This document shows, piece after piece, positions 1 to 64,000 of a DNA stretch of 64,000 bases. Made by a program: the position numbers and the translations under genes. The stretch's first letter is position 1. Each line of letters opens with the position of its first letter. The stretch lies in the NCBI RefSeq assembly GCF_007475365.1, contig NZ_CP034442.1:248001-312000 (forward strand), read 5' to 3'. The stretch comes from Streptococcus oralis subsp. dentisani (GTDB lineage: Bacteria > Bacillota > Bacilli > Lactobacillales > Streptococcaceae). The notes beneath the pieces were generated by a model, which had not been told where the DNA came from, made no database searches, and saw only the letters and a list, made by a program, of their open reading frames with translations.

Positions 1-109
1 CAATTGCCCCCTCTTGAACAAAGAGTATCTCACCATGATTTTAAACTGTGGAAAATCACTAAAAGTTCTAAGTAAGCAAATCGCAGTTAAAAATTGTTTA
101 AAAAATTAG
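1..109 (+). CDS. 3' end of an unidentified gene (partial)
   Basis: A frame is open from base 2 and runs 35 codons to a TAG at 107-109. It encodes a lysine-rich tail beginning NCPLLNKEY and ending VKNCLKN. The 5' part lies outside the window, so no family can be named. It stops 23 bases before the LicD start with no terminator between, so it could be the upstream member of the same operon, perhaps another cell-wall polymer gene. That is inference from position only, and the short frame could also be open by chance. Confidence 0.4.
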   Translation, partial: NCPLLNKEYLTMILNCGKSLKVLSKQIAVKNCLKN

Positions 110-132
110 TCAAAATTAGGAGAATAGAAAGT

Positions 133-945
133 ATGTCTGAGAGAGTTTTAAGTCTTGAAGAAATAAAACAAGTGGAGTTGGATATTTTAAAGTATCTACA
201 TGAACTATGTGAACAGCATCAGATTAAATATTTTATTGATTTTGGAACCTTACTAGGAGCTGTCCGCCATAAAGGATTTATCCCTTGGGATGATGATACG
301 GATATTTCCTTAGCGCGAGATGAATTTGAAAAGCTTTATAAGGTTTTAAAAAATGAGAATCATCCCTACTACAAATTGATTTCATTTAGAGAAACAAAAG
401 GCTATCCGTACAGTTATATGCGTGTCCATGATATTAGAACACGTAGAGATGCCAATCTTCTGGACCCGACAGTCGTATTGGGAACTTGCGTTGACATTTT
501 TCCATACGATGGTGTCGTGACGGAGGAAAGTGATTGTAAGAAAATGAAGCTCTATAAACATTTTGTCCGCCTTTCTTCTTTGAATTTCAAAGGAATTAAA
601 TCAGAAAATGGGGGGATAAAAAATCTGCCTCGTTATATTGGATCAGCTATTTTTCGCCTAAGTTCTCCACAAACTTGGAATCAAAAATTAGAGAATCTTG
701 CTTTGAAATATAGTGTAAATCAAGCTACAGATCTTACCTGTACGATATTTGATCCAAGTTGTCCAGAGGGAATCAAAAAAGAATGGCTCTATGATCTGAT
801 TGATATGCCATACGAAAATATCGTAGTGAAGGCTCCGAGAAAATACCATGAAATTCTTGCCTACGAATTTGGAGCAGACTATATGACTCCACCACCTGTT
901 GAACAGCAGGTTCCAGGAACTGATAAGAATTATTGGATTGATTAG
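133..945 (+). CDS. LicD-family phosphotransferase
   Basis: A 270-residue LicD-family protein. LicD enzymes transfer phosphorylcholine from CDP-choline to teichoic-acid sugars on the cytoplasmic side. The nucleotidyltransferase-like signature is clear: FGTLLGAVRHKGFIPWDDDTD at about residues 38-57, with the acidic cluster D53-D55 and D57 expected to bind metal. The length matches the family. I chose ATG 133 because AGGAG at 118-122 precedes it; an upstream TTG at 94 has no ribosome site and would overlap the previous frame. The Pce gene follows after 36 bases without a terminator, suggesting one operon that both adds and removes phosphorylcholine. The exact acceptor sugar cannot be told, and other LicD paralogues transfer other phospho-groups. 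Confidence 0.9.
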   Translation: MSERVLSLEEIKQVELDILKYLHELCEQHQIKYFIDFGTLLGAVRHKGFIPWDDDTDISLARDEFEKLYKVLKNENHPYYKLISFRETKGYPYSYMRVHDIRTRRDANLLDPTVVLGTCVDIFPYDGVVTEESDCKKMKLYKHFVRLSSLNFKGIKSENGGIKNLPRYIGSAIFRLSSPQTWNQKLENLALKYSVNQATDLTCTIFDPSCPEGIKKEWLYDLIDMPYENIVVKAPRKYHEILAYEFGADYMTPPPVEQQVPGTDKNYWID

Positions 946-981
946 TAAGAGATTGTTTTCATCGAGAAAGGAGTGTTCAAG

Positions 982-3507
982 ATGACGAATAAAAAATTAG
1001 TTAAATCAGTCAGTTATGGTTTATTTGCTCTCCTTTTTGTGTTGATTGCTTTATCACAACAAGTTAATGCAGACACCATTACTGCTGGTTCAGGCAATCG
1101 TATCCATTTCATAAATACTAAAGCAAAATCTGGGAGTGATGCTATCCTTCTGGAAAGCAATGGTCATTATGCCTTGATTGATATGGGGGAAGATTATGAC
1201 TTTCCTGATGGGAGTGATCCACGCTATCCAAGTCGTTGGGGAATTTCCATGAGAAATTATCAAGTCTTGGAAGACCGTTTGATTCGCCATCTTGATCAGA
1301 TTGGTGTTAAAAAATTAGATTTTATTATAGGAACTCATGTCCATAGTGACCATATTGGTGGAGCGGACGAAATACTCAATCGATATCAAGTCGGTAAGTT
1401 TTATTTGAAAAAATATTCAGATGATCGGATCACAGCAAACTGGGGACTCTGGGATAATCTTTTTAATTACGATAATGCTTTGAGAGCCGCACAAAAACGA
1501 GGGGTTACTCTTATTCAGAATATTACAGACGAGGATAGTCACTTTAAATTAGGTGATATGGATATCCAACTCTATAATTATAAAAATGAATATGATGCTG
1601 ATGGTAACCTGAAAAAAGTTCGAGATGATAACTCAAACTCAATCGTTTCAGTGGTGACTGTGGCAGGAAAGAGAATCTACCTTGGTGGAGATTTGGATAA
1701 TGCCGAAGGAGCGGAAGATAAGTTAGGTCCAGTTATCGGCAAGGTTGATATGATGAAATGGAATCATCATTATGATGCGACAATTTCAAATACGATTAAT
1801 TTTCTTGAAAACCTATCTCCAAAGATGATTATTCAGACAACTGGTGGTGATATTAATGTTGCTTCAACCAGAGAATATCTCCAAAAGAAAAATATTCAAG
1901 TTCTCAGAGCTTCTAGTCAAACTCAAGACGCTACCGTTTTCGATATTAGTGATAGCGGATTTGCTAATGTTTCTAATCTCTTCCCGGACATCCCTGTAGT
2001 TGACGAAAAATGGTATCAAGAAAGTGGCTACTGGAAATATCGTTTAAGTGATGGGGAAATGGCTATCGGTTGGAGAGAGATTGACGGAGCTACTTACTTT
2101 TTTAATGGAAAAGGACAGATGCAGGCAGGTCGCTGGCTTCACCTTAATGATGATTGGGGAGAAAATGCTAAGGGGAATGATTACTATCTCAACTCAAATG
2201 GTAAAATGCAAACAGGCGGTTGGTTCAAGCTGGATGGTCATTGGTATTATATCCAATCAAATGGTGCTAGACGATTTAGTGAGCTTTCTGAAATTGGAGG
2301 GAAGAAATATCTCTTTGCAGCAGATGGAAAGATGTTAACAGGACATCAAGTCTTTAATGGCAAGAAGATGTTCTTTGCAGACAGTGGAGCTTTACAAATT
2401 GGTGATAATGTATCAAGTTGGAAAAAGATTGATTCGAACTGGTACTACTATGATGAGAATGGTAATGTAGTCGTTGGTCTAAGGGAGATTAATGGGGAAA
2501 CCTATTATTTTGATAAAGATGGTATCATGCAGACCGGTTGGAATCGTATTAAGGGATACTGGCGTTACTTTGCTACTTCGGGAGCTATGAAAACTGGTTG
2601 GGTCAAGGATCAGGATACTTGGTATTATCTGGACAAAGATGGTATCATGCTCACTGGAAAACAAGATATAAATGGTACTCGTTACTACTTGAACGCTAGT
2701 GGTGCCATGCAAACAGGCTGGAAATGGCTAGAGAACAATTGGTATTACTATGCGAACTCAGGAGCTATGAAAACAGGCTGGATTAAGGATAATGAGAAAT
2801 GGTATTATCTAAATCAAGATGGTATTATGCAGACTGGAAAACAAGAAATCAATGGTACGCGTTACTATTTGAATACCAGCGGTGCCATGCAAACAGGCTG
2901 GCAGTGGCTTGATAAACACTGGCATTACTACGCTGACTCAGGAGCTGTGAAAACTGGTTGGTTGAAGGATCAAGGAACATGGTATTATCTTGAAGATCAG
3001 GAAGGTATCATGCTGGTCGGTTTCCAACAAGTAGATGGTAAGCAGTATTACTTTAGTGCATCAGGAGCTATGCAAACAGGCTGGAAATGGTTTGATAATC
3101 ATTATCGTTATTTTGAAGCAAATGGAGCTATGAAAACAGGTTGGATAAAGGATAAAGGAATCTGGTATTATCTCAATCCTGAAGATGGCATCATGTTGGT
3201 TGGCCTTCATAAAGTAAATGGTGATCATTATTACTTTGATGACTCAGGAGCTATGCAGACCGGTTGGAAACGAATTGACGGTAATTGGTACTATTTCCAA
3301 ACAGATGGTTCCTTGTTGAAAAATGCCACCACACCGGATGGTTATAAGGTAAACGAGGAAGGCATTTGGAGACAGGCTGTTGCTGCTGTCAATGGCGAAG
3401 CAGATCAGTCAGAGAAGAAGCAAGAAGCTAGTTCCTCTATTGCTGAACAGCCGAAACAAGATTCAAATCTAGAAGCCAACGCTTCGGAAAAGAAAGAAAA
3501 AGAATAA
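982..3507 (+). CDS. pce: phosphorylcholine esterase with long choline-binding domain
   Basis: An 841-residue secreted Pce (CbpE) homologue that hydrolyses phosphorylcholine from teichoic acid at the cell surface. A signal peptide spans residues 1-30 (KK start, hydrophobic core, cleavage near VNA). The metallo-beta-lactamase-fold catalytic domain carries the zinc motif HVHSDH at residues 119-124, with further metal-ligand candidates in GGDLD and NHHYD. From about residue 348 to 779 I count 21 choline-binding repeats of about 20 residues (GWxxxxGxWYY type). As I recall, pneumococcal Pce has about ten and is near 627 residues, so this copy is clearly longer. A Ser/Lys/Glu-rich tail ends the protein. 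ATG 982 is favoured over GTG 973 because GAAAGGAG at 965-972 fits it. A strong terminator follows. Confidence 0.95.
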   Translation: MTNKKLVKSVSYGLFALLFVLIALSQQVNADTITAGSGNRIHFINTKAKSGSDAILLESNGHYALIDMGEDYDFPDGSDPRYPSRWGISMRNYQVLEDRLIRHLDQIGVKKLDFIIGTHVHSDHIGGADEILNRYQVGKFYLKKYSDDRITANWGLWDNLFNYDNALRAAQKRGVTLIQNITDEDSHFKLGDMDIQLYNYKNEYDADGNLKKVRDDNSNSIVSVVTVAGKRIYLGGDLDNAEGAEDKLGPVIGKVDMMKWNHHYDATISNTINFLENLSPKMIIQTTGGDINVASTREYLQKKNIQVLRASSQTQDATVFDISDSGFANVSNLFPDIPVVDEKWYQESGYWKYRLSDGEMAIGWREIDGATYFFNGKGQMQAGRWLHLNDDWGENAKGNDYYLNSNGKMQTGGWFKLDGHWYYIQSNGARRFSELSEIGGKKYLFAADGKMLTGHQVFNGKKMFFADSGALQIGDNVSSWKKIDSNWYYYDENGNVVVGLREINGETYYFDKDGIMQTGWNRIKGYWRYFATSGAMKTGWVKDQDTWYYLDKDGIMLTGKQDINGTRYYLNASGAMQTGWKWLENNWYYYANSGAMKTGWIKDNEKWYYLNQDGIMQTGKQEINGTRYYLNTSGAMQTGWQWLDKHWHYYADSGAVKTGWLKDQGTWYYLEDQEGIMLVGFQQVDGKQYYFSASGAMQTGWKWFDNHYRYFEANGAMKTGWIKDKGIWYYLNPEDGIMLVGLHKVNGDHYYFDDSGAMQTGWKRIDGNWYYFQTDGSLLKNATTPDGYKVNEEGIWRQAVAAVNGEADQSEKKQEASSSIAEQPKQDSNLEANASEKKEKE

Positions 3508-3513
3508 ATAAGA

Positions 3514-3558
3514 AACACCCTACTGATAAACGAGCGTTTATCAGTAGGGTGTTCTTTT
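3514..3558. terminator. bidirectional terminator between pce and the flippase gene
   Basis: An 18-bp perfect stem (3514-3531 with 3536-3553) and a GAGC loop are followed by CTTTT on the + strand and preceded by A-rich sequence. It can therefore end transcription from both converging genes. Confidence 0.9.
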
Positions 3559-5035
3559 AGTTTCTTTTGATCTTAGCTAATACTAGGTTCAGTGCATAGT
3601 GAAGTGTTTTATCCTTAGCGAGAAAGAGTGTTAAGAGATAGTAGATTCCACAAGTAGCTATGGTAGAAAGAACCATGAGGATCATGTTGAGGTTCACTGT
3701 ATAGGAACTGATTTGGAAAATCATCTTGAAAATATAGAAGATCGGGATAAATCCAAGGGATATGAGACCATAACGTGTTAAGGTCATAAAGATTTCTTTT
3801 AAATTAATTAGTTGATGTTTCTTAATAAAATGAATTTCTAAGAGAACAACGATGGTTTCCGCAATAATGGTCGTAGCAATATAATACTCAGGGGCAAAAA
3901 TATTATTGATATACAAGATACAGTTGAAGAGGAGATTTGCTCCACCACCAGCAAAGTAGAAAGCAGTCAAGCGGTTCTCGTGGTCATTGATAAAGATAAT
4001 TTGCTTTCCAAGAATCAATTCAATAGCCCAGATAATGGTTCGAAAGGCGAAGACGCTAGTCACGATACCTGCTTCAAGATACTTTTCAGAAGAGTAGATA
4101 ACCGTTGCGTATTTGCCCAAAATCATAATCCCAAAACTAGTTGGAATCATGAGAAAATAGAATAAGGATGCTGCTTGATTTACAAGATAATTATAAGAGT
4201 TGTAATCCTTTTTCCCGAGGTAGTAGCCGAGACGTGGAATGCTGACACTGATAGCTCCACTTAAGACACCAGCAATCAGCATGACGATGCTATAGGCAAT
4301 TGTATAATAAGAAATGTAGTTTTCATCTGGTCCCTTGGTGATAAACATTCTATCTAGCAAGGTATAAAGCATATTGGCATTTGCCAAGAGAAGCATAGTA
4401 AAGAGTGGTTTAGAAGCCTTAGCTAACTCAATGAAACCAATTTTAACAAAGGAAACTTCTCTCTTAATCCAAAGAAAACTAAGGAGGTAGTTGAGGATAG
4501 TGGTCGCAGTCATGACGATAGCATAAGGAACGATATCATCAGCCGTTTTGACAAAGGCAAAGATAGCGACCAGCATAGTAATTCGAATAATCAATGTCTT
4601 GTAAAGGATAAAGGCATAGTTTTCATAAGCCTCGTTCATCCATTCGATATTGAGGAATTGGAAGAGAGCCTGGGCCCCTAGGATGTAGTAGAGGACTTTC
4701 ATGTTCTCAATGCTGGTGTCAAAGAAGATGAAGAGGAAGTAGATACCAGTCGTCAGGAGAGAGGTGAAAACCGAGATATAAAACAACTTAGAAAAAACGT
4801 AGTTGATTTTATTCTTGTCATCCTTGACCTTACTGATAGCTCGAATCCCGTAGTTGTAAATACCAAAGGCAGCTAGTGGAATAACAAAGCTAGCCCAGGT
4901 ATTGGCGGTATTGAAATAACCGTAGTTGGATTTGCTGAGGATTCGCGTCAGATAAGGGTTGGTTATCAGAGGAAAAACGATATTGAGAATATTGACCAGC
5001 AAGCTAGCCAATGCATTAACTTTTATATTTTTCAT
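3557..5035 (-). CDS. Wzx-type polysaccharide/teichoic acid flippase
   Basis: A 492-residue polytopic membrane protein of the MOP/PST flippase superfamily (Wzx, RfbX, TacF relatives), which moves lipid-linked repeat units across the membrane. The opening residues (MKNIKVNALASLL, then NPYLTRIL and YGYFNTANTW) are typical of Gram-positive PST flippases, and roughly 12-14 hydrophobic segments are visible. It faces Pce and LicD convergently, so the wall-polymer role is supported by context but it is not in their operon. Substrate specificity cannot be read from sequence. It could serve teichoic acid or a rhamnose-type polysaccharide. Confidence 0.87.
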   Translation of the reverse strand: MKNIKVNALASLLVNILNIVFPLITNPYLTRILSKSNYGYFNTANTWASFVIPLAAFGIYNYGIRAISKVKDDKNKINYVFSKLFYISVFTSLLTTGIYFLFIFFDTSIENMKVLYYILGAQALFQFLNIEWMNEAYENYAFILYKTLIIRITMLVAIFAFVKTADDIVPYAIVMTATTILNYLLSFLWIKREVSFVKIGFIELAKASKPLFTMLLLANANMLYTLLDRMFITKGPDENYISYYTIAYSIVMLIAGVLSGAISVSIPRLGYYLGKKDYNSYNYLVNQAASLFYFLMIPTSFGIMILGKYATVIYSSEKYLEAGIVTSVFAFRTIIWAIELILGKQIIFINDHENRLTAFYFAGGGANLLFNCILYINNIFAPEYYIATTIIAETIVVLLEIHFIKKHQLINLKEIFMTLTRYGLISLGFIPIFYIFKMIFQISSYTVNLNMILMVLSTIATCGIYYLLTLFLAKDKTLHYALNLVLAKIKRN

Positions 5036-5121
5036 TGAACTTTCTTTCTTAAATCTAAAATCATCTCTAGTATTATATCACATTCCGGCTTTATTCTTTT
5101 GATAAAATCGTAAAAATCTAG

Positions 5122-5127
5122 TATAAT
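5122..5127 (+). promoter_or_regulatory. -10 element for mecA
   Basis: A perfect TATAAT lies 30 bases before the mecA start. No convincing -35 is visible. Confidence 0.6.
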
Positions 5128-5157
5128 AGATAGACTGAAAGTATGAGGTTGTTAGAT

Positions 5158-5898
5158 ATGAAGATGAAACAAATTAGTGATACGACACTGAAAATCACGA
5201 TGACTTTAGATGATTTGATGGATCGGGGAATGGAGATTGCAGATTTTCTCGTTCCTCAGGAAAAAACAGAAGAGTTTTTCTATGCTATTTTAGATGAATT
5301 AGAAATGCCAGACAATTTCTTGGATAGTGGCATGCTGAGTTTCCGTGTGACGCCAAAACCAGATAAGGTGGATGTCTTTGTGACCAAGTCTAAGATTGAT
5401 CAAAATCTGGATTTTGAAGATTTGGCTGACCTACCTGACATGGAAGAATTAGCCCAAATGTCGCCGGATGAATTTCTCAAAACCTTGGAGAAGAGCATTG
5501 CAGACAAGACTAAGGATGATATTGAGGCCATCCAATCCCTAGAACAGGTCGAGGCTAAGGAAGAGGAGCAAGAGCAAGCGAACAAGGAGACTGAGAGTAA
5601 GAAGGAACCTTATATCTACTATATCTTGCGTTTTGCAAGTCTTGCTGACTTAGTTGCTTTTGCAAAGACTGTTAACTACCAGATGGAAACATCTGAACTC
5701 TACAAGATGAATGGACACTACTATTTGACAATCTTGGTCGATGTGGAAAATCATCCTAGTCCATACCCAGCCTGGCTCTTGGCCCGTATGCGTGAATTTG
5801 CAGATGATAGTGACATCAGTCGCTCAGTCTTGCAAGAGTATGGTCGCATCTTGATCAATCATGACGCGGTGCTCGGTCTTCAAAAAATTAACAATTAA
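5158..5898 (+). CDS. mecA: adaptor protein MecA
   Basis: A 246-residue MecA, the adaptor that delivers substrates to the ClpC AAA+ unfoldase with ClpP. In streptococci MecA helps degrade the competence sigma factor ComX. The N-terminal substrate-binding half (MKMKQISDTTLKITMT, then DLMDRGMEIADFLVP) and the C-terminal ClpC-binding half (YIYYILRFASLADLVAFAK, then YPAWLLARMREFADDSDIS) are separated by an acidic Glu/Gln-rich linker at about residues 130-150. I start at ATG 5158, the start I remember for pneumococcal MecA. An in-frame ATG at 5143 has no Shine-Dalgarno. It is monocistronic, with its own -10 and terminator. The link to competence fits the cin box at 36.37 kb. Confidence 0.97.
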   Translation: MKMKQISDTTLKITMTLDDLMDRGMEIADFLVPQEKTEEFFYAILDELEMPDNFLDSGMLSFRVTPKPDKVDVFVTKSKIDQNLDFEDLADLPDMEELAQMSPDEFLKTLEKSIADKTKDDIEAIQSLEQVEAKEEEQEQANKETESKKEPYIYYILRFASLADLVAFAKTVNYQMETSELYKMNGHYYLTILVDVENHPSPYPAWLLARMREFADDSDISRSVLQEYGRILINHDAVLGLQKINN

Positions 5899-5904
5899 GA
5901 AAGG

Positions 5905-5926
5905 CGAATCATGGGATTCGTTTTTT
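5905..5926 (+). terminator. mecA terminator
   Basis: A 6-bp stem CGAATC/GATTCG with an ATGG loop is followed by six T residues, seven bases after the mecA stop. Confidence 0.8.
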
Positions 5927-5978
5927 CTTTTCTAGACTGAAATAGTGATTTACTATAATAGGAATTTTCACAAAATTC

Positions 5979-5987
5979 TGTTATAAT
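5979..5987 (+). promoter_or_regulatory. extended -10 promoter of hom-thrB
   Basis: TG-T-TATAAT forms a perfect extended -10 about 30 bases before the hom start. The -35 is weak, as is common with extended -10 promoters. A second TATAAT lies at 5954-5959. Confidence 0.7.
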
Positions 5988-6018
5988 GGCTATATCAGAA
6001 AATTTCGAGGAGACAAAC

Positions 6019-7305
6019 ATGACAGTTAAAATTGCTTTACTTGGATTTGGTACCGTTGCAAGTGGTGTGCCATTCCTCCTAAAGGAAAATGGGGAAAAAA
6101 TCGTTCAGTCAGCTCATTCTGAGATTGAAGTAGCCAAGGTATTGGTTAAGGATGAAGATGAGAAGAACCGCTTGCTTGCAGCAGGGAATGACTTTAAATT
6201 TGTGACCAATGTAGATGATATTTTATCAGATCAAGACATTACTATCGTAGTGGAATTGATGGGGCGTATCGAACCAGCTAAAACCTTTATCACTCGTGCC
6301 TTGGAAGCTGGGAAACACGTTGTTACTGCAAACAAGGACCTTTTGGCTGTCCATGGTGCAGAATTGCTAGAAATCGCTAAAGAGCATAATGTAGCACTTT
6401 ACTACGAAGCAGCAGTAGCCGGTGGTATTCCGATTCTTCGTACCTTGGCAAATTCATTAGCTTCTGATAAAATCACGCGCGTTCTTGGTGTCGTTAACGG
6501 AACTTCTAACTTCATGATGACCAAAATGGTCGAAGAAGGCTGGTCTTACGATGATGCTCTTGCAGAAGCGCAAAGACTTGGTTTTGCAGAAAGTGATCCG
6601 ACAAATGACGTTGATGGGATTGATGCAGCCTACAAGATGGTGATTTTGAGCCAATTTGCCTTTGGTATGAAGGTTGCCTTTGACGATGTAGCCCACAAGG
6701 GAATCCGCAAAATCACACCAGAAGACGTAGCTGTAGCCCAAGACCTTGGCTATGTAGTGAAATTGGTTGGTTCTATCGAGGAAACTCCTTCAGGTATTGC
6801 TGCAGAAGTGACTCCAACCTTCCTTCCTAAAGCACATCCACTTGCCAGTGTGAATGGGGTAATGAACGCAGTCTTTGTGGAGTCTATCGGCATCGGTGAA
6901 TCTATGTACTACGGACCAGGTGCGGGTCAAAAACCAACTGCGACAAGTGTTGTAGCGGACATTGTCCGTATCGTTCGTCGCTTGAATGATGGTACCATTG
7001 GCAAAGACTTCAACGAATATAGCCGTGACTTGGTTTTGGCAAATCCTGAAGATGTCAAAGCAAACTACTATTTCTCAATCTTGGCACCAGATTCAAAAGG
7101 TCAGGTCTTGAAATTGGCTGAGATTTTCAACGCTCAAGATATTTCCTTCAAGCAAATTCTCCAAGATGGCAAAGAGGGTGACAAGGCGCGTGTAGTGATT
7201 ATCACTCATAAGATTAATAAAGCACAACTTGAGAATGTATCAGCTGAGTTGGCCAAAGCTTCAGAATTTGACCTCTTGAATACCTTCAAGGTGTTAGGAG
7301 AATAG
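6019..7305 (+). CDS. hom: homoserine dehydrogenase
   Basis: A 428-residue homoserine dehydrogenase that reduces aspartate semialdehyde to homoserine for threonine and methionine synthesis. The N-terminal Rossmann motif is GFGTVASGV near residue 9. The conserved segments [33 protein letters not shown] and [10 protein letters not shown] follow. The region from about residue 350 fits a regulatory ACT domain ([18 protein letters not shown]). The family is normally 425-440 residues. ATG 6019 is preceded by GAGGAG. The start of the longer frame at 5986 lies inside the -10 region and can be dismissed. thrB follows one base after the stop, so the two genes are translationally close and probably co-transcribed. 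Confidence 0.97.
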
Positions 7306-7306
7306 G

Positions 7307-8176
7307 ATGAAGATTATTGTACCTGCAACCAGTGCCAATATCGGGCCAGGTTTTGATTCGGTCGGTGTAGCTGTAACCAAGTATCTTCAAATTGAGGTCT
7401 GTGAAGAACGGGATGAGTGGTTGATTGAACACCAGATTGGTAAATGGATTCCACATGACGAGCGTAATCTCTTGCTCAAGATTGCCTTGCAAATTGCGCC
7501 TGACTTGCAACCAAGGCGTTTAAAAATGACCAGTGATGTTCCCTTGGCGCGTGGTTTGGGTTCTTCCAGTTCTGTTATTGTAGCTGGGATTGAACTAGCC
7601 AACCAACTAGGAAAGCTCAACTTATCTAACCACGATAAATTGCAGCTGGCGACCAAGATAGAAGGACATCCTGACAATGTGGCTCCAGCAATTTACGGTA
7701 ATCTCGTTATTGCAAGTTCTGTTGAAGGAAATGTTTCAGCGATTGTGGCTGACTTCCCAGAGTGTGATTTTCTAGCTTATATTCCCAACTATGAATTACG
7801 TACTCGAGACAGTCGTGGTGTCCTTCCTAAGAAATTGTCCTACAAGGAAGCTGTTGCGGCTAGTTCTATCGCCAATGTGGCAGTTGCAGCCTTGTTGGCA
7901 GGAGACATGGTGACAGCTGGACAAGCAATTGAGGGAGACCTCTTCCACGAGCGCTACCGTCAGGATCTGGTGAGAGAATTTGCGATGATTAAGCAAGTAG
8001 CTAAAGAGAATGGTGCCTATGCAACCTATCTCTCTGGAGCAGGGCCGACAGTTATGGTCTTGGCTTCTCATGACAAGATGCCGGCGGTTAAGGCAGAATT
8101 GCAAAAGCAGTCTTTCAAAGGCAAACTGCATGATTTGAAAGTTGATACCCAAGGTGTCCGCGTCGAAGCAAAATAA
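7307..8176 (+). CDS. thrB: homoserine kinase
   Basis: A 289-residue GHMP-family kinase that phosphorylates homoserine to O-phosphohomoserine. It opens with [15 protein letters not shown] at residues 5-19. The ATP-binding GHMP loop [11 protein letters not shown] lies near residues 79-89, and the C-terminal motif [12 protein letters not shown] near residue 245. The length is typical for Firmicutes ThrB. The start ATG lies one base after the hom stop, and hom carries AGGAG just upstream, so the pair forms a hom-thrB operon. Threonine synthase (thrC) is not in this window. Confidence 0.97.
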
Positions 8177-8181
8177 AGAAT

Positions 8182-8232
8182 AAAAGATAGGATGGGGAAA
8201 CTCTTGATTAGAGGGCTTCCTGTCCTTTTTTT
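8182..8232 (+). terminator. probable terminator after thrB
   Basis: The sequence pairs A-rich and GGA-containing bases after the stop with TTCC/TCC and a seven-T run at 8226-8232. The stem is imperfect, so the exact hairpin is uncertain. Confidence 0.5.
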
Positions 8233-8274
8233 GAAAAGAAGTCTAGTTAAAAACTTGATAAAGGAGAAATAAAG

Positions 8275-9213
8275 ATGGCAGAAATTTATCTAGCAGGTGG
8301 TTGTTTTTGGAGCCTAGAGGAGTATTTTTCACGAATTTCAGGCGTATTAGCAACCAGTGTCGGCTACGCTAATGGGCAAGTCGAAACGACCAATTACCAG
8401 TTGCTCAAGGAAACAGACCATGCAGAGACTGTTCAAGTGATTTATGATGAGAAAGCTGTGTCACTCAGAGAGATTTTGCTTTATTATTTCCGTGTTATTG
8501 ATCCCTTGTCTATTAACCAGCAGGGGAATGACCGTGGTCGCCAATATCGAACAGGAATCTATTATCAGGATGAAGCAGACTTGCCAGCTATCTACACAGT
8601 GGTGCAGGAGCAGGAGCGCATGCTGGGTCGAAAGATTGCAGTAGAAGTAGAGAAACTTCGCCACTACATTCTGGCAGAAGATTACCACCAAGACTATCTC
8701 AAGAAAAATCCTTCGGGTTACTGTCATATCGATGTAACTGATGCTGAAAAGCCATTGATTGACGCCTCTAACTATGAAAAGCCTAGTCAAGAGGTGTTAA
8801 AGGAAAGTTTAACTGAAGAGTCTTATCGTGTTACGCAAGAAGCTGCTACAGAGGCGCCATTTACCAATGCCTATGACCAAACCTTTGAAGAAGGGATTTA
8901 TGTAGACATCACGACGGGTGAACCACTCTTTTTTGCAAAGGATAAGTTTGCTTCAGGTTGTGGTTGGCCAAGTTTTAGTCGTCCGATTTCCAAGGAGTTG
9001 ATTCACTATTACAAGGACTTGAGTCATGGAATGGAGCGAATCGAGGTTCGTTCTCGGTCAGGAAATGCTCACTTGGGTCATGTTTTCACAGATGGACCGC
9101 AGGAGTTGGGTGGCCTCCGTTACTGTATCAATTCTGCTTCCTTACGCTTTGTAGCCAAGGATGAGATGGAAAAAGCAGGATATGGATATCTATTGCCTTA
9201 CTTAAACAAATAA
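8275..9213 (+). CDS. msrAB: bifunctional methionine sulfoxide reductase MsrA-MsrB
   Basis: A 312-residue fusion that repairs both methionine sulfoxide diastereomers. The MsrA domain (about residues 1-155) has the catalytic Cys in [11 protein letters not shown] at residues 8-18. The MsrB domain (about 175-305) has SGCGWPSF and the catalytic Cys in [11 protein letters not shown]. The positions that hold the two zinc-binding CxxC pairs in E. coli MsrB read VDIT and SRSG here, so this is a zinc-free MsrB form. No signal peptide or membrane anchor is seen, which suggests a cytoplasmic enzyme, unlike the longer surface MsrAB of streptococci. AAAGGAGA precedes the ATG, and the gene lies between its own flanking hairpins. 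Confidence 0.96.
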
Positions 9214-9221
9214 AATTGAGA

Positions 9222-9244
9222 GGGTGGGAGCTTCCCACTTTCTT
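9222..9244 (+). terminator. terminator after msrAB
   Basis: GTGGGA/TCCCAC stem (9224-9229 with 9233-9238), extended by G-T pairs and followed by a T-rich tract. Confidence 0.65.
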
Positions 9245-9273
9245 CATTTCCAGAATAAGAATAGAAGGGATTT

Positions 9274-10998
9274 ATGAAACACTTACTATCTTACTTCAAA
9301 CCCTATATAAAAGAATCAATTTTGGCTCCCTTGTTCAAGCTGCTAGAAGCTGTTTTTGAACTCTTGGTTCCCCTGGTGATTGCTGGGATTGTTGACCAAT
9401 CCTTGCCTCAGAGAGATCAAGGGCATCTATGGATGCAGATTGGTCTGCTCCTTATCTTTGCAGTGATTGGTGTTTTAGTGGCTTTGATAGCCCAGTTTTA
9501 CTCAGCTAAGGCTGCGGTGGGTTTTGCCAAAGAACTGACAGACGACCTTTATCGTCATATTCTTTCCTTGCCTAAGGACAGCAGAGATCGTCTGACAACA
9601 TCTAGCCTGGTGACACGCTTGACTTCGGACACTTACCAGATTCAGACTGGGATCAATCAATTCCTGCGTCTCTTTTTGCGAGCGCCTATTATCGTTTTTG
9701 GGGCTATCTTTATGGCCTATCGCATCTCGGCTGAGCTGACTTTCTGGTTTTTGGTTATGGTTGTCATTTTGACGATTGTCATTGTCGGTCTCTCTCGACT
9801 GGTCAATCCTCTCTACAGTAGTCTGAGAAAGAAAACGGACCAGCTGGTTCAGGAAACGCGCCAGCAATTACAAGGCATGCGAGTTATTCGTGCTTTTGGT
9901 CAGGAAAAACGAGAGTTACAGATTTTTCAAGCTCTTAACCAAGTTTATGCTAGATTGCAAGAAAAGACGGGTTTCTGGTCTAGTTTGTTAACACCTCTGA
10001 CCTATCTGATTGTTAATGGAACTCTTCTTGTCATCATCTGGCAGGGCTATATTTCAATTCAAGGAGGTTTACTCAGTCAAGGTGCCCTCATTGCCCTCAT
10101 CAACTATCTTTTGCAAATCTTGGTGGAATTGGTTAAGCTCGCCATGCTGATCAATTCTCTCAACCAGTCCTACATCTCAGCCAAGCGAATCGAGGAAGTC
10201 TTTGCTGAGACTCCAGAAGATATCCATTCGGAGTTAGAACAAAAACAAGCTACCAGTAATCAGGTTTTACAAGTCCAAGAATTAACCTTTACCTATCCTG
10301 ATGCGGCCCAGCCTTCTCTGAGAAACATTTCCTTTGATATGAAGCAAGGGCAAATCCTTGGTATCATCGGGGGAACGGGTTCTGGTAAGTCAAGCTTGGT
10401 GCAAGTCTTACTTGGACTTTATCCAGCAGACCAGGGGAGCATTGACCTTTATCGAAATGGACGTAGTCCTCGTAATCTTGAGCAGTGGCGGTCTTGGACT
10501 TCCTACGTGCCCCAAAAGGTCGAACTCTTTAAGGGAACCATTCGTTCCAACTTGACTCTGGGTTTCAATCAAGAAGTATCTGACCAGGAACTCTGGCAGG
10601 CCTTGGAGATTGCGCAAGCAAAGGATTTTGTCAGTGAAAAGGAAGGACTCTTAGACGCCCTAGTTGAGGCAGGAGGACGAAATTTCTCAGGTGGACAAAA
10701 ACAAAGGTTGTCTATCGCCCGAGCAGTCCTACGCCAAGCTCCGTTTCTCATCCTAGATGATGCAACCTCGGCCCTCGACACCATTACCGAGTCCAAGCTC
10801 TTGAGAGCTATCCGAGAAAATCTGCCAAATACAAGTTTAATCTTGATCTCTCAACGAACCTCGACTTTACAGATGGCTGACCAGATTCTCCTCTTGGAAA
10901 AAGGTGAGTTACTAGCTGTTGGCAAGCACGATGGCTTGATGAAGACTAGCCAAGTCTATCGCGAAATCAATGCATCCCAACATGGAAAGGAGGACTAA
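9274..10998 (+). CDS. ABC exporter half-transporter, degenerate-site subunit
   Basis: A 574-residue ABC exporter subunit: six transmembrane helices (about residues 15-290), then one nucleotide-binding domain. Walker A GGTGSGKSS is near residue 366, the canonical signature FSGGQKQRLS near 471, and Walker B FLILDDATSALD near 491. The catalytic Glu after Walker B is replaced by Asp, and the H-loop reads SQRTS instead of HRxS. This subunit therefore supplies a good signature but a degenerate Walker site. The next gene has the reverse pattern, which defines an asymmetric heterodimeric exporter (BmrCD/LmrCD/PatAB type). The substrate is unknown; drug or lipid export is plausible from the family. 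Confidence 0.93.
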   Translation: MKHLLSYFKPYIKESILAPLFKLLEAVFELLVPLVIAGIVDQSLPQRDQGHLWMQIGLLLIFAVIGVLVALIAQFYSAKAAVGFAKELTDDLYRHILSLPKDSRDRLTTSSLVTRLTSDTYQIQTGINQFLRLFLRAPIIVFGAIFMAYRISAELTFWFLVMVVILTIVIVGLSRLVNPLYSSLRKKTDQLVQETRQQLQGMRVIRAFGQEKRELQIFQALNQVYARLQEKTGFWSSLLTPLTYLIVNGTLLVIIWQGYISIQGGLLSQGALIALINYLLQILVELVKLAMLINSLNQSYISAKRIEEVFAETPEDIHSELEQKQATSNQVLQVQELTFTYPDAAQPSLRNISFDMKQGQILGIIGGTGSGKSSLVQVLLGLYPADQGSIDLYRNGRSPRNLEQWRSWTSYVPQKVELFKGTIRSNLTLGFNQEVSDQELWQALEIAQAKDFVSEKEGLLDALVEAGGRNFSGGQKQRLSIARAVLRQAPFLILDDATSALDTITESKLLRAIRENLPNTSLILISQRTSTLQMADQILLLEKGELLAVGKHDGLMKTSQVYREINASQHGKED

Positions 10999-10999
10999 C

Positions 11000-12748
11000 A
11001 TGAGACGACAAACCGCGAACCAGACTCTCAAACGTTTGGCTAAAGATCTTGCAAGTCATCCTTTCCTCCTTTTCCTAGCCTTTCTAGGAACTATTTCCCA
11101 AGTTGGCTTATCAATCTATCTACCTATTCTGATCGGGCAGGTCATTGACCAGGTCCTGGTGGCTGGTTCTTCACCAGTTTTTTGGCAGATTTTTCTCCAG
11201 ATGATCTTGGTGGTAATAGGAAATACTCTGGTACAATGGGCCAATCCTCTCCTCTATAATCGCCTAATCTTCTCTTATACCAAAGACTTGCGAGAGCGAA
11301 TCATCCATAAGCTCCATCGTTTACCGATTGCTTTTGTAGATAGGCAGGGCAGTGGGGAGATGGTTAGTCGTGTGACCACGGACATAGAACAGTTGGCAGC
11401 TGGCTTGACCATGATTTTTAACCAATTTTTCATTGGTGTCTTGATGATTTTGGTTAGTATTCTAGCAATGCTCCAAATTCACCTCCTCATGACCCTATTG
11501 GTTTTGCTGTTGACGCCACTATCCATGGTGATTTCACGCTTTATTGCCAAACGCTCTTATCATCTCTTCCAGAAGCAAACAGAAACCAGGGGAATTCAGA
11601 CTCAGTTGATTGAAGAATCGCTTAGCCAACAGACCATTATCCAGTCCTTTAATGCTCAAGGAGAGTTTATCCAAAGATTGCATGAGGCAAATGACAACTA
11701 CGCAGGTTATTCTCAGTCAGCCATCTTTTATTCATCAACGGTCAATCCTTCGACTCGCTTTGTAAATGCACTCATTTACGCGCTTTTAGCTGGAGTGGGA
11801 GCTTATCGTATCATGATGGGGTCCACCTTGACCATTGGGCGTTTAGTGACCTTTTTGAACTATGTCCAGCAGTACACCAAGCCCTTTAACGATATTTCTT
11901 CAGTTCTAGCTGAGTTGCAAAGTGCTCTCGCTTGCGCAGAGCGTGTCTATGCTGTCTTAGAAAGTCCTGAGGTTGTTGAAACAGGTAAGGAAGTCTTGAC
12001 CAGTGACCAAGTGAAGGGAGCCATTTCCTTTAAGCATGTTTCTTTTGGATACAATCCTGAAAGGATCTTGATTAAGGATTTGTCTATCGATATCCCAGCT
12101 GGTAGCAAGGTAGCCATCGTTGGTCCGACAGGTGCTGGTAAGTCAACTCTTATCAATCTCCTCATGCGTTTTCATCCTATTAACTCGGGAGATATCTTGC
12201 TAGACGGTCACTCGATTTATGACTATACCCGAGCATCATTGAGGCAGCAGTTTGGCATGGTGCTCCAAGAAACCTGGCTCAAGCAAGGAACCATTCATGA
12301 CAATATTGCCTTTGGAAATCCTGAAGCCAGTCGGGAGCAGGTGACTGCTGCTGCCAAAGCAGCCAACGCAGACTTTTTTATCCAACAGTTGCCACAGGGC
12401 TATGATACCAAGTTGGAAAATGCAGGAGAATCTCTATCTGTCGGTCAAGCCCAGCTCTTGACCATCGCCCGAGTTTTTCTGGCTATACCAAAGATTCTTA
12501 TCTTAGACGAGGCGACTTCCTCCATTGATACACGGACGGAAGTGCTAGTTCAGGATGCCTTTGCTAAACTCATGAAGGGGCGCACAAGCTTTATCATTGC
12601 TCACCGTTTGTCAACTATTCAGGATGCGGATTTGATTCTAGTTTTGGTGGATGGTGATATTGTTGAGTATGGCAATCATCAGGACCTCATGGCTAGAAAG
12701 GGCAAGTATTACCAAATGCAAAAAGCAGCTGCTTTTAGCTCTGAATAA
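11000..12748 (+). CDS. ABC exporter half-transporter, catalytic-site subunit
   Basis: A 582-residue partner of the preceding gene. The N-terminal six-helix exporter domain spans about residues 15-310. In the nucleotide-binding domain, Walker A GPTGAGKST is near residue 375, the signature is the altered LSVGQAQLL near 479, Walker B ILILDEATSSID near 499 keeps the catalytic Glu, and the H-loop HRLST is intact. ATP hydrolysis should therefore occur at this subunit's Walker site against the partner's FSGGQ signature. ATG 11000 is preceded by AAAGGAGG at 10986-10993 and begins two bases after the upstream stop. An earlier in-frame ATG at 10970 would overlap the partner and lacks a ribosome site. 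Confidence 0.93.
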   Translation: MRRQTANQTLKRLAKDLASHPFLLFLAFLGTISQVGLSIYLPILIGQVIDQVLVAGSSPVFWQIFLQMILVVIGNTLVQWANPLLYNRLIFSYTKDLRERIIHKLHRLPIAFVDRQGSGEMVSRVTTDIEQLAAGLTMIFNQFFIGVLMILVSILAMLQIHLLMTLLVLLLTPLSMVISRFIAKRSYHLFQKQTETRGIQTQLIEESLSQQTIIQSFNAQGEFIQRLHEANDNYAGYSQSAIFYSSTVNPSTRFVNALIYALLAGVGAYRIMMGSTLTIGRLVTFLNYVQQYTKPFNDISSVLAELQSALACAERVYAVLESPEVVETGKEVLTSDQVKGAISFKHVSFGYNPERILIKDLSIDIPAGSKVAIVGPTGAGKSTLINLLMRFHPINSGDILLDGHSIYDYTRASLRQQFGMVLQETWLKQGTIHDNIAFGNPEASREQVTAAAKAANADFFIQQLPQGYDTKLENAGESLSVGQAQLLTIARVFLAIPKILILDEATSSIDTRTEVLVQDAFAKLMKGRTSFIIAHRLSTIQDADLILVLVDGDIVEYGNHQDLMARKGKYYQMQKAAAFSSE

Positions 12749-12776
12749 TCCTTTCTATTTTAAAATCTTATGAACG

Positions 12777-12804
12777 AAAAAAGTTGCCTTCGGGTGACTT
12801 TTTT
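12777..12804 (+). terminator. terminator of the ABC exporter operon
   Basis: A roughly 12-bp stem with a stable TTCG tetraloop (12789-12792) and G-T wobbles is followed by a run of six T residues. Confidence 0.88.
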
Positions 12805-12848
12805 GTTACAATAGCTAGAAAAAATCAGGGTCTTAGAAGGAGAAAATA

Positions 12849-14108
12849 ATGAAAGTCTATCAGCATGTAAATATTGTGACTTGTGACCAAGATTTCCATG
12901 TCTATCTGGATGGTATCTTGGCTGTTAAGGATTCTCAAATCATCTATGTCGGCCAAGAGAAGCCAGAGATTTTAGAGCAAGCTGAGCAGATTATAGACTA
13001 TCAGGGAGCCTGGATCATGCCTGGTTTGGTTAATTGCCATACCCATTCTGCTATGACAGGTTTGCGAGGAATTCAGGATGACAGCAACCTCCATGAATGG
13101 CTCAATGACTATATCTGGCCAGCAGAAGCAGGATTTACTCCCGATATGACTACCAAGGCAGTCAAAGAAGCTCTGACAGAAATGCTCCAGTCAGGAACAA
13201 CAACCTTCAACGATATGTATAATCCCAATGGTGTGGATATTGAGAGAATTTATCAGGCAGTTGAGGCTTCCAAGATGCGTTGTTATTTCTCACCGACCCT
13301 CTTTTCTTCAGAAGCAGAATCAACTGCTGAGACTATAAGCAGAACACGAGCCATCATCGAGACAATCATAGGATATAAAAATCCAAATTTCAAGGTTATG
13401 GTAGCGCCACATTCTCCATATAGCTGTAGTAAAGATTTGCTGGAAGCGAGCTTAGATATGGCAAAAGAACTGGACATTCCCATCCATATCCATGTAGCGG
13501 AGACCAAGGAAGAGTCAGGAATTATCCTCAAACGCTATGGCAAACGTCCCCTCGCCTTTCTAGAAGAACTAGGTTACTTAGATCATCTATCTGTCTTTGC
13601 TCACGGGGTCGAACTAAACGAGCGGGAAATTGAACGTTTAGCAACTTCTCATGTGGCTATCGCCCATAATCCCATTAGTAATCTCAAATTGGCCTCAGGG
13701 ATTGCTCCAATCATCCAACTCCAAAAAGCAGGAGTAGCAGTCGGAATTGCGACTGACTCGGTTGCTTCTAATAACAATCTTGATATGTTTGAGGAAGGAC
13801 GGACAGCCGCTCTCCTACAGAAGATGAAGAGTGGAGATGCCAGCCAGTTTCCAATCGAAACAGCCCTCAAAGCTCTGACGATAGAAGGTGCTAAGGTTCT
13901 TGGAATGGAAAAACAGATAGGAAGTCTGGAAGTTGGCAAGCAAGCAGATTTTCTGGTCATTCAACCACAAGGAAAAATCCATCTTCAACCTCAGAAAAAT
14001 ATGCTCTCTCATCTGGTTTATGCTGTCAAATCCAGTGATGTTGATGATGTTTATATCGCTGGAGAACAGGTGGTCAAGCAAGGCAAAGTTTTGACAGTAG
14101 AGATTTAA
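12849..14108 (+). CDS. amidohydrolase, probable MTA/SAH deaminase
   Basis: A 419-residue amidohydrolase of the Atz/Trz (MtaD) group, which deaminates 5'-methylthioadenosine or S-adenosylhomocysteine. Metal-ligand motifs appear in order: NCHTHSAM near residue 62, HIHVAET near 213, FAHGVEL near 248 and GIATDSVASNNNLD near 299. The C-terminal GxADFLVI segment closes the composite beta-domain. The length matches the family. AGAAGGAGA precedes the ATG. It stands alone between two terminator/promoter regions. Substrate choice between MTA/SAH, guanine and chlorinated triazines cannot be settled from motifs; MTA/SAH is the usual assignment in streptococci. Confidence 0.87.
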   Translation: MKVYQHVNIVTCDQDFHVYLDGILAVKDSQIIYVGQEKPEILEQAEQIIDYQGAWIMPGLVNCHTHSAMTGLRGIQDDSNLHEWLNDYIWPAEAGFTPDMTTKAVKEALTEMLQSGTTTFNDMYNPNGVDIERIYQAVEASKMRCYFSPTLFSSEAESTAETISRTRAIIETIIGYKNPNFKVMVAPHSPYSCSKDLLEASLDMAKELDIPIHIHVAETKEESGIILKRYGKRPLAFLEELGYLDHLSVFAHGVELNEREIERLATSHVAIAHNPISNLKLASGIAPIIQLQKAGVAVGIATDSVASNNNLDMFEEGRTAALLQKMKSGDASQFPIETALKALTIEGAKVLGMEKQIGSLEVGKQADFLVIQPQGKIHLQPQKNMLSHLVYAVKSSDVDDVYIAGEQVVKQGKVLTVEI

Positions 14109-14138
14109 AAAAAATTTCAAAAAAAGTTTGCAAAAATC

Positions 14139-14167
14139 TTGCATTCTTTTTTTGTCTATGCTATACT
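14139..14167 (+). promoter_or_regulatory. rplJL promoter
   Basis: TTGCAT, a 17-base spacer and TATACT preceded by TG-C form a strong sigma-A promoter with an extended -10. The transcript would begin near 14174, about 170 bases before rplJ. Confidence 0.85.
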
Positions 14168-14173
14168 TATATA

Positions 14174-14345
14174 CGGTTTGAAAAAACTGCCTAAGACAGT
14201 AGGGGAGCTCGACTCATAAAGATCCTACCGAGGACAAAACGTATCATGTAAAAAGAAGCGTATTGTACTTTCGTGTCTAGGTTTGGGCGCGTTTTTCTTT
14301 TGGAAAAATTCCCCAAGCAAAATAATTACGGAGGTGAACACACTA
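14174..14345 (+). ncRNA. L10(L12)4 ribosomal protein leader
   Basis: The roughly 170-nt transcribed leader before rplJ contains several short complementary segments and an A-rich internal stretch. This is the position of the Rfam L10 leader, where L10(L12)4 binds its own mRNA to repress translation in Firmicutes. A GCGCG..TTTTTC segment at 14287-14300 may be a terminator-like element. I assign it by position and general structure; an Rfam covariance search would decide it. Confidence 0.65.
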
Positions 14346-14846
14346 ATGAGTGAAGCAATTATTGCTAAAAAAGCGGAACTAGTTGACGTAGTAGCTGAAA
14401 AAATGAAAGCTGCTGCATCTATCGTCGTTGTTGACGCTCGTGGTTTGACAGTTGAGCAAGATACAGTTCTTCGTCGTGAGCTTCGTGGAAGCGAAGTTGA
14501 GTATAAAGTCATTAAAAACTCAATCTTGCGTCGTGCAGCTGAAAAAGCTGGTCTTGAAGATCTTGCATCAGTATTTGTTGGACCATCTGCTGTAGCATTT
14601 TCTAACGAAGATGTTATCGCACCAGCGAAAATCTTGAACGATTTTGCTAAAAACGCTGAAGCACTTGAAATCAAAGGTGGTGCAATCGAAGGCGCTGTCG
14701 CATCTAAAGAAGAAATCGTTGCTCTTGCAACTCTTCCAAACCGCGAAGGACTTCTTTCTATGCTCCTTTCTGTACTTCAAGCGCCAGTGCGCAACGTTGC
14801 TCTTGCAGTCAAAGCGGTTGCAGACAACAAAGAAGACGCAGCTTAA
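14346..14846 (+). CDS. rplJ: 50S ribosomal protein L10
   Basis: A 166-residue L10, the base of the ribosomal stalk that carries L7/L12 dimers and recruits translational GTPases. It opens [19 protein letters not shown] and contains [17 protein letters not shown] and [17 protein letters not shown], all typical. The C-terminal helix ([19 protein letters not shown]) is the L12-docking helix. ATG 14346 has GGAGGTG at 14330-14336. An in-frame start at 14283 would extend into the leader RNA and is rejected. It is co-transcribed with rplL, 74 bases downstream. Confidence 0.98.
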
Positions 14847-14852
14847 TCCTAA

Positions 14853-14867
14853 GCTACGCAGCGTAGC
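14853..14867 (+). other. hairpin between rplJ and rplL
   Basis: GCTACG/CGTAGC forms a six-bp stem with a CAG loop six bases after the rplJ stop, with no T-run. Similar sites between L10 and L12 genes can tune the excess of L12 by RNA processing or partial termination. Its function here is inference. Confidence 0.45.
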
Positions 14868-14920
14868 CTAGCTACGAAAAAACTATTATAAAATTAAAAA
14901 CTTATTTGGAGGAAATAACA

Positions 14921-15286
14921 ATGGCATTGAACATTGAAAACATTATTGCTGAAATTAAAGAAGCTTCAATCCTTGAATTGAACGACCTTGTAAAAGCTAT
15001 CGAAGAAGAATTTGGTGTAACTGCGGCTGCTCCTGTAGCTGTAGCTGCTGCTGGTGGCGCTGAAGAAGCTGCTAAAGATTCATTTGACGTTGAATTGACA
15101 GCTGCAGGCGACAAGAAAGTCGGCGTTATCAAAGTTGTACGTGAAATCACAGGTCTTGGTCTTAAAGAAGCTAAAGAACTTGTTGATGGTGCACCAGGTG
15201 TCATCAAAGAAGGCGTTGCAGCAGCAGAAGCTGAAGAAATCAAAGCTAAATTGGAAGAAGCTGGAGCTTCAGTTACTCTTAAATAA
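14921..15286 (+). CDS. rplL: 50S ribosomal protein L7/L12
   Basis: A 121-residue acidic stalk protein present in multiple copies per ribosome. The N-terminal dimerisation domain ([17 protein letters not shown]) is followed by the Ala-rich hinge (about residues 35-52) and the C-terminal factor-binding domain with [19 protein letters not shown] and [14 protein letters not shown] 14921 is preceded by a perfect GGAGG at 14908-14912, stronger than the rplJ site, as expected for higher synthesis. It is the second gene of the rplJL operon, and a terminator follows. Confidence 0.98.
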
Positions 15287-15321
15287 TAGAGCAACTACAT
15301 TAGTAGCTTAAAAACATGATT

Positions 15322-15353
15322 AAACCGCTATTCTTAGGATTAGCGGTTTTTCT
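15322..15353 (+). terminator. rplJL terminator
   Basis: A nine-bp stem AAACCGCTA/TAGCGGTTT with a ten-base loop is followed by a T-run. Confidence 0.88.
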
Positions 15354-15658
15354 TTATAATTGAAAAGAGAAAATTTATAAAGTGTCTCCAGTTGTTCCAT
15401 AAGATTTTCATCATAAAGTTCTGGAGTTTGATTAGAGAATCATGTCAATCAAACTCCAGCGCTCGATAAAGCGAAGATGTATTTGTGGAAGGAGATTATG
15501 TTTGCTAAGGTATTTTTTGCAGAAATAGTGGTACAATATCCTTAGAATAGTTCAAAATTTATATTTGCTAGGGGAAAGGGAGATTGAACTCCCTGATGCA
15601 TCCGTCTTAGTATGGGATTAATGTTCTATAAAAAGGAAATGTTATAAAGGTGATATTG
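15354..15658 (+). other. gene-free stretch with perfect inverted repeat and structured leader
   Basis: There is no convincing gene. It holds a perfect 13-bp inverted repeat (15421-15433 with 15447-15459, 13-base loop), an extended -10 (TG-G-TACAAT, 15529-15537), and two short hairpins in the following leader (AGGGAG/CTCCCT at 15577-15594, and ATCC/GGAT at 15600-15618). A promoter plus a roughly 115-nt leader for the next gene is the simplest reading. Confidence 0.5.
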
Positions 15659-16225
15659 ATGGAAAGATATGAATTTACAGCGACAACAGCAAAATCAGAT
15701 ATAATAATTGGTATCCTTTTTCCCATGTTCCTCATGCTTCCTGTATTGGGAATACAGTTGGCTATATTCTATTTAAAACTGAATGATTTTTTTAAATCAC
15801 AACCTCTTTTTCTTTATACGATAGTATTAGTGTTTTTTGGTATTAGTTTTCTTTTAATTAAAAAAATACAAGGTAGTCTAGTGAAGAATTTTGTCGTAGA
15901 ATTATCTGGAAGAAATATTAGGATTTGGTGTGATGGAAAGGAGATTGTATCAGGAGAAGTTATTTTCTGTAGGATAAAAAATAAGGAGCCTAAACTGGGG
16001 GCGAGAGCCTTAAATGTAGACATAGACACCAAGGGCGATAACATTAAATTTCGAGTTCGGTCTAAGGAATATGAAAATTTATCATCTTCTACTTGGAATC
16101 CTCTCGGGACAAGCAAACCCTCCGATGTAGAAACGTTATTATCTTTGGGCAAAAAAATAAAAAATGCTATGGAAGAAGAAGTTTTGATAGAAGATGAAGC
16201 TTCAAAAAAACCTCGATCGTTTTGA
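15659..16225 (+). CDS. uncharacterised two-helix membrane protein
   Basis: A 188-residue protein I do not recognise. Two hydrophobic segments (about residues 17-41 and 52-70) are followed by a soluble region of about 115 residues with many charged residues. It could be a cytoplasmic domain of the bacterial PH type, as in many two-helix membrane proteins, but no motif proves this. ATG 15659 has AAAGG at 15646-15650; an in-frame GTG at 15650 lies on that site and is rejected. The stop codon lies inside the terminator hairpin shared with gdhA. The gene is AT-rich and isolated, so it may be accessory. Confidence 0.7.
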   Translation: MERYEFTATTAKSDIIIGILFPMFLMLPVLGIQLAIFYLKLNDFFKSQPLFLYTIVLVFFGISFLLIKKIQGSLVKNFVVELSGRNIRIWCDGKEIVSGEVIFCRIKNKEPKLGARALNVDIDTKGDNIKFRVRSKEYENLSSSTWNPLGTSKPSDVETLLSLGKKIKNAMEEEVLIEDEASKKPRSF

Positions 16226-16236
16226 TTGAGGTTTTT
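16208..16236. terminator. bidirectional terminator overlapping a stop codon
   Basis: An 11-bp stem (16208-16218 with 16224-16234, one G-T pair) is flanked by seven A and five T residues. The TGA of the upstream gene (16223-16225) lies in the hairpin. It can serve gdhA in the reverse direction. Confidence 0.85.
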
Positions 16237-16246
16237 AGCATATTTC

Positions 16247-17611
<1,365 letters not shown>

Positions 17612-17632
17612 TTATATTTTATTACATGAGCC

Positions 17633-17661
17633 ATTATAGCAGAATTTTTTTTGAGTGTAAA
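17633..17661 (-). promoter_or_regulatory. gdhA promoter
   Basis: Read on the minus strand: TTTACA, 17 bases, then TATAAT preceded by TGC, an extended -10. Confidence 0.82.
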
Positions 17662-17697
17662 GAAAAAAACAGAAATTTTCTAAAAATTCTTTCAATT

Positions 17698-17718
17698 TAT
17701 AAAACCGAACGTTTTATA
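17698..17718. promoter_or_regulatory. palindrome between gdhA and pyrDA
   Basis: TATAAAAC and GTTTTATA form a perfect 8-bp inverted repeat with a five-base centre. It lies between the divergent promoters, a plausible operator position. The regulator is not known. Confidence 0.45.
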
Positions 17719-17754
17719 TAGAAATTAGTTTCTCAAAGAGAAAATCTTAAAGTA

Positions 17755-17763
17755 TGGTATAAT
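17755..17763 (+). promoter_or_regulatory. extended -10 of pyrDA
   Basis: TG-G-TATAAT about 35 bases before the pyrDA start. Confidence 0.72.
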
Positions 17764-17797
17764 ATTAGAAATAAAAGGAATCTGGAGGATCAGAATC

Positions 17798-18733
17798 ATG
17801 GTATCAACGAAAACACAAATAGCTGGCTTTGAGTTTGACAATTGCTTGATGAATGCAGCGGGTGTGGCTTGTATGACGGTAGAGGAACTTGAAGGGGTCA
17901 AAAACTCAGCGGCGGGTACTTTTGTTACGAAGACTGCGACCTTGGACTTTCGTCAGGGCAATCCTGAGCCACGTTATCAGGATGTTCCACTTGGTTCTAT
18001 CAACTCCATGGGATTACCAAATAATGGCTTAGACTACTATCTGGACTATCTTTTGGACTTGCAGGAAAAAGAGCCAAACCGTACTTTCTTCCTATCTTTA
18101 GTTGGCATGTCTCCAGAAGAAACACATGCCATCTTGAAAAAAGTTCAAGAGAGTGAATTCAAAGGACTGACAGAGCTTAATCTCTCTTGTCCAAACGTTC
18201 CAGGAAAACCTCAGATTGCCTATGATTTTGAGACAACAGACCGTATCTTGGCAGAAGTATTTACCTACTTTACCAAACCTCTTGGAATCAAATTGCCACC
18301 ATATTTTGATATTGTTCACTTTGACCAAGCGGCTGCTATTTTCAACAAATATCCGCTCAAGTTTGTCAATTGTGTTAACTCTATCGGAAACGGCCTTTAC
18401 ATAGAAGACGAGTCTGTCGTCATTCGTCCTAAGAATGGTTTTGGTGGGATTGGTGGAGAGTATATCAAACCGACTGCTCTTGCTAATGTGCACGCCTTTT
18501 ACCAACGCTTAAATCCGCAAATCCAAATCATCGGAACGGGTGGCGTTCTGACGGGTCGTGATGCCTTTGAACATATCCTCTGCGGTGCTAGTATGGTGCA
18601 AGTAGGAACGACGCTCCACAAAGAAGGCGTCGGTGCTTTTGAACGCATTACCAATGAACTAAAAGCAATCATGTCGGAAAAAGGGTATGAGAGATTAGAA
18701 GATTTCCGTGGGAAATTGCGCTATATTGGTTAA
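17798..18733 (+). CDS. pyrDA: dihydroorotate dehydrogenase A (fumarate-type)
   Basis: A 311-residue class 1A dihydroorotate dehydrogenase, a soluble FMN enzyme of pyrimidine synthesis that uses fumarate. Typical segments are [31 protein letters not shown] with the active-site Cys, KLPPYFD and the phosphate-binding [20 protein letters not shown]. Its length and lack of an N-terminal membrane helix separate it from class 2 PyrD. TGGAGGA precedes the ATG. holA begins 32 bases after the stop with no terminator, so the two are probably co-transcribed. Confidence 0.96.
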
Positions 18734-18765
18734 AGTTACTAAAAAATCAGAAGAAAGGAGAGAAG

Positions 18766-19803
18766 ATGCTAGCCATAGAAGACAGTCAGAAGTTGACTTT
18801 ATCAAATTTATCTAGCCTGAGCCTATTTACAGGGACAGATCAGGGCCAGTTTGAAGTTATGAAAGATCAGGTCCTGAAACAGATTAGCTATGATCCAGCT
18901 GACCTCAACTTTGCCTACTTTGACATGAAAGAAGTAGCCTATAAGGATTTAGAACTGGAGTTGGTCAGTCTCCCTTTCTTTGCGGATGAAAAAATCGTGA
19001 TATTAGACCATTTTGTCGATATTACAACAGCTAAGAAACGTTTTTTAACAGATGATGAGCTCAAGTCATTTGAGGAATACCTTGACAATCCTTCACCAAC
19101 GACTAAACTCTTGATTTTTGCAGAAGGAAAGTTGGATAGCAAAAGACGGCTGGTCAAACTGCTCAAACGAGATGCGACTGTCTTTGACGCTATTGAGGCT
19201 AAGGAGCAAGAACTGCGCCAGTATTTCCAAAAGTGGAGCCAGACACAAGGTCTGCAGTTTGTGGGGCAATCTTTTGAAAATCTACTTCTCAAATCTGGTT
19301 TTCAATTTAGTGAAATCCAGAAAAATCTCCTCTTTTTACAGTCTTATAAGTCAGACGGCATGATTGAGGAGAAGGACATTGTCGAGGCTATTCCAAAGAC
19401 TCTGCGGGACAATATTTTTGATTTGACTCAGTTTATCTTGGGCAAAAAGATTGACCAGGCGCGTGACTTAGTTAGAGATTTGACCTTGCAAGGGGAAGAC
19501 GAAATCAAGCTCATAGCTGTCATGTTAGGACAATTTCGTACCTTTACCCAAGTGAAGATTTTATCAGAGAGCGGTCAGACGGAATCACAGATTGCAAGCA
19601 GTCTGGGAACTTATTTGGGGCGCAATCCTAATCCTTATCAAATCAAGTTTGCATTGAGAGATTCGAGAGGGATTTCCTTGGGTTTTCTCAAGCGAGCGAT
19701 TTCTTATTTGATTGAAACAGACTACCAGATTAAGACAGGTGTCTATGAAAAAGGGTACCTGTTTGAAAAGGTACTCTTGCAGATTGCGACAGAGGCGAAT
19801 TGA
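18766..19803 (+). CDS. holA: DNA polymerase III delta subunit
   Basis: A 345-residue HolA, the clamp-loader subunit that opens the beta sliding clamp. The N-terminal half contains the clamp-interacting region (VSLPFFADEKIVILDHF). The motif TKLLIFAEGKLDSKRRLVK, then IPKTLRDNIFDLTQFILGKK and the C-terminal collar domain (QFRTFTQVKIL, then NPYQIKFALRDSR) match the Firmicutes family in order and length. The start has AAGGAGAG at a good distance. It follows pyrDA closely and precedes sodA, which has its own promoter. Confidence 0.95.
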   Translation: MLAIEDSQKLTLSNLSSLSLFTGTDQGQFEVMKDQVLKQISYDPADLNFAYFDMKEVAYKDLELELVSLPFFADEKIVILDHFVDITTAKKRFLTDDELKSFEEYLDNPSPTTKLLIFAEGKLDSKRRLVKLLKRDATVFDAIEAKEQELRQYFQKWSQTQGLQFVGQSFENLLLKSGFQFSEIQKNLLFLQSYKSDGMIEEKDIVEAIPKTLRDNIFDLTQFILGKKIDQARDLVRDLTLQGEDEIKLIAVMLGQFRTFTQVKILSESGQTESQIASSLGTYLGRNPNPYQIKFALRDSRGISLGFLKRAISYLIETDYQIKTGVYEKGYLFEKVLLQIATEAN

Positions 19804-19812
19804 GCAAAAAAC

Positions 19813-19841
19813 TTGAAAAAAGTGAATGTTTGCGTTATCAT
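19813..19841 (+). promoter_or_regulatory. sodA promoter
   Basis: TTGAAA, a 17-base spacer and TATCAT give a good sigma-A match about 30 bases before the sodA start. Confidence 0.68.
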
Positions 19842-19872
19842 TTTCATATAGAAAGAAAAAGAGGTATTACAG

Positions 19873-20478
19873 ATGGCTATTATCTTACCAGACCTTCCAT
19901 ACGCATATGACGCTTTGGAACCTTACATCGATGCAGAAACAATGCACTTGCACCATGACAAACACCACCAAACTTATGTCAACAATGCTAATGCAGCTCT
20001 TGAAAAACACCCTGAAATCGGTGAAGACCTTGAAGCTTTGCTTGCTGATGTAGAATCTATCCCAGCTGATATCCGTCAAGCACTTATCAACAATGGTGGT
20101 GGGCACTTGAACCACGCTCTTTTCTGGGAATTGATGACTCCTGAAAAAACAGCTCCATCAGCAGAACTTGCAGCAGCAATCGACGCAACATTTGGTTCAT
20201 TTGGAGAATTCCAAGCAGCCTTTACAGCAGCAGCTACAACTCGCTTCGGTTCTGGATGGGCATGGTTGGTTGTCAACAAAGAAGGGAAGCTTGAAGTAAC
20301 TTCAACAGCAAACCAAGACACACCAATCTCAGAAGGTAAAAAACCAATCTTGGGCTTGGACGTTTGGGAACATGCTTACTACGTGAAATACCGCAACGTT
20401 CGTCCTGACTACATCAAAGCTTTCTTCTCAGTCATTAACTGGAACAAAGTAGATGAGCTTTACGCAGTAGCTAAATAA
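19873..20478 (+). CDS. sodA: manganese superoxide dismutase
   Basis: A 201-residue Mn/Fe superoxide dismutase converting superoxide to peroxide and oxygen. Metal ligands are visible as His27 in [11 protein letters not shown], His81 in HLNHALFWE, and Asp163 and His167 in LDVWEHAYY. The Mn-type region GSGWAWLVV is present. The length and start match streptococcal SodA. It has its own promoter and terminator and strongly biased codon use, as expected for a highly expressed gene. Confidence 0.98.
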
Positions 20479-20526
20479 AAAATATGGAGGGAAGAGTCAA
20501 TCTTCTCTTTTTGCTTTATAAGGCAG

Positions 20527-20554
20527 AAGTCTGACAAAATCGTCAGACTTTTTT
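20527..20554 (+). terminator. sodA terminator
   Basis: A nine-bp stem AAGTCTGAC/GTCAGACTT with a six-base loop and a run of T residues. Confidence 0.88.
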
Positions 20555-20631
20555 CATTTTTATGAGAAACGTGCTAACTGCTAGAAATTATGGTAAAATA
20601 GAGTGTTAAGTAATCGTGGAAAAGGAAGACT

Positions 20632-21162
20632 ATGCGTAAAGAAATTGCACCTGAATTATACAACTATAACAAGTTTCCTGGCCCAGAATTTCATGTAAAT
20701 GGGGATAAGGTTGAGACTGAAGGAATTGCTTTTACCTTGGTTGAAAATATCAAGGATGCCTTCGATGTGACAGTCTTTAATCAACGCTTCTCAGAAGTGT
20801 TGACCAAGTTTGATTATGTCGTGGGGGACTGGAGCAATGAACAGCTTCGCCTACGTGGTTTTTACAAAGATGACCGAACAGAGGAAAAAATTGAAAAGAT
20901 CAGTCGCTTACAAGATTATCTTTTGGAGTACTGTAGTTATGGTTGTGCTTATTTTGTCTTAGAAAACCAAGAACCTAAGCGGGCTTCATTTGACAAGAAA
21001 ATGCGTAAAAAGGAAGAGGAAAACCTTCCTAGAAGAGGAAAGAAACCTTCGCAAAACAAGAGAAAATCAAATGCGGATAAGAGAAATAGACGTCGTCACA
21101 AGGACCAAAAGTCTCAGAAAGAGGATAAGGGACAGCGCCATTTTGTCATTCGTCAGAAATAG
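20632..21162 (+). CDS. YutD-family protein
   Basis: A 176-residue member of the YutD-like family, which is conserved in Firmicutes but of unknown role. The N-terminal 120 residues form the conserved domain (YNKFPGPEF, then NQRFSEVLTKFDYVVGDWS, then LRLRGFYKD, then YLLEYCSYGCAYFVLEN). The last 55 residues are a very basic Lys/Arg/Gln-rich tail, probably disordered and able to bind nucleic acid. AAAAGGAAG precedes the ATG. rlmN follows after 20 bases, so the gene likely heads a yutD-like-rlmN-vanZ-ABC-F operon. An RNA-related role is suggested by context only. Confidence 0.85.
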   Translation: MRKEIAPELYNYNKFPGPEFHVNGDKVETEGIAFTLVENIKDAFDVTVFNQRFSEVLTKFDYVVGDWSNEQLRLRGFYKDDRTEEKIEKISRLQDYLLEYCSYGCAYFVLENQEPKRASFDKKMRKKEEENLPRRGKKPSQNKRKSNADKRNRRRHKDQKSQKEDKGQRHFVIRQK

Positions 21163-21182
21163 ATAGAGAATAAGGAGAAGAG

Positions 21183-22268
21183 ATGAAACCGTCCATTTAC
21201 AGTTTAACACGTCAAACCATGCAAGAATGGGTATTAGAACAAGGAGAAAAGAAATTCCGGGCAGATCAGATCTGGGAATGGCTCTACCGTAAACGTGTCC
21301 AGTCATTTGAAGAAATGACCAACCTTTCCAAGGATTTGATTGTCAAGCTCAATGAGCAGTTTGTGGTAAATCCATTGAAACAACGTATCGTACAAGAGTC
21401 GGCTGACGGTACCGTTAAGTATCTTTTCGAGTTGCCAGATGGCATGTTGATTGAGACAGTACTCATGCGTCAACACTACGGTTTGTCAGTCTGTGTGACC
21501 ACTCAGGTCGGTTGTAATATTGGTTGTACCTTCTGTGCGTCAGGCTTGATCAAGAAGCAACGTGACCTCAATAACGGGGAAATCGTAGCGCAGATCATGC
21601 TAGTTCAGAAATACTTTGATGAACGTGGTCAGGATGAACGTGTCAGCCATATCGTTGTTATGGGAATTGGTGAACCATTTGATAACTACAACAATGTTTT
21701 GAATTTTGTCCGTACCATCAATGATGACAAGGGGATGGCAATCGGTGCTCGTCACATCACGGTTTCAACCTCTGGTTTGGCCCATAAAATTCGTGACTTT
21801 GCTAATGAAGGCGTACAGGTCAATCTGGCTGTGTCTCTTCACGCACCCAATAATGAATTGCGCTCAAGCATCATGAAGATTAACCGTGCCTTTCCGATTG
21901 AAAAGCTCTTTGCAGCTATTGAGTATTATATCGAAACAACCAATCGCCGTGTGACCTTTGAATATATCATGCTCAATGAAGTCAACGACGGTGTTGAACA
22001 AGCCTTGGAGTTAGCTGAATTGCTCAAGAACATCAAGAAATTGTCTTATGTCAACTTGATTCCCTATAACCCAGTTAGTGAACATGACCAATATAGCCGT
22101 AGTCCTAAAGAACGCGTGATGGCCTTCTATGATACCCTCAAGAAAAAAGGGATTAACTGTGTTGTCCGTCAAGAGCATGGTACAGATATTGATGCAGCTT
22201 GTGGACAATTGCGCTCCAATACAATGAAACGTGATCGCCAGAAGGCAGTTGCAGCGGTAAATCCATAA
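21183..22268 (+). CDS. rlmN: 23S rRNA/tRNA adenine C2-methyltransferase RlmN
   Basis: A 361-residue radical-SAM enzyme that methylates C2 of A2503 in 23S rRNA and A37 of some tRNAs. The 4Fe-4S motif [10 protein letters not shown] lies near residues 114-123. [12 protein letters not shown] and the SAM-binding [14 protein letters not shown] follow. A C-terminal Cys in AACGQLRSN matches the catalytic methyl-carrying Cys. Length and domain order are standard. AAGGAGAAG precedes the ATG. The vanZ-like gene begins one base after the stop, indicating coupled translation. Confidence 0.97.
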
Positions 22269-22269
22269 A

Positions 22270-22749
22270 ATGACTAAAAAAAGAGAATTAATCTTGAAAT
22301 TGGGAGTGGCTGTTTATAGTCTATGCATTGTCTGTTTTTGTTTTACTCCCCAGCCTCAACTTCCTACAGGAGTGGAAACTCCAGGTATTCAAACTTTTGG
22401 ACGCCTGGTTTTTCTTTTAACTCCCTTAAACTCCCTTTGGAATCTGGGTGAAGTGACCAGTTTGGGACAAGTCCTTTGGATCTTTTTGCAGAACATTTTG
22501 AATGTCTTCTTGCTTTTCCCACTGGTCTTTCAACTGATCTATCTCTGTCCAAATTTACGACAAACGAAAAAAATCCTCCTTCTCAGTTTTCTACTGAGCC
22601 TGGGGATCGAGTGTACGCAACTACTCTTAGACTTTTTCTTTGATTTTAATCGCGTCTTTGAAATTGATGATTTGTGGACCAATACCTTGGGAGGCTATCT
22701 GGCTTGGCTCCTCTATAAACTACTGCATAAAAACAAGATAAGGAATTAG
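22270..22749 (+). CDS. VanZ-family membrane protein
   Basis: A 159-residue VanZ-like protein with about four hydrophobic segments (residues 10-27, 38-52, 65-90, 100-118). The conserved C-terminal region LSLGIECTQLLLDFFFDFNRVFEIDDLWTN has the family's Glu, Gln and IDD residues. VanZ relatives are linked to teicoplanin tolerance, but most chromosomal members have no proven function. It starts one base after rlmN and ends one base before the ABC-F gene. There is no independent promoter, so it is the middle gene of a tight operon. Confidence 0.88.
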   Translation: MTKKRELILKLGVAVYSLCIVCFCFTPQPQLPTGVETPGIQTFGRLVFLLTPLNSLWNLGEVTSLGQVLWIFLQNILNVFLLFPLVFQLIYLCPNLRQTKKILLLSFLLSLGIECTQLLLDFFFDFNRVFEIDDLWTNTLGGYLAWLLYKLLHKNKIRN

Positions 22750-22750
22750 A

Positions 22751-24292
22751 ATGAGTATCTTAGAAGTTAAAAATCTGAGTCACGGTTTTGGTGACCGTGC
22801 AATTTTTGAAGATGTGTCCTTCCGTCTCCTCAAGGGAGAACATATCGGTTTAGTCGGTGCCAATGGCGAGGGGAAATCAACCTTTATGAGTATCGTGACT
22901 GGTAAAATGCTACCAGATGAAGGGAAGGTTGAGTGGTCTAAGTATGTGACCGCTGGCTATCTGGACCAGCACGCTGTGCTAAAAGAAGGCCAAACCGTAC
23001 GTGATGTTCTCCGTACAGCCTTTGATGAGCTTTTTAAAGCAGAAGCTCGTATCAATGATCTTTATATGGAGATGGCTGAAGAGGGAGCAGATATCGATGC
23101 GCTGATGGAAGAAGTTGGCGAACTCCAAGACCGTTTGGAAAGTCGTGATTTCTATACCTTGGATGCCAGGATTGATGAAGTAGCGCGTGCTCTCGGTGTC
23201 ATGGATTATGGTATGGATACAGATGTAACAGACTTGTCTGGTGGACAAAGAACCAAGGTACTCTTGGCTAAACTTCTCCTTGAAAAGCCAGATATCTTGT
23301 TGCTGGACGAGCCAACCAACTACTTGGATGCCGAACATATTGACTGGCTCAAACGCTATCTCCAAAACTATGAGAATGCCTTTGTCCTTATTTCGCACGA
23401 TATTCCTTTCCTCAACGACGTGATCAATATTGTCTACCATGTGGAGAACCAACAATTGACTCGCTATTCTGGAGACTACTACCAGTTTCAAGAAGTCTAT
23501 GCTATGAAGAAATCTCAGTTAGAGGCAGCCTACGAACGCCAACAGAAAGAGATTGCAGACCTTAAGGACTTTGTTGCCCGAAATAAAGCCCGTGTTGCTA
23601 CACGAAACATGGCCATGTCCCGTCAGAAGAAATTGGATAAGATGGATATCATTGAACTTCAAAGTGAGAAGCCAAAACCATCCTTTGATTTCAAACCAGC
23701 TCGTACACCTGGGCGCTTTATCTTCCAAGCTAAGGACTTGCAGATTGGTTATGACCGTCCACTCACCAAACCCTTAAACCTTACCTTTGAACGAAATCAA
23801 AAGGTTGCCATTATCGGGGCAAATGGTATCGGGAAAACAACCCTCTTGAAGTCTCTCTTGGGGATAATTCCACCAATCGCTGGAGAAGTTGAACGTGGCG
23901 ACTACCTTGAACTTGGCTACTTTGAGCAGGAAGTGGAGGGGGGCAATCGTCAGACACCTCTAGAAGCAGTCTGGAATGCCTTTCCAGCCCTCAACCAAGC
24001 AGAAGTTCGGGCTGCCCTTGCTCGCTGTGGCTTGACAACCAAGCATATCGAAAGTCAAATTCAGGTCCTATCAGGTGGGGAACAAGCCAAGGTGCGTTTC
24101 TGTCTCTTGATGAATCGTGAAAACAACGTTTTAGTACTTGACGAGCCGACCAACCACCTGGATGTGGATGCTAAGGACGAACTCAAACGGGCTCTTAAAG
24201 AATATAAAGGAAGTATCCTCATGGTCTGCCACGAGCCAGACTTCTATGAAGGCTGGATGAACCAAATCTGGGACTTTAACAAGCTAACTTAA
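22751..24292 (+). CDS. ABC-F ATPase
   Basis: A 513-residue soluble protein with two ATP-binding cassettes and no membrane domain, the ABC-F (ribosome-acting) class. Cassette 1 has GANGEGKST, LSGGQRTKV and LLLDEPTNYLD; cassette 2 has GANGIGKTT, LSGGEQAKV and LVLDEPTNHLD. The inter-domain linker at about residues 250-320 is rich in Lys/Arg/Gln, as in the ribosome E-site arm (YkpA/YbiT-like). Members of this class regulate translation or protect ribosomes. The linker alone does not show antibiotic protection. It closes the yutD-like-rlmN-vanZ operon and is followed by a strong terminator. Confidence 0.93.
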   Translation: MSILEVKNLSHGFGDRAIFEDVSFRLLKGEHIGLVGANGEGKSTFMSIVTGKMLPDEGKVEWSKYVTAGYLDQHAVLKEGQTVRDVLRTAFDELFKAEARINDLYMEMAEEGADIDALMEEVGELQDRLESRDFYTLDARIDEVARALGVMDYGMDTDVTDLSGGQRTKVLLAKLLLEKPDILLLDEPTNYLDAEHIDWLKRYLQNYENAFVLISHDIPFLNDVINIVYHVENQQLTRYSGDYYQFQEVYAMKKSQLEAAYERQQKEIADLKDFVARNKARVATRNMAMSRQKKLDKMDIIELQSEKPKPSFDFKPARTPGRFIFQAKDLQIGYDRPLTKPLNLTFERNQKVAIIGANGIGKTTLLKSLLGIIPPIAGEVERGDYLELGYFEQEVEGGNRQTPLEAVWNAFPALNQAEVRAALARCGLTTKHIESQIQVLSGGEQAKVRFCLLMNRENNVLVLDEPTNHLDVDAKDELKRALKEYKGSILMVCHEPDFYEGWMNQIWDFNKLT

Positions 24293-24300
24293 AAGCGCTA

Positions 24301-24332
24301 AAAAAGCCAAGTCGAAATGACTTGGCTTTTTT
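24301..24332. terminator. bidirectional terminator after the ABC-F gene
   Basis: AAAAAGCCAAGTC/GACTTGGCTTTTTT with a GAAAT loop. The symmetric A and T tracts let it also end the opposing zinc-ribbon gene. Confidence 0.92.
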
Positions 24333-24334
24333 GA

Positions 24335-24574
24335 CTAGTAATTTAAATAGTTTTCAACTTCAGATTTCTCAATTTCTTTACCGTAGTGGCAAATCGGACA
24401 AGAAACGAAGTAACTTTTACCATAAGGGAAAAGTGGAATCCAGTAGAGGGTAAATTTGCGCCCTGTTTCAACAATTTCCCACGTGTCGACATTGTTACAG
24501 TGACCACATTCGATCGCAGTTTGCGTATGTCCCAAATCTTTCTGATAACCTTTAGAACCCCAAAATAAAATCAT
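24335..24574 (-). CDS. small zinc-ribbon protein
   Basis: A 79-residue protein with paired cysteines CGHC (about residues 23-26) and CPIC (about 59-62). This is the four-Cys zinc-ribbon pattern of small Firmicutes proteins. Between them lies a hydrophobic stretch (FTLYWIPLFPYGKSYFVSC) typical of the zinc-ribbon_15 type. A GGAGAC ribosome site lies just upstream on the minus strand. Its role is unknown. It sits 27 bases downstream of slrA in the same direction, so it may be co-transcribed with that gene. Confidence 0.8.
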   Translation of the reverse strand: MILFWGSKGYQKDLGHTQTAIECGHCNNVDTWEIVETGRKFTLYWIPLFPYGKSYFVSCPICHYGKEIEKSEVENYLNY

Positions 24575-24601
24575 GTCATCGTCTCCTTATCTGTTGATGG
24601 C

Positions 24602-25408
24602 TTATTTTTTGCTGAAATCGTAATCTTTTACCACTTCGATACTATCGATAGTGATAGCAGTAGTTGGTTTGTCTTTTTCATCTTTTTCAGCCTTGGCAAT
24701 CTTGTCAACAATATCCATGCCGTCGATGACTTGGCCAAAGACTGGGTGTTTGCCGTCTAGACTTGGATTTCCACCTTCTTTATAGGCTTCGATGATTTTC
24801 TTTGGATACTTGCTTGTAGGGAGTTTAGCAGAGATATCTGTAGAGTTTTGGTTGATGAAGAACTGGCTACCGTTGGTATTTGGTTGACCAGTATTAGCCA
24901 TAGCAAGGGCACCGCGGATATTGTATAGGTAAGGAGAGATTTCATTTTTGAAACCAGTTCCCTTGTCCTTCGTTTTATCCTTATCATGCCAGATAGATTG
25001 GCCCCCTGTACCATCTCCCTTAGGATCTCCAGTTTGGACCATAAAGCCATCGATGACACGGTGGAAGGTGATGCCGTTATAGTAGCCATCTTTAGCGTGA
25101 GTAAGGAAGTTTTCAACTGCTAGAGGAGCTAGTTTGGGGAAGAGTTTGATGCGAATATCACCCTGACTTGTGTGGAGAATGACTTCGGCTTCATCTTCAG
25201 CAACTTCCTTAGAAAGTTGAGGGAAGTTGGCATTTTCATTGGTTAAAGCGTCATTCAAATCTTTGGCAGCCTGAGCAGCTGCTTTAGAACTTTCTTCAGC
25301 TGAGATACTAGAGTCAACATAGTCATCGCCATGCAGACTGCGTTGGATACTAGTACATCCAGCAAGGGCTACAGTTGATAGTAAAAGAAGGGTTGCTAGT
25401 TTTTTCAT
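24602..25408 (-). CDS. slrA: lipoprotein peptidyl-prolyl isomerase SlrA
   Basis: A 268-residue cyclophilin-type peptidyl-prolyl isomerase attached to the membrane as a lipoprotein. The N-terminus has KK, a hydrophobic stretch and the lipobox LAGC with Cys18. The cyclophilin domain (about residues 70-260) contains [40 protein letters not shown] and [13 protein letters not shown]. This is the pneumococcal SlrA (streptococcal lipoprotein rotamase A) family, which assists folding of secreted proteins and colonisation. The length matches. The linker after the lipobox is Ser/Ala/Glu-rich. It is followed by the zinc-ribbon gene. Confidence 0.95.
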
Positions 25409-25516
25409 TGTTTTCCTCTCAAAAATTCATTTCTATCATTGTACCCTAAAAGGAAGTGGATTTCAAATATTTGTGACAAGGTAGTTTAAGAGGAAGCCGA
25501 CCAGAAAGTCGCTTGA

Positions 25517-25857
25517 TTAGAGATTTTTCTTTGGATGACGGTCGATAATGTCCTGGTACTGTTCCAGTATCTGCTCTCCCTTTGGAGTCAATTTGTAACC
25601 ACGAATTGAAAAGTAACTTGCTAATTCTTCTTCTGAAAAGTTGTCACGAAGGGATTGGTCCAAATCTGGAGCCCTCATCTTAGACAGTCCTGTCATTCCC
25701 TTGCTTTTCAGAATATTCTTTTTTGTGGTGGCATTTAGATGGTTAAGTGAATCAAAAGCTGTCTTAATGACAGCATAACCTTTTTCCACAGAGTTTTTAG
25801 ATGCTTTGGGGTATCAATATCATAAGTGTACTCAAAGTATTTAGGAAACCAGGTCTC
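25517..25857 (-). pseudogene. C-terminal part of a split SAP-like domain gene
   Basis: Read on the minus strand, codons from 25857 encode ETWFPKYFEYTYDIDTPKH and, after a one-base shift in an A-rich run near 25790, continue as KKGYAVIKTAFDSLNHLNA to RHPKKNL, ending at 25517. The second part looks like a SAP-like fold (ILKSKGMTGLSKM, then FSEEELASYF, then YKLTPKGEQIL). No ATG, GTG or TTG opens the first frame. The missing N-terminal half lies at 29529-29713 on the same strand. A GTG-started 90-residue frame exists inside it, but it is better explained as a fragment. Confidence 0.75.
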
Positions 25858-25865
25858 GAAAAGAA

Positions 25866-26090
25866 TTATGCTTCCTCTTTCTGTCTGAGTTCAAAGAGGT
25901 CTTCTACTTTCAGATTAAAAACTTGAGCAATTTTAAGAGCCATTTCCAGCGAAGGATTGTAACGGTTATTTTCCAAGTGCAGAATTGTCTCGCGTCGCAT
26001 GCCGATGAGGTCGGCTAACTCCTTCTGGGTCATGCCTGTGGACTCACGAACAGATTTGAGATTAGTAATAATCTTGCTTTCTTTGGTCAT
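25866..26090 (-). CDS. XRE-family transcriptional regulator
   Basis: A 74-residue protein that is almost wholly one helix-turn-helix domain: TNLKSVRESTGMTQKELADLIGMRRETILHLENNRYNPSLEMALKIAQVF. It is a short Cro/CI-like regulator of the type found beside membrane proteins. ATG 26090 starts two bases after the stop of the upstream membrane-protein gene, and its ribosome site GGAGAGGAT overlaps that gene's end, so the two are co-transcribed. A longer frame starting at 26138 would overlap the neighbour by 46 bases. It probably represses its own operon through direct repeats near 26705-26740. Confidence 0.85.
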   Translation of the reverse strand: MTKESKIITNLKSVRESTGMTQKELADLIGMRRETILHLENNRYNPSLEMALKIAQVFNLKVEDLFELRQKEEA

Positions 26091-26092
26091 GC

Positions 26093-26689
26093 TTATCCTC
26101 TCCGTTCTAAGATAAGATAGACAACCGCAAATATGCAAATCAAGGCAGCTATGCTAATAAAGATTTGGCCCATGTAAAGAGTGAGAGACCCCATATACCC
26201 AATGATAACTGCTAGGATCATCAGTGCGCCTAGTATAAAAACAAACATCAAGCTAGCTGCCTTGGCTAAATTAGCATAAAAGCGTTCGTCCGGAGTTTCC
26301 TTGACATTTTTCAAACAGACAAAACCAAATACAATCACTTCAATAACGAGGCCAATTCCCAAAATCCATTCTTTAATACCAGGACTTTCGCTTGGGGTCG
26401 CAACCCAAATCCCTACTGTATAAAAAATGCTTGCTGCAAACAAAAGTATCGTGTAAAGCTTAGCAGACAAGTCAAAAATAATCTTTCCCTTACCTTTCTG
26501 ACTCTTATGAGGCCATGGTTTCATATGTAGCCAGCCCCAAATAGCTACAATCTGCCCTAACACTGAAATACCAGCAATAACTAACTTGGGTCCCCAACTA
26601 AGATTAGAACCAAATAAAACAGTAAAATCAATAAAGAGAGCTGCGGAAATCATTGTAATGAGGCCACCCGTTTTTTGACTTTTTTTCAT
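26093..26689 (-). CDS. multi-pass membrane protein paired with XRE regulator
   Basis: A 198-residue integral membrane protein with about six hydrophobic segments (about residues 8-28, 33-54, 75-96, 106-126, 140-165, 172-193). No catalytic motif is visible. Genes of this kind commonly pair with a short XRE regulator in Firmicutes, often in toxin/immunity or stress-response cassettes, but its function is unknown. AAAGGAG precedes the ATG on the minus strand. It is the first gene of the two-gene operon within the inserted island. Confidence 0.75.
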   Translation of the reverse strand: MKKSQKTGGLITMISAALFIDFTVLFGSNLSWGPKLVIAGISVLGQIVAIWGWLHMKPWPHKSQKGKGKIIFDLSAKLYTILLFAASIFYTVGIWVATPSESPGIKEWILGIGLVIEVIVFGFVCLKNVKETPDERFYANLAKAASLMFVFILGALMILAVIIGYMGSLTLYMGQIFISIAALICIFAVVYLILERRG

Positions 26690-26704
26690 GATAGACTCCT
26701 TTCC

Positions 26705-26740
26705 TTATGTTAGAAATATTTAACAATCTTTATGTTATAA
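26705..26740 (-). promoter_or_regulatory. direct repeats upstream of the XRE operon
   Basis: TTATGTTAGAA (26705-26715) and TTATGTTATAA (26730-26740) are 11-bp direct repeats with one mismatch, 25 bases apart, just before the membrane-protein start at 26689. The second also lies next to an AT-rich TATA tract. They are candidate binding sites for the XRE regulator. Confidence 0.5.
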
Positions 26741-27152
26741 ATATATCACACTTCAATTTGGAAAGCAAGAATTTATGTGTCAATGAGACAATTATTTGAA
26801 AAAATTTTTTAATAAAAGCCTTCGCTAGTCAAACAACTAAAGAATTCTTTGAAGCAATGCATCGGATTTGGTTTGAATAGTTTCGTTAATAATATTTGAT
26901 GATAAAGAATTTTTGGAAAATCTAGATACTGTATGAATCCCTACTTTTTTCTTAGACTATTATAAAGTCTGTCAGAATAAGCTTTGTAGGTGTAGAAGTT
27001 AATTTTTACAGAAGTGAAGTAAGCATTCAATACGAATCAATACATAAGAAAAACTCTGATTTCAAGCGTTTTTTCTTTTTTCAATTTTAATACATTTCAC
27101 TATATTTCAGTCCAATCTCTACCTTCTTATCTATACTTTGATGGAGCTGAAG
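26741..27152. other. gene-free AT-rich stretch in the island
   Basis: I see no gene here. A 19-codon reading at 26821-26880 (opening FASQTTKEFF, ending RIWFE) might be the tail of a lost gene, and TACGAATC at 27031-27038 is one base off a cin box but has no downstream gene close by. Confidence 0.4.
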
Positions 27153-27181
27153 TTGACATCTACAAAGTTTAATGTTAAAAT
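27153..27181 (+). promoter_or_regulatory. cadDX promoter
   Basis: TTGACA, a 17-base spacer and TAAAAT preceded by TGT make a near-consensus extended promoter. Confidence 0.85.
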
Positions 27182-27182
27182 T

Positions 27183-27204
27183 CATTCAAAAATATATTTG
27201 AATG
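27183..27204 (+). promoter_or_regulatory. candidate CadX operator
   Basis: CATTCAAA and TTTGAATG form a perfect 8-bp inverted repeat around a six-base AT centre. It begins one base after the -10 and overlaps the ribosome-site region of cadD. TTCAA-type palindromes are the known operators of CadC/CadX-like ArsR repressors. Confidence 0.75.
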
Positions 27205-27213
27205 GGGTGTTTT

Positions 27214-27828
27214 ATGATTCAAAATGTTGTTACTTCAATAATCCTGTATTCTGGGACAGCCGTAGACTTACTTATTATCCTAATGTTATTTTTTGCCAAA
27301 AGAAAAAGCAGAAAAGACATCATTAACATCTATTTAGGACAATTTCTAGGCTCTGTTAGTCTAATATTGCTAAGTTTACTTTTTGCATTTGTCTTAAATT
27401 ATATTCCTAGTAAAGAGATTTTAGGTTTGCTCGGTTTGATTCCAATTTTCCTAGGGCTCAAAGTTTTGCTTTTAGGAGATTCTGATGGAGAAGCTATTGC
27501 AAAAGATGGTTTGCGCAAAGATAATAAAAACCTGATTTTTCTAGTCGCTATGATTACTTTTGCAAGTTGTGGTGCTGACAATATTGGTGTTTTTGTCCCA
27601 TATTTTATTACCTTAAATTTAGCGAATTTGATAGTGGCTTTACTTACCTTTCTAGTCATGATTTATCTCTTGGTTTTTTCTGCCCAAAAATTGGCACAAG
27701 TCCCTTCTGTTGGAGAAACTTTGGAAAAATATAGCAGATGGTTTATTGCCGTTGTTTATTTAGGATTGGGGATGTATATTCTGATTGAAAACAACAGCTT
27801 TGACATGCTAAGGACTGTGTTCGGCTAG
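27214..27828 (+). CDS. cadD: cadmium resistance transporter CadD
   Basis: A 204-residue CadD-family membrane protein (LysE superfamily) that exports Cd2+ and perhaps Zn2+. About five hydrophobic segments are seen. The family's opening (VVTSIILYSGTAVDLLIILMLFF), the central IPIFLGLKVLLLG and the conserved FASCGADNIGVFVPYF, whose Cys and Asp probably bind metal, are present. ATG 27214 follows GGGGTG at 27204-27209; an upstream in-frame GTG or TTG would lie in the operator. cadX follows after 11 bases. CadDX occurs on staphylococcal plasmids and streptococcal islands, so horizontal gain is likely. Confidence 0.93.
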   Translation: MIQNVVTSIILYSGTAVDLLIILMLFFAKRKSRKDIINIYLGQFLGSVSLILLSLLFAFVLNYIPSKEILGLLGLIPIFLGLKVLLLGDSDGEAIAKDGLRKDNKNLIFLVAMITFASCGADNIGVFVPYFITLNLANLIVALLTFLVMIYLLVFSAQKLAQVPSVGETLEKYSRWFIAVVYLGLGMYILIENNSFDMLRTVFG

Positions 27829-27839
27829 GAGAAAAAATT

Positions 27840-28178
27840 ATGAAAAAAGATAGTATCTGCCAAGTGAATATTATAAATCAACAAAATGTTACAACCGCAA
27901 CGAACTACCTTGAAAAGGAAAAAGTCCAAAAATCACTTCGCATTTTATCAAAATTTACCGATAATAAACAGATAAATATCATCTTTTATCTCCTTGCCGT
28001 CGAAGAACTCTGTGTCTGCGATATAGCCTGTTTACTAAATCTCAGTATGGCATCTGCCTCCCACCATCTTCGTAAACTAGCCAATCAAAACATCTTGGAC
28101 TCTAGAAGAGAGGGGAAAATTATATATTATTTTATAAAAGATGAGGAAATCAGAGATTTTTTTAATCAACTAGGATAA
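27840..28178 (+). CDS. cadX: ArsR-family cadmium-responsive regulator CadX
   Basis: A 112-residue ArsR/SmtB winged-helix repressor. The metal-sensing motif LCVCDIACLL near residue 58 precedes the DNA-recognition helix region (SMASASHHLRKLANQNILDSRREGK). An N-terminal Cys7 could add a ligand, as in CadC. It is predicted to release the cadDX promoter on binding Cd2+. AGGAGAAAA precedes the ATG, and it is the second gene of cadDX. The 22-base palindrome at 27183-27204 is its likely operator. Confidence 0.92.
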   Translation: MKKDSICQVNIINQQNVTTATNYLEKEKVQKSLRILSKFTDNKQINIIFYLLAVEELCVCDIACLLNLSMASASHHLRKLANQNILDSRREGKIIYYFIKDEEIRDFFNQLG

Positions 28179-28574
28179 CAACTATTTTTACTACTTTTCC
28201 ATGATTATAGGGGATTATATATGAAATTTTTTGATGAAAATTTCCCATAAGAAATACCTACTCGTATCAAATGTTTAAGAAAAAAGTATAATTTAAAGCA
28301 AATCGACCTAGGTAATGCAGCTCAAGTTAGCCAAGTTGAAAAGGGAGGAATTTGAAAGAAAATGTATCTTTGATAGTAGTCATTTATTGTGAAATATGAT
28401 ATATTTATTAATTAGATGGATGAATATTTCTAAAGTTAAATAAAATATGACAGATACATGTTTTTTAGTGTATCTTGTTTGTACTCAAAGTATGAAATGA
28501 ATATCTAATATTTAAGATTAATAAATATTATACGATGAGATAGAATGCTACAAAATGAAAGGTGATGTAATCTG
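28179..28574. other. gene-free stretch with decayed regulator
   Basis: The only recognisable content is the XRE remnant at 28221-28355. The rest is AT-rich with scattered stops on both strands. Confidence 0.5.
28221..28355 (+). pseudogene. N-terminal remnant of an XRE regulator
   Basis: From ATG 28221 the frame reads MKFFDENFP, then an in-frame TAA, then EIPTRIKCLRKKYNLKQIDLGNAAQVSQVEKGG before a TGA. The second part matches the first half of a Cro/CI helix-turn-helix (RIKxLRKKYNLxQxDLG). The rest of the domain is gone, so this is a dead fragment, perhaps left by rearrangement of the island. Confidence 0.65.
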
Positions 28575-29156
28575 ATGAAGAAAGATAGATTAATTGCATT
28601 GACAGATGCGGTTCTAGCAATTATAATGACTATCCTAATCTTAGAATTAGAAAAACCAACGACACCAAGTCTTCAAGCTTTTTGGGATTTACGGCAAAAT
28701 TTCTTTGCTTATTTTCTTTCCTTTTTCTGGTTAGGATCGTTATGGATGGCACTAAACACACTATGGGAAAAGGTTGAGAAAATTTCCCCACAAATTGTTT
28801 GGTGGAATTTGTTTCTTTTATTTTTTGTTTCATTTATGCCCTATGCTACTGGAATCGTTAGTAGTCATTTCATGAACCATACGGCACAGCTCTTTTATGG
28901 ACTGATCGTTATTGTTTCAACGGTAGCAAACTGGTTTTTACATAAAGTAATTGATAAACCCAATATAGATCAGAAAGAATTACTTGAAGCTACCGCACAA
29001 TATAGAAAGTTATTGATACCTGACCTAATAATTAAAGGAGTGGGATTGATTCTATCCTTAATTCTCTATCCTCCGATTATGATGTATAGTGTTTTAATTG
29101 CGGCATTTTACATCATAACTTTAAAAACACTATCTGAAAAAAGAGTGAATAACTAA
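28575..29156 (+). CDS. TMEM175/DUF1211-family membrane protein
   Basis: A 193-residue membrane protein with about five hydrophobic segments. It opens with KKDRLIALTDAVLAIIMTILILEL, the DUF1211/TMEM175 signature, with LTDA in place of the usual FSDA. A conserved NLFLLFFVSFMPYATGI region follows. Bacterial TMEM175 proteins are tetrameric K+ channels, so potassium conduction is the best guess, not proven here. AAAGGTGAT precedes the ATG. It is the last gene of the island before a long gene-free tract. Confidence 0.85.
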   Translation: MKKDRLIALTDAVLAIIMTILILELEKPTTPSLQAFWDLRQNFFAYFLSFFWLGSLWMALNTLWEKVEKISPQIVWWNLFLLFFVSFMPYATGIVSSHFMNHTAQLFYGLIVIVSTVANWFLHKVIDKPNIDQKELLEATAQYRKLLIPDLIIKGVGLILSLILYPPIMMYSVLIAAFYIITLKTLSEKRVNN

Positions 29157-29528
29157 AAAACGGTGACCAAAGTTAGGTGTATTATTTTAATGATTACAGA
29201 CCTAAACTATTCCCCTATTTAGAATCTATTAATTCATATTTTATAAATTAATTAGTAGATATCGTTCTTAAAATCCTTGATATTTCGCTGTTTTTAGTCC
29301 AACTGAAACGCATACTTTCCAAACCAGATTTTAAGAAAGCTCGTAAAGCTAGGTAGTTTTCTAAACGTTAAAAACTAGCTACAATACAGCATTTACAACA
29401 CTTCATGGTTCACACCATTTAATTGAAAGTTATTTAAATTAGATGAAAATTTGTTTTCTGAAAAAGTGGGAAAACATTGATTTTAAGCGAATTTTGAATC
29501 ATATTCGAATGGGAGTTTTTAAAATCAT
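29157..29528. other. gene-free right part of the island
   Basis: I see nothing that codes or folds convincingly here. The tract is AT-rich, with stops in all frames. Confidence 0.5.
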
Positions 29529-29713
29529 GTTTCGGTTGTAAAAGTGCCAAAGTTGATTCTCCATAGGAGAATGATATCTCCTGCTAGTAAATCATCTGCT
29601 AATAGGTCCATGTGTCATTTAGGAACGGGCTTGAGATTTAGTAGCCAAGCTTCGACATCACGATTAAGAGAGATATAGGGCTTGACAGGGTAGTTATCAA
29701 AAGTAGTATTCAT
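29529..29713 (-). pseudogene. N-terminal part of a split SAP-like domain gene
   Basis: On the minus strand ATG 29713 opens MNTTFDNYPVKPYISLNRD and continues WLLNLKPVPK, an in-frame TGA, then HMDLLADDLLAGDIILLW and RINFGTFTTET. The TGA probably replaces an Arg codon. The reading ends in ET, exactly where the C-terminal fragment at 25857 begins (ETWFPKYF). The two fragments therefore derive from one gene of about 165 codons interrupted by the island. The stop and the frameshift in the other half show it is dead. Confidence 0.75.
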
Positions 29714-29797
29714 AAATTTTTTCTTTCTAATTTATCTCTATTAGTCTAATAAATTTCTAAAAAATTTAAAAATTTTTAACTCTGTCAAGTTTTTTTC

Positions 29798-29825
29798 TTG
29801 ACACCTCTCGAAAATCTGTTATAAT
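29798..29825 (+). promoter_or_regulatory. rpsP promoter
   Basis: TTGACA, a 16-base spacer and TATAAT preceded by TGT: a near-perfect promoter about 65 bases before rpsP. Confidence 0.9.
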
Positions 29826-29890
29826 AGAACATGTGCTAAATAGCTTAGCTATTTCACCGAAATAAAAAATAAGAAAAGAGACATTAAAAA

Positions 29891-30163
29891 ATGGCAGTTA
29901 AAATCCGTTTGACTCGTATGGGTTCTAAGAAAAAACCTTTCTACCGTATCAACGTAGCAGACTCACGTTCACCACGTGACGGACGTTTCATCGAAACAGT
30001 TGGAACTTACAACCCACTTGTTGCTGAAAACCAAGTGACTTTGAAAGAAGACCGCGTTCTTGCATGGTTGGCTGATGGAGCTCAACCTTCAGATACAGTT
30101 CGCAACATCCTTTCAAAAGAAGGCGTATTGAAAAAATTCCACGATTCTAAATTCTCAAAATAA
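29891..30163 (+). CDS. rpsP: 30S ribosomal protein S16
   Basis: A 90-residue S16, needed for 30S assembly. [35 protein letters not shown] is the canonical N-terminus. AAAAGAGA precedes the ATG. The leader between promoter and gene contains a palindromic AAATAGCT/AGCTATTT stem near 29838-29855. khpA follows after 19 bases, the usual rpsP-khpA order in Firmicutes. Confidence 0.98.
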
Positions 30164-30182
30164 GTTTAAAGTAGGTTGACAG

Positions 30183-30422
30183 ATGGATACGATTGAAAAT
30201 CTCATTATTGCGATTGTGAAACCTTTGATTTCACAACCTGATGCCTTAACTATCAAGATTGAAGACACACCAGAGTTTTTGGAGTATCACTTGGATCTTG
30301 ACCAAAGCGATGTCGGTCGTGTTATCGGTCGTAAGGGTCGCACTATCTCAGCGATAAGAACGATTGTCTACTCTGTCCCAACTGAAGACAAAAAAGTAAG
30401 AATCGTTATCGATGAAAAATAA
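30183..30422 (+). CDS. khpA: KH-domain RNA-binding protein KhpA
   Basis: A 79-residue single KH-domain protein. The RNA-binding GxxG loop lies in [17 protein letters not shown]. In pneumococcus KhpA pairs with KhpB/EloR to control cell elongation. The gene forms an operon with rpsP. Its stop codon abuts a terminator. Confidence 0.95.
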
Positions 30423-30451
30423 AAAAAGCGGGACAGATGTCTCGCTTTTTT
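30421..30451 (+). terminator. rpsP-khpA terminator
   Basis: A-run, GCGGGAC/GTCTCGC stem with AGAT loop, then six T residues, directly overlapping the khpA stop. Confidence 0.9.
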
Positions 30452-30465
30452 GTGAGGAAGAGAAG

Positions 30466-30801
30466 ATGAAGGATTTAACGTTTAGACAATTACAAGCTTA
30501 CTTACTAGATCATTACCAGCAATCTCGAACTGAGGAAGGCCTCTTTATCAAGTTAGTGGAGGAAGTCGGAGAAGTAGCCGAGGTCTTGAATGGGCGCTCT
30601 GGTCGAAAAGAGGGTGTCCAGGACTCAAATGAAGAACTAGCCAAAGAACTGGCTGATATCATTCACTACACTGTCGCAATTGCGACCATCAACGATATTG
30701 ACCTAACCAAAACCATCTTTGAGAAAGATAAGAAGGCTGCCATTAAGTATCAGCATGAACGAGATTTGGAAGAATTTTTGGATAACTTCCAAGAGAACTA
30801 G
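30466..30801 (+). CDS. MazG-like nucleotide pyrophosphohydrolase
   Basis: A 111-residue single MazG-like domain, expected to hydrolyse nucleoside triphosphates to monophosphates and pyrophosphate. The EExxE motif appears as KLVEEVGEVAEVLNG at about residues 26-40, and the EELAKELADIIHY helix supplies further acidic metal ligands. ATG 30466 follows GAGGAAG. The longer frame starting at 30412 would overlap khpA and contain the terminator hairpin, so it is rejected. It could be a house-cleaning or nucleotide-signal hydrolase. Substrate unknown. Confidence 0.85.
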   Translation: MKDLTFRQLQAYLLDHYQQSRTEEGLFIKLVEEVGEVAEVLNGRSGRKEGVQDSNEELAKELADIIHYTVAIATINDIDLTKTIFEKDKKAAIKYQHERDLEEFLDNFQEN

Positions 30802-30840
30802 GAGTAATCTCTTTTCACTAATATGAAAGGTTTCTCCTAG
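30798..30840 (+). terminator. weak hairpin after the MazG-like gene
   Basis: CTAGGAG (30798-30804) pairs with CTCCTAG (30834-30840), with partial internal pairing and no T-run. It overlaps the TAG stop. Confidence 0.4.
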
Positions 30841-30874
30841 CTTACGCTAGATAGTAAGAAAGAATGAGAAAGCA

Positions 30875-31426
30875 ATGAGACCAGAGGATTATGCATGGAA
30901 TGAGTTTGAACGAACTGCCTATAAGACTAAAATGAATCACTTACCCAGTCCTTACAAAGTTGCCATTTGGGACGACTCTGAGAAAAGATTGGAACTAGAA
31001 CAAATACTGGATAGACTTCCTCAGAAAGAACTAGCTCGATGGGCATTAGAGAACTCGCGAGATTTCTTATCTTTAATTGATATCGGTGATGAAGGTGAGA
31101 AAAATAAAATAATTCGGCAAGCTTATGAGGCTTTTGATGAGCGATTAAGAAATGAGATTTCACCTTATGAGCTGAGAAAGGTAGGTTTCACAGCAAATCT
31201 CCTCTCTAAAAATGCCCAAAATCAAATCGCTAAGTACGCTGCCAGAGTCTTTGTACAAGCTATTTCAACAGCCCATATGAGAGGACACGCCATCGTTTCC
31301 GCGGATTATGCTATCAAAGTAAGGAATCTCCAAGAGGCAGACAAGTTAGAACTTGTGAGACAAGAACGAGAAAAGCAGATCAGACTGGCTGAATCCTTTT
31401 TAGCTAATGTAATAGATAAACGGTGA
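30875..31426 (+). CDS. Imm5-like putative immunity protein
   Basis: A 183-residue soluble protein whose central and C-terminal parts resemble the Imm5 (putative immunity protein 5) family: LARWALENSRDFLSL near residue 53, then AARVFVQAISTAHMRGHAIVSADYAIKVRNL near 122. Imm5 proteins are predicted antidotes to polymorphic toxins. I see no toxin gene beside it, so it is an orphan. The ribosome site is weak (GAGAAAGC). The similarity is from memory of the family's helix pattern; a profile search is needed. Confidence 0.6.
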   Translation: MRPEDYAWNEFERTAYKTKMNHLPSPYKVAIWDDSEKRLELEQILDRLPQKELARWALENSRDFLSLIDIGDEGEKNKIIRQAYEAFDERLRNEISPYELRKVGFTANLLSKNAQNQIAKYAARVFVQAISTAHMRGHAIVSADYAIKVRNLQEADKLELVRQEREKQIRLAESFLANVIDKR

Positions 31427-31443
31427 AAGAAGGCATAAAATAC

Positions 31444-31472
31444 TAATCCTAGAAATAGCATCTAGGATTTTA
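31444..31472 (+). terminator. hairpin after the Imm5-like gene
   Basis: AATCCTAGA/TCTAGGATT nine-bp stem with a seven-base loop, followed by TTTA. An extended -10 (TGCTAAAAT) follows close downstream. Confidence 0.6.
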
Positions 31473-31555
31473 CTATGCTAAAATGGATAGACAGTCTCAA
31501 AGAATTCTAGTCAATTAATCTTGAGAATAGCTATTTTTAAAGGGAGTAACAATCT

Positions 31556-32458
31556 ATGAACGAGAAAACAAAAGCATACCTAGCTGCTTTATCCTTTTCA
31601 GCCATCATTGGTTTTTCTTTTTTATTTACTAAGATTGCTTTAGGCTATGCCAGTCCTCTCACAAACTTAGCACATCGCTATACAATCGCTGCTTTGGTAT
31701 TGGTCATCCTTCATCAAACAAAACTTATCAATGTGAGTTTAAGTAGAAAAGATATTCTTTCAATTCTGCCTATGAGTCTTTTCTATCCACTCCTCTTCTT
31801 TATTTTCCAATCCTTTGCTTTACAGTATATATCGTCTTCTGAAGCGGGAATTTTACAAGCGCTTGTCCCGATTTTTACTCTCCTTTTAGCATCAGTCTTT
31901 CTCAAGGAAAAGACAAGCTTGCTACAAAAGTTCTTTTTAATTTTATCCGTAGCAGGAGTAGTTTTCATCTTCCTTAGCAAAGGAGCAAACTTTAGCACTG
32001 AAACTGCTAGTTTGGGCTTTCTCTTGATGTTGGGATCTGTTCTCGCCAATGCGATAAACAATATTCTCAGCAAGGCTAAAGGAGGCCGCTATCGGGCCAT
32101 GGATATGACAGCTGTTGTGATATTTGTTGGCTTCGTCACCTTTAATACGCTGAGTCTGACCTCGCACTATCTAGAGGGGAACATATTAGCCTACGTAGAG
32201 CCGCTTGGAAAGCTACCCTATCTGCTTTCCATCCTCTATTTGGGAATTCTAGCCTCTATCGTGACTGGTAGTCTATCTATCTATGCTATTGTTCGACTTG
32301 GAGCATCAACCGTCAGTGTCTTTGGTAATCTTGGAACAGTTTTGACCATTCTAGCTGGGGCTCTTATCCTCCACGAACCGATTTATAGCTACCATGTCAT
32401 CGGAGCAACTTTGATTATTGCTGGAATTTTAGGCATGAATCTGATGAGAAAAAAGTAA
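31556..32458 (+). CDS. EamA-family DMT permease
   Basis: A 300-residue drug/metabolite transporter superfamily protein with ten hydrophobic segments arranged as two EamA repeats (about residues 8-140 and 152-296). Typical features are the N-terminal FSFLFTKIAL, the GILQALVPIFTLLLASVFLKE segment ending the first repeat and SVFGNLGTVLTILAGALILHEP ending the second. It probably exports a small metabolite. Substrate cannot be predicted. AAGGGAG precedes the ATG. It is followed by two hydrolase genes in the same direction but with separate spacers of 85-150 bases. Confidence 0.92.
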   Translation: MNEKTKAYLAALSFSAIIGFSFLFTKIALGYASPLTNLAHRYTIAALVLVILHQTKLINVSLSRKDILSILPMSLFYPLLFFIFQSFALQYISSSEAGILQALVPIFTLLLASVFLKEKTSLLQKFFLILSVAGVVFIFLSKGANFSTETASLGFLLMLGSVLANAINNILSKAKGGRYRAMDMTAVVIFVGFVTFNTLSLTSHYLEGNILAYVEPLGKLPYLLSILYLGILASIVTGSLSIYAIVRLGASTVSVFGNLGTVLTILAGALILHEPIYSYHVIGATLIIAGILGMNLMRKK

Positions 32459-32607
32459 AGATTGCTTAGCAGTCTTTTTCTTTATCTATTTTGTACAGAA
32501 AATTCAAAATTTTTAATGAAATTAAGTTTAGAAAACCATGATTTTAATATAGCATGATAAAATAGATAAAAAGAATGATATTAGGATAAAGAGGAGAGAG
32601 TATAGAA

Positions 32608-33465
32608 ATGAAGCCAAATGATATTGCTGAAGCTATTGCTTTTTATAACAGAGAACCCGAGATGTTGAAACGTCACGTTATAGCGGTCGTAGATTGTGAT
32701 TTGGTTGTTTATCATCGTCCTGGAAACGCAAGTAAAGGACACATTATTTTTTATCATGGAGCTTGTGGACGTAGTCAGATGTGGGCCCACCAGTATGATG
32801 CTTTTGATGGATTTGACCTTTACTTTGTCAATGTTAGAGGGCAGGGTGAATCACCTATGAAAGTTGGCCTACCCGACCTGGAAGGCGCTGTTCAAGATGT
32901 AGATGCTATTTTGTCTTATTTCCGGCTAGATAAGGTGATATTGGTTGGTCATTCTTGGGGAGGAAATCCACTTCAAGAGTACACCTATCGCCATCCAGAA
33001 AGAGTCCTAGCCTTGGTCATGGTAGATAGTTGGGGACAGCATCGTTACCTATCAGATAAAGAAAGAGGTCGAATCAAATATAGTTCTCTTATGTACAAAA
33101 CGATTCCTTGGAAGGTGATTGCTGATAAGAACTCAAAAATGTGTAGTGATAACCCTATCACAAGAGAATTGGTCAAGACGGCCATTATAGAAACTGGGCG
33201 AGATGTTTTCTTGAACCTTGGAATCACAGGTTTCTTGGCAGTCCATGAGATAGAAGGATATAAAGGAAATCCTCCCATGCTATTAGTAAGAGGAGAAAAT
33301 GATTTTCCCAAACACCTAAAAATAATCTATGATGGTATCATTGCTCTAAATCCCAATGCGCATCAAGTAACGATTTCAGACAGCAAACACCAACCGATGA
33401 ATGACCATCCTCAAGAGTTTAATCAGATAGTTGGTGATTTTTTTGAAGAGGTAGTAGCCTTGTAA
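32608..33465 (+). CDS. alpha/beta hydrolase
   Basis: A 285-residue alpha/beta-fold hydrolase. The oxyanion region FYHGACGRSQMWAHQ is near residue 50. The nucleophile elbow GHSWGG (Ser near residue 114) follows a core strand VILVGHSWG. A possible catalytic Asp lies in VRGENDFP and His in SDSKHQPMNDHP. There is no signal peptide. GAGGAGAG precedes the ATG. The substrate is unknown; family members include esterases, lipases and dehalogenases. Confidence 0.88.
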   Translation: MKPNDIAEAIAFYNREPEMLKRHVIAVVDCDLVVYHRPGNASKGHIIFYHGACGRSQMWAHQYDAFDGFDLYFVNVRGQGESPMKVGLPDLEGAVQDVDAILSYFRLDKVILVGHSWGGNPLQEYTYRHPERVLALVMVDSWGQHRYLSDKERGRIKYSSLMYKTIPWKVIADKNSKMCSDNPITRELVKTAIIETGRDVFLNLGITGFLAVHEIEGYKGNPPMLLVRGENDFPKHLKIIYDGIIALNPNAHQVTISDSKHQPMNDHPQEFNQIVGDFFEEVVAL

Positions 33466-33563
33466 GATAGGACCTATCCAACTTGTGAAAATCCCTGGAA
33501 CGTGATAAAATAAAGGATAAGGGTTTTTAATAAATCATTGTTATAGAATGAGTGGATTTCTTT

Positions 33564-34352
33564 ATGAAACGGTTTGAAGTAACTACAAAAATTGGCAGTC
33601 TCTCTGTTACTTATAAAAAGCAAAAGAAAGTGCTTGTTTGTTTAAATGGCGCAGGTTTGCTACCAAGTTATGAAAATTTTTCACTTATACTTGAAAAACT
33701 TCCTTCCACAATTGGTTATTTGACAATTGATTTTCCAAACACAGGTAGGAGTCCGATTCATGACCAATCTGGAAAAAATCTGGACAATCTTATAGACGCG
33801 GTTTATGAAGTACTTGAAGAATTGGCGATTTCTGAATATATACTTTGTGTACATAGTTTGAGTGGAATTTTAGCTTGCAAATTGCTCAACAAATCAATTA
33901 AGTGTCAGGCTTTACTAGCAATTGAACCAACAACTAAAAAAGTAATGTTTTCTGATTTTTCAGAAAATCCCTATCCAGAAATGGAAGAGCAGATGAGGTT
34001 GATTGACGAGTGTGGTCCTGAACTTTATTTTAAGAACTTAACTCAAGCAACATTTAGTCCTGAAACGAATAAAGAAATCTGGAAAATAATGCAAGAAAAA
34101 GGCTCAGAGTTGGAAAATCAAGATACAAAATTTCGAATATCTGGAGAGATTACTGAGGAAGATTTTGAGAATGTATCTATAGAAGCTCATGTCCCTGTAT
34201 TTATTTTTTGTCAGGCTTATAGAGAAAAAGAGTACAGAGACTCAGAATATTGGACTTCCAATACTAAACTCATTTTGGGAGGGAATCACCACTATTTACA
34301 ATGGTCAGAATCAGAAAAAATTGCGACTATTATTCGAGAATTGTCAGAATAA
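33564..34352 (+). CDS. alpha/beta hydrolase-like protein
   Basis: A 262-residue protein of alpha/beta-hydrolase type. CLNGAGLLPSYENF is the oxyanion-type loop, the nucleophile elbow reads CVHSLSG (Ser near residue 100; His-Ser pair kept), and GGNHHYLQW near the C-terminus likely holds the catalytic His. It differs widely from the hydrolase just upstream, so they are not recent duplicates. Codons are more AT-rich than those of the neighbouring rimM-trmD. I place the start at ATG 33564; a GTG at 33552 in the same frame is possible. Substrate unknown. Confidence 0.75.
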   Translation: MKRFEVTTKIGSLSVTYKKQKKVLVCLNGAGLLPSYENFSLILEKLPSTIGYLTIDFPNTGRSPIHDQSGKNLDNLIDAVYEVLEELAISEYILCVHSLSGILACKLLNKSIKCQALLAIEPTTKKVMFSDFSENPYPEMEEQMRLIDECGPELYFKNLTQATFSPETNKEIWKIMQEKGSELENQDTKFRISGEITEEDFENVSIEAHVPVFIFCQAYREKEYRDSEYWTSNTKLILGGNHHYLQWSESEKIATIIRELSE

Positions 34353-34382
34353 GATGGAAAGAAGGAGAGTGCAGGAGACAAG

Positions 34383-34901
34383 ATGAACTACTTTAATGTT
34401 GGGAAAATCGTCAATACGCAGGGTCTGCAGGGTGAGATGCGAGTCTTGTCTGTGACGGATTTTGCTGAAGAACGTTTTAAAAAAGGGGCAGAACTGGCTT
34501 TATTTGATGAAAAAGATCAGTTTGTTCAAACAGTGACCATCGCTAACCACCGTAAGCATAAGAATTTTGACATTATCAAATTCAAAGACATGTACCATAT
34601 CAATGCGATTGAGAAGTACAAGGGTTATAGTCTCAAGGTTGCTGAGGAAGATTTGAACGACTTAGATGATGGAGAATTCTATTATCACGAGATTATAGGT
34701 TTGGAAGTTTACGAGGGAGACAACTTGATTGGAACTATCAAGGAGATTCTGCAACCAGGTGCTAATGATGTCTGGGTGGTCAAGCGAAAAGGCAAGCGTG
34801 ATTTGCTTTTACCTTACATTCCGCCAGTAGTTCTCAATGTTGATATTCCAAACAAGCGGGTCGAAGTGGAAATCTTAGAAGGACTAGATGATGAAGATTG
34901 A
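34383..34901 (+). CDS. rimM: ribosome maturation factor RimM
   Basis: A 172-residue RimM that binds S19 and aids 30S head maturation. The N-terminal RimM domain opens [20 protein letters not shown], and the PRC-barrel half has [15 protein letters not shown] and [18 protein letters not shown]. It overlaps the trmD start by 11 bases, the conserved rimM-trmD pairing. The start has GGAGAC upstream. In many Firmicutes these genes follow rpsP directly; here about 3.9 kb of other genes lie between. Confidence 0.97.
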
Positions 34902-35610
34902 TATTTTAACTCTCTTTCCTGAGATGTTTTCTCCGCTTGAGCACTCAATCGTTGGAAAGGCTCGAGAAAAAGGGCTCTTGGATATCCAGTACCATAATTT
35001 CAGAGAATACGCTGAAAAAGCTCGTCATGTTGATGATGAGCCCTACGGAGGCGGTCAGGGGATGTTGCTCCGAGCCCAACCCATTTTCGATGCCTTTGAT
35101 GCTATTGAAAAGAAACATCCCCGCGTCATTCTTCTCGATCCTGCTGGAAAACAGTTTGATCAGGCTTATGCTGAGGATTTGGCCAAAGAAGAGGAACTGA
35201 TCTTTATCTGCGGTCACTACGAAGGGTATGACGAGCGCATCAAGACCTTGGTAACCGATGAGATTTCTCTAGGAGACTATGTCTTGACTGGTGGTGAATT
35301 GGCGGCTATGACTATGATTGATGCGACTGTTCGCTTGATTCCTGAAGTGATTGGCAAGGAGTCTAGTCATCAGGACGATAGTTTTTCTTCGGGATTGCTC
35401 GAATATCCTCAATACACACGTCCTTATGACTATCGAGGCATGGTGGTTCCAGATGTGCTTATGAGTGGGCACCATGAGAAGATTCGCCAGTGGCGACTTT
35501 ATGAGAGTTTAAAGAAAACCTACGAGCGCAGACCAGATTTGCTAGAAAACTATCAACTAACAGCAGAAGAAGAAAAAATGCTGGCTGAAATCAGAGAAAA
35601 CAAAGAATAA
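34891..35610 (+). CDS. trmD: tRNA (guanine-N1)-methyltransferase
   Basis: A 239-residue SPOUT-class enzyme that makes m1G37 in tRNAs to prevent frameshifting. [42 protein letters not shown] and the trefoil-knot segment [19 protein letters not shown] are all present. Two consecutive ATGs (34888 and 34891) are possible; I take the second because the usual N-terminus is MKIDIL. Translation is coupled to rimM by overlap. Confidence 0.98.
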
Positions 35611-35621
35611 AGGAGAACCTT

Positions 35622-35960
35622 ATGCAAGTAATCAAACGTAATGGAGAAGTTGCAGACTTTGATCCAGATAAAATCTACCAAGCTGTTCTAAAAGCGGCTC
35701 AGACTGTTTATGTTTTGACAGATGACCTACGTCAAAACCTAGCTCAAGTCACTAAAAAAGTAGTCTTGGATTTGGAAGAAGCAAAAGTAGAACGTGCGAC
35801 CATTAGCATGATCCAATCAATGGTTGAAAATCGTTTGTTGGGGGCAGGATATATCACCATCGCAGAACACTACATTTCTTACCGCTTACAACGCGATTTG
35901 GAGAGAAGTGGTTACGGAGACCATATCGCAGTCCACCTGCATTTTGAACAAATTCGTTAA
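35622..35960 (+). CDS. ATP-cone domain protein
   Basis: A 112-residue protein consisting of one ATP-cone domain (VIKRNGEVADFDPDKIYQAVLKA at residues 3-25, then RATISMIQSMVENRLL). ATP-cones act as nucleotide sensors in NrdR and ribonucleotide reductases. No zinc ribbon or reductase domain is attached, so it is a stand-alone cone of unknown role. AAAGGAGAA precedes the ATG, and it follows trmD by 11 bases, so it probably ends the rimM-trmD operon. Confidence 0.88.
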   Translation: MQVIKRNGEVADFDPDKIYQAVLKAAQTVYVLTDDLRQNLAQVTKKVVLDLEEAKVERATISMIQSMVENRLLGAGYITIAEHYISYRLQRDLERSGYGDHIAVHLHFEQIR

Positions 35961-35963
35961 GAA

Positions 35964-35994
35964 AAAGAGTGGGATGAAAAACATCTCACTCTTT
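35964..35994. terminator. bidirectional terminator after the ATP-cone gene
   Basis: AAAGAGTGGGATG/CATCTCACTCTTT 13-bp stem (one G-T pair) overlaps the end of the opposing gene. Confidence 0.85.
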
Positions 35995-36306
35995 CTTAAA
36001 TCTATTTTTCTGAGCTGTTTGTACAGTTGAAGGGACGAAACGAAGTCTTTTGATATCAGTGATTCGGATGATACGTGTCACATTTTTTGTAAAATTTTTG
36101 ACAATAATCTGCTGACGGCTGCTATCATATTTGATAATATCACCTGTAAAACTTGTCTCAGCAAGTATGACATGAACAGCCGTTTTTTTCTGGATGGCCT
36201 GTTCAATTGTAGCAATGAGGGAGTCGTTTTCAGAATAATCTTGTTCATCATGTCCACTGAGAAAGTCTTGTATCTTATCTAAGACTTGCTTGAATGTATA
36301 TCTCAT
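35986..36306 (-). CDS. uncharacterised 106-residue protein
   Basis: I do not recognise this protein. The N-terminal 45 residues look helical and acidic (FKQVLDKIQDFLSGHDEQDYS). The C-terminal half is rich in beta-branched and basic residues (HVILAETSFTGDIIKYD, then IRITDIKRLRFVP), compatible with a small beta-barrel such as an Sm- or YolD-like fold. I start at ATG 36306, because the AGGGGAG on the minus strand abuts the earlier ATG at 36312 and spaces well from the second. It is expressed alone, opposite the ATP-cone gene. Confidence 0.75.
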   Translation of the reverse strand: MRYTFKQVLDKIQDFLSGHDEQDYSENDSLIATIEQAIQKKTAVHVILAETSFTGDIIKYDSSRQQIIVKNFTKNVTRIIRITDIKRLRFVPSTVQTAQKNRFKKE

Positions 36307-36366
36307 AGGCATCTCCCCTCTTATATAACCATATTATATAAAATTTTCCTAAAATCCACAAGATTT

Positions 36367-36374
36367 TACGAATA
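36367..36374 (+). promoter_or_regulatory. ComX (cin) box
   Basis: TACGAATA is the exact core of the competence sigma factor ComX/SigX recognition site. It is preceded by a T-rich tract (TTTT at 36364-36367) and lies 35 bases before the YdbC-like gene. As I recall, the pneumococcal orthologue (SP_0782) is a late competence gene. Confidence 0.85.
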
Positions 36375-36409
36375 GACTAGAGAAAGCATATCACAAAAAG
36401 GAGTTAAAA

Positions 36410-36628
36410 ATGGCAGAATTTACATTTGAAATCGAAGAACACTTACTGACCTTGTCTGAAAATGAAAAAGGATGGACAAAAGAACTAAATCGAGTCAGCT
36501 TTAATGGCGCACCAGCAAAGTTTGATATTCGGACTTGGAGCCCTGATCATACCAAAATGGGAAAAGGAATCACTCTTACAAATGAAGAATTTCAAGTAAT
36601 GGTGGATGCTTTTAAAGGAAATCAATAA
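36410..36628 (+). CDS. YdbC-family (PC4-like) protein
   Basis: A 72-residue small protein of the YdbC family, which has a PC4-like fold that binds single-stranded DNA. It opens MAEFTFEIEEHLLTLSE and contains GWTKELNRVSFNGAPAKFDIRTWSPDHTKMGKGI, typical of the family. AAAGGAG precedes the ATG. The only visible promoter is the cin box, so it is predicted to be induced during competence and may bind incoming DNA strands. A terminator follows directly. Confidence 0.92.
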   Translation: MAEFTFEIEEHLLTLSENEKGWTKELNRVSFNGAPAKFDIRTWSPDHTKMGKGITLTNEEFQVMVDAFKGNQ

Positions 36629-36662
36629 AAGGATATTGAGTTTTTGACTCAGTATCCTTTTT
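36627..36662. terminator. terminator after the YdbC gene
   Basis: AAAAGGATATTGAGT pairs with ACTCAGTATCCTTTTT. It can also serve bioY from the other side. Confidence 0.88.
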
Positions 36663-36665
36663 AGG

Positions 36666-37202
36666 TTAAATTGAGAAGTATGCTTGTCCCCTAAGTCGTT
36701 GTAATAGTAGGCGACCAATGAAACTAATCGCAATGATCTTACCAAGATCAGGGAGGATAAAAGGAAGGACACCAACAGCAAGTGCTTTGTCAAGTGGCAT
36801 ACCAGCAAGGAAGTGGAGGCTAAGAATACCTCCGACAAAGACAAGGGAATCGCCCAAGAGGTTGGCTAGGAAAATGCGGATATGGTCACTATTTTGATGG
36901 ATGAGATAAGATGTAAGTCCTGCATAGACAAGGTCGAACCAGAGATAGCCTGCGCTTGGACCAACTAAAACGTGAAATCCAGCTCCTCCCCCTGCAAAGA
37001 CAGGTAGACCAATGGCACCCAGCAGGAGATAGAGAGCAACAGATAGGACGGCTTCCCTTGGTCTAAAAACAGTTGCAATCAGACCGATCGCAAAGTTTTG
37101 TAGAGTGAAAGGGACAGGACCGATAGGGAGACTGATTTGAGCCAATACGGCGATGAGAGCAGCACCGATAGCAGGGATAGCATAGATATGAGCTTTTTTC
37201 AA
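36666..37202 (-). CDS. bioY: biotin transporter BioY
   Basis: A 178-residue BioY, the membrane substrate-binding component (S-component) of ECF-type biotin importers. About six hydrophobic segments are visible. The conserved GPVPFTLQNFAIGLIATVF, LLLGAIGLPVFAGGGAGF and LVGPSAGYLWFDL segments are the biotin-binding region. It is monocistronic with a strong upstream promoter and a candidate biotin operator. Confidence 0.95.
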   Translation of the reverse strand: MKKAHIYAIPAIGAALIAVLAQISLPIGPVPFTLQNFAIGLIATVFRPREAVLSVALYLLLGAIGLPVFAGGGAGFHVLVGPSAGYLWFDLVYAGLTSYLIHQNSDHIRIFLANLLGDSLVFVGGILSLHFLAGMPLDKALAVGVLPFILPDLGKIIAISFIGRLLLQRLRGQAYFSI

Positions 37203-37204
37203 AA

Positions 37205-37236
37205 CTGTTAACCTCTTTTCAAAATTATAGTAACTA
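37205..37236 (-). promoter_or_regulatory. candidate BirA-type biotin operator
   Basis: On the minus strand a left half TAGTTACTAT and a right half AGGTTAACAG flank about 12 bases, just past the bioY -10. GGTTAACA matches the usual BirA half-site. The left half is degenerate, so this is tentative. Confidence 0.4.
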
Positions 37237-37263
37237 TTATACTAATTCAGGAAGAAAAGTCAA
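37236..37263 (-). promoter_or_regulatory. bioY promoter
   Basis: Minus-strand TTGACT, a 16-base spacer and TATAAT. Confidence 0.78.
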
Positions 37264-37315
37264 CCTGTTTTTGAAACCAAGGTAACAATTTTGTAACAGC
37301 CGATTTTGCATGTAA

Positions 37316-37339
37316 AAAGAGACCTCTTGAGGTCTCTTT
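37316..37339 (-). terminator. gor terminator
   Basis: AAAGAGACCTC/GAGGTCTCTTT, near-perfect palindrome seven bases from the gor stop, with an A/T-rich tail in the minus direction. Confidence 0.75.
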
Positions 37340-37345
37340 CAACAA

Positions 37346-38692
37346 TTAGCGCATGGTCACAAATTCTTCTGAAGCGGTTGGGTGGATAGCTACTGTAGCA
37401 TCAAAGTCTGCCTTGGTTGCTCCCATCTTAATAGCAACAGCGAATCCTTGAATCATCTCATCCACTCCGTAACCAAGTCCGTGAAGTCCAACAACTTTTT
37501 CGTCAGCACCGGCGGTGATGAGTTTGAAGCGAGATTCTTGACGATGGTTTGTAACGGCTGAGTACATAGATGCAAAGCTTGACTTGTAGACTTTGATGTG
37601 ATCTTGTCCGTATTCTTTGATGGCTTGATCCTCGGTCAAACCAACCGTTCCGATTGCTGGGTGTGAGAAGACAACAGTAGGGATAGTCGTGTAGTCCATC
37701 TTGGCATTTGTTTTGCCGTTGAAGAGGCGTTCAGATAGGGTACGTCCAGCCTTGATGGCTACTGGGGTTAGTTCCTTCTCACCAGTAACGTCTCCAAGGG
37801 CGTAAATACCATCTACAACTGTATTTTGATATTCATCCACTTGGATAAATCCACGTTCGTTAAGTGTAACGCCAGCATTTTCTAACTCAAGACCATCTAC
37901 ATTTGGACGGCGACCAGTAGCCCAGATAACTTGGCTGGCAGTGTGACTAGAACCGTCTTCAAAATGAATCGTTATGCCTTGCTCAGTTTCTTCGAGCTTG
38001 ACGGGTACCTTATGCGTGTGCAAAGGTAGGCCTGTTTTTTCCATTTCATTGACAAGACCTTCCACGATGTAGCTGTCAAAACTACGCAAGGGACGATCAC
38101 GACGGACAAACAAATCCGTTTTTACTCCTAGCGCGTGGAGAACACCAGCTAGCTCAACTGCAATATAGCCAGCGCCAAGAATCGCAACAGATTCAGGAAG
38201 TTGCTCCCAAGCAAAGACATCGTCTGAACTACCACCAAGTTCAGCTCCAGGAATAGTTGGGATGCTTGGACGAGCGCCAGTCGCAATCACGATATGCTTT
38301 GCACGAATCAATTCATCATTAACGCTGACGGTGTGGGCATCAACAAAATGAGCACGACCCTCAATCAAATCAACGCCGTTACGCTTGAAACTTCCATCAT
38401 AAGATGAGCGAGCACGGTCGATGTAGGCTTCACGGTTTTGACGAAGTTTTGCGAAATCAAATTGAACATCTGAACTCGTAAACCCATAGTCAGGACCGTA
38501 GTGGTGGAAGCTTTCAGCGATTTGCGCTCCATACCACATGATTTTCTTAGGAACACAGCCAACGTTGACACAAGTTCCACCTAATTTTTTCTCCTCGATA
38601 ACAGCTGCTTTAGCACCGTGTTCGCCAGCGCGGTTCATAGTGGCAATGCCACCGCTCCCTCCACCGATGGCGATGATATCATATTCTCTCAT
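37346..38692 (-). CDS. gor: glutathione-disulfide reductase
   Basis: A 448-residue FAD-dependent reductase keeping glutathione reduced with NADPH. FAD-binding [14 protein letters not shown] is near residue 9, and the redox-active disulfide is [13 protein letters not shown] with Cys-x4-Cys near residue 40. The NADPH fold [11 protein letters not shown] is near 172, and the C-terminal catalytic His-Glu pair is HPTASEE. It is the standard Gor type. Streptococci usually import glutathione, so Gor maintains the scavenged pool under oxidative stress. Confidence 0.96.
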
Positions 38693-38915
38693 AGAAAACT
38701 CCTTATAGATTTGATAGTCATATTCTATCGTTTTTATTTTTTGAATGCAAAAATCTGCTACGCCCTAAAGAAATAGCAGAAATCACTTGCTAAATATAGA
38801 AATAAGGTGTATGATGTTACTAGTACAATTCTGCATAAATTAAATGAAAATAAGGCTCATTTCCTGAATTGTTCTCTTTTCTCTCTGAACAATCATTGTT
38901 TAGAGTAGGTAAATT

Positions 38916-38924
38916 TGCTATAAT
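38916..38924 (+). promoter_or_regulatory. extended -10 of the MacAB-like efflux operon
   Basis: TG-C-TATAAT, 36 bases before the adaptor gene. Confidence 0.72.
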
Positions 38925-38959
38925 AGTCTTTGTATTGAAAATAAAATAGGAGTTTTGTG

Positions 38960-40114
38960 ATGAAGGGGAATAAGAAAACTAAAAAATGGCAACTATACAC
39001 AGCTATTGGTGCTGCAAGTATTATTATAACCAGTGCAGTGGGTATTTTGCTATTTAGACAGCCCTCTCAGGCTGCCGGTAAGGATGACACATCGCATCTC
39101 GTAGTCGCAAAGGAAGGAACAGTTGCCTCCTCTGTTCTTTTATCTGGTACCGTCACCGCAAAAAATGAACAATATGTTTATTTGGATGCAAGTAAGGGTG
39201 AGGTGGATGAAATCTTGGTTTCTGTTGGAGATAAGGTTGACAAAGGACAAGCACTCGTAAAATACAACAGCACAGAAGCGCAGTCTGCTTATGATGCAGC
39301 TAACCGTGCCATAGCCAAGGCTGATCGTCGTATCAATGACTTGAAGGAATCACGAAACAACACTCTAGCTGATTCGGAAGAATATGATGATGGAACGCAG
39401 GGTTCTTCTGTCTCTTCCATAGATTCTCAGATTAGTGATGCTCGTGATAGTCGTGCTGATGCAGAGGCGCAACTTAAAAAGGCGCAGGCCCAATTGGACG
39501 CAACAAAGGTTTTGAGTACACTAGAAGGTACAGTTGTAGAAGTTAATCGCAATGTATCGAAGTCCACAACTGCTGCAAATCAAGTGATGGTTCATGTAGT
39601 AAGTAACGACAATCTACAAGTCAAGGGAGAACTTTCTGAGTACAATCTTGCCAACCTTTCTGTTGGCCAAGAAGTGACCTTTTCTTCCAAGGTTTACCAA
39701 GATAAAACTTGGACAGGGAAGATCAGCTTTATTTCAGCTTACCCTAAAAATAGTGGAGAAGGAACGAATGCTATAACTGGGGGGAATACTGGTTCTAAAT
39801 ATCCTTATACGATTGAAGTAACGAGTGAGATTGGTGATTTGAGACCAGGTTTTACCGTTAGTGTTGAGGTTAAAAGTGACAAGAAATCAATCCTCGTACC
39901 CTTAACCAGTGTCATTACTGAAGACGGGAAAAACTATGTTTGGGTGGTTGACGAAGAGAATAAGGCTAAGAAAATCGAAGTTAGCCTAGGAAATGCTGAC
40001 GCAGAAAACCAAGAGATCACATCTGGTTTGACAGACGGAACCAAAGTCATCAGTAATCCAACGACTTCCTTGGAAGAAGGAAAAGAGGTGAGGGCTGATG
40101 AAACAACTAATTAG
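38960..40114 (+). CDS. MacA/RND-type efflux adaptor protein
   Basis: A 384-residue membrane-anchored adaptor. An N-terminal hydrophobic anchor (about residues 12-30) is followed by the barrel-sandwich hybrid (VSVGDKVDKGQALVKYN), a helical hairpin (about residues 90-170) and a beta-barrel/MP domain (LSVGQEVTFSSKVYQDKTW). With the next two genes it forms a Gram-positive MacAB-like tripartite ABC pump. The pneumococcal equivalent (Spr0693-0694-0695) is known from structures and confers resistance to antimicrobial peptides. ATG 38960 is preceded by AATAGGAG. It overlaps the ATPase start by 17 bases. Confidence 0.92.
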   Translation: MKGNKKTKKWQLYTAIGAASIIITSAVGILLFRQPSQAAGKDDTSHLVVAKEGTVASSVLLSGTVTAKNEQYVYLDASKGEVDEILVSVGDKVDKGQALVKYNSTEAQSAYDAANRAIAKADRRINDLKESRNNTLADSEEYDDGTQGSSVSSIDSQISDARDSRADAEAQLKKAQAQLDATKVLSTLEGTVVEVNRNVSKSTTAANQVMVHVVSNDNLQVKGELSEYNLANLSVGQEVTFSSKVYQDKTWTGKISFISAYPKNSGEGTNAITGGNTGSKYPYTIEVTSEIGDLRPGFTVSVEVKSDKKSILVPLTSVITEDGKNYVWVVDEENKAKKIEVSLGNADAENQEITSGLTDGTKVISNPTTSLEEGKEVRADETTN

Positions 40115-40799
40115 TCTTAAAAACATCTGCCGGAGCTATCGAAATGGTGAACAGGAACTGCAGGTCTTGAAAAATATTAATTTGGAGATTGGTGAAGGGG
40201 AATTTGTTGCCATTATGGGACCATCTGGTTCGGGTAAATCTACTCTGATGAATACCATCGGAATGCTGGACACCCCAACTAGCGGCGAATACTATCTAGA
40301 AGGTCAAGAAGTGGCCTGTCTAGGTGAAAAGCAGTTGGCACAGGTACGTAACCAACAAATTGGCTTTGTCTTTCAACAGTTCTTTCTTTTGTCAAAGATG
40401 GATGCTGTTCAAAATGTTGAGTTACCCTTGATTTATGCAGGAGTTCCAGCTGCCCAACGTCGCAAGTTGGCAGAGGAATATCTGAGTAAAGTAGAGTTGA
40501 CTGATCGTATTCATCACCTTCCTTCGGAGTTGTCTGGCGGTCAAAAACAACGGGTGGCCATTGCGCGTGCTCTTGTTAACGATCCCTCAATCATCCTAGC
40601 TGATGAACCGACAGGTGCCTTGGATACGAAAACAGGAAGCCAAATCATGGAACTCTTGGTTGAGTTAAATGAAGAAGGCAAGACGATTATTATGGTAACG
40701 CACGAGCCCGAAATTGCAGCCTATGCAAAACGCCAGATTGTAATCCGTGATGGAGTTATTTCATCTGATAGCGCTCGTTTGGAAGGAAAGGAGAACTAA
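40098..40799 (+). CDS. MacB-type ABC transporter ATPase
   Basis: A 233-residue ATPase. Walker A GPSGSGKST is near residue 40, the signature LSGGQKQRVAIARAL near 143, Walker B IILADEPTGALD near 162, and the H-loop TMVTHEP near 198. It is the LolD/MacB class that moves a four-helix permease. It overlaps the adaptor gene and is followed one base later by the permease, so the operon is translationally coupled. Confidence 0.96.
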   Translation: MKQLISLKNICRSYRNGEQELQVLKNINLEIGEGEFVAIMGPSGSGKSTLMNTIGMLDTPTSGEYYLEGQEVACLGEKQLAQVRNQQIGFVFQQFFLLSKMDAVQNVELPLIYAGVPAAQRRKLAEEYLSKVELTDRIHHLPSELSGGQKQRVAIARALVNDPSIILADEPTGALDTKTGSQIMELLVELNEEGKTIIMVTHEPEIAAYAKRQIVIRDGVISSDSARLEGKEN

Positions 40800-40800
40800 G

Positions 40801-42060
40801 ATGCAAAATCTGAAATTTGCCTTTTCATCTATTATGGCACACAAGATGCGCTCCTTTTTGACCATGATTGGCATTATCATCGGAGTCTCTTCAGTAGTTG
40901 TCATCATGGCTTTAGGGGACTCTATGTCTCGTCAGGTCAATAAAAATATGACAAAATCTCAGAAAAATATTCAGGTATTTTTCTCACCAATTAAAAGTAA
41001 GGACGGTTCCTTTACACAAAAGCAATCTGCACTGACACTATCTGGTAAAGAAGAAGATGTTCACGTAGAACCACCTAAAACACAGGAATCGTGGGTTAAG
41101 GAAGCTGCCAAACTAAAAGGTGTAGATGGCTATTATGTGACTAATAGTACAAATGTTACTTTGACCTATAAGGATAAAAAGGTAGAGAGAGCAAGTCTAA
41201 CAGGTGGAAATATGACTTATATGTCTGCTGTAGAAAATAAAATTATTGCAGGTAGGGATCTGAGAGAACAAGACTACCGAGATTTTGCAAGTGTGATTTT
41301 GCTAGATGAAGAACTCGCTAAAAGTCTTTTTGACTCGCCTCAGGCAGCACTCAATCAAATCATTTCAGCCAATGGATATAGCTATCGTGTGGTTGGTGTT
41401 TACTCTAGTCCTGCTGTTAAGAGTGCTAAGATGTTTGGTGTAGGTGGCTTACCAATTACAACCAATGCTTCTGTAGCAGCTAATTTTAATGTAGAGGAAA
41501 TTTCTAATATTGTCTTTCGTGTGAATGATACGAGTCTAACTCCGACTTTGGGGCCAGAACTCGCACGCAAGATGACAGAAATTGCAGGAGTACAGCAGGG
41601 AGAATATCAGGTTGTAGACGAAACCGCCGCTTTTGCAGAGGTTCAGCAAATCTTTGGTTTTATGACCGCTATTATTAGTGCTATCGCAGGAATCTCTCTC
41701 TTTGTGGGAGGGACTGGAGTTATGAATATCATGCTGGTTTCTGTAACGGAGCGTACTCGTGAGATTGGTCTTCGTAAAGCATTGGGAGCTACACGGGCTA
41801 ATATCTTGGTACAGTTTTTGATTGAGTCCATGATCTTAACCTTGCTAGGTGGAGTCATCGGCCTAGTAAGTGCGGCGGGTTTGACCACGCTAGCAGGTGT
41901 TTTGTTAAAAAATATGATGGAAGGAATAGAAATTGGTGTCTCGCTACCGATTGCTCTCTTTAGCTTGGCTGTTTCGGCCAGCGTTGGTATGATCTTTGGG
42001 GTCTTACCAGCCAATAAAGCGTCTAAGCTTGATCCAATTGAAGCCCTTCGCTATGAATAA
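40801..42060 (+). CDS. MacB-type ABC permease
   Basis: A 419-residue permease: an N-terminal helix (about residues 21-40), a large extracellular MacB periplasmic-core-like domain (about residues 45-280) and a C-terminal FtsX-like three-helix region containing TERTREIGLRKALGATRANILVQFLIESM. This is the mechanotransmission architecture. ATG 40801 lies one base after the ATPase stop and has AAGGAGAA. An in-frame start at 40747 lies inside the ATPase gene and is rejected. A terminator follows. Confidence 0.93.
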   Translation: MQNLKFAFSSIMAHKMRSFLTMIGIIIGVSSVVVIMALGDSMSRQVNKNMTKSQKNIQVFFSPIKSKDGSFTQKQSALTLSGKEEDVHVEPPKTQESWVKEAAKLKGVDGYYVTNSTNVTLTYKDKKVERASLTGGNMTYMSAVENKIIAGRDLREQDYRDFASVILLDEELAKSLFDSPQAALNQIISANGYSYRVVGVYSSPAVKSAKMFGVGGLPITTNASVAANFNVEEISNIVFRVNDTSLTPTLGPELARKMTEIAGVQQGEYQVVDETAAFAEVQQIFGFMTAIISAIAGISLFVGGTGVMNIMLVSVTERTREIGLRKALGATRANILVQFLIESMILTLLGGVIGLVSAAGLTTLAGVLLKNMMEGIEIGVSLPIALFSLAVSASVGMIFGVLPANKASKLDPIEALRYE

Positions 42061-42064
42061 GATA

Positions 42065-42095
42065 AACAAGATGGACACTTGTCTATCTTGTTTTT
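42065..42095 (+). terminator. efflux operon terminator
   Basis: AACAAGATGGACA/TGTCTATCTTGTT hairpin followed by five T residues. Confidence 0.85.
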
Positions 42096-42129
42096 GTATG
42101 GATTTTCCTATCGAAAATCACTAAAAATA

Positions 42130-42138
42130 TGATATAAT
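42130..42138 (+). promoter_or_regulatory. extended -10 of metG
   Basis: TG-A-TATAAT about 46 bases before metG. Confidence 0.7.
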
Positions 42139-42183
42139 GAAGTGTTAGAAAAACAGGTTTCATTTGCCTGGAAAGGAAAAATT

Positions 42184-44181
42184 ATGTCTGAAAAGAATTT
42201 TTATATTACAACACCGATTTACTATCCATCTGGTAAACTTCATATCGGTTCTGCCTACACAACCATCGCTTGTGATGTCCTAGCTCGTTACAAACGCCTT
42301 ATGGGCTACGATGTCTTTTATCTGACAGGTCTTGACGAGCATGGTCAAAAGATCCAACAGAAAGCGGAAGAAGCTGGTATTACACCACAAGCTTATGTTG
42401 ATGGCATGGCGGTTGGTGTCAAAGAACTCTGGAAATTACTCGATATCTCATACGATAAATTCATCCGTACAACTGATGATTACCATGAAAAAGTAGTGGC
42501 TCAGGTCTTTGAACGCTTGCTTGCTCAAGATGATATCTACTTGGGTGAATACTCTGGCTGGTATTCAGTCTCAGATGAAGAATTCTTTACAGAAAGCCAG
42601 CTGGCAGAAGTTTTCCGTGACGAAGCTGGAAATGTAACGGGCGGTATTGCTCCATCAGGACACGAAGTAGAATGGGTATCTGAAGAGTCTTACTTCCTTC
42701 GCCTCAGCAAATACCAAGACCGTTTGGTTGAATTTTTCAAATCGCATCCTGAGTTTATCACTCCATCTGGTCGACTCAATGAAATGTTGAAAAACTTTAT
42801 CGAGCCAGGTTTGGAAGATTTGGCAGTTTCTCGTACAACATTTACATGGGGAGTACCAGTCCCATCAAATCCAAAACACGTTGTCTATGTATGGATTGAT
42901 GCTCTTCTCAACTATGCGACAGCCCTTGGTTACGGTCAAGATGAACACGGTAATTTTGATAAGTTCTGGAATGGAACAGTCTTCCACATGGTTGGAAAAG
43001 ATATCCTTCGTTTCCACTCCATCTATTGGCCTATCCTTCTTATGATGTTGGATGTAAAATTGCCAGATCGTTTGATTGCTCACGGTTGGTTTGTCATGAA
43101 AGACGGCAAGATGTCTAAGTCTAAAGGAAATGTTGTCTACCCTGAAATGCTGGTAGAGCGTTATGGACTAGATCCACTTCGTTACTACCTCATGCGTAGC
43201 CTTCCGGTTGGTTCGGACGGAACCTTCACTCCTGAAGACTATGTAGGCCGTATCAACTACGAATTGGCTAATGATCTTGGGAACCTCCTCAACCGTACGG
43301 TTTCTATGATTAACAAGTACTTTGATGGGCAAATCCCTGCCTATGTAGAGGGTGTGACAGAGTTTGACAATGCGCTTGCTGACGTTGCAGAACAATCTAT
43401 CGCAGACTACCATACACACATGGAAGCAGTTGACTACCCACGTGCGCTTGAAGCGGTCTGGACTCTTATCTCTCGTACTAACAAATACATCGATGAGACT
43501 GCTCCATGGGTCTTGGCTAAGGATGAAGCTCTTCGTGACCAATTGGCAAGTGTTATGAGCCACTTGGCAGCTAGCCTTCGTGTTGTCGCTCACTTGATTG
43601 AGCCCTTTATGATGGAAACCAGTCGTGCTGTCTTGACTCAACTTGGTCTAGCAGAAGTTTCTAGCCTTGAGAACTTGAACTTGGCTGACTTTCCTGCAGG
43701 TGTGACAGTAGTTGCCAAAGGAACCCCAATCTTCCCACGTCTGGATATGGAAGAAGAAATCGCCTATATCAAGGAACAAATGGAAGGTAATAAACCAGCA
43801 GTCGAAAAGGAATGGAATCCAGATGAAGTCGAACTCAAACTAAACAAGGAAGAAATCAAGTTTGAAGACTTCGACAAGGTTGAAATCCGTGTCGCAGAAG
43901 TCAAAGAAGTTTCTAAAGTAGAAGGTTCTGATAAGTTGCTTCAATTCCGCTTGGATGCTGGTGATGGTGAAGATCGTCAAATCCTCTCAGGAATTGCAAA
44001 ATACTATCCAAACGAACAAGAATTGGTCGGCAAGAAAGTCCAAATCGTTGCCAACCTCAAACCACGCAAGATGATGAAAAAATATGTCAGCCAAGGGATG
44101 ATTCTCTCAGCTGAACATGATGGCAAATTAACCCTTCTCACAGTTGATCCAGCTGTACCAAACGGAAGTGTGATTGGGTAA
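42184..44181 (+). CDS. metG: methionyl-tRNA synthetase
   Basis: A 665-residue class I synthetase charging tRNA-Met. The HIGH-type motif reads KLHIGSAYT near residue 18. The KMSKS loop is [14 protein letters not shown] near 308. The C-terminal 110 residues form a tRNA-binding OB domain ([17 protein letters not shown], then [15 protein letters not shown]). I start at ATG 42184 with GGAAAGGAA before it; the in-frame start at 42142 has no ribosome site and sits at the promoter. Length equals the pneumococcal protein as I remember it. Confidence 0.98.
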
Positions 44182-44185
44182 AAGC

Positions 44186-44215
44186 AAAAAACCAACGTTA
44201 GGCACGTTGGTTTTT
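44186..44215. terminator. terminator after metG
   Basis: AAAAAACCAACGT/ACGTTGGTTTTT with a TAGGC loop. It also overlaps the end of the convergent kinase-like gene. Confidence 0.9.
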
Positions 44216-44731
44216 CTTGTTATGTGTGAGATTTTCTAAGAAGTTGTCTATCTCCTTTTGCGACCTGAGAACAATTATTTTCTCTGGATAGGTTTCTTGA
44301 ACCCGCTGATAACGTTCCTTAGCGGATTTGCTCCGCCCATCCCAGAGAATCCATCTGATAAATTCCCAGTTAAATTGCTCTTTACAGCCAGCCGCCATAC
44401 TTTCTCTGACCTTGCCGCGATATGTGAGATAACGTTTGAAGGCTCGAAAGAGACAAGACAATGGGGAAAAGTTGAGAAAGATGATTTGGTCAGCTTCCTG
44501 CATTCTTTCTTCATAGCAACACCAAGAGTAGTTGCCATCAATGACCCAAGTTTCATGCTTTGTGAGAAAGTTTTTCATCTCGGTCAACATCCATTCGCGG
44601 TCACTATCTTGCCAACCAGGTTGAAATTGGAGAGTATCCATATGCAGTTTGGGGATGGAGCAGTAGTTTGATAATTTTTCAGCTAGGGTTGACTTACCAG
44701 CTCCAGAATATCCGATGATTGCGATTTTCAT
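44198..44731 (-). CDS. FlaR-like P-loop kinase family protein
   Basis: A 177-residue P-loop protein of the adenylate-kinase-like group annotated as DNA topology modulation protein FlaR in streptococci. Walker A GYSGAGKSTLAEKL lies at residues 7-20, with a D-rich acceptor region (LHMDTLQFQPGWQDSDREWM) and a WVIDGNYS segment resembling the shikimate/gluconate-kinase fold. FlaR's historical name refers to supercoiling effects, but small-molecule phosphorylation is a fair alternative. It converges with metG. No partner gene is seen. Confidence 0.82.
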   Translation of the reverse strand: MKIAIIGYSGAGKSTLAEKLSNYCSIPKLHMDTLQFQPGWQDSDREWMLTEMKNFLTKHETWVIDGNYSWCCYEERMQEADQIIFLNFSPLSCLFRAFKRYLTYRGKVRESMAAGCKEQFNWEFIRWILWDGRSKSAKERYQRVQETYPEKIIVLRSQKEIDNFLENLTHNKKNQRA

Positions 44732-44756
44732 TTTCTACCTTTTCTTATTAGAGGAC

Positions 44757-44782
44757 AAAAAAACAGCCTCTATGGACTGTTT
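44757..44782 (-). terminator. rpsT terminator
   Basis: On the minus strand AAACAGTC pairs with GGCTGTTT, then a long T-run, two bases past the rpsT stop. Confidence 0.82.
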
Positions 44783-44783
44783 C

Positions 44784-45020
44784 TTATTTAGCAAGTTTAG
44801 ATGAAAGACGAGCTTTATCGCGACTTGCTTTGTTTTTATGAATCAAACCTTTAGTTTCTGCTTTGTCGATAGCTGAGCTAGCAGCACGGAAAAGTTCTTC
44901 AGAAGGGTTTGCTTCGAAAGCTTTGATAGCAGTACGCATAGCTGATTTTTGAGCTGAGTTTTTTTCGTTATGTTTAACGTTCAATTCAGCGCGTTTGATA
45001 GCTGATTTAATGTTTGCCAA
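44784..45020 (-). CDS. rpsT: 30S ribosomal protein S20
   Basis: A 78-residue S20, binding 16S r[32 protein letters not shown] is the conserved start. The true start is a TTG at 45020, giving MANIKS, with GGAGGT ending seven bases upstream. The in-frame ATG at 45035 overlaps that ribosome site. TTG starts for S20 are known in bacteria and tend to support autoregulation. Strong terminator downstream. Confidence 0.95.
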
Positions 45021-45087
45021 TGTTCTTACCTCCATATTTACTAACTATACCATTATATCTGAAAACTCAGGTTTTGACAAGGGGAAA

Positions 45088-46008
45088 TTATTTTTTTAGG
45101 TAAATTTCATCGATTTCATGATTTTTAGTCTTATGGAGAATAACCTCGGCTCGATTCCTTGTTGGTTCAATATAGTTTTGTAGATTTGTAAGGTTGATAT
45201 CACTCCATACCTGGTGGGCAAAAGACTCTACTTCCCCTATTGGCATTTGCGTAAAGCGGTGGTAGTAGCTATCTGGATCGTTTTGTGCAAAGCTGAGGAG
45301 TTTTAAAAATCGATCTAAATACCAGCTTTCAATGTCCTCGACAGCAGCGTCTACGTAGATGGAAAAATCAAAGAAGTCGGTGATGTAAAGGCGCTCATTT
45401 TGAGGATTTTGAAAGACATTGATTCCTTCAACGATGACGAAATCTGCAGCCTTAACGCACTGTTTCTCCCCAGGAACAATATCATAAACCTCATGAGAAT
45501 AGACGGGGATATCGACATTCTGTCCATTTTTTAAGCGATCAAGAAAATTCAGCAAAGCTTCCATATCATAACTCTCTGGAAAACCTTTACGATTTAAGAT
45601 ACCTTGGTCAATTAAAGTTTGGTTGGGATAGAGAAAGCCATCCGTTGTCACTAGTTCTACAGTAGCATCTGAAAGTGTACGGGAGAGAAGGATTTGTAGG
45701 AGGCGGCTAGTTGTTGACTTGCCGACGGCGACACTACCCGAAACCCCAATAATAAAAGGTTGGGGCTTGCTATCTCTCTGAAGAAAGATTTCTTTTGAGA
45801 AAGACAAATCTTCTTTGGCTTTTTTATAGATATGGATAAGGTGAACCAGTGGCAGATAGATGTCTGTTACATCTTGCAGACTGATTTGGTCGTTAAAACT
45901 CTTGATGGAGTCCAGTTCTTCTTCCGTCAAGGGAGGGGTTGTCTTGCGATGCAAGGACTGCCATGTTTGGCGGCTGATTTTTTCAAAATGTAAAAATTCG
46001 TTGGTCAT
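45088..46008 (-). CDS. coaA: type I pantothenate kinase
   Basis: A 306-residue PanK-I that starts coenzyme A synthesis by phosphorylating pantothenate. Walker [19 protein letters not shown] lies near residue 94. TTDGFLYPN and KGFPESYD follow, and the pantothenate-contact [12 protein letters not shown] is near 196. It is the first gene read leftward from a divergent promoter region. rpsT lies 67 bases downstream in the same direction. Confidence 0.96.
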
Positions 46009-46045
46009 AATGTTTCCTCGTTCGATATCTTAGTATATCATATTT

Positions 46046-46082
46046 CATTTATAAAGACATAAATGAATTAAATCCATTTATG
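46046..46082. promoter_or_regulatory. repeated CATTTAT operator-like sites
   Basis: CATTTAT (46046-46052) and ATAAATG (46059-46065) form an inverted repeat, and another CATTTATG follows at 46075-46082. They lie between divergent coaA and the methyltransferase gene. Unknown regulator. Confidence 0.45.
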
Positions 46083-46197
46083 ATATATAGTTTTTAAAAG
46101 AAATAAAACCATTGAAAAGTTTTAATTGTTATTATAATAGATGTAGTCTGTGTCTTGAAATTTAGCTTTGTAAACGATTTAACATTTCACTAAAATA

Positions 46198-46206
46198 TGG
46201 TAAAAT
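46198..46206 (+). promoter_or_regulatory. extended -10 abutting the methyltransferase ATG
   Basis: TG-G-TAAAAT ends six bases before the ATG at 46213. Transcription should begin at about that ATG, and no Shine-Dalgarno is present between. Confidence 0.6.
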
Positions 46207-46212
46207 AGTTTT

Positions 46213-46803
46213 ATGAGTAAAATGTATTATGCAGAAAATCCTGATGCAGCTCACGATATTCATGAATTGAGAGTAGAGTTGCTGGGACATAAAATGACCT
46301 TTTTAACGGACGCAGGTGTCTTTAGTAAAAAGATGATTGACTTTGGTAGTCAGCTCTTACTGAAGTGTCTAGAGGTTGAGAAAGATGAGCGAGTGCTAGA
46401 TGTCGGCTGTGGGTATGGTCCCCTAGGACTTTCTTTGGTCAAGGCTTACGGAGTACAAGCTACCATGGTCGATATCAATAATCGTGCTCTGGACTTGGCG
46501 CGAAAAAATGCTGAGAGAAACCAAGTTTCAGCAACTATTTTCCAATCAAACATCTATGAGCAAGTTGAAGGGAAATTTGACCATGTCATTTCCAATCCGC
46601 CGATTCGGGCGGGCAAGCAAGTTGTTCATGAGATTATCGAAAAGAGCATGGATTTTCTGGAAGACGGTGGAGACTTAACAATCGTTATTCAGAAAAAGCA
46701 GGGTGCCCCTAGTGCCAAAAACAAGATGGAAGACATGTTTGGCAATTGTGAAATCGTCAAAAAAGATAAGGGATATTATATCCTTAGAAGTGTGAAAGAA
46801 TGA
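46213..46803 (+). CDS. RsmC-like class I methyltransferase
   Basis: A 196-residue SAM-dependent methyltransferase of the RsmC/RlmG small-domain type, expected to methylate a guanine N2 of rRNA. SAM motif I is VLDVGCGYGPLG near residue 62, and the catalytic NPPIRAGK near 122 is the typical N-P-P-[FY/I] motif for exocyclic N-methylation. The mRNA may be leaderless. The gene overlaps pdp by four bases (ATGA), so it leads the salvage operon despite its unrelated function. Confidence 0.9.
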   Translation: MSKMYYAENPDAAHDIHELRVELLGHKMTFLTDAGVFSKKMIDFGSQLLLKCLEVEKDERVLDVGCGYGPLGLSLVKAYGVQATMVDINNRALDLARKNAERNQVSATIFQSNIYEQVEGKFDHVISNPPIRAGKQVVHEIIEKSMDFLEDGGDLTIVIQKKQGAPSAKNKMEDMFGNCEIVKKDKGYYILRSVKE

Positions 46804-48077
46804 GAGCAGTTGATTTAATCCAAAAAAAACGAGACGGTCAAGAATTGACTTCAAATGAAATCAAGTGGCTGGTAGAAGGCTATGTGGCAGGAACTGTTCC
46901 AGACTATCAGATGTCTGCTTTTGCTATGGCTGTTTATTTCAAAGGAATGACCACACGAGAGATTTCTGACCTGACGATGAATATGGTTAAGACGGGTCAA
47001 GAGTTTGATTTGTCAGCCATAGAGGGTATCAAAGTAGATAAACACTCGACAGGTGGTGTTGGTGATAAGGTGACCTTGATTTTGGCTCCTTTAGTAGCCA
47101 GTTTTGGTGTCCCAGTAGCCAAGATGAGCGGTCGTGGACTAGGACATACTGGCGGGACCTTAGATAAGTTAGAAGCAATAAAGGGCTACCAAGTGGAACG
47201 TAGTCAAGAGGATTTCATCAAACAGGTTCAAGACATTGGTGTATCCGTCATTGGTCAGTCTGACCAGCTGGTTAAAGCAGACAAACTTCTCTATGCGCTT
47301 CGTGATGTGACAGCGACTGTCGACACTATTCCTTTGATTGCTAGTTCTGTCATGAGTAAGAAAATCGCTGCTGGAGCAGATGCCATTTTGCTAGACGTGA
47401 CTGTCGGTGAGGGTGCCTTTATGAAGACTGTTGAGGAGGCGCGCGAATTGGCTCAAACCATGGTGGATCTTGGTAAGGCCGTTGGTCGAAAGACGGTAGC
47501 AGTCATTACCGATATGAGCCAACCCTTGGGAAGAGCCATTGGCAATCGTCTTGAAATCCTAGAAGCAATCGAGATTCTTCAAGGAAAAGGCCGAGAAGAT
47601 ATCAGTCACTTTATCTGTGAACTTGCTCAGATTATGCTTGGGTTGGCTGATGTTGAGAAAACCGTCGAGGAAATCCGTCAACATCTTGAAAACGGCCAAG
47701 CACTGGCTAAGTTTGAAAAAATGGTAGCAGCACAAGGCGGTGATCTAGAAGATCTCTATCGCCCAGTAAATGTTGCACATGTGGTGGAAATTCCAGCACA
47801 GGAAACAGGTATAATTTCAGCTCTTCCAGCTATGGAATTTGGTCTCTATGCCATGAGACTAGGAGCCGGTCGTGCAGTCAAGTCTGATGCTTTAGACTAT
47901 GAAACTGGAATCGTTTTTGATAAAAAAGTTGGTGAACCTGTCCAGAAGGGTGAAATTGTTGCAAAAGTTTATACAAATGGAAAAATTTCTTCTGAACTAG
48001 TTACAGAATTTCAAAAATATGTTAAAATAAATGATGGAGTGCAAAGTTTACGAGAAATTATAGAAATTATCTCATAA
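46800..48077 (+). CDS. pdp: pyrimidine-nucleoside phosphorylase
   Basis: A 425-residue phosphorylase splitting uridine, thymidine and deoxyuridine into base and (deoxy)ribose-1-phosphate. The N-terminal helical domain is followed by [18 protein letters not shown] (phosphate-binding glycine loop, residue about 81), [18 protein letters not shown] and [18 protein letters not shown]. Length is typical of the family. It starts inside the preceding stop and precedes deoC by 19 bases. Confidence 0.97.
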
Positions 48078-48096
48078 AACCAGGGAGAATCCGAAT

Positions 48097-48759
48097 ATGA
48101 AGTTAAATAAATATATAGATCATACGCTTTTAAAGCAAGATGCAAGTCAAGAACAAATTGATCGTTTGCTATCTGAAGCGCGTGAGTATGACTTTGCCAG
48201 CGTTTGTGTCAATCCCAGCTGGGTCGCTCATTCAAAGGCAGGACTTGATGGTTCAGATGTAAAGGTTTGTACAGTAGTAGGTTTTCCTTTGGGAGCAACA
48301 ACTTCAGCTGTGAAAGCTTTTGAAACAAAAGAAGCTGTTCAAAACGGTGCAGATGAGATTGATATGGTTATCAATGTTGGTGCCCTTAAATCAGGCAATC
48401 TTGATTTAGTTGAATCGGACATCCGTGCTGTCGTAGAAGCAAGTGGTGACAAGTTAGTTAAGGTCATTATTGAAGCCTGCTTGTTGACAGACGATGAAAA
48501 GGTTGTGGCCTGCCAATTATCCCAGAAAGCAGGCGCTGACTTTGTTAAAACATCTACTGGCTTTTCAATTGGTGGTGCTACGGTAGCAGATGTTAAATTA
48601 ATGCGTAAAACAGTCGGACCAGATATGGGAGTTAAGGCAGCTGGTGGAGCTCGTTCATATGCAGATGCTGTCGCTTTTGTGGAAGCAGGCGCTACCCGTA
48701 TCGGAACATCTGCTGGTGTAGCAATTTTAAAAGGAGAATTGGCAGATGGCGACTACTGA
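48097..48759 (+). CDS. deoC: deoxyribose-phosphate aldolase
   Basis: A 220-residue class I aldolase cleaving 2-deoxyribose-5-phosphate into acetaldehyde and glyceraldehyde-3-phosphate. The Schiff-base lysine lies in [24 protein letters not shown] and the [14 protein letters not shown] loop follow. GGGAGA precedes the ATG. It overlaps cdd by 14 bases, tightly coupling the two. Confidence 0.97.
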
Positions 48760-49135
48760 GTTGATTGAACTAGCAATTGAAACCAGCAAGAAAGCCTATG
48801 TACCCTATTCTCACTTTCCCATCGGAGCTGTTTTAGTTGCCAAGAACGGTAGCATTTATACGGGTGTTAATATCGAGAATGCTAGTTATCCTTTGACCAA
48901 TTGTGGAGAGCGTACCGCTATTTTCAAAGCAGTTTCGGAGGGACAACGGGAGTTTTCAGAGTTGATTGTCTACGGACAAACTGAAAAACCCATCTCGCCA
49001 TGTGGTGCTTGTCGTCAGGTCATGGTTGAGTTTTTTGAACAAGATCTAAAAGTGACTTTAGTTGCTAAAGATAAATCGACGGTCGAGATGACGGTCGGGG
49101 AGTTACTTCCATACTCATTTACAGACTTAAATTAG
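48746..49135 (+). CDS. cdd: cytidine deaminase
   Basis: A 129-residue zinc deaminase of cytidine and deoxycytidine. The zinc/catalytic motifs are [13 protein letters not shown] (Cys, Glu) and [20 protein letters not shown] lies before the start inside deoC. It feeds Pdp with uridine/deoxyuridine. The lipoprotein gene follows after 90 bases containing small hairpins. Confidence 0.97.
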
Positions 49136-49225
49136 TCTGAGCTACTCTTCGAGTGGCTGTGGTCTACGTGACCAAACGATCTATACTTGCAACATCGTTG
49201 CACATCTTATTTAGGAGGTTCAGTA
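49136..49225 (+). other. cdd-bmpA intergenic hairpins
   Basis: GGTC/GACC (49169-49181) and AACGAT/ATCGTT (49184-49200) short stems occur just before the lipoprotein gene. They may be RNA stabilising elements. There is no clear promoter. Confidence 0.35.
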
Positions 49226-50281
49226 ATGAACAAGAAACAATGGCTAGGCCTTGGTCTAGTTGCAGTGGCAGCAGTTGGACTTGCTGCATGTGGTAACCGC
49301 TCTTCTCGTAACGCAGCTTCATCTTCATCTGAAATGAAGACGAAAGCAGCGATCGTAACAGATACTGGTGGTGTTGATGATAAATCATTTAACCAATCAG
49401 CTTGGGAAGGTTTGCAAGACTGGGGTAAAGAACACAATCTTTCTAAAGATAAAGGCTTTACTTATTTCCAATCAACAAGTGAAGCAGACTATGCTAACAA
49501 CTTGCAACAAGCGGCTGGAAGTTACAACCTGATCTTCGGTGTTGGTTTTGCACTTCACAATGCAGTTGAAGAGGCAGCAAAAGACCACTCTGACTTAAAC
49601 TATGTCTTGATTGATGATGTGATCAAAGATCAAAAGAATGTTGCGAGCGTAACATTTGCTGATAACGAAGCAGCTTACCTTGCTGGTGTTGCAGCAGCTA
49701 AAACAACTAAAACAAAACAAGTTGGTTTTGTAGGTGGTATCGAATCTGAAGTTATTTCACGTTTCGCTGCTGGATTTAAGGCTGGTGTTGCCTCAGTAGA
49801 CCCTTCTATTAAGGTACAAGTTGACTACGCTGGTTCATTTGGTGATGCTGCTAAAGGTAAAACAATTGCAGCAGCTCAATACGCTGCAGGTGCAGACGTT
49901 GTCTACCAAGCAGCTGGTGGTACAGGGGCTGGTGTCTTTGCTGAAGCAAAATCTTTGAACGAAAGCAAAAATGAAAACGAAAAAGTTTGGGTTATTGGTG
50001 TAGATCGTGACCAAGCAGCAGAAGGTAAATACACTTCTAAAGATGGTAAAGAATCAAACTTCGTTCTTGTATCTACATTGAAACAAGTTGGTACAACTGT
50101 AAAAGATATTGCCAACAAAACAGAAAAAGGTGAATTCCCTGGTGGACAAGTTATCGTCTACTCATTGAAAGATAAAGGGGTTGACTTGGCAGTAACAAAT
50201 CTTTCAGAAGAAGGTAAAAAGGCTGTCGAAGATGCAAAAGCTAAAATCCTTGACGGAAGTGTAAAAGTTCCTGAAAAATAA
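49226..50281 (+). CDS. nucleoside-binding lipoprotein (PnrA/TmpC/BmpA family)
   Basis: A 351-residue substrate-binding lipoprotein of the nucleoside ABC importer. A signal peptide with lipobox LAAC (Cys near residue 22) is followed by a Ser-rich linker. The BMP domain has IVTDTGGVDDKSFNQSAWEGL, VGGIESEVISRFAAGFKAG, AAGGTGAGVFAEA and WVIGVDRDQAAEGKY. Pneumococcal PnrA binds purine and pyrimidine nucleosides. I choose ATG 49226 behind AGGAGG; the TTG at 49187 leads nowhere useful. The transporter genes follow, with two hairpins between. Confidence 0.95.
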   Translation: MNKKQWLGLGLVAVAAVGLAACGNRSSRNAASSSSEMKTKAAIVTDTGGVDDKSFNQSAWEGLQDWGKEHNLSKDKGFTYFQSTSEADYANNLQQAAGSYNLIFGVGFALHNAVEEAAKDHSDLNYVLIDDVIKDQKNVASVTFADNEAAYLAGVAAAKTTKTKQVGFVGGIESEVISRFAAGFKAGVASVDPSIKVQVDYAGSFGDAAKGKTIAAAQYAAGADVVYQAAGGTGAGVFAEAKSLNESKNENEKVWVIGVDRDQAAEGKYTSKDGKESNFVLVSTLKQVGTTVKDIANKTEKGEFPGGQVIVYSLKDKGVDLAVTNLSEEGKKAVEDAKAKILDGSVKVPEK

Positions 50282-50302
50282 TGGATAAAAGTCATTTCTT
50301 AG

Positions 50303-50353
50303 GAAGCGGCCATCGGTCGCTTCTTTAAGAATTGAGGCAATTTTTGTCTCAAT
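50303..50353 (+). other. two hairpins between the lipoprotein and ABC ATPase genes
   Basis: GAAGCG..CGCTTC (50303-50323) with a short T-run, and ATTGAGGCAA/TTGTCTCAAT (50331-50353). They may partly end transcription so that the lipoprotein is made in excess over the transporter. Confidence 0.5.
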
Positions 50354-50417
50354 AGAGCTTGTTAATGTGATTAGCAGGTTTTATTGAAATAAAATAAACC
50401 TCTGAAAGGAAGAGCAT

Positions 50418-51953
50418 ATGGCACACGAAAATGTCATTGAGATGCGGGATATTACCAAGGTGTTTGGTGAATTTGTAGCAAACGACAAGATCAATTTGCA
50501 ACTGCGAAAAGGTGAAATCCATGCACTTTTAGGAGAAAATGGAGCGGGTAAATCCACTCTGATGAATATGCTTGCAGGACTTCTTGAGCCAACTAGTGGT
50601 GAAATTGCGGTGAATGGTCAAGTTGTCAAACTAGATTCACCTTCTAAAGCTGCTAGTCTAGGAATTGGGATGGTTCACCAACATTTTATGTTGGTCGAAG
50701 CTTTTACAGTAGCTGAGAATATCATTTTGGGGAGTGAAATCACTAAAAATGGTATGCTAGATATAGCCGAAGCTACTAGAGAAATCAAGGCTCTTTCTGA
50801 ACGTTATGGTTTGGCAGTGGATCCTGCTGCTAAGGTGGCGGATATTTCCGTTGGTGCCCAACAACGTGTAGAAATCTTGAAAACACTTTATCGTGGTGCT
50901 GATATCCTTATCTTTGATGAACCTACAGCTGTATTGACTCCTTCAGAGATTGACGAGTTGATGGCAATTATGCGTAATCTTGTCAAGGAAGGCAAATCCA
51001 TCATCCTAATCACCCACAAGTTAGATGAGATTCGTGCGGTATCTAATCGAGTGACAGTTATCCGTCGTGGGAAATCAATCCAGACGGTTGAAATCGCAGG
51101 CGCAACAAATGCGGACTTGGCAGAAATGATGGTTGGACGCTCTGTTTCCTTTAAAACGGAAAAACAGGCACCTCAACCAAAAGAAGTGGTCTTGTCTATC
51201 AAGGACTTGGTTGTTAATGAAAACCGTGGTGTTCCAGCTGTGAAGAATCTTTCTTTGGATGTTCGAGCTGGTGAAATTGTTGGTATTGCGGGTATTGATG
51301 GCAATGGTCAATCTGAACTCATTCAAGCTATTACAGGCCTTCGTAAGGTTGAGTCTGGTAGTATTGAATTAAAAGGCAAATCAATCGTGGGAATGCACCC
51401 ACGACAAATTACGGAACTCAGTGTAGGGCATGTTCCTGAAGACCGTCACCGTGATGGATTGATTTTGGAGATGATGATTTCAGAAAATATCGCTCTTCAA
51501 ACCTACTACAAAGAACCACTCAGCAAGAATGGTATCTTGAACTATGCCAATATCACTTCACATGCTAAGAAATTAATGGAAGAATTTGACGTCCGTGCGG
51601 CAAGCGAATTTGTTCCAGCAGCAGCTCTTTCAGGAGGAAATCAACAAAAAGCGATTATTGCTCGTGAAATTGATCGTGATCCTGATCTCCTTATCGTCAG
51701 CCAACCAACTCGTGGTTTGGATGTCGGTGCCATTGAATATATCCACAAACGTTTGATTGAAGAACGTGATAACGGAAAGGCTGTCCTTGTTGTCAGCTTT
51801 GAATTGGATGAGATTTTAAATGTCTCAGACCGAATTGCTGTTATTCACGATGGTAAGATTCAAGGTATTGTATCGCCAGAAACGACTAACAAACAAGAAC
51901 TTGGTGTCTTGATGGCTGGTGGAAACTTGGGAAAGGAGAAGAGTGATGTCTAA
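50418..51953 (+). CDS. nucleoside ABC importer ATPase
   Basis: A 511-residue double-cassette ATPase (RbsA-like). The first cassette has GENGAGKSTLMNM, the signature ISVGAQQRVEI and LIFDEPTAVLT; the second has GIDGNGQSE, LSGGNQQKAIIAREI and LIVSQPTRGLDV. The second Walker A lacks the usual GKS, and its Walker B Glu is replaced by Gln, common in this family. It works with the two permeases and lipoprotein. GGAAGAG precedes the ATG. Confidence 0.95.
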   Translation: MAHENVIEMRDITKVFGEFVANDKINLQLRKGEIHALLGENGAGKSTLMNMLAGLLEPTSGEIAVNGQVVKLDSPSKAASLGIGMVHQHFMLVEAFTVAENIILGSEITKNGMLDIAEATREIKALSERYGLAVDPAAKVADISVGAQQRVEILKTLYRGADILIFDEPTAVLTPSEIDELMAIMRNLVKEGKSIILITHKLDEIRAVSNRVTVIRRGKSIQTVEIAGATNADLAEMMVGRSVSFKTEKQAPQPKEVVLSIKDLVVNENRGVPAVKNLSLDVRAGEIVGIAGIDGNGQSELIQAITGLRKVESGSIELKGKSIVGMHPRQITELSVGHVPEDRHRDGLILEMMISENIALQTYYKEPLSKNGILNYANITSHAKKLMEEFDVRAASEFVPAAALSGGNQQKAIIAREIDRDPDLLIVSQPTRGLDVGAIEYIHKRLIEERDNGKAVLVVSFELDEILNVSDRIAVIHDGKIQGIVSPETTNKQELGVLMAGGNLGKEKSDV

Positions 51954-53004
51954 AAAATTACAACAAATTTCGGTTCCCTTGATTTCCGTATTCTTAGGAA
52001 TCTTGCTCGGAGCCATTGTCATGTGGATTTTCGGCTACGATGCTATCTGGGGGTATGAGGAGTTGTTTTATACAGCTTTTGGTAGCCTCCGTGGGATTGG
52101 AGAAATTTTCCGTGCCATGGGTCCTCTGGTCTTGATTGGTCTTGGTTTCGCTGTCGCTAGTCGGGCAGGTTTCTTTAACGTTGGTTTGCCAGGTCAAGCG
52201 CTAGCGGGATGGATTCTAAGCGGTTGGTTTGCCTTGTCGCATCCAGATATGCCACGTCCAATGTTGATTTTAGCGACTGTGGTGATTGCTCTGATCGCAG
52301 GTGGAATTGTTGGTGCAATTCCAGGTATTCTCAGAGCTTATCTCGGTACGTCAGAGGTTATCGTAACCATTATGATGAACTACATTGTTTTGTATGTAGG
52401 GAACGCCTTTATTCATTCTTTCCCGAAAGACTTTATGCAAAGTACAGACTCAACAATTCGTGTGAGTGCCAATGCTAGTTACCAGACACCATGGTTATCA
52501 GAGTTGACTGGCAATTCTCGGATGAATATCGGTATCTTCTTTGCTATCATTGCTGTTGGTGTGATTTGGTTCTTGCTCAAGAAAACGACTCTCGGTTTTG
52601 AAATCCGTGCAGTTGGTCTTAATCCCCATGCTTCAGAGTACGCTGGTATTTCAGCAAAACGTACAATCATTCTATCAATGATTATCTCTGGTGCTTTGGC
52701 TGGTCTTGGTGGAGCGGTAGAAGGTCTTGGAACCTTCCAAAACGTTTACGTTCAGGGATCATCATTGGCTATCGGATTTAACGGGATGGCAGTTAGTTTG
52801 CTTGCTGGAAATTCACCAATTGGAATTCTCTTTGCAGCCTTCTTATTTGGAGTTTTGCAAGTAGGAGCACCGGGTATGAACGCAGCGCAAGTTCCGTCTG
52901 AGCTTGTCAGCATTGTAACAGCGTCTATTATCTTCTTTGTCAGTGTTCACTATATTATCGAACGCTTTGTCAAACCTAAAAAACAAGTTAAAGGAGGTAA
53001 GTAA
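51946..53004 (+). CDS. nucleoside ABC importer permease 1
   Basis: A 352-residue BPD_transp_2-family permease with about nine hydrophobic segments. GAIPGILRAYLGTSEVIVTIMMNYI and RAVGLNPHASEYAGIS are typical coupling-helix regions. It overlaps the ATPase end by eight bases, with AAGGAGAAG as ribosome site. The longer frame at 51919 is inside the ATPase and is rejected. It pairs with the next gene. Confidence 0.93.
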   Translation: MSKKLQQISVPLISVFLGILLGAIVMWIFGYDAIWGYEELFYTAFGSLRGIGEIFRAMGPLVLIGLGFAVASRAGFFNVGLPGQALAGWILSGWFALSHPDMPRPMLILATVVIALIAGGIVGAIPGILRAYLGTSEVIVTIMMNYIVLYVGNAFIHSFPKDFMQSTDSTIRVSANASYQTPWLSELTGNSRMNIGIFFAIIAVGVIWFLLKKTTLGFEIRAVGLNPHASEYAGISAKRTIILSMIISGALAGLGGAVEGLGTFQNVYVQGSSLAIGFNGMAVSLLAGNSPIGILFAAFLFGVLQVGAPGMNAAQVPSELVSIVTASIIFFVSVHYIIERFVKPKKQVKGGK

Positions 53005-53006
53005 GG

Positions 53007-53963
53007 ATGTCTATTACAACATTACTCACCCTCTTGGTCTCTTCTATGCTGATTTACTCAGCACCACTTATATTCACGAGTATCGGAGGAGTTTTCTCTG
53101 AACGTGGTGGTGTCGTTAACGTCGGTCTTGAAGGAATTATGGTTATGGGAGCCTTTTCTGGGGTTGTCTTTAACCTTGAGTTTGCAGAACAACTTGGAGC
53201 AGCGACTCCTTGGATTTCCTTGTTAGTTGCAGGTATCGTGGGAGCTATGTTCTCCCTCATCCATGCAGTCGCTACAGTTCATTTCCGTGCGGACCATGTT
53301 GTCAGTGGTACAGTATTGAACTTGATGGCTCCTGCCTTAGCAGTTTTCTTGGTTAAAGTTCTTTATAACAAAGGACAAACGGATAACTTAAGCCAGACTT
53401 TTGGACGTTTTGATTTCCCAGTTTTGGCTGATATCCCAGTGATTGGAGATATCTTCTTTAAGTCAACAAGTTTGCTAGGTTATATCGCGATTGCCTTCTC
53501 TTTCCTTGCTTGGTTTATTCTCTTTAAGACACGCTTTGGTCTTCGCCTTCGCTCTGTTGGTGAACACCCTCAGGCAGCGGATACCTTGGGGATCAATGTC
53601 TACAAGATGCGATATCTTGGGGTTGTTATTTCAGGTTTCCTTGGTGGAATTGGGGGAGCGATTTATGCTCAATCAATCTCAGTTAACTTCTCAGTGACGA
53701 CTATTGTCGGTCCTGGATTTATCGCCCTTGCTGCGATGATCTTTGGTAAATGGAACCCAATTGGTGCTATGCTTTCCAGTCTATTCTTTGGACTTTCACA
53801 AAGTTTGGCAGTTATCGGTTCTCAATTGCCTTTCCTACAAGGAGTGCCAGCGGTTTACCTTCAAATCGCCCCTTATGTCTTGACCATCCTTGTCTTGGCA
53901 GCCTTCTTTGGAAAAGCAGTTGCACCTAAAGCAGACGGTATCAACTACATCAAGTCAAAATAA
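53007..53963 (+). CDS. nucleoside ABC importer permease 2
   Basis: A 318-residue permease of the same family with about eight hydrophobic segments. The N-terminal GGVFSERGGVVNVGLEGIM and the coupling loop RSVGEHPQAADTLGINV are characteristic of BmpD-like permeases. It starts two bases after permease 1 and ends the salvage-importer operon, followed by a perfect terminator hairpin. Confidence 0.93.
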   Translation: MSITTLLTLLVSSMLIYSAPLIFTSIGGVFSERGGVVNVGLEGIMVMGAFSGVVFNLEFAEQLGAATPWISLLVAGIVGAMFSLIHAVATVHFRADHVVSGTVLNLMAPALAVFLVKVLYNKGQTDNLSQTFGRFDFPVLADIPVIGDIFFKSTSLLGYIAIAFSFLAWFILFKTRFGLRLRSVGEHPQAADTLGINVYKMRYLGVVISGFLGGIGGAIYAQSISVNFSVTTIVGPGFIALAAMIFGKWNPIGAMLSSLFFGLSQSLAVIGSQLPFLQGVPAVYLQIAPYVLTILVLAAFFGKAVAPKADGINYIKSK

Positions 53964-54020
53964 AGTTGTTATTGTGTACTTAACAAGATTTAATGTGAAT
54001 TTTACTGATGATCAGTGTAG

Positions 54021-54072
54021 TATAATTGAACAATAATTTTGTATAGCTTGTTAGACAAAATTATTGTTTTTT
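54021..54072 (+). terminator. terminator with preceding -10-like box
   Basis: A perfect 12-bp stem CAATAATTTTGT/ACAAAATTATTG (54031-54042 with 54055-54066) is followed by six T residues. A TATAAT at 54021-54026 lies just before it, so it may terminate the importer operon and/or act as an attenuator for the next cluster. Confidence 0.8.
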
Positions 54073-54146
54073 GTACTATCAAATATAGATTAATTGAAGG
54101 ATTTTGTAAGATCATCAATTCTATTAGTAGTTTTAGGAGAAATTTT

Positions 54147-54899
54147 GTGGATAGTAAAGATTGGTTAGAATATTTTGAAGCAATAAATGGACGTAAGCCC
54201 AGTTCCCAAGAATTTTTAGAAGCAAAAGAAAGTGGCTTGATAGGTGCTCCTTCCTTTATGAAAAAAACAGAGGAGGTAACTGAACAGAAAATAACCACAG
54301 TGATGAAAGAAGAATATTTAGAAAACTTCCCTCAAAGATTTAAGAAAAATGACGCTTCTAAGTCATCGTTGGATACCACTTCTAAAAATGAGATGGGAAC
54401 CCTCAATGAAAGATTGATTTCTAGACAAATGAGCACAAATGGAACTAACTTTTATGATAGATTATTGAATGTACAAGCGTTCAAGGATAAGATTGATGTT
54501 TCAGCTGATCCCAATAATGGTATTTTTCATCAAATTTTACCATTCCTTAATGGGAAACATAAAGTGTTATTAACGCTAATAGTAGTGGGGTATCTGGCTT
54601 TTTTATTCTGTGGTTTTAGACCCCTTGGCAAGATTTCTTATGCTTCTAATCTTTATGAAGTGGGGAGTATTTTTATTCCCAAAAAGTACACTACGGGCTA
54701 TGGAGGCTATTCATTTTTCAATGCAGATAAGGAAATTGACAGACAGATGAATGGTTCTTTAGCAAGATTTCGTTATAGATTTATCACACCGATGATTATT
54801 TCTGTAGTGGTGATGGGAGTTTCAACATATCTACTACGAAATGATCAAGAGTTTCAAACATATATTTTTAATTACTATCGACAAAAGAAGGTAAAATAA
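54147..54899 (+). CDS. unknown membrane protein with N-terminal DW-EYFE motif
   Basis: A 250-residue protein with no family I can name. The N-terminal 32 residues (DWLEYFEAINGRKPSSQEF, then AKESGL) match the start of the gene at 55699. A charged linker and two hydrophobic segments (about residues 138-158 and 217-235) follow, separated by a predicted extracytoplasmic loop. GTG 54147 is the start, with AGGAG at 54135-54139. The longer frame starting at 54039 lies inside the terminator. It is AT-rich and overlaps the next gene's start region (stop 54899, next ATG 54900). Confidence 0.65.
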   Translation: MDSKDWLEYFEAINGRKPSSQEFLEAKESGLIGAPSFMKKTEEVTEQKITTVMKEEYLENFPQRFKKNDASKSSLDTTSKNEMGTLNERLISRQMSTNGTNFYDRLLNVQAFKDKIDVSADPNNGIFHQILPFLNGKHKVLLTLIVVGYLAFLFCGFRPLGKISYASNLYEVGSIFIPKKYTTGYGGYSFFNADKEIDRQMNGSLARFRYRFITPMIISVVVMGVSTYLLRNDQEFQTYIFNYYRQKKVK

Positions 54900-55439
54900 A
54901 TGAGAATTGAAACATTTTTAGGAATAGTTTTAACTGTGCTCATACCAATTGCAGTTGTAGAATATGGTTTAAAGCCAGCAGAATTGATGTTAGAGGATGA
55001 TTTGATCAATAAGGGAGTTATTAAAAAGAGAGACACAAAATTATTTACACGTCAAGTTCATATATTTTACTCTAAAAAGATTAGAAATCTTAATGGAGTA
55101 GCACATTTGTTACAAGAAAATCCAATTTCAGTTCCTAAATTACCAACTAAAATTTTTCAGTTTCTTGGTGAAGTACAGCAGACTTTTTATCCCGATAAAA
55201 TTATTTTTACCATGGAATTTTTAAAAAGAAGGATTATCTTTGTTTTAGAATATTTAGGTGAGGAAAATGGAGAGTTCGTCTATCAATTTACTCTTAAGAA
55301 TCTAAGAAATCGTTCATTTAGAGAAATTGTCTTTATCTATAATGTTATCTTAACTCGAATTGAAAATTATTTGAAATCGCTAGATGATTCTATTGAAGTT
55401 AAACGTAAAGTGGTTGAATATAGGACCACAGTAAAATAG
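54900..55439 (+). CDS. unknown membrane-anchored protein
   Basis: A 179-residue protein of unknown family. One hydrophobic N-terminal segment (about residues 5-22) anchors a soluble, probably cytoplasmic, region rich in Lys/Arg and in aromatic residues (PTKIFQFLGEVQQTFYPDKI, then FVYQFTLKNLRNRSFREI). The start is directly joined to the upstream stop and is weak by Shine-Dalgarno, indicating translational coupling. Same direction and similar composition as its neighbours, so one operon. Confidence 0.65.
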   Translation: MRIETFLGIVLTVLIPIAVVEYGLKPAELMLEDDLINKGVIKKRDTKLFTRQVHIFYSKKIRNLNGVAHLLQENPISVPKLPTKIFQFLGEVQQTFYPDKIIFTMEFLKRRIIFVLEYLGEENGEFVYQFTLKNLRNRSFREIVFIYNVILTRIENYLKSLDDSIEVKRKVVEYRTTVK

Positions 55440-55448
55440 GAGAAAAAA

Positions 55449-55625
55449 ATGGAAGTTTTGTTTATATTTCTATTTATTGCAATTGTTTTTGCGATTTACT
55501 ATGGCAACAGTATTCTTCAAATTGGAATATATAAGCTTATAAGTAATGTTAAAGATAAACTTGAAAATACTGTTGCTGAACAGAAGGAAAAACAAGGACA
55601 GACTGATAAACGTGAAAAATTGTAA
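55449..55625 (+). CDS. small membrane protein (58 residues)
   Basis: A short gene of 59 codons including stop. MEVLFIFLFIAIVFAIYYG forms one transmembrane helix, then a basic/acidic tail rich in Lys, Glu and Gln (KDKLENTVAEQKEKQGQ). AGGAG at 55438-55442 is spaced seven bases before the ATG and overlaps the upstream stop, supporting real translation. No homologue known to me. Confidence 0.65.
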   Translation: MEVLFIFLFIAIVFAIYYGNSILQIGIYKLISNVKDKLENTVAEQKEKQGQTDKREKL

Positions 55626-55698
55626 CTGAAAAATTAGATTTAATAAAGTTAATTTTGAATGAAATCATTGTATATAATTAAAATTGAAAGGGGAATAA

Positions 55699-57282
55699 AT
55701 GAAAAGAGCAGATTGGATAGAATATTTTGAATTAATTAATGATCGAAAACCCACCCCAGAGGAATATTTTTCAGCAAAAGCTGCTGGTGAATTTGTAGAG
55801 GATACTGGGTCAGGTGAAGAGGAAATCAAATCAGAAGTAAAAGAGGTCTTGCAGACGGATGAGATTTCTGATGAGATAGCAGGTGAAGAAGAGAATGACC
55901 AATTTTGTGAAGAATATGATGAGTCTGTTGTTACTGCTAATCCAATACAAACACCTTTTGTAGTGGATCAACGAGGTCGAGACATTAGTTTTGGAAAGGC
56001 AATTGTCGATTTTTTTAGAGGATACTGGGATTTCAAAGGATACACCTCGAGAAGCGGGTATTGGTATATGGTTCTTTTTAATCTTTTATTATTGATTATA
56101 TCAACCGTTCTTCCTATAAGTATCTTTAATCCACGGTATCTTTTAAACCCGTTTTATTTAATAACAGGAGGTTTCTTATATTTCTTGTTTTGGCTTTCGG
56201 CTCTTATCCCATGGGTTGCTATAAATGTGCGTCGTCTTCGAGATGTAGGTTTTAAAGGTTCTGGCATCTTTTTGTTGTATGTAGCTGAGTGCGTGCCTTT
56301 TTTAAATATCCTAATTGCATTATTCCTTTTGTTTAGCGTTTGTCAAAGAGCAGATTATTTTACTAAGGAATATGATAGTATTTTTTTTAGGAATCTCAAT
56401 CAAAAAGAACCATTACCAGACACATCACTACCGGAAAGAAAATCGATTGGTGGATGGATTGGAGTTCTCTTCATATTTCTATCATTTATAGGGTTGATGG
56501 CTCCCATATCTAATTACGGGAGTTCTCATCATGGTAATACTCAAAATTGGAATAACCCGGGAACTACCAGTCAGTCAAGTAATTTTACTGAAAAAGATAG
56601 CAGCAGTACGAGTTCAGAAATTTATCAGGTAGACCTATCTGATTATGAGATTAAAATTCACCTGTCTGGTGAATCTGGATCAGGCGTTGCTAGAACAGAG
56701 GTTTTAAAAATACCTCAAGTTTCCTTTAATGATCAGGAAGTTCAAAATTTTTTAGAGAATCCAACCATCAAACTCTCAAAAAGTTCAGGTTTATCAAATG
56801 GAGATACGATTGAAGTTAAGTTGATTCTAGATAAAGATAAGGCTAAGAGACTGGGGATATCCATAATAGGAAGTTACCATAAATATTATACTGTTTCTAA
56901 ATTAGAACTCTCTAACTCTGCGAATAGCAGAAATTCTCCCACAAGTAATTACTGGAATGAAGGGAAGGCCAAAAAACTAGCAAACTATATGATTGAGTTT
57001 GGGAAAAATATGAATCAACCAAGCTATAGGCAAATTCCTTTAAGCACTAACCTTTATTGGACAAATGGGGATAAAGTTTCATCTGATTATCAAATTGTAG
57101 ATGCATATGAATATTGGTTTTCAAGCGGTACGAAGGTACATAGATACTTCTTCGCAATCAATTTAGATGGTACTCCAAAAGTGTTATATTCTCAAGATAC
57201 AAATGGAGAACACTATAATGTTTCTGAGACCAACAATACAGATCTTAGAACTTCATTTGCTTCAATTGTCAATGGTGATTAA
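55699..57282 (+). CDS. DUF805-DUF4767 fusion membrane protein with DW-EYFE motif
   Basis: A 527-residue protein in five parts. Residues 5-34 repeat the DWIEYFELINDRKPTPEEY motif. Residues 35-90 form an acidic linker. A DUF805-like membrane region (about residues 105-235; FKGYTSRSGYWYMVLFN, INVRRLRDVGFKGSG) carries about four helices. A further helix (about 253-272) leads to a Ser/Thr/Asn-rich linker. An extracellular C-terminal domain resembles DUF4767 (WNEGKAKKLANYMIEF near 420, then YWTNGDKVSSDYQIVDAYEYW). AAAGGGG precedes the ATG. Its arrangement suggests a cytoplasmic-to-surface coupling protein. Function unknown. Confidence 0.75.
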   Translation: MKRADWIEYFELINDRKPTPEEYFSAKAAGEFVEDTGSGEEEIKSEVKEVLQTDEISDEIAGEEENDQFCEEYDESVVTANPIQTPFVVDQRGRDISFGKAIVDFFRGYWDFKGYTSRSGYWYMVLFNLLLLIISTVLPISIFNPRYLLNPFYLITGGFLYFLFWLSALIPWVAINVRRLRDVGFKGSGIFLLYVAECVPFLNILIALFLLFSVCQRADYFTKEYDSIFFRNLNQKEPLPDTSLPERKSIGGWIGVLFIFLSFIGLMAPISNYGSSHHGNTQNWNNPGTTSQSSNFTEKDSSSTSSEIYQVDLSDYEIKIHLSGESGSGVARTEVLKIPQVSFNDQEVQNFLENPTIKLSKSSGLSNGDTIEVKLILDKDKAKRLGISIIGSYHKYYTVSKLELSNSANSRNSPTSNYWNEGKAKKLANYMIEFGKNMNQPSYRQIPLSTNLYWTNGDKVSSDYQIVDAYEYWFSSGTKVHRYFFAINLDGTPKVLYSQDTNGEHYNVSETNNTDLRTSFASIVNGD

Positions 57283-57328
57283 AGAATGAAATTCTGTAAA
57301 TGACTTTATTCCTTGATTACCTAATGTG

Positions 57329-57384
57329 AAAAAGCGAACAAGTGATATTTCTGCAATTCAGAAATATCACTTGTTCGCTTTTTT
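57329..57384. terminator. very strong bidirectional terminator
   Basis: A perfect 25-bp stem (57329-57353 with 57359-57383) with a five-base loop and flanking A and T tracts separates the DUF805 gene from plsY. Confidence 0.95.
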
Positions 57385-57417
57385 ATCTGTAGTTATATTT
57401 TTATTTCAAACTCTTTT

Positions 57418-58059
57418 CTATCTGTTACGTTTCTGTCGTGTTAGGTTCAATCCCCATGGGACGAGATTTTCAGTTTTATTTTTGATACGTGTGATATTAT
57501 CCTTGTGACGAATGATAATCAAGCTAGCGAGTGCTAGGATAATCAAAATGAAGAGAGGGTCATAGCTGTTCAGGATAAATCCAAATAGTGGAAATAGGAG
57601 AACTCCGATAACGGCTGCGATAGAAGCGGTAACGCTAGATAGTGAAATCATACTACCTAGATAGAGGCTTCCAAAGAATACAATCGCTAGATAGAGACAA
57701 AAAACAGGCGCAAATCCGAAAATCACTCCAGCGCTGGTTGCGACAGCCTTGCCCCCCTTAAATCCGGCAAAGATAGGGAAAGTATGTCCGATCACAGCCA
57801 AAAGTCCAAATACAAGAGGTGATACACCTTGAAGGTGGAAAAGGATTGGAAGGAGAGTGGCCAAGGTTCCTTTAAAGAAGTCAATCACAAAGGTTGCCAT
57901 ACCCGCTTTCTTACCTAAAATTCGGAAAGTATTGGTTGTTCCGGTGTTTCCAGAACCATGTTCACGCAGATTTGTTTGAAAGAAAATTTGTCCAATCCAT
58001 AGACCAGACGGAATCGAACCTAGCAAATAAGCTAGAATTAATAATACAAATGTCATCAT
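57418..58059 (-). CDS. plsY: glycerol-3-phosphate acyltransferase PlsY
   Basis: A 213-residue PlsY, which uses acyl-phosphate from PlsX to acylate glycerol-3-phosphate at the membrane. About five hydrophobic segments. Family motifs [28 protein letters not shown] and [11 protein letters not shown] are present. It reads away from parE, in the usual pairing. GAATAT-type promoter elements lie between 58060 and 58190 but are not clear. Confidence 0.96.
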
Positions 58060-58194
58060 AGACCTATTATACCATGAAATGCTGTGGAAAGTCAGAGAAT
58101 ATCTTGTGAAATTGTGACGGCTGAATGGGAAAAATTTTGCAAAATCCCTAGAAAACCTGTAAAATAGAAAAGATGAACAAATAGGAGGTTCCTT

Positions 58195-60138
58195 GTGTCA
58201 AAAAAGGAAATCAATATTAATAACTACAATGATGATGCCATTCAGGTGCTAGAAGGGTTGGATGCGGTCCGTAAACGTCCGGGGATGTATATCGGATCGA
58301 CTGACGGTGCGGGTCTTCATCACCTAGTCTGGGAAATAGTGGACAATGCAGTCGATGAAGCCTTGTCTGGCTTTGGTGACCGCATTGATGTGACTATCAA
58401 TAAAGATGGCAGTTTAACAGTAGAGGACCATGGTCGTGGAATGCCGACTGGTATGCACGCCATGGGAATCCCAACTGTTGAGGTTATCTTTACCATTCTC
58501 CACGCTGGAGGGAAATTCGGTCAAGGTGGCTATAAGACATCTGGAGGTCTCCACGGGGTTGGTTCTTCTGTCGTTAATGCCCTTTCTAGCTGGTTGGAAG
58601 TTGAAATCACTCGTGACGGTGCAGTCTACAAGCAACGTTTTGAAAATGGCGGGAAACCCGTCACAACCTTGAAGAAAATTGGCACAGCACCCAAGTCTAA
58701 GACAGGTACCAAAGTTACCTTCATGCCTGACGCGACTATCTTTTCTACTACTGATTTCAAGTACAATACCATTTCAGAACGACTCAATGAGTCAGCCTTT
58801 CTCTTAAAAAATGTTACCTTGTCTTTGACAGATAAGCGAACAGATGAAGCAATCGAGTTCCATTATGAGAACGGGGTACAAGACTTTGTTTCTTACCTCA
58901 ATGAAGACAAGGAAACCTTGACGCCAGTTCTATACTTTGAAGGCGAAGACAATGGTTTCCAAGTGGAAGTTGCCCTCCAGTACAATGATGGATTTTCAGA
59001 TAATATTTTATCATTTGTCAATAACGTTCGTACCAAGGACGGTGGAACCCATGAGACAGGACTCAAGTCAGCCATTACCAAGGTCATGAATGACTACGCT
59101 CGTAAGACGGGACTTCTCAAGGAAAAAGATAAAAATCTTGAAGGCTCAGACTACCGCGAGGGACTAGCAGCCGTTCTTTCTATTCTGGTTCCTGAAGAAC
59201 ACCTCCAGTTTGAAGGTCAGACCAAGGATAAACTGGGGAGTCCACTAGCTCGTCCGGTTGTGGATGGAATTGTAGCTGATAAGTTGACCTTCTTCCTTAT
59301 GGAAAATGGTGAACTGGCTTCTAACCTTATTCGCAAGGCTATTAAGGCACGTGATGCGCGAGAGGCAGCCCGCAAAGCGCGTGATGAGAGCCGAAATGGT
59401 AAGAAAAACAAGAAAGACAAGGGCTTGCTATCTGGTAAATTGACCCCAGCCCAGTCTAAAAATCCTGCCAAGAATGAACTCTATCTAGTCGAAGGTGACT
59501 CTGCCGGTGGTTCTGCTAAGCAAGGTCGTGACCGTAAATTCCAAGCTATCCTACCTCTTCGTGGTAAGGTCATCAATACAGCCAAGGCTAAGATGGCGGA
59601 TATCCTTAAAAATGAAGAAATCAACACCATGATTTATACCATCGGTGCGGGTGTGGGAGCAGACTTCTCTATTGAAGATGCCAACTATGACAAGATCATT
59701 ATCATGACCGATGCGGATACCGACGGTGCCCACATTCAGATCTTGCTCTTGACATTTTTCTACCGCTACATGCGTCCGCTAGTTGAGGCAGGACATGTCT
59801 ATATCGCCCTTCCGCCTCTTTACAAGATGTCCAAAGGCAAAGGCAAGAAAGAAGAAGTGGCCTACGCTTGGACGGACGGAGAGCTAGAAGAACTTCGTAA
59901 GCAGTTTGGTAAAGGCGCTACGCTCCAACGCTACAAGGGACTTGGTGAGATGAACGCGGACCAACTCTGGGAAACAACCATGAATCCAGAAACCCGCACT
60001 CTTATCCGTGTCACGATTGAAGACTTAGCACGCGCCGAACGCCGTGTCAATGTCCTCATGGGAGACAAAGTCGAACCACGCCGTAAATGGATTGAAGACA
60101 ATGTCAAGTTTACGCTGGAGGAAGCGACAGTGTTTTAA
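58195..60138 (+). CDS. parE: DNA topoisomerase IV subunit B
   Basis: A 647-residue ParE, the ATPase/TOPRIM half of topoisomerase IV, which decatenates daughter chromosomes. GHKL motifs: [25 protein letters not shown] and [21 protein letters not shown] motifs: [16 protein letters not shown] and [12 protein letters not shown]. The quinolone-region [12 protein letters not shown] is normal. It starts with GTG at 58195 behind AGGAGG, giving a family-length protein. Normally parC follows; here about 2.5 kb of other genes lie between. Confidence 0.98.
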
Positions 60139-60156
60139 TATAGTATAGGAAATATT

Positions 60157-60984
60157 ATGGCGAGACAGAATTATTTTGATATTTTGAATCGGATGGAATT
60201 TGATCCACAGAGAGAGTTAAAAAATTTGATGGATTTACTGGAAATGGAGAGAAATTTCAAGAGTATCTATTATGAAACAAGTTTAAATAGTGCGATTTCT
60301 GATAATTTCTTAGATTATCCTAATCGTTCAACCTTTACCAGTTATTCACAAATGGTAGAATTTGTTGGATTGAATATCTATAATACAACTGAACAACTAT
60401 TTGTTTTCTCTGAGTTCTTAGTCGATATTTTTTGTAATCTTGCGGAAAAATTTACTGAGGAAGAGAGTGAGTTTATTCAAATTATATTTGATAATATTAA
60501 AAGGTTTTTAGAATTATCAAACCATGAATTGATTACATTGGACAATGGTAACAAAATCATTGTTGAAAAGAATGTATATGCCTCAGAAGCTTCTCAGATT
60601 GTATCTGAAACTAGTATTGAAGAGGCGATAAAGGTCTTAGAATATAATCATTTTTCAAATAAGGGAAATATTCAGCGTAAGAAAGAAATACTTATTGCTT
60701 TAGCGAACTACCTTGAACCGTTTAGAAGAGAACTAAATTATTCTGAAGAATTAAAAGATATTATGAAAGTTAACAATCAAAAGGTTATCGCGTTTGAAAA
60801 ACTTTTTGAAATGTATAATAATTTTGGTTTAAGGCACAATAATTCAAATCAATATCATCTTGATTTGGCTGATGATGAATTGGAACAATGGTACGATGAC
60901 ATCTATACTTCGACTTTATTTGTTATTTTAAGCATGGATGAATCTAGAATTTTGTCGAAATTAAAAACTTTGAGAGAAGGATAG
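60157..60984 (+). CDS. unknown AT-rich protein between parE and parC
   Basis: A 275-residue, predicted mostly helical protein I do not recognise. Points visible: an opening LNRMEFDPQRELKNLMDLLEM helix, a long central helical region, and a C-terminal RHNNSNQYHLDL then WYDDIYTSTLFVILSMDES, which resembles HEPN-like or abortive-infection C-terminal regions but is not diagnostic. Composition is more AT-rich than parE, suggesting separate origin. AGGAAA precedes the ATG, 18 bases after parE. I do not assign a function. Confidence 0.6.
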   Translation: MARQNYFDILNRMEFDPQRELKNLMDLLEMERNFKSIYYETSLNSAISDNFLDYPNRSTFTSYSQMVEFVGLNIYNTTEQLFVFSEFLVDIFCNLAEKFTEEESEFIQIIFDNIKRFLELSNHELITLDNGNKIIVEKNVYASEASQIVSETSIEEAIKVLEYNHFSNKGNIQRKKEILIALANYLEPFRRELNYSEELKDIMKVNNQKVIAFEKLFEMYNNFGLRHNNSNQYHLDLADDELEQWYDDIYTSTLFVILSMDESRILSKLKTLREG

Positions 60985-61071
60985 CTAAATCTGTTATAAT
61001 TGATTAACTAATCTAACTTGAGAAATAGTATGCTAATAGACAGTAATATCAAATAAAGAACAGGTGTTAAT

Positions 61072-61860
61072 ATGAGAACTGAACCCGAAATACTTGATTT
61101 AATTTTTCAAACCGCAAAAGTGCTCCAAGTCGAGGCTGTCGCCATGTCTGGTTCACGGACAAACCCAAAAGCACCAAAAGATGAGTTTCAGGATTACGAC
61201 GTGATCTATGTCGTGGACGACTTAGATAATCTGACGAGTGACCTTTCTTGGTTAGACCAGTTTGGCACTCGTATCATTGAGCAGCATAATGTCCTAGGCA
61301 ACCGTCGACTTTATCTGATGCTATTTGAAGATGGAAATCGGATTGATTTGACCCTCTGTCCTACGGAGTATATTCAAGAGTGGGTGGATAGTGAAGCTGA
61401 TTATACAGTTTTGCAAGATAAGAAAGGCTTGTTTGTTCCCTATTTCCCAAGTCCTCAACGTTACTGGACAAGTCTAGCTAGTGAGACGGATTTTGAAAAA
61501 GCCTGCAATGAATTTTGGTGGGTGTCAGCTTACGTAGTCAAGGGAATCTGTCGCAAGCAACTACTCTATGCCACTGACCATCTCTACGGGATTTGTCAGC
61601 AAGAATTCTTGAAGGTCTTGGCTTGGCAAGTTGCAGCTGATAAGGGGACGATTGATATTGGCAAGAACTACAAGTATCTCTTTAACTATTTACCTGCTGA
61701 GAAAGAGAAGGAATTCTCAAATCTACTGGATTTTTCAAATATAGAAAAACTCACTCAGTCTTTGTTTGCTACGATGACACTTTTCCACCAAGAAGCTCAG
61801 GCTTTCTCTCTAAAGACTGGTTTTCCTTATGATAAAGAAACTGCAGAAAAAATGATTTAG
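61072..61860 (+). CDS. AadE-like aminoglycoside 6-adenylyltransferase family protein
   Basis: A 262-residue nucleotidyltransferase. The N-terminal VAMSGSRTNPKAPKDEFQDYDVIYVVDD has the GSR...DYD pattern of the AadE/ANT(6) family, and NRIDLTLCP and VKGICRKQLLYATDHLYG fit the family's later motifs. It is slightly shorter than ANT(6) (about 285-300 residues). A chromosomal copy of this type is common in streptococci and need not give streptomycin resistance. CAGGTG precedes the ATG. Confidence 0.82.
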   Translation: MRTEPEILDLIFQTAKVLQVEAVAMSGSRTNPKAPKDEFQDYDVIYVVDDLDNLTSDLSWLDQFGTRIIEQHNVLGNRRLYLMLFEDGNRIDLTLCPTEYIQEWVDSEADYTVLQDKKGLFVPYFPSPQRYWTSLASETDFEKACNEFWWVSAYVVKGICRKQLLYATDHLYGICQQEFLKVLAWQVAADKGTIDIGKNYKYLFNYLPAEKEKEFSNLLDFSNIEKLTQSLFATMTLFHQEAQAFSLKTGFPYDKETAEKMI

Positions 61861-61966
61861 TATGCTAAAGAGAGACTTAGACTCTAAATTTCGCTATGCA
61901 ACTTTAGGTTCGCTGGTCTCATACACTATTTCAGCTAGCTATTACAAAAGAGAAAGGCAATCGGTC

Positions 61967-62482
61967 ATGAAGCATAATAAACAGTCCATTACACTTCGTG
62001 AAGCACGCGAAAATGATAAAGAAATTTTTGTCGAACTGACATCTGCTCTAAGCCGATTCAACAGGCAACACCATGATGAAAAATCAACATACGATGATTA
62101 TTCGCAGGTTCTTGAAGCTATTAAAAGCCAGGCACTAAAAACATTTGAAAATAGAGATGATGGACGAACACACATTATTTTAGCTGAAAATCATCAAGAT
62201 ATTGTAGGTTATGGCTTGGCAAGGGTATATGATGAAGACGCAACTGCGGATAATGGAACAGGTCAAATAGGACTGATTGATGAACTGTTTGTCAGCGCCT
62301 CTGTTAGAGGGAAAGGAATTGGGTATATGTTGTTGGACGACTGTATGGAGTGGCTGAAGAAAACTAATATCCAGCGTGTTAAACTTCATGCTTACTCGTG
62401 GAATGATAGTGCAAAGTGCATTTACGAGCGCAAGGGATTTAAAGCCTACGCTATTTCCTATGAAAAATGGCTAGAAGAATAG
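61967..62482 (+). CDS. GNAT-family N-acetyltransferase
   Basis: A 171-residue GNAT enzyme. It starts SITLREARENDKEIF. Acetyl-CoA motif A VSASVRGKGIGYMLLDDCMEWL lies near residue 110, and motif B VKLHAYSWNDSAKCIYERKGF near 140. The start ATG 61967 with GAAAGG ahead is chosen; a longer frame from 61862 adds 35 residues without family similarity. It follows the AadE-like gene closely. Substrate unknown. Confidence 0.87.
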   Translation: MKHNKQSITLREARENDKEIFVELTSALSRFNRQHHDEKSTYDDYSQVLEAIKSQALKTFENRDDGRTHIILAENHQDIVGYGLARVYDEDATADNGTGQIGLIDELFVSASVRGKGIGYMLLDDCMEWLKKTNIQRVKLHAYSWNDSAKCIYERKGFKAYAISYEKWLEE

Positions 62483-62581
62483 ATAACAGTTAGTTATGAG
62501 AAACTAAAATCCCTAGACTTTTCATCTTTTCTCTATTCAAAACATACTCTATATTCTTTGAAAGGAGTTGAACATGCTCTA

Positions 62582-62664
62582 GATACTGTGTAAAAAAATA
62601 AATTCTTTTGAGAGCTTGCTTCAAGAATTTATCTTTACACTTGGTATTTTACGGGCTCTGTATC
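62582..62664 (+). repeat. hairpin element with imperfect terminal repeats before parC
   Basis: Ends GATACTG (62582-62588) and CTGTATC (62658-62664) are inverted repeats with one mismatch. Inside lies a hairpin (GTGTAAA plus ATAAATTCTT pairing with AAGAATTTAT plus TTTACAC, 62588-62640). It ends four bases before the parC ATG. It resembles a small mobile MITE-like element or a leader structure. Confidence 0.5.
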
Positions 62665-62668
62665 ATAT

Positions 62669-64000
62669 ATGAGTAACATTCAAAACATGTCCCTTGAGGA
62701 CATCATGGGAGAGCGCTTTGGTCGCTACTCCAAGTACATTATTCAAGACCGGGCTTTGCCAGACATTCGTGATGGATTGAAGCCGGTTCAGCGTCGTATT
62801 CTTTATTCGATGAATAAAGATGGCAATACCTTTGACAAGAGCTACCGTAAGTCGGCTAAGTCTGTCGGGAACATCATGGGGAATTTCCACCCCCACGGGG
62901 ACAGTTCTATCTATGATGCCATGGTTCGTATGTCTCAGGATTGGAAAAACCGTGAGATTCTAGTTGAAATGCACGGTAATAACGGTTCTATGGACGGAGA
63001 TCCGCCTGCGGCAATGCGCTATACCGAGGCACGTTTGTCTGAGATTGCAGACTACCTTCTTCAGGATATCGAGAAAAAGACAGTTCCTTTTGCATGGAAC
63101 TTTGACGATACCGAGAAAGAGCCGACGGTTTTGCCAGCAGCTTTTCCCAATCTTTTAGTCAATGGTTCGACTGGTATTTCGGCTGGATATGCCACAGACA
63201 TTCCACCACATAATTTGGCTGAGGTTATCGATGCGACAGTCTACATGATTGACCATCCGACAGCCAAGGTAGATAAGTTGATGGAATTCTTGCCGGGACC
63301 AGACTTCCCGACTGGAGGAATTATCCAGGGCCGTGATGAAATCAAGAAGGCCTATGAAACTGGGAAAGGGCGCGTGGTCGTTCGTTCTAAGACGGAGATT
63401 GAAAAGCTAAAAGGTGGTAAGGAACAAATCGTTATCACCGAGATTCCTTATGAAATCAATAAGGCCAATCTGGTCAAGAAAATCGATGATGTCCGTGTCA
63501 ATAACAAGGTTGCTGGGATTGTCGAAGTTCGTGATGAGTCTGACCGTGATGGTCTTCGTATCGCTATCGAACTCAAGAAAGATGCTAATACAGAGCTGGT
63601 TCTCAACTATCTCTTCAAATACACCGACTTACAAATCAACTACAACTTTAACATGGTGGCGATTGACAATTTCACGCCTCGTCAGGTTGGAATTGTGCCA
63701 ATCTTGTCTAGCTATATCGCCCACCGTCGTGAAGTGATTTTAGCTCGTTCCCGCTTTGACAAGGAAAAGGCTGAAAAACGCCTACATATCGTTGAAGGTT
63801 TGATTCGCGTGATTTCGATTTTGGACGAAGTCATTGCCCTTATCCGTGCTTCTGAGAATAAGGCTGACGCTAAGGAAAATCTCAAGGTTAGCTATGATTT
63901 TACAGAAGAGCAGGCTGAAGCTATCGTTACCTTGCAGCTTTACCGTTTGACTAATACAGACGTCGTTGTCTTGCAGGAAGAAGAAGCAGAACTTCGTGAG
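62669..64000 (+). CDS. parC: DNA topoisomerase IV subunit A (partial)
   Basis: The first 444 codons of ParC, the cleavage-religation half of topoisomerase IV; the gene runs off the window. From ATG 62669 the frame reads [20 protein letters not shown]. The active-site Tyr is residue 118 ([11 protein letters not shown]). Quinolone-resistance positions are wild type (Ser79 and Asp83 in [15 protein letters not shown]). Position 52 is Gly, 91 is Asp and 128 is Asp; I recall Ser52 and Asn91 in pneumococcus R6. No good Shine-Dalgarno precedes the ATG. The hairpin element lies right upstream. Confidence 0.97.

Follow-up and report, generated by a model that had tools for sequence, protein, structure and literature searches.

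A split gene between slrA and rpsP as a probable secondary attachment site for rpsI-type integrative elements in Streptococcus oralis subsp. dentisani and its relatives

Introduction

A gene between slrA and rpsP in Streptococcus oralis subsp. dentisani is split by 3,671 bp of inserted DNA, and with a probability of roughly 0.87 it is a secondary attachment site for tyrosine integrases of the rpsI type. Its present form would have arisen by an ancestral crossover that left a short remnant (element B), accretion of further elements including element A, and deletion of the left repeat. The stretch of 64,000 nucleotides that was analysed is called the window, and all positions refer to it unless stated otherwise. 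A sequence-only reading had described one gene split by an accessory block, which stood, with a possible target duplication at its edges, which did not; it had missed the copy of the rpsI 3' end at 29324-29371. This repeat identifies the insertion system and divides the insert into two tandem elements.

Integrative elements (ICEs and IMEs) targeting rpsI, their accretion, CIMEs, microCIMEs and secondary sites have already been published (PMC4701971, PMC5357655, PMC7563491, PMC5090054). In S. salivarius, CIMEs and microCIMEs lie in accretion at rpsI, rpmG, fda and rplL. CIMEs are att-bounded, stand in tandem, are without recombination or transfer genes and contain most of the cadmium genes, while microCIMEs are gene-free and 130-220 bp long (PMC7563491).

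Results

One gene in two pieces

The gene lies on the minus strand. Its N-terminal half (29529..29713) codes for MNTTFDNYPV...FTTE(T) with one TGA in frame, and its C-terminal half (25517..25857) starts with ETWFPKYFEY and is frameshifted near 25790. It had been proposed that these same-strand pieces form one gene, decayed in both halves and without loss of a residue at the join, around an insert of 3.67 kb. The translations and uncut relatives bear this out: the TGA and the frameshift are present, the gap matches the proposed length, and in mitis-group loci with abutting halves the DNA matches of the two halves overlap by 5-6 bp. Only the estimate of about 165 residues for the intact protein has to be corrected, as the intact relative used here (L080) has 177 aa. 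Used as query, it yielded 470 homologues, in line with the single family expected for the joined protein, and most of the best 120 of the 470 are 170-200 aa long.

A set of 147 genomes of the genus (G numbers below) was searched as DNA with each gene half, and 58 loci (L numbers; 59 including the window) were fetched, which were picked by their matches and are not a random sample. The window's genome is a single contig of 1.93 Mb, and the left flank of a close relative (G019:C1) is 98% identical to that of the window. A search for the empty site in related genomes had been suggested earlier as a check, and seven mitis-group loci between slrA and rpsP (L077 and L079-L084) indeed have abutting halves. 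The full 177-aa-type frame is present in two of them (L080 and L084), and in the remaining five the gene is broken at other places. Ten further loci (L110-L119) have abutting halves in another chromosomal setting, with uninterrupted frames in seven. A history as two distinct genes from the outset, or membership of the pieces in unlike families, is thus scarcely credible: no supporting point was found, and the homologue lengths and the uninterrupted frames at both kinds of loci led to its rejection. In L078 (L078:1540-11679, G091), abutting frameshifted halves are followed by an insert of about 9.6 kb, beyond which the N-terminal half occurs once more.

No Pfam or NCBIfam family was found above cut-off for the two pieces, and none of the best 120 of the 470 homologues carries a precomputed Pfam domain. 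An alignment of 30 relatives led to a confident predicted model of the protein (pLDDT 92.5, pTM 0.84). It had no PDB fold match at E <= 0.001 (best 0.062), and a sequence search against the PDB gave nothing better than E 0.26; lower-ranked hits include MarR-type winged helices.

The rpsI repeat at the junctions

The left half of the gene gives way to a copy of the rpsI 3' end in 18 of the 58 loci that were fetched, each time at an identical base. The junction follows AAACCAG[G/A]T or a close variant and continues with AAGAAAGCTCGTAAAGC..., the attachment repeat of rpsI-type elements. The gene side of the left crossover core, AAACCAGGTCT, is found in the window at 25846..25856 (plus strand), where the rpsI-like repeat begins in the 18 relatives. 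One ectopic copy of the repeat is kept in the window at 29324..29371 (plus strand), as an att copy between elements A and B, and the right crossover site AAAATCATGTTTCG lies at 29521..29534 (plus strand), with AAAACCAGGTTTCG or a close form in L064, L065, L072 and L078.

Four kinds of element end stand behind the common junction, namely the XRE-side type in 14 loci, the type of L065 and L086, and those of L073 and L075. The element end in L075 is remnant B, and this locus holds only the repeat, remnant B and the gene halves. On the right, a single arm type was observed in all 11 of 59 loci where it was matched, so that a single entry into the uncut gene would be enough. The core common to the gene and rpsI comprises only about 8 bases, and AACCAGGT occurs three times on the window's two strands.

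The repeat was looked for in 35 genomes, chosen with their state known, by means of a 26-base pattern that allowed up to 3 mismatches. Of the 25 genomes with a split gene, 24 have it at the slrA-rpsP site (the exception being G081), and so does G091 with its abutting halves and insert. At this site it was absent from all seven genomes with abutting halves and from both genomes without the gene. At least one copy was found somewhere in each of the 35 genomes, and the reversed-pattern control gave 0.

The window's own genome has the repeat at the end of rpsI (genome positions 1148593-1148618), adjoining a gene for a tyrosine integrase of 447 aa, and further rpsI-like repeats at 1126780 and 1118534. 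This rpsI locus (L144-L145, G000:C1:1110000-1149999) is an array over about 30 kb with rpsI, the integrase gene and the two additional repeats. Another 13 stretches around repeat copies were taken from 8 genomes; seven contain rpsI (L198, L204, L205 and L207-L210) and six do not (L199-L203 and L206), three of these on the contig of rpsI and three on other contigs. L200 (G103:C31), L201 (G127:C56) and L202 (G136:C12), in which rpsI was not found, may be broken assemblies of rpsI arrays or further ectopic sites.

Elements A and B

The insert probably consists of decayed integrative elements of the rpsI type, one of them CIME-like and the other a remnant resembling a microCIME, which occupy a secondary attachment site. 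Element A (25859..29323) has lost its left repeat and kept its right arm at 29290..29323 (plus strand), which matches the arms before rpsI-like repeats in L200, L201, L202, L206, L217 and L218. The repeat at 29324 bounds it on the right; the left one is missing in the window, whereas 14 relatives that share its XRE end still have it. Three tblastn queries with rpsI-type integrases found nothing in the window (best E 8.0). This agrees with the earlier description of an island without a visible integrase, and an integrase remnant in the window was dropped as a candidate. The family-scanned ORFs of at least 40 aa in element A, coding for the XRE, membrane, CadD, CadX and TMEM175-like proteins, include no transfer genes.

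Element B (29324..29525, plus strand) consists of the repeat and both arms. With 202 bp it falls into the published microCIME range of 130-220 bp, with the repeat on its left and the crossover site on its right, and no ORF of at least 40 aa is confined to 29324-29525 on either strand. Over 98 bp, its left arm shares 93% identity with the rpsI junction of G103. Its right part shares 83% identity over 103 bp with the DNA that precedes a tandem repeat in the rpsI array of the window's genome.

The G+C content is 30% in 26700-29528 vs 40% for the whole window. The content of cadDX, XRE and TMEM175-like genes named in the sequence-only reading held, as all of them pass curated family cut-offs. The XRE regulator gene (25866..26105, minus strand) lies above that of PF01381 and is paired with a membrane protein gene (26093..26689, minus strand) without a family above cut-off. 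A block of cadDX and the TMEM175-like gene follows at 27022..29180 (plus strand), which is absent from element A in L066, L067, L070, L072 and L086. In this block, cadD (27202..27828, plus strand; PF03596 and TIGR00779) codes for a member of the cadmium resistance transporter family with 300.6 bits on PF03596 (cut-off 26.2), and CadD presumably exports cadmium. The cadX-like gene of an ArsR/SmtB regulator (27840..28178, plus strand; PF01022 and NF033788) reached 71.8 on NF033788 (cut-off 55), and the TMEM175-like membrane protein gene (28575..29156, plus strand) reached 87.7 on PF06736 (cut-off 25). Between the latter two, 28223-28356 (plus strand) resembles a broken XRE gene by eye.

Seven copies of the XRE/membrane pair were found outside the site or as extra copies. 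Two adjoin rpsI-like repeats (L217 and L218), and for the other five (L214, L215, L216, L219 and L220) no repeat with up to 5 mismatches was found in the fetched stretch. Two of these five, L216 and L220 (G045 and G047), also have cadDX, which lies within about 1.5 kb of the pair.

The left edge of the window's insert

The hexamers GTCTCG (25853) and GTTTCG (29529) had been noted as a possible imperfect target duplication; their positions are correct, and these two motifs are what could speak for a transposase that duplicated a short target. By comparison with relatives, the left hexamer is a deletion scar. It belongs to AGGTCTCG at 25851..25858 (plus strand), where the loss of about 136 bp, including the left rpsI-like repeat, fused the gene's CCAG[G/A]TCT to CTAGGTCTCGAAAAG beside the XRE gene. 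Both sequences are still apart in L066, L070 and L085, where the repeat and the following DNA (136 bp in L066) separate the gene's CCAG[G/A]TC from CTAGGTCTCG on the XRE side. The gene and the XRE-side sequence are fused in the window, L062 and L072, and L063 has an identical joint. With a left hexamer that originated from a later deletion, and an rpsI-like repeat at the left edge in relatives, a transposase insertion is very improbable. A transposon with a direct target duplication at both edges was therefore rejected, as the junctions of the relatives contradict it.

An integrase-bearing element at the same site

G128 (L086) carries at the slrA-rpsP site genes for a 417-aa integrase (PF00589), an excisionase-like HTH_17 protein, a relaxase-like protein (PF01719, 156.5 bits) and an FtsK-like protein, the last barely over the cut-off (FtsK_SpoIIIE, 24.7 bits, cut-off 24). 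Repeats lie at L086:1760 and 12475. Over 417 aa, the integrase shares 94% identity with one adjoining rpsI in G079 and 91% with one in G019, and the DNA is 92.6% identical to G079 over 1,757 bp. At G128's own rpsI, a related end is retained with an integrase stretch of 98 residues. Integrase matches at the slrA-rpsP site were obtained in only L086 and L065 of the 59 loci, and that of L065 is truncated.

Other cargo was observed in both loci. Between the IME genes and the XRE pair of G128, L086:9691-11793 codes for a 700-aa protein with leucine-rich-type and tandem repeats and, by eye, a choline-binding-like C-terminus. L065:2766-12677 (G092) holds defence-type cargo: a pair of AAA and HNH proteins corresponding to PADLOC PDC-M62A and B, a 718-aa AAA_5 protein with a 352-aa neighbour that look McrBC-like by eye, and a split PDC-S06/AAA_13 gene.

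Discussion

In the proposed course of events, whose order we infer, integrases of elements that normally enter the 3' end of rpsI would use the slrA-rpsP gene as a secondary site. An ancestral element would have crossed over in the short core (about AACCAGGT) common to the gene and the start of the rpsI repeat, which would leave one gene half beside an rpsI-like repeat and the other beside the element's far arm. This element would then have shrunk to the gene-free remnant B of about 200 bp, whose ectopic repeat could serve as landing site for further elements. Element A, with the XRE/membrane pair, cadDX and the TMEM175-like gene and without an integrase, would be one later arrival. In the lineage of the window, the deletion of about 136 bp would finally have taken out the left repeat, so that element A is probably no longer excised site-specifically.

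Several observations speak for an rpsI-type system, in which such an integrase would have acted on the gene: 18 of 58 loci share one junction base, behind which four kinds of element end occur, both A and B have arms that match those of rpsI-type repeats at other places, the repeat tracks the split state (24/25 vs 0/7 and 0/2), and the G128 integrase is 94% identical to one adjoining rpsI. On the other side, the window has neither an integrase nor the left repeat, and a core of about 8 bases is not rare. Furthermore, L076 (G081) is split and carries the XRE pair without an rpsI-like repeat, six loci (L093-L098) have the XRE pair and the C-terminal part with neither a matching N-terminal half nor a repeat, and the pairs of L214, L215, L216 and L220 stand without one in the stretches that were fetched.

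A single ancestral site-specific insertion, with all later variety of cargo produced by homologous recombination between strains and by deletions and with no more integrase events, would explain part of the same data. The hosts are naturally transformable, and one right-arm type in 11 of 59 loci would be expected from it. Recombination could also explain the mixing in a tree of the slrA and rpsP-khpA flanks, where the uncut genes of G001 and G079 cluster with split loci and the split G103 with the uncut G133; this tree covers 46 of the 59 loci with short flanks and is compatible with excision, new insertion or recombination alike. We nevertheless consider a single insertion unlikely, given the four kinds of element end behind one base and the integrase-bearing element of L086, which lies between two repeats and nearest to the left gene half. 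Repeated use of the site by rpsI-type integrases is preferred.

The window's insert resembles the S. salivarius arrays in its tandem elements, which adjoin att copies (A on its right side) and are without recombination or transfer genes, its cadmium cargo and its gene-free microCIME, and also in that the most decayed element, here B, is farthest from the target gene. It differs from them in that the elements lie inside an unrelated gene, which they split, and not at rpsI, and in that the window's left repeat is lost (PMC7563491). IMEs targeting rpsI with PF01719 relaxases and integrases with long repeats are known, with mention of secondary sites (PMC5357655). The G128 element is like them in its integrase, its PF01719 and FtsK-like genes and its rpsI repeats, whereas the slrA-rpsP gene is not named as a site in the main-text passages on these IMEs. 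The IME Tn7089 of S. pneumoniae BM6001 has the last 52 nt of rpsI as attB, and circular forms and the restored attB were measured (PMC10383233). It shares the rpsI 3' end as attachment repeat; unlike this mobile element at its primary site, the block in the window is decayed and at a secondary one. IMESag-rpsI is also inserted at the 3' end of rpsI, but with another relaxase (MobSag) and at the primary site (PMC5090054). In S. suis, the same cadDX operon is located on an 11-kb IME and hence likewise on streptococcal mobile DNA, while its carrier here is decayed; rpsI is unmentioned in the passages on that IME (PMC11430099).

A literature search on rpsI sites, secondary sites, CIME accretion and cadD/TMEM175 gave no report of the slrA-rpsP site by the titles and abstract openings listed, and no paper was obtained that combines slrA, rpsP, insertion and pneumoniae. 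What appears to be new is a shared ectopic att array, with a copy of the rpsI repeat in a gene unrelated to rpsI and, in many mitis-group genomes, differing elements behind it. More tentatively, and at somewhat less than even odds, the slrA-rpsP gene may be a second heritable attachment hub in mitis-group streptococci, whose ectopic repeat captured successive elements (cadmium, TMEM175-like, a defence-type island and an integrase-bearing IME) and where some lineages may still regain the gene through precise excision.

An island without integrase thus becomes readable as one layer in an insertion system that is already known, and other islands of this kind can be found by means of the rpsI 3'-end repeat. 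If the proposed reading is true, the crossover falls into the first part of the 52-nt rpsI attachment site, where the junctions confine it to about 8 bases. A comparison between rpsI and the slrA-rpsP gene makes the site choice of rpsI-type integrases testable. A site-specific integrase could then found a second hotspot by bringing its own landing site into another gene.
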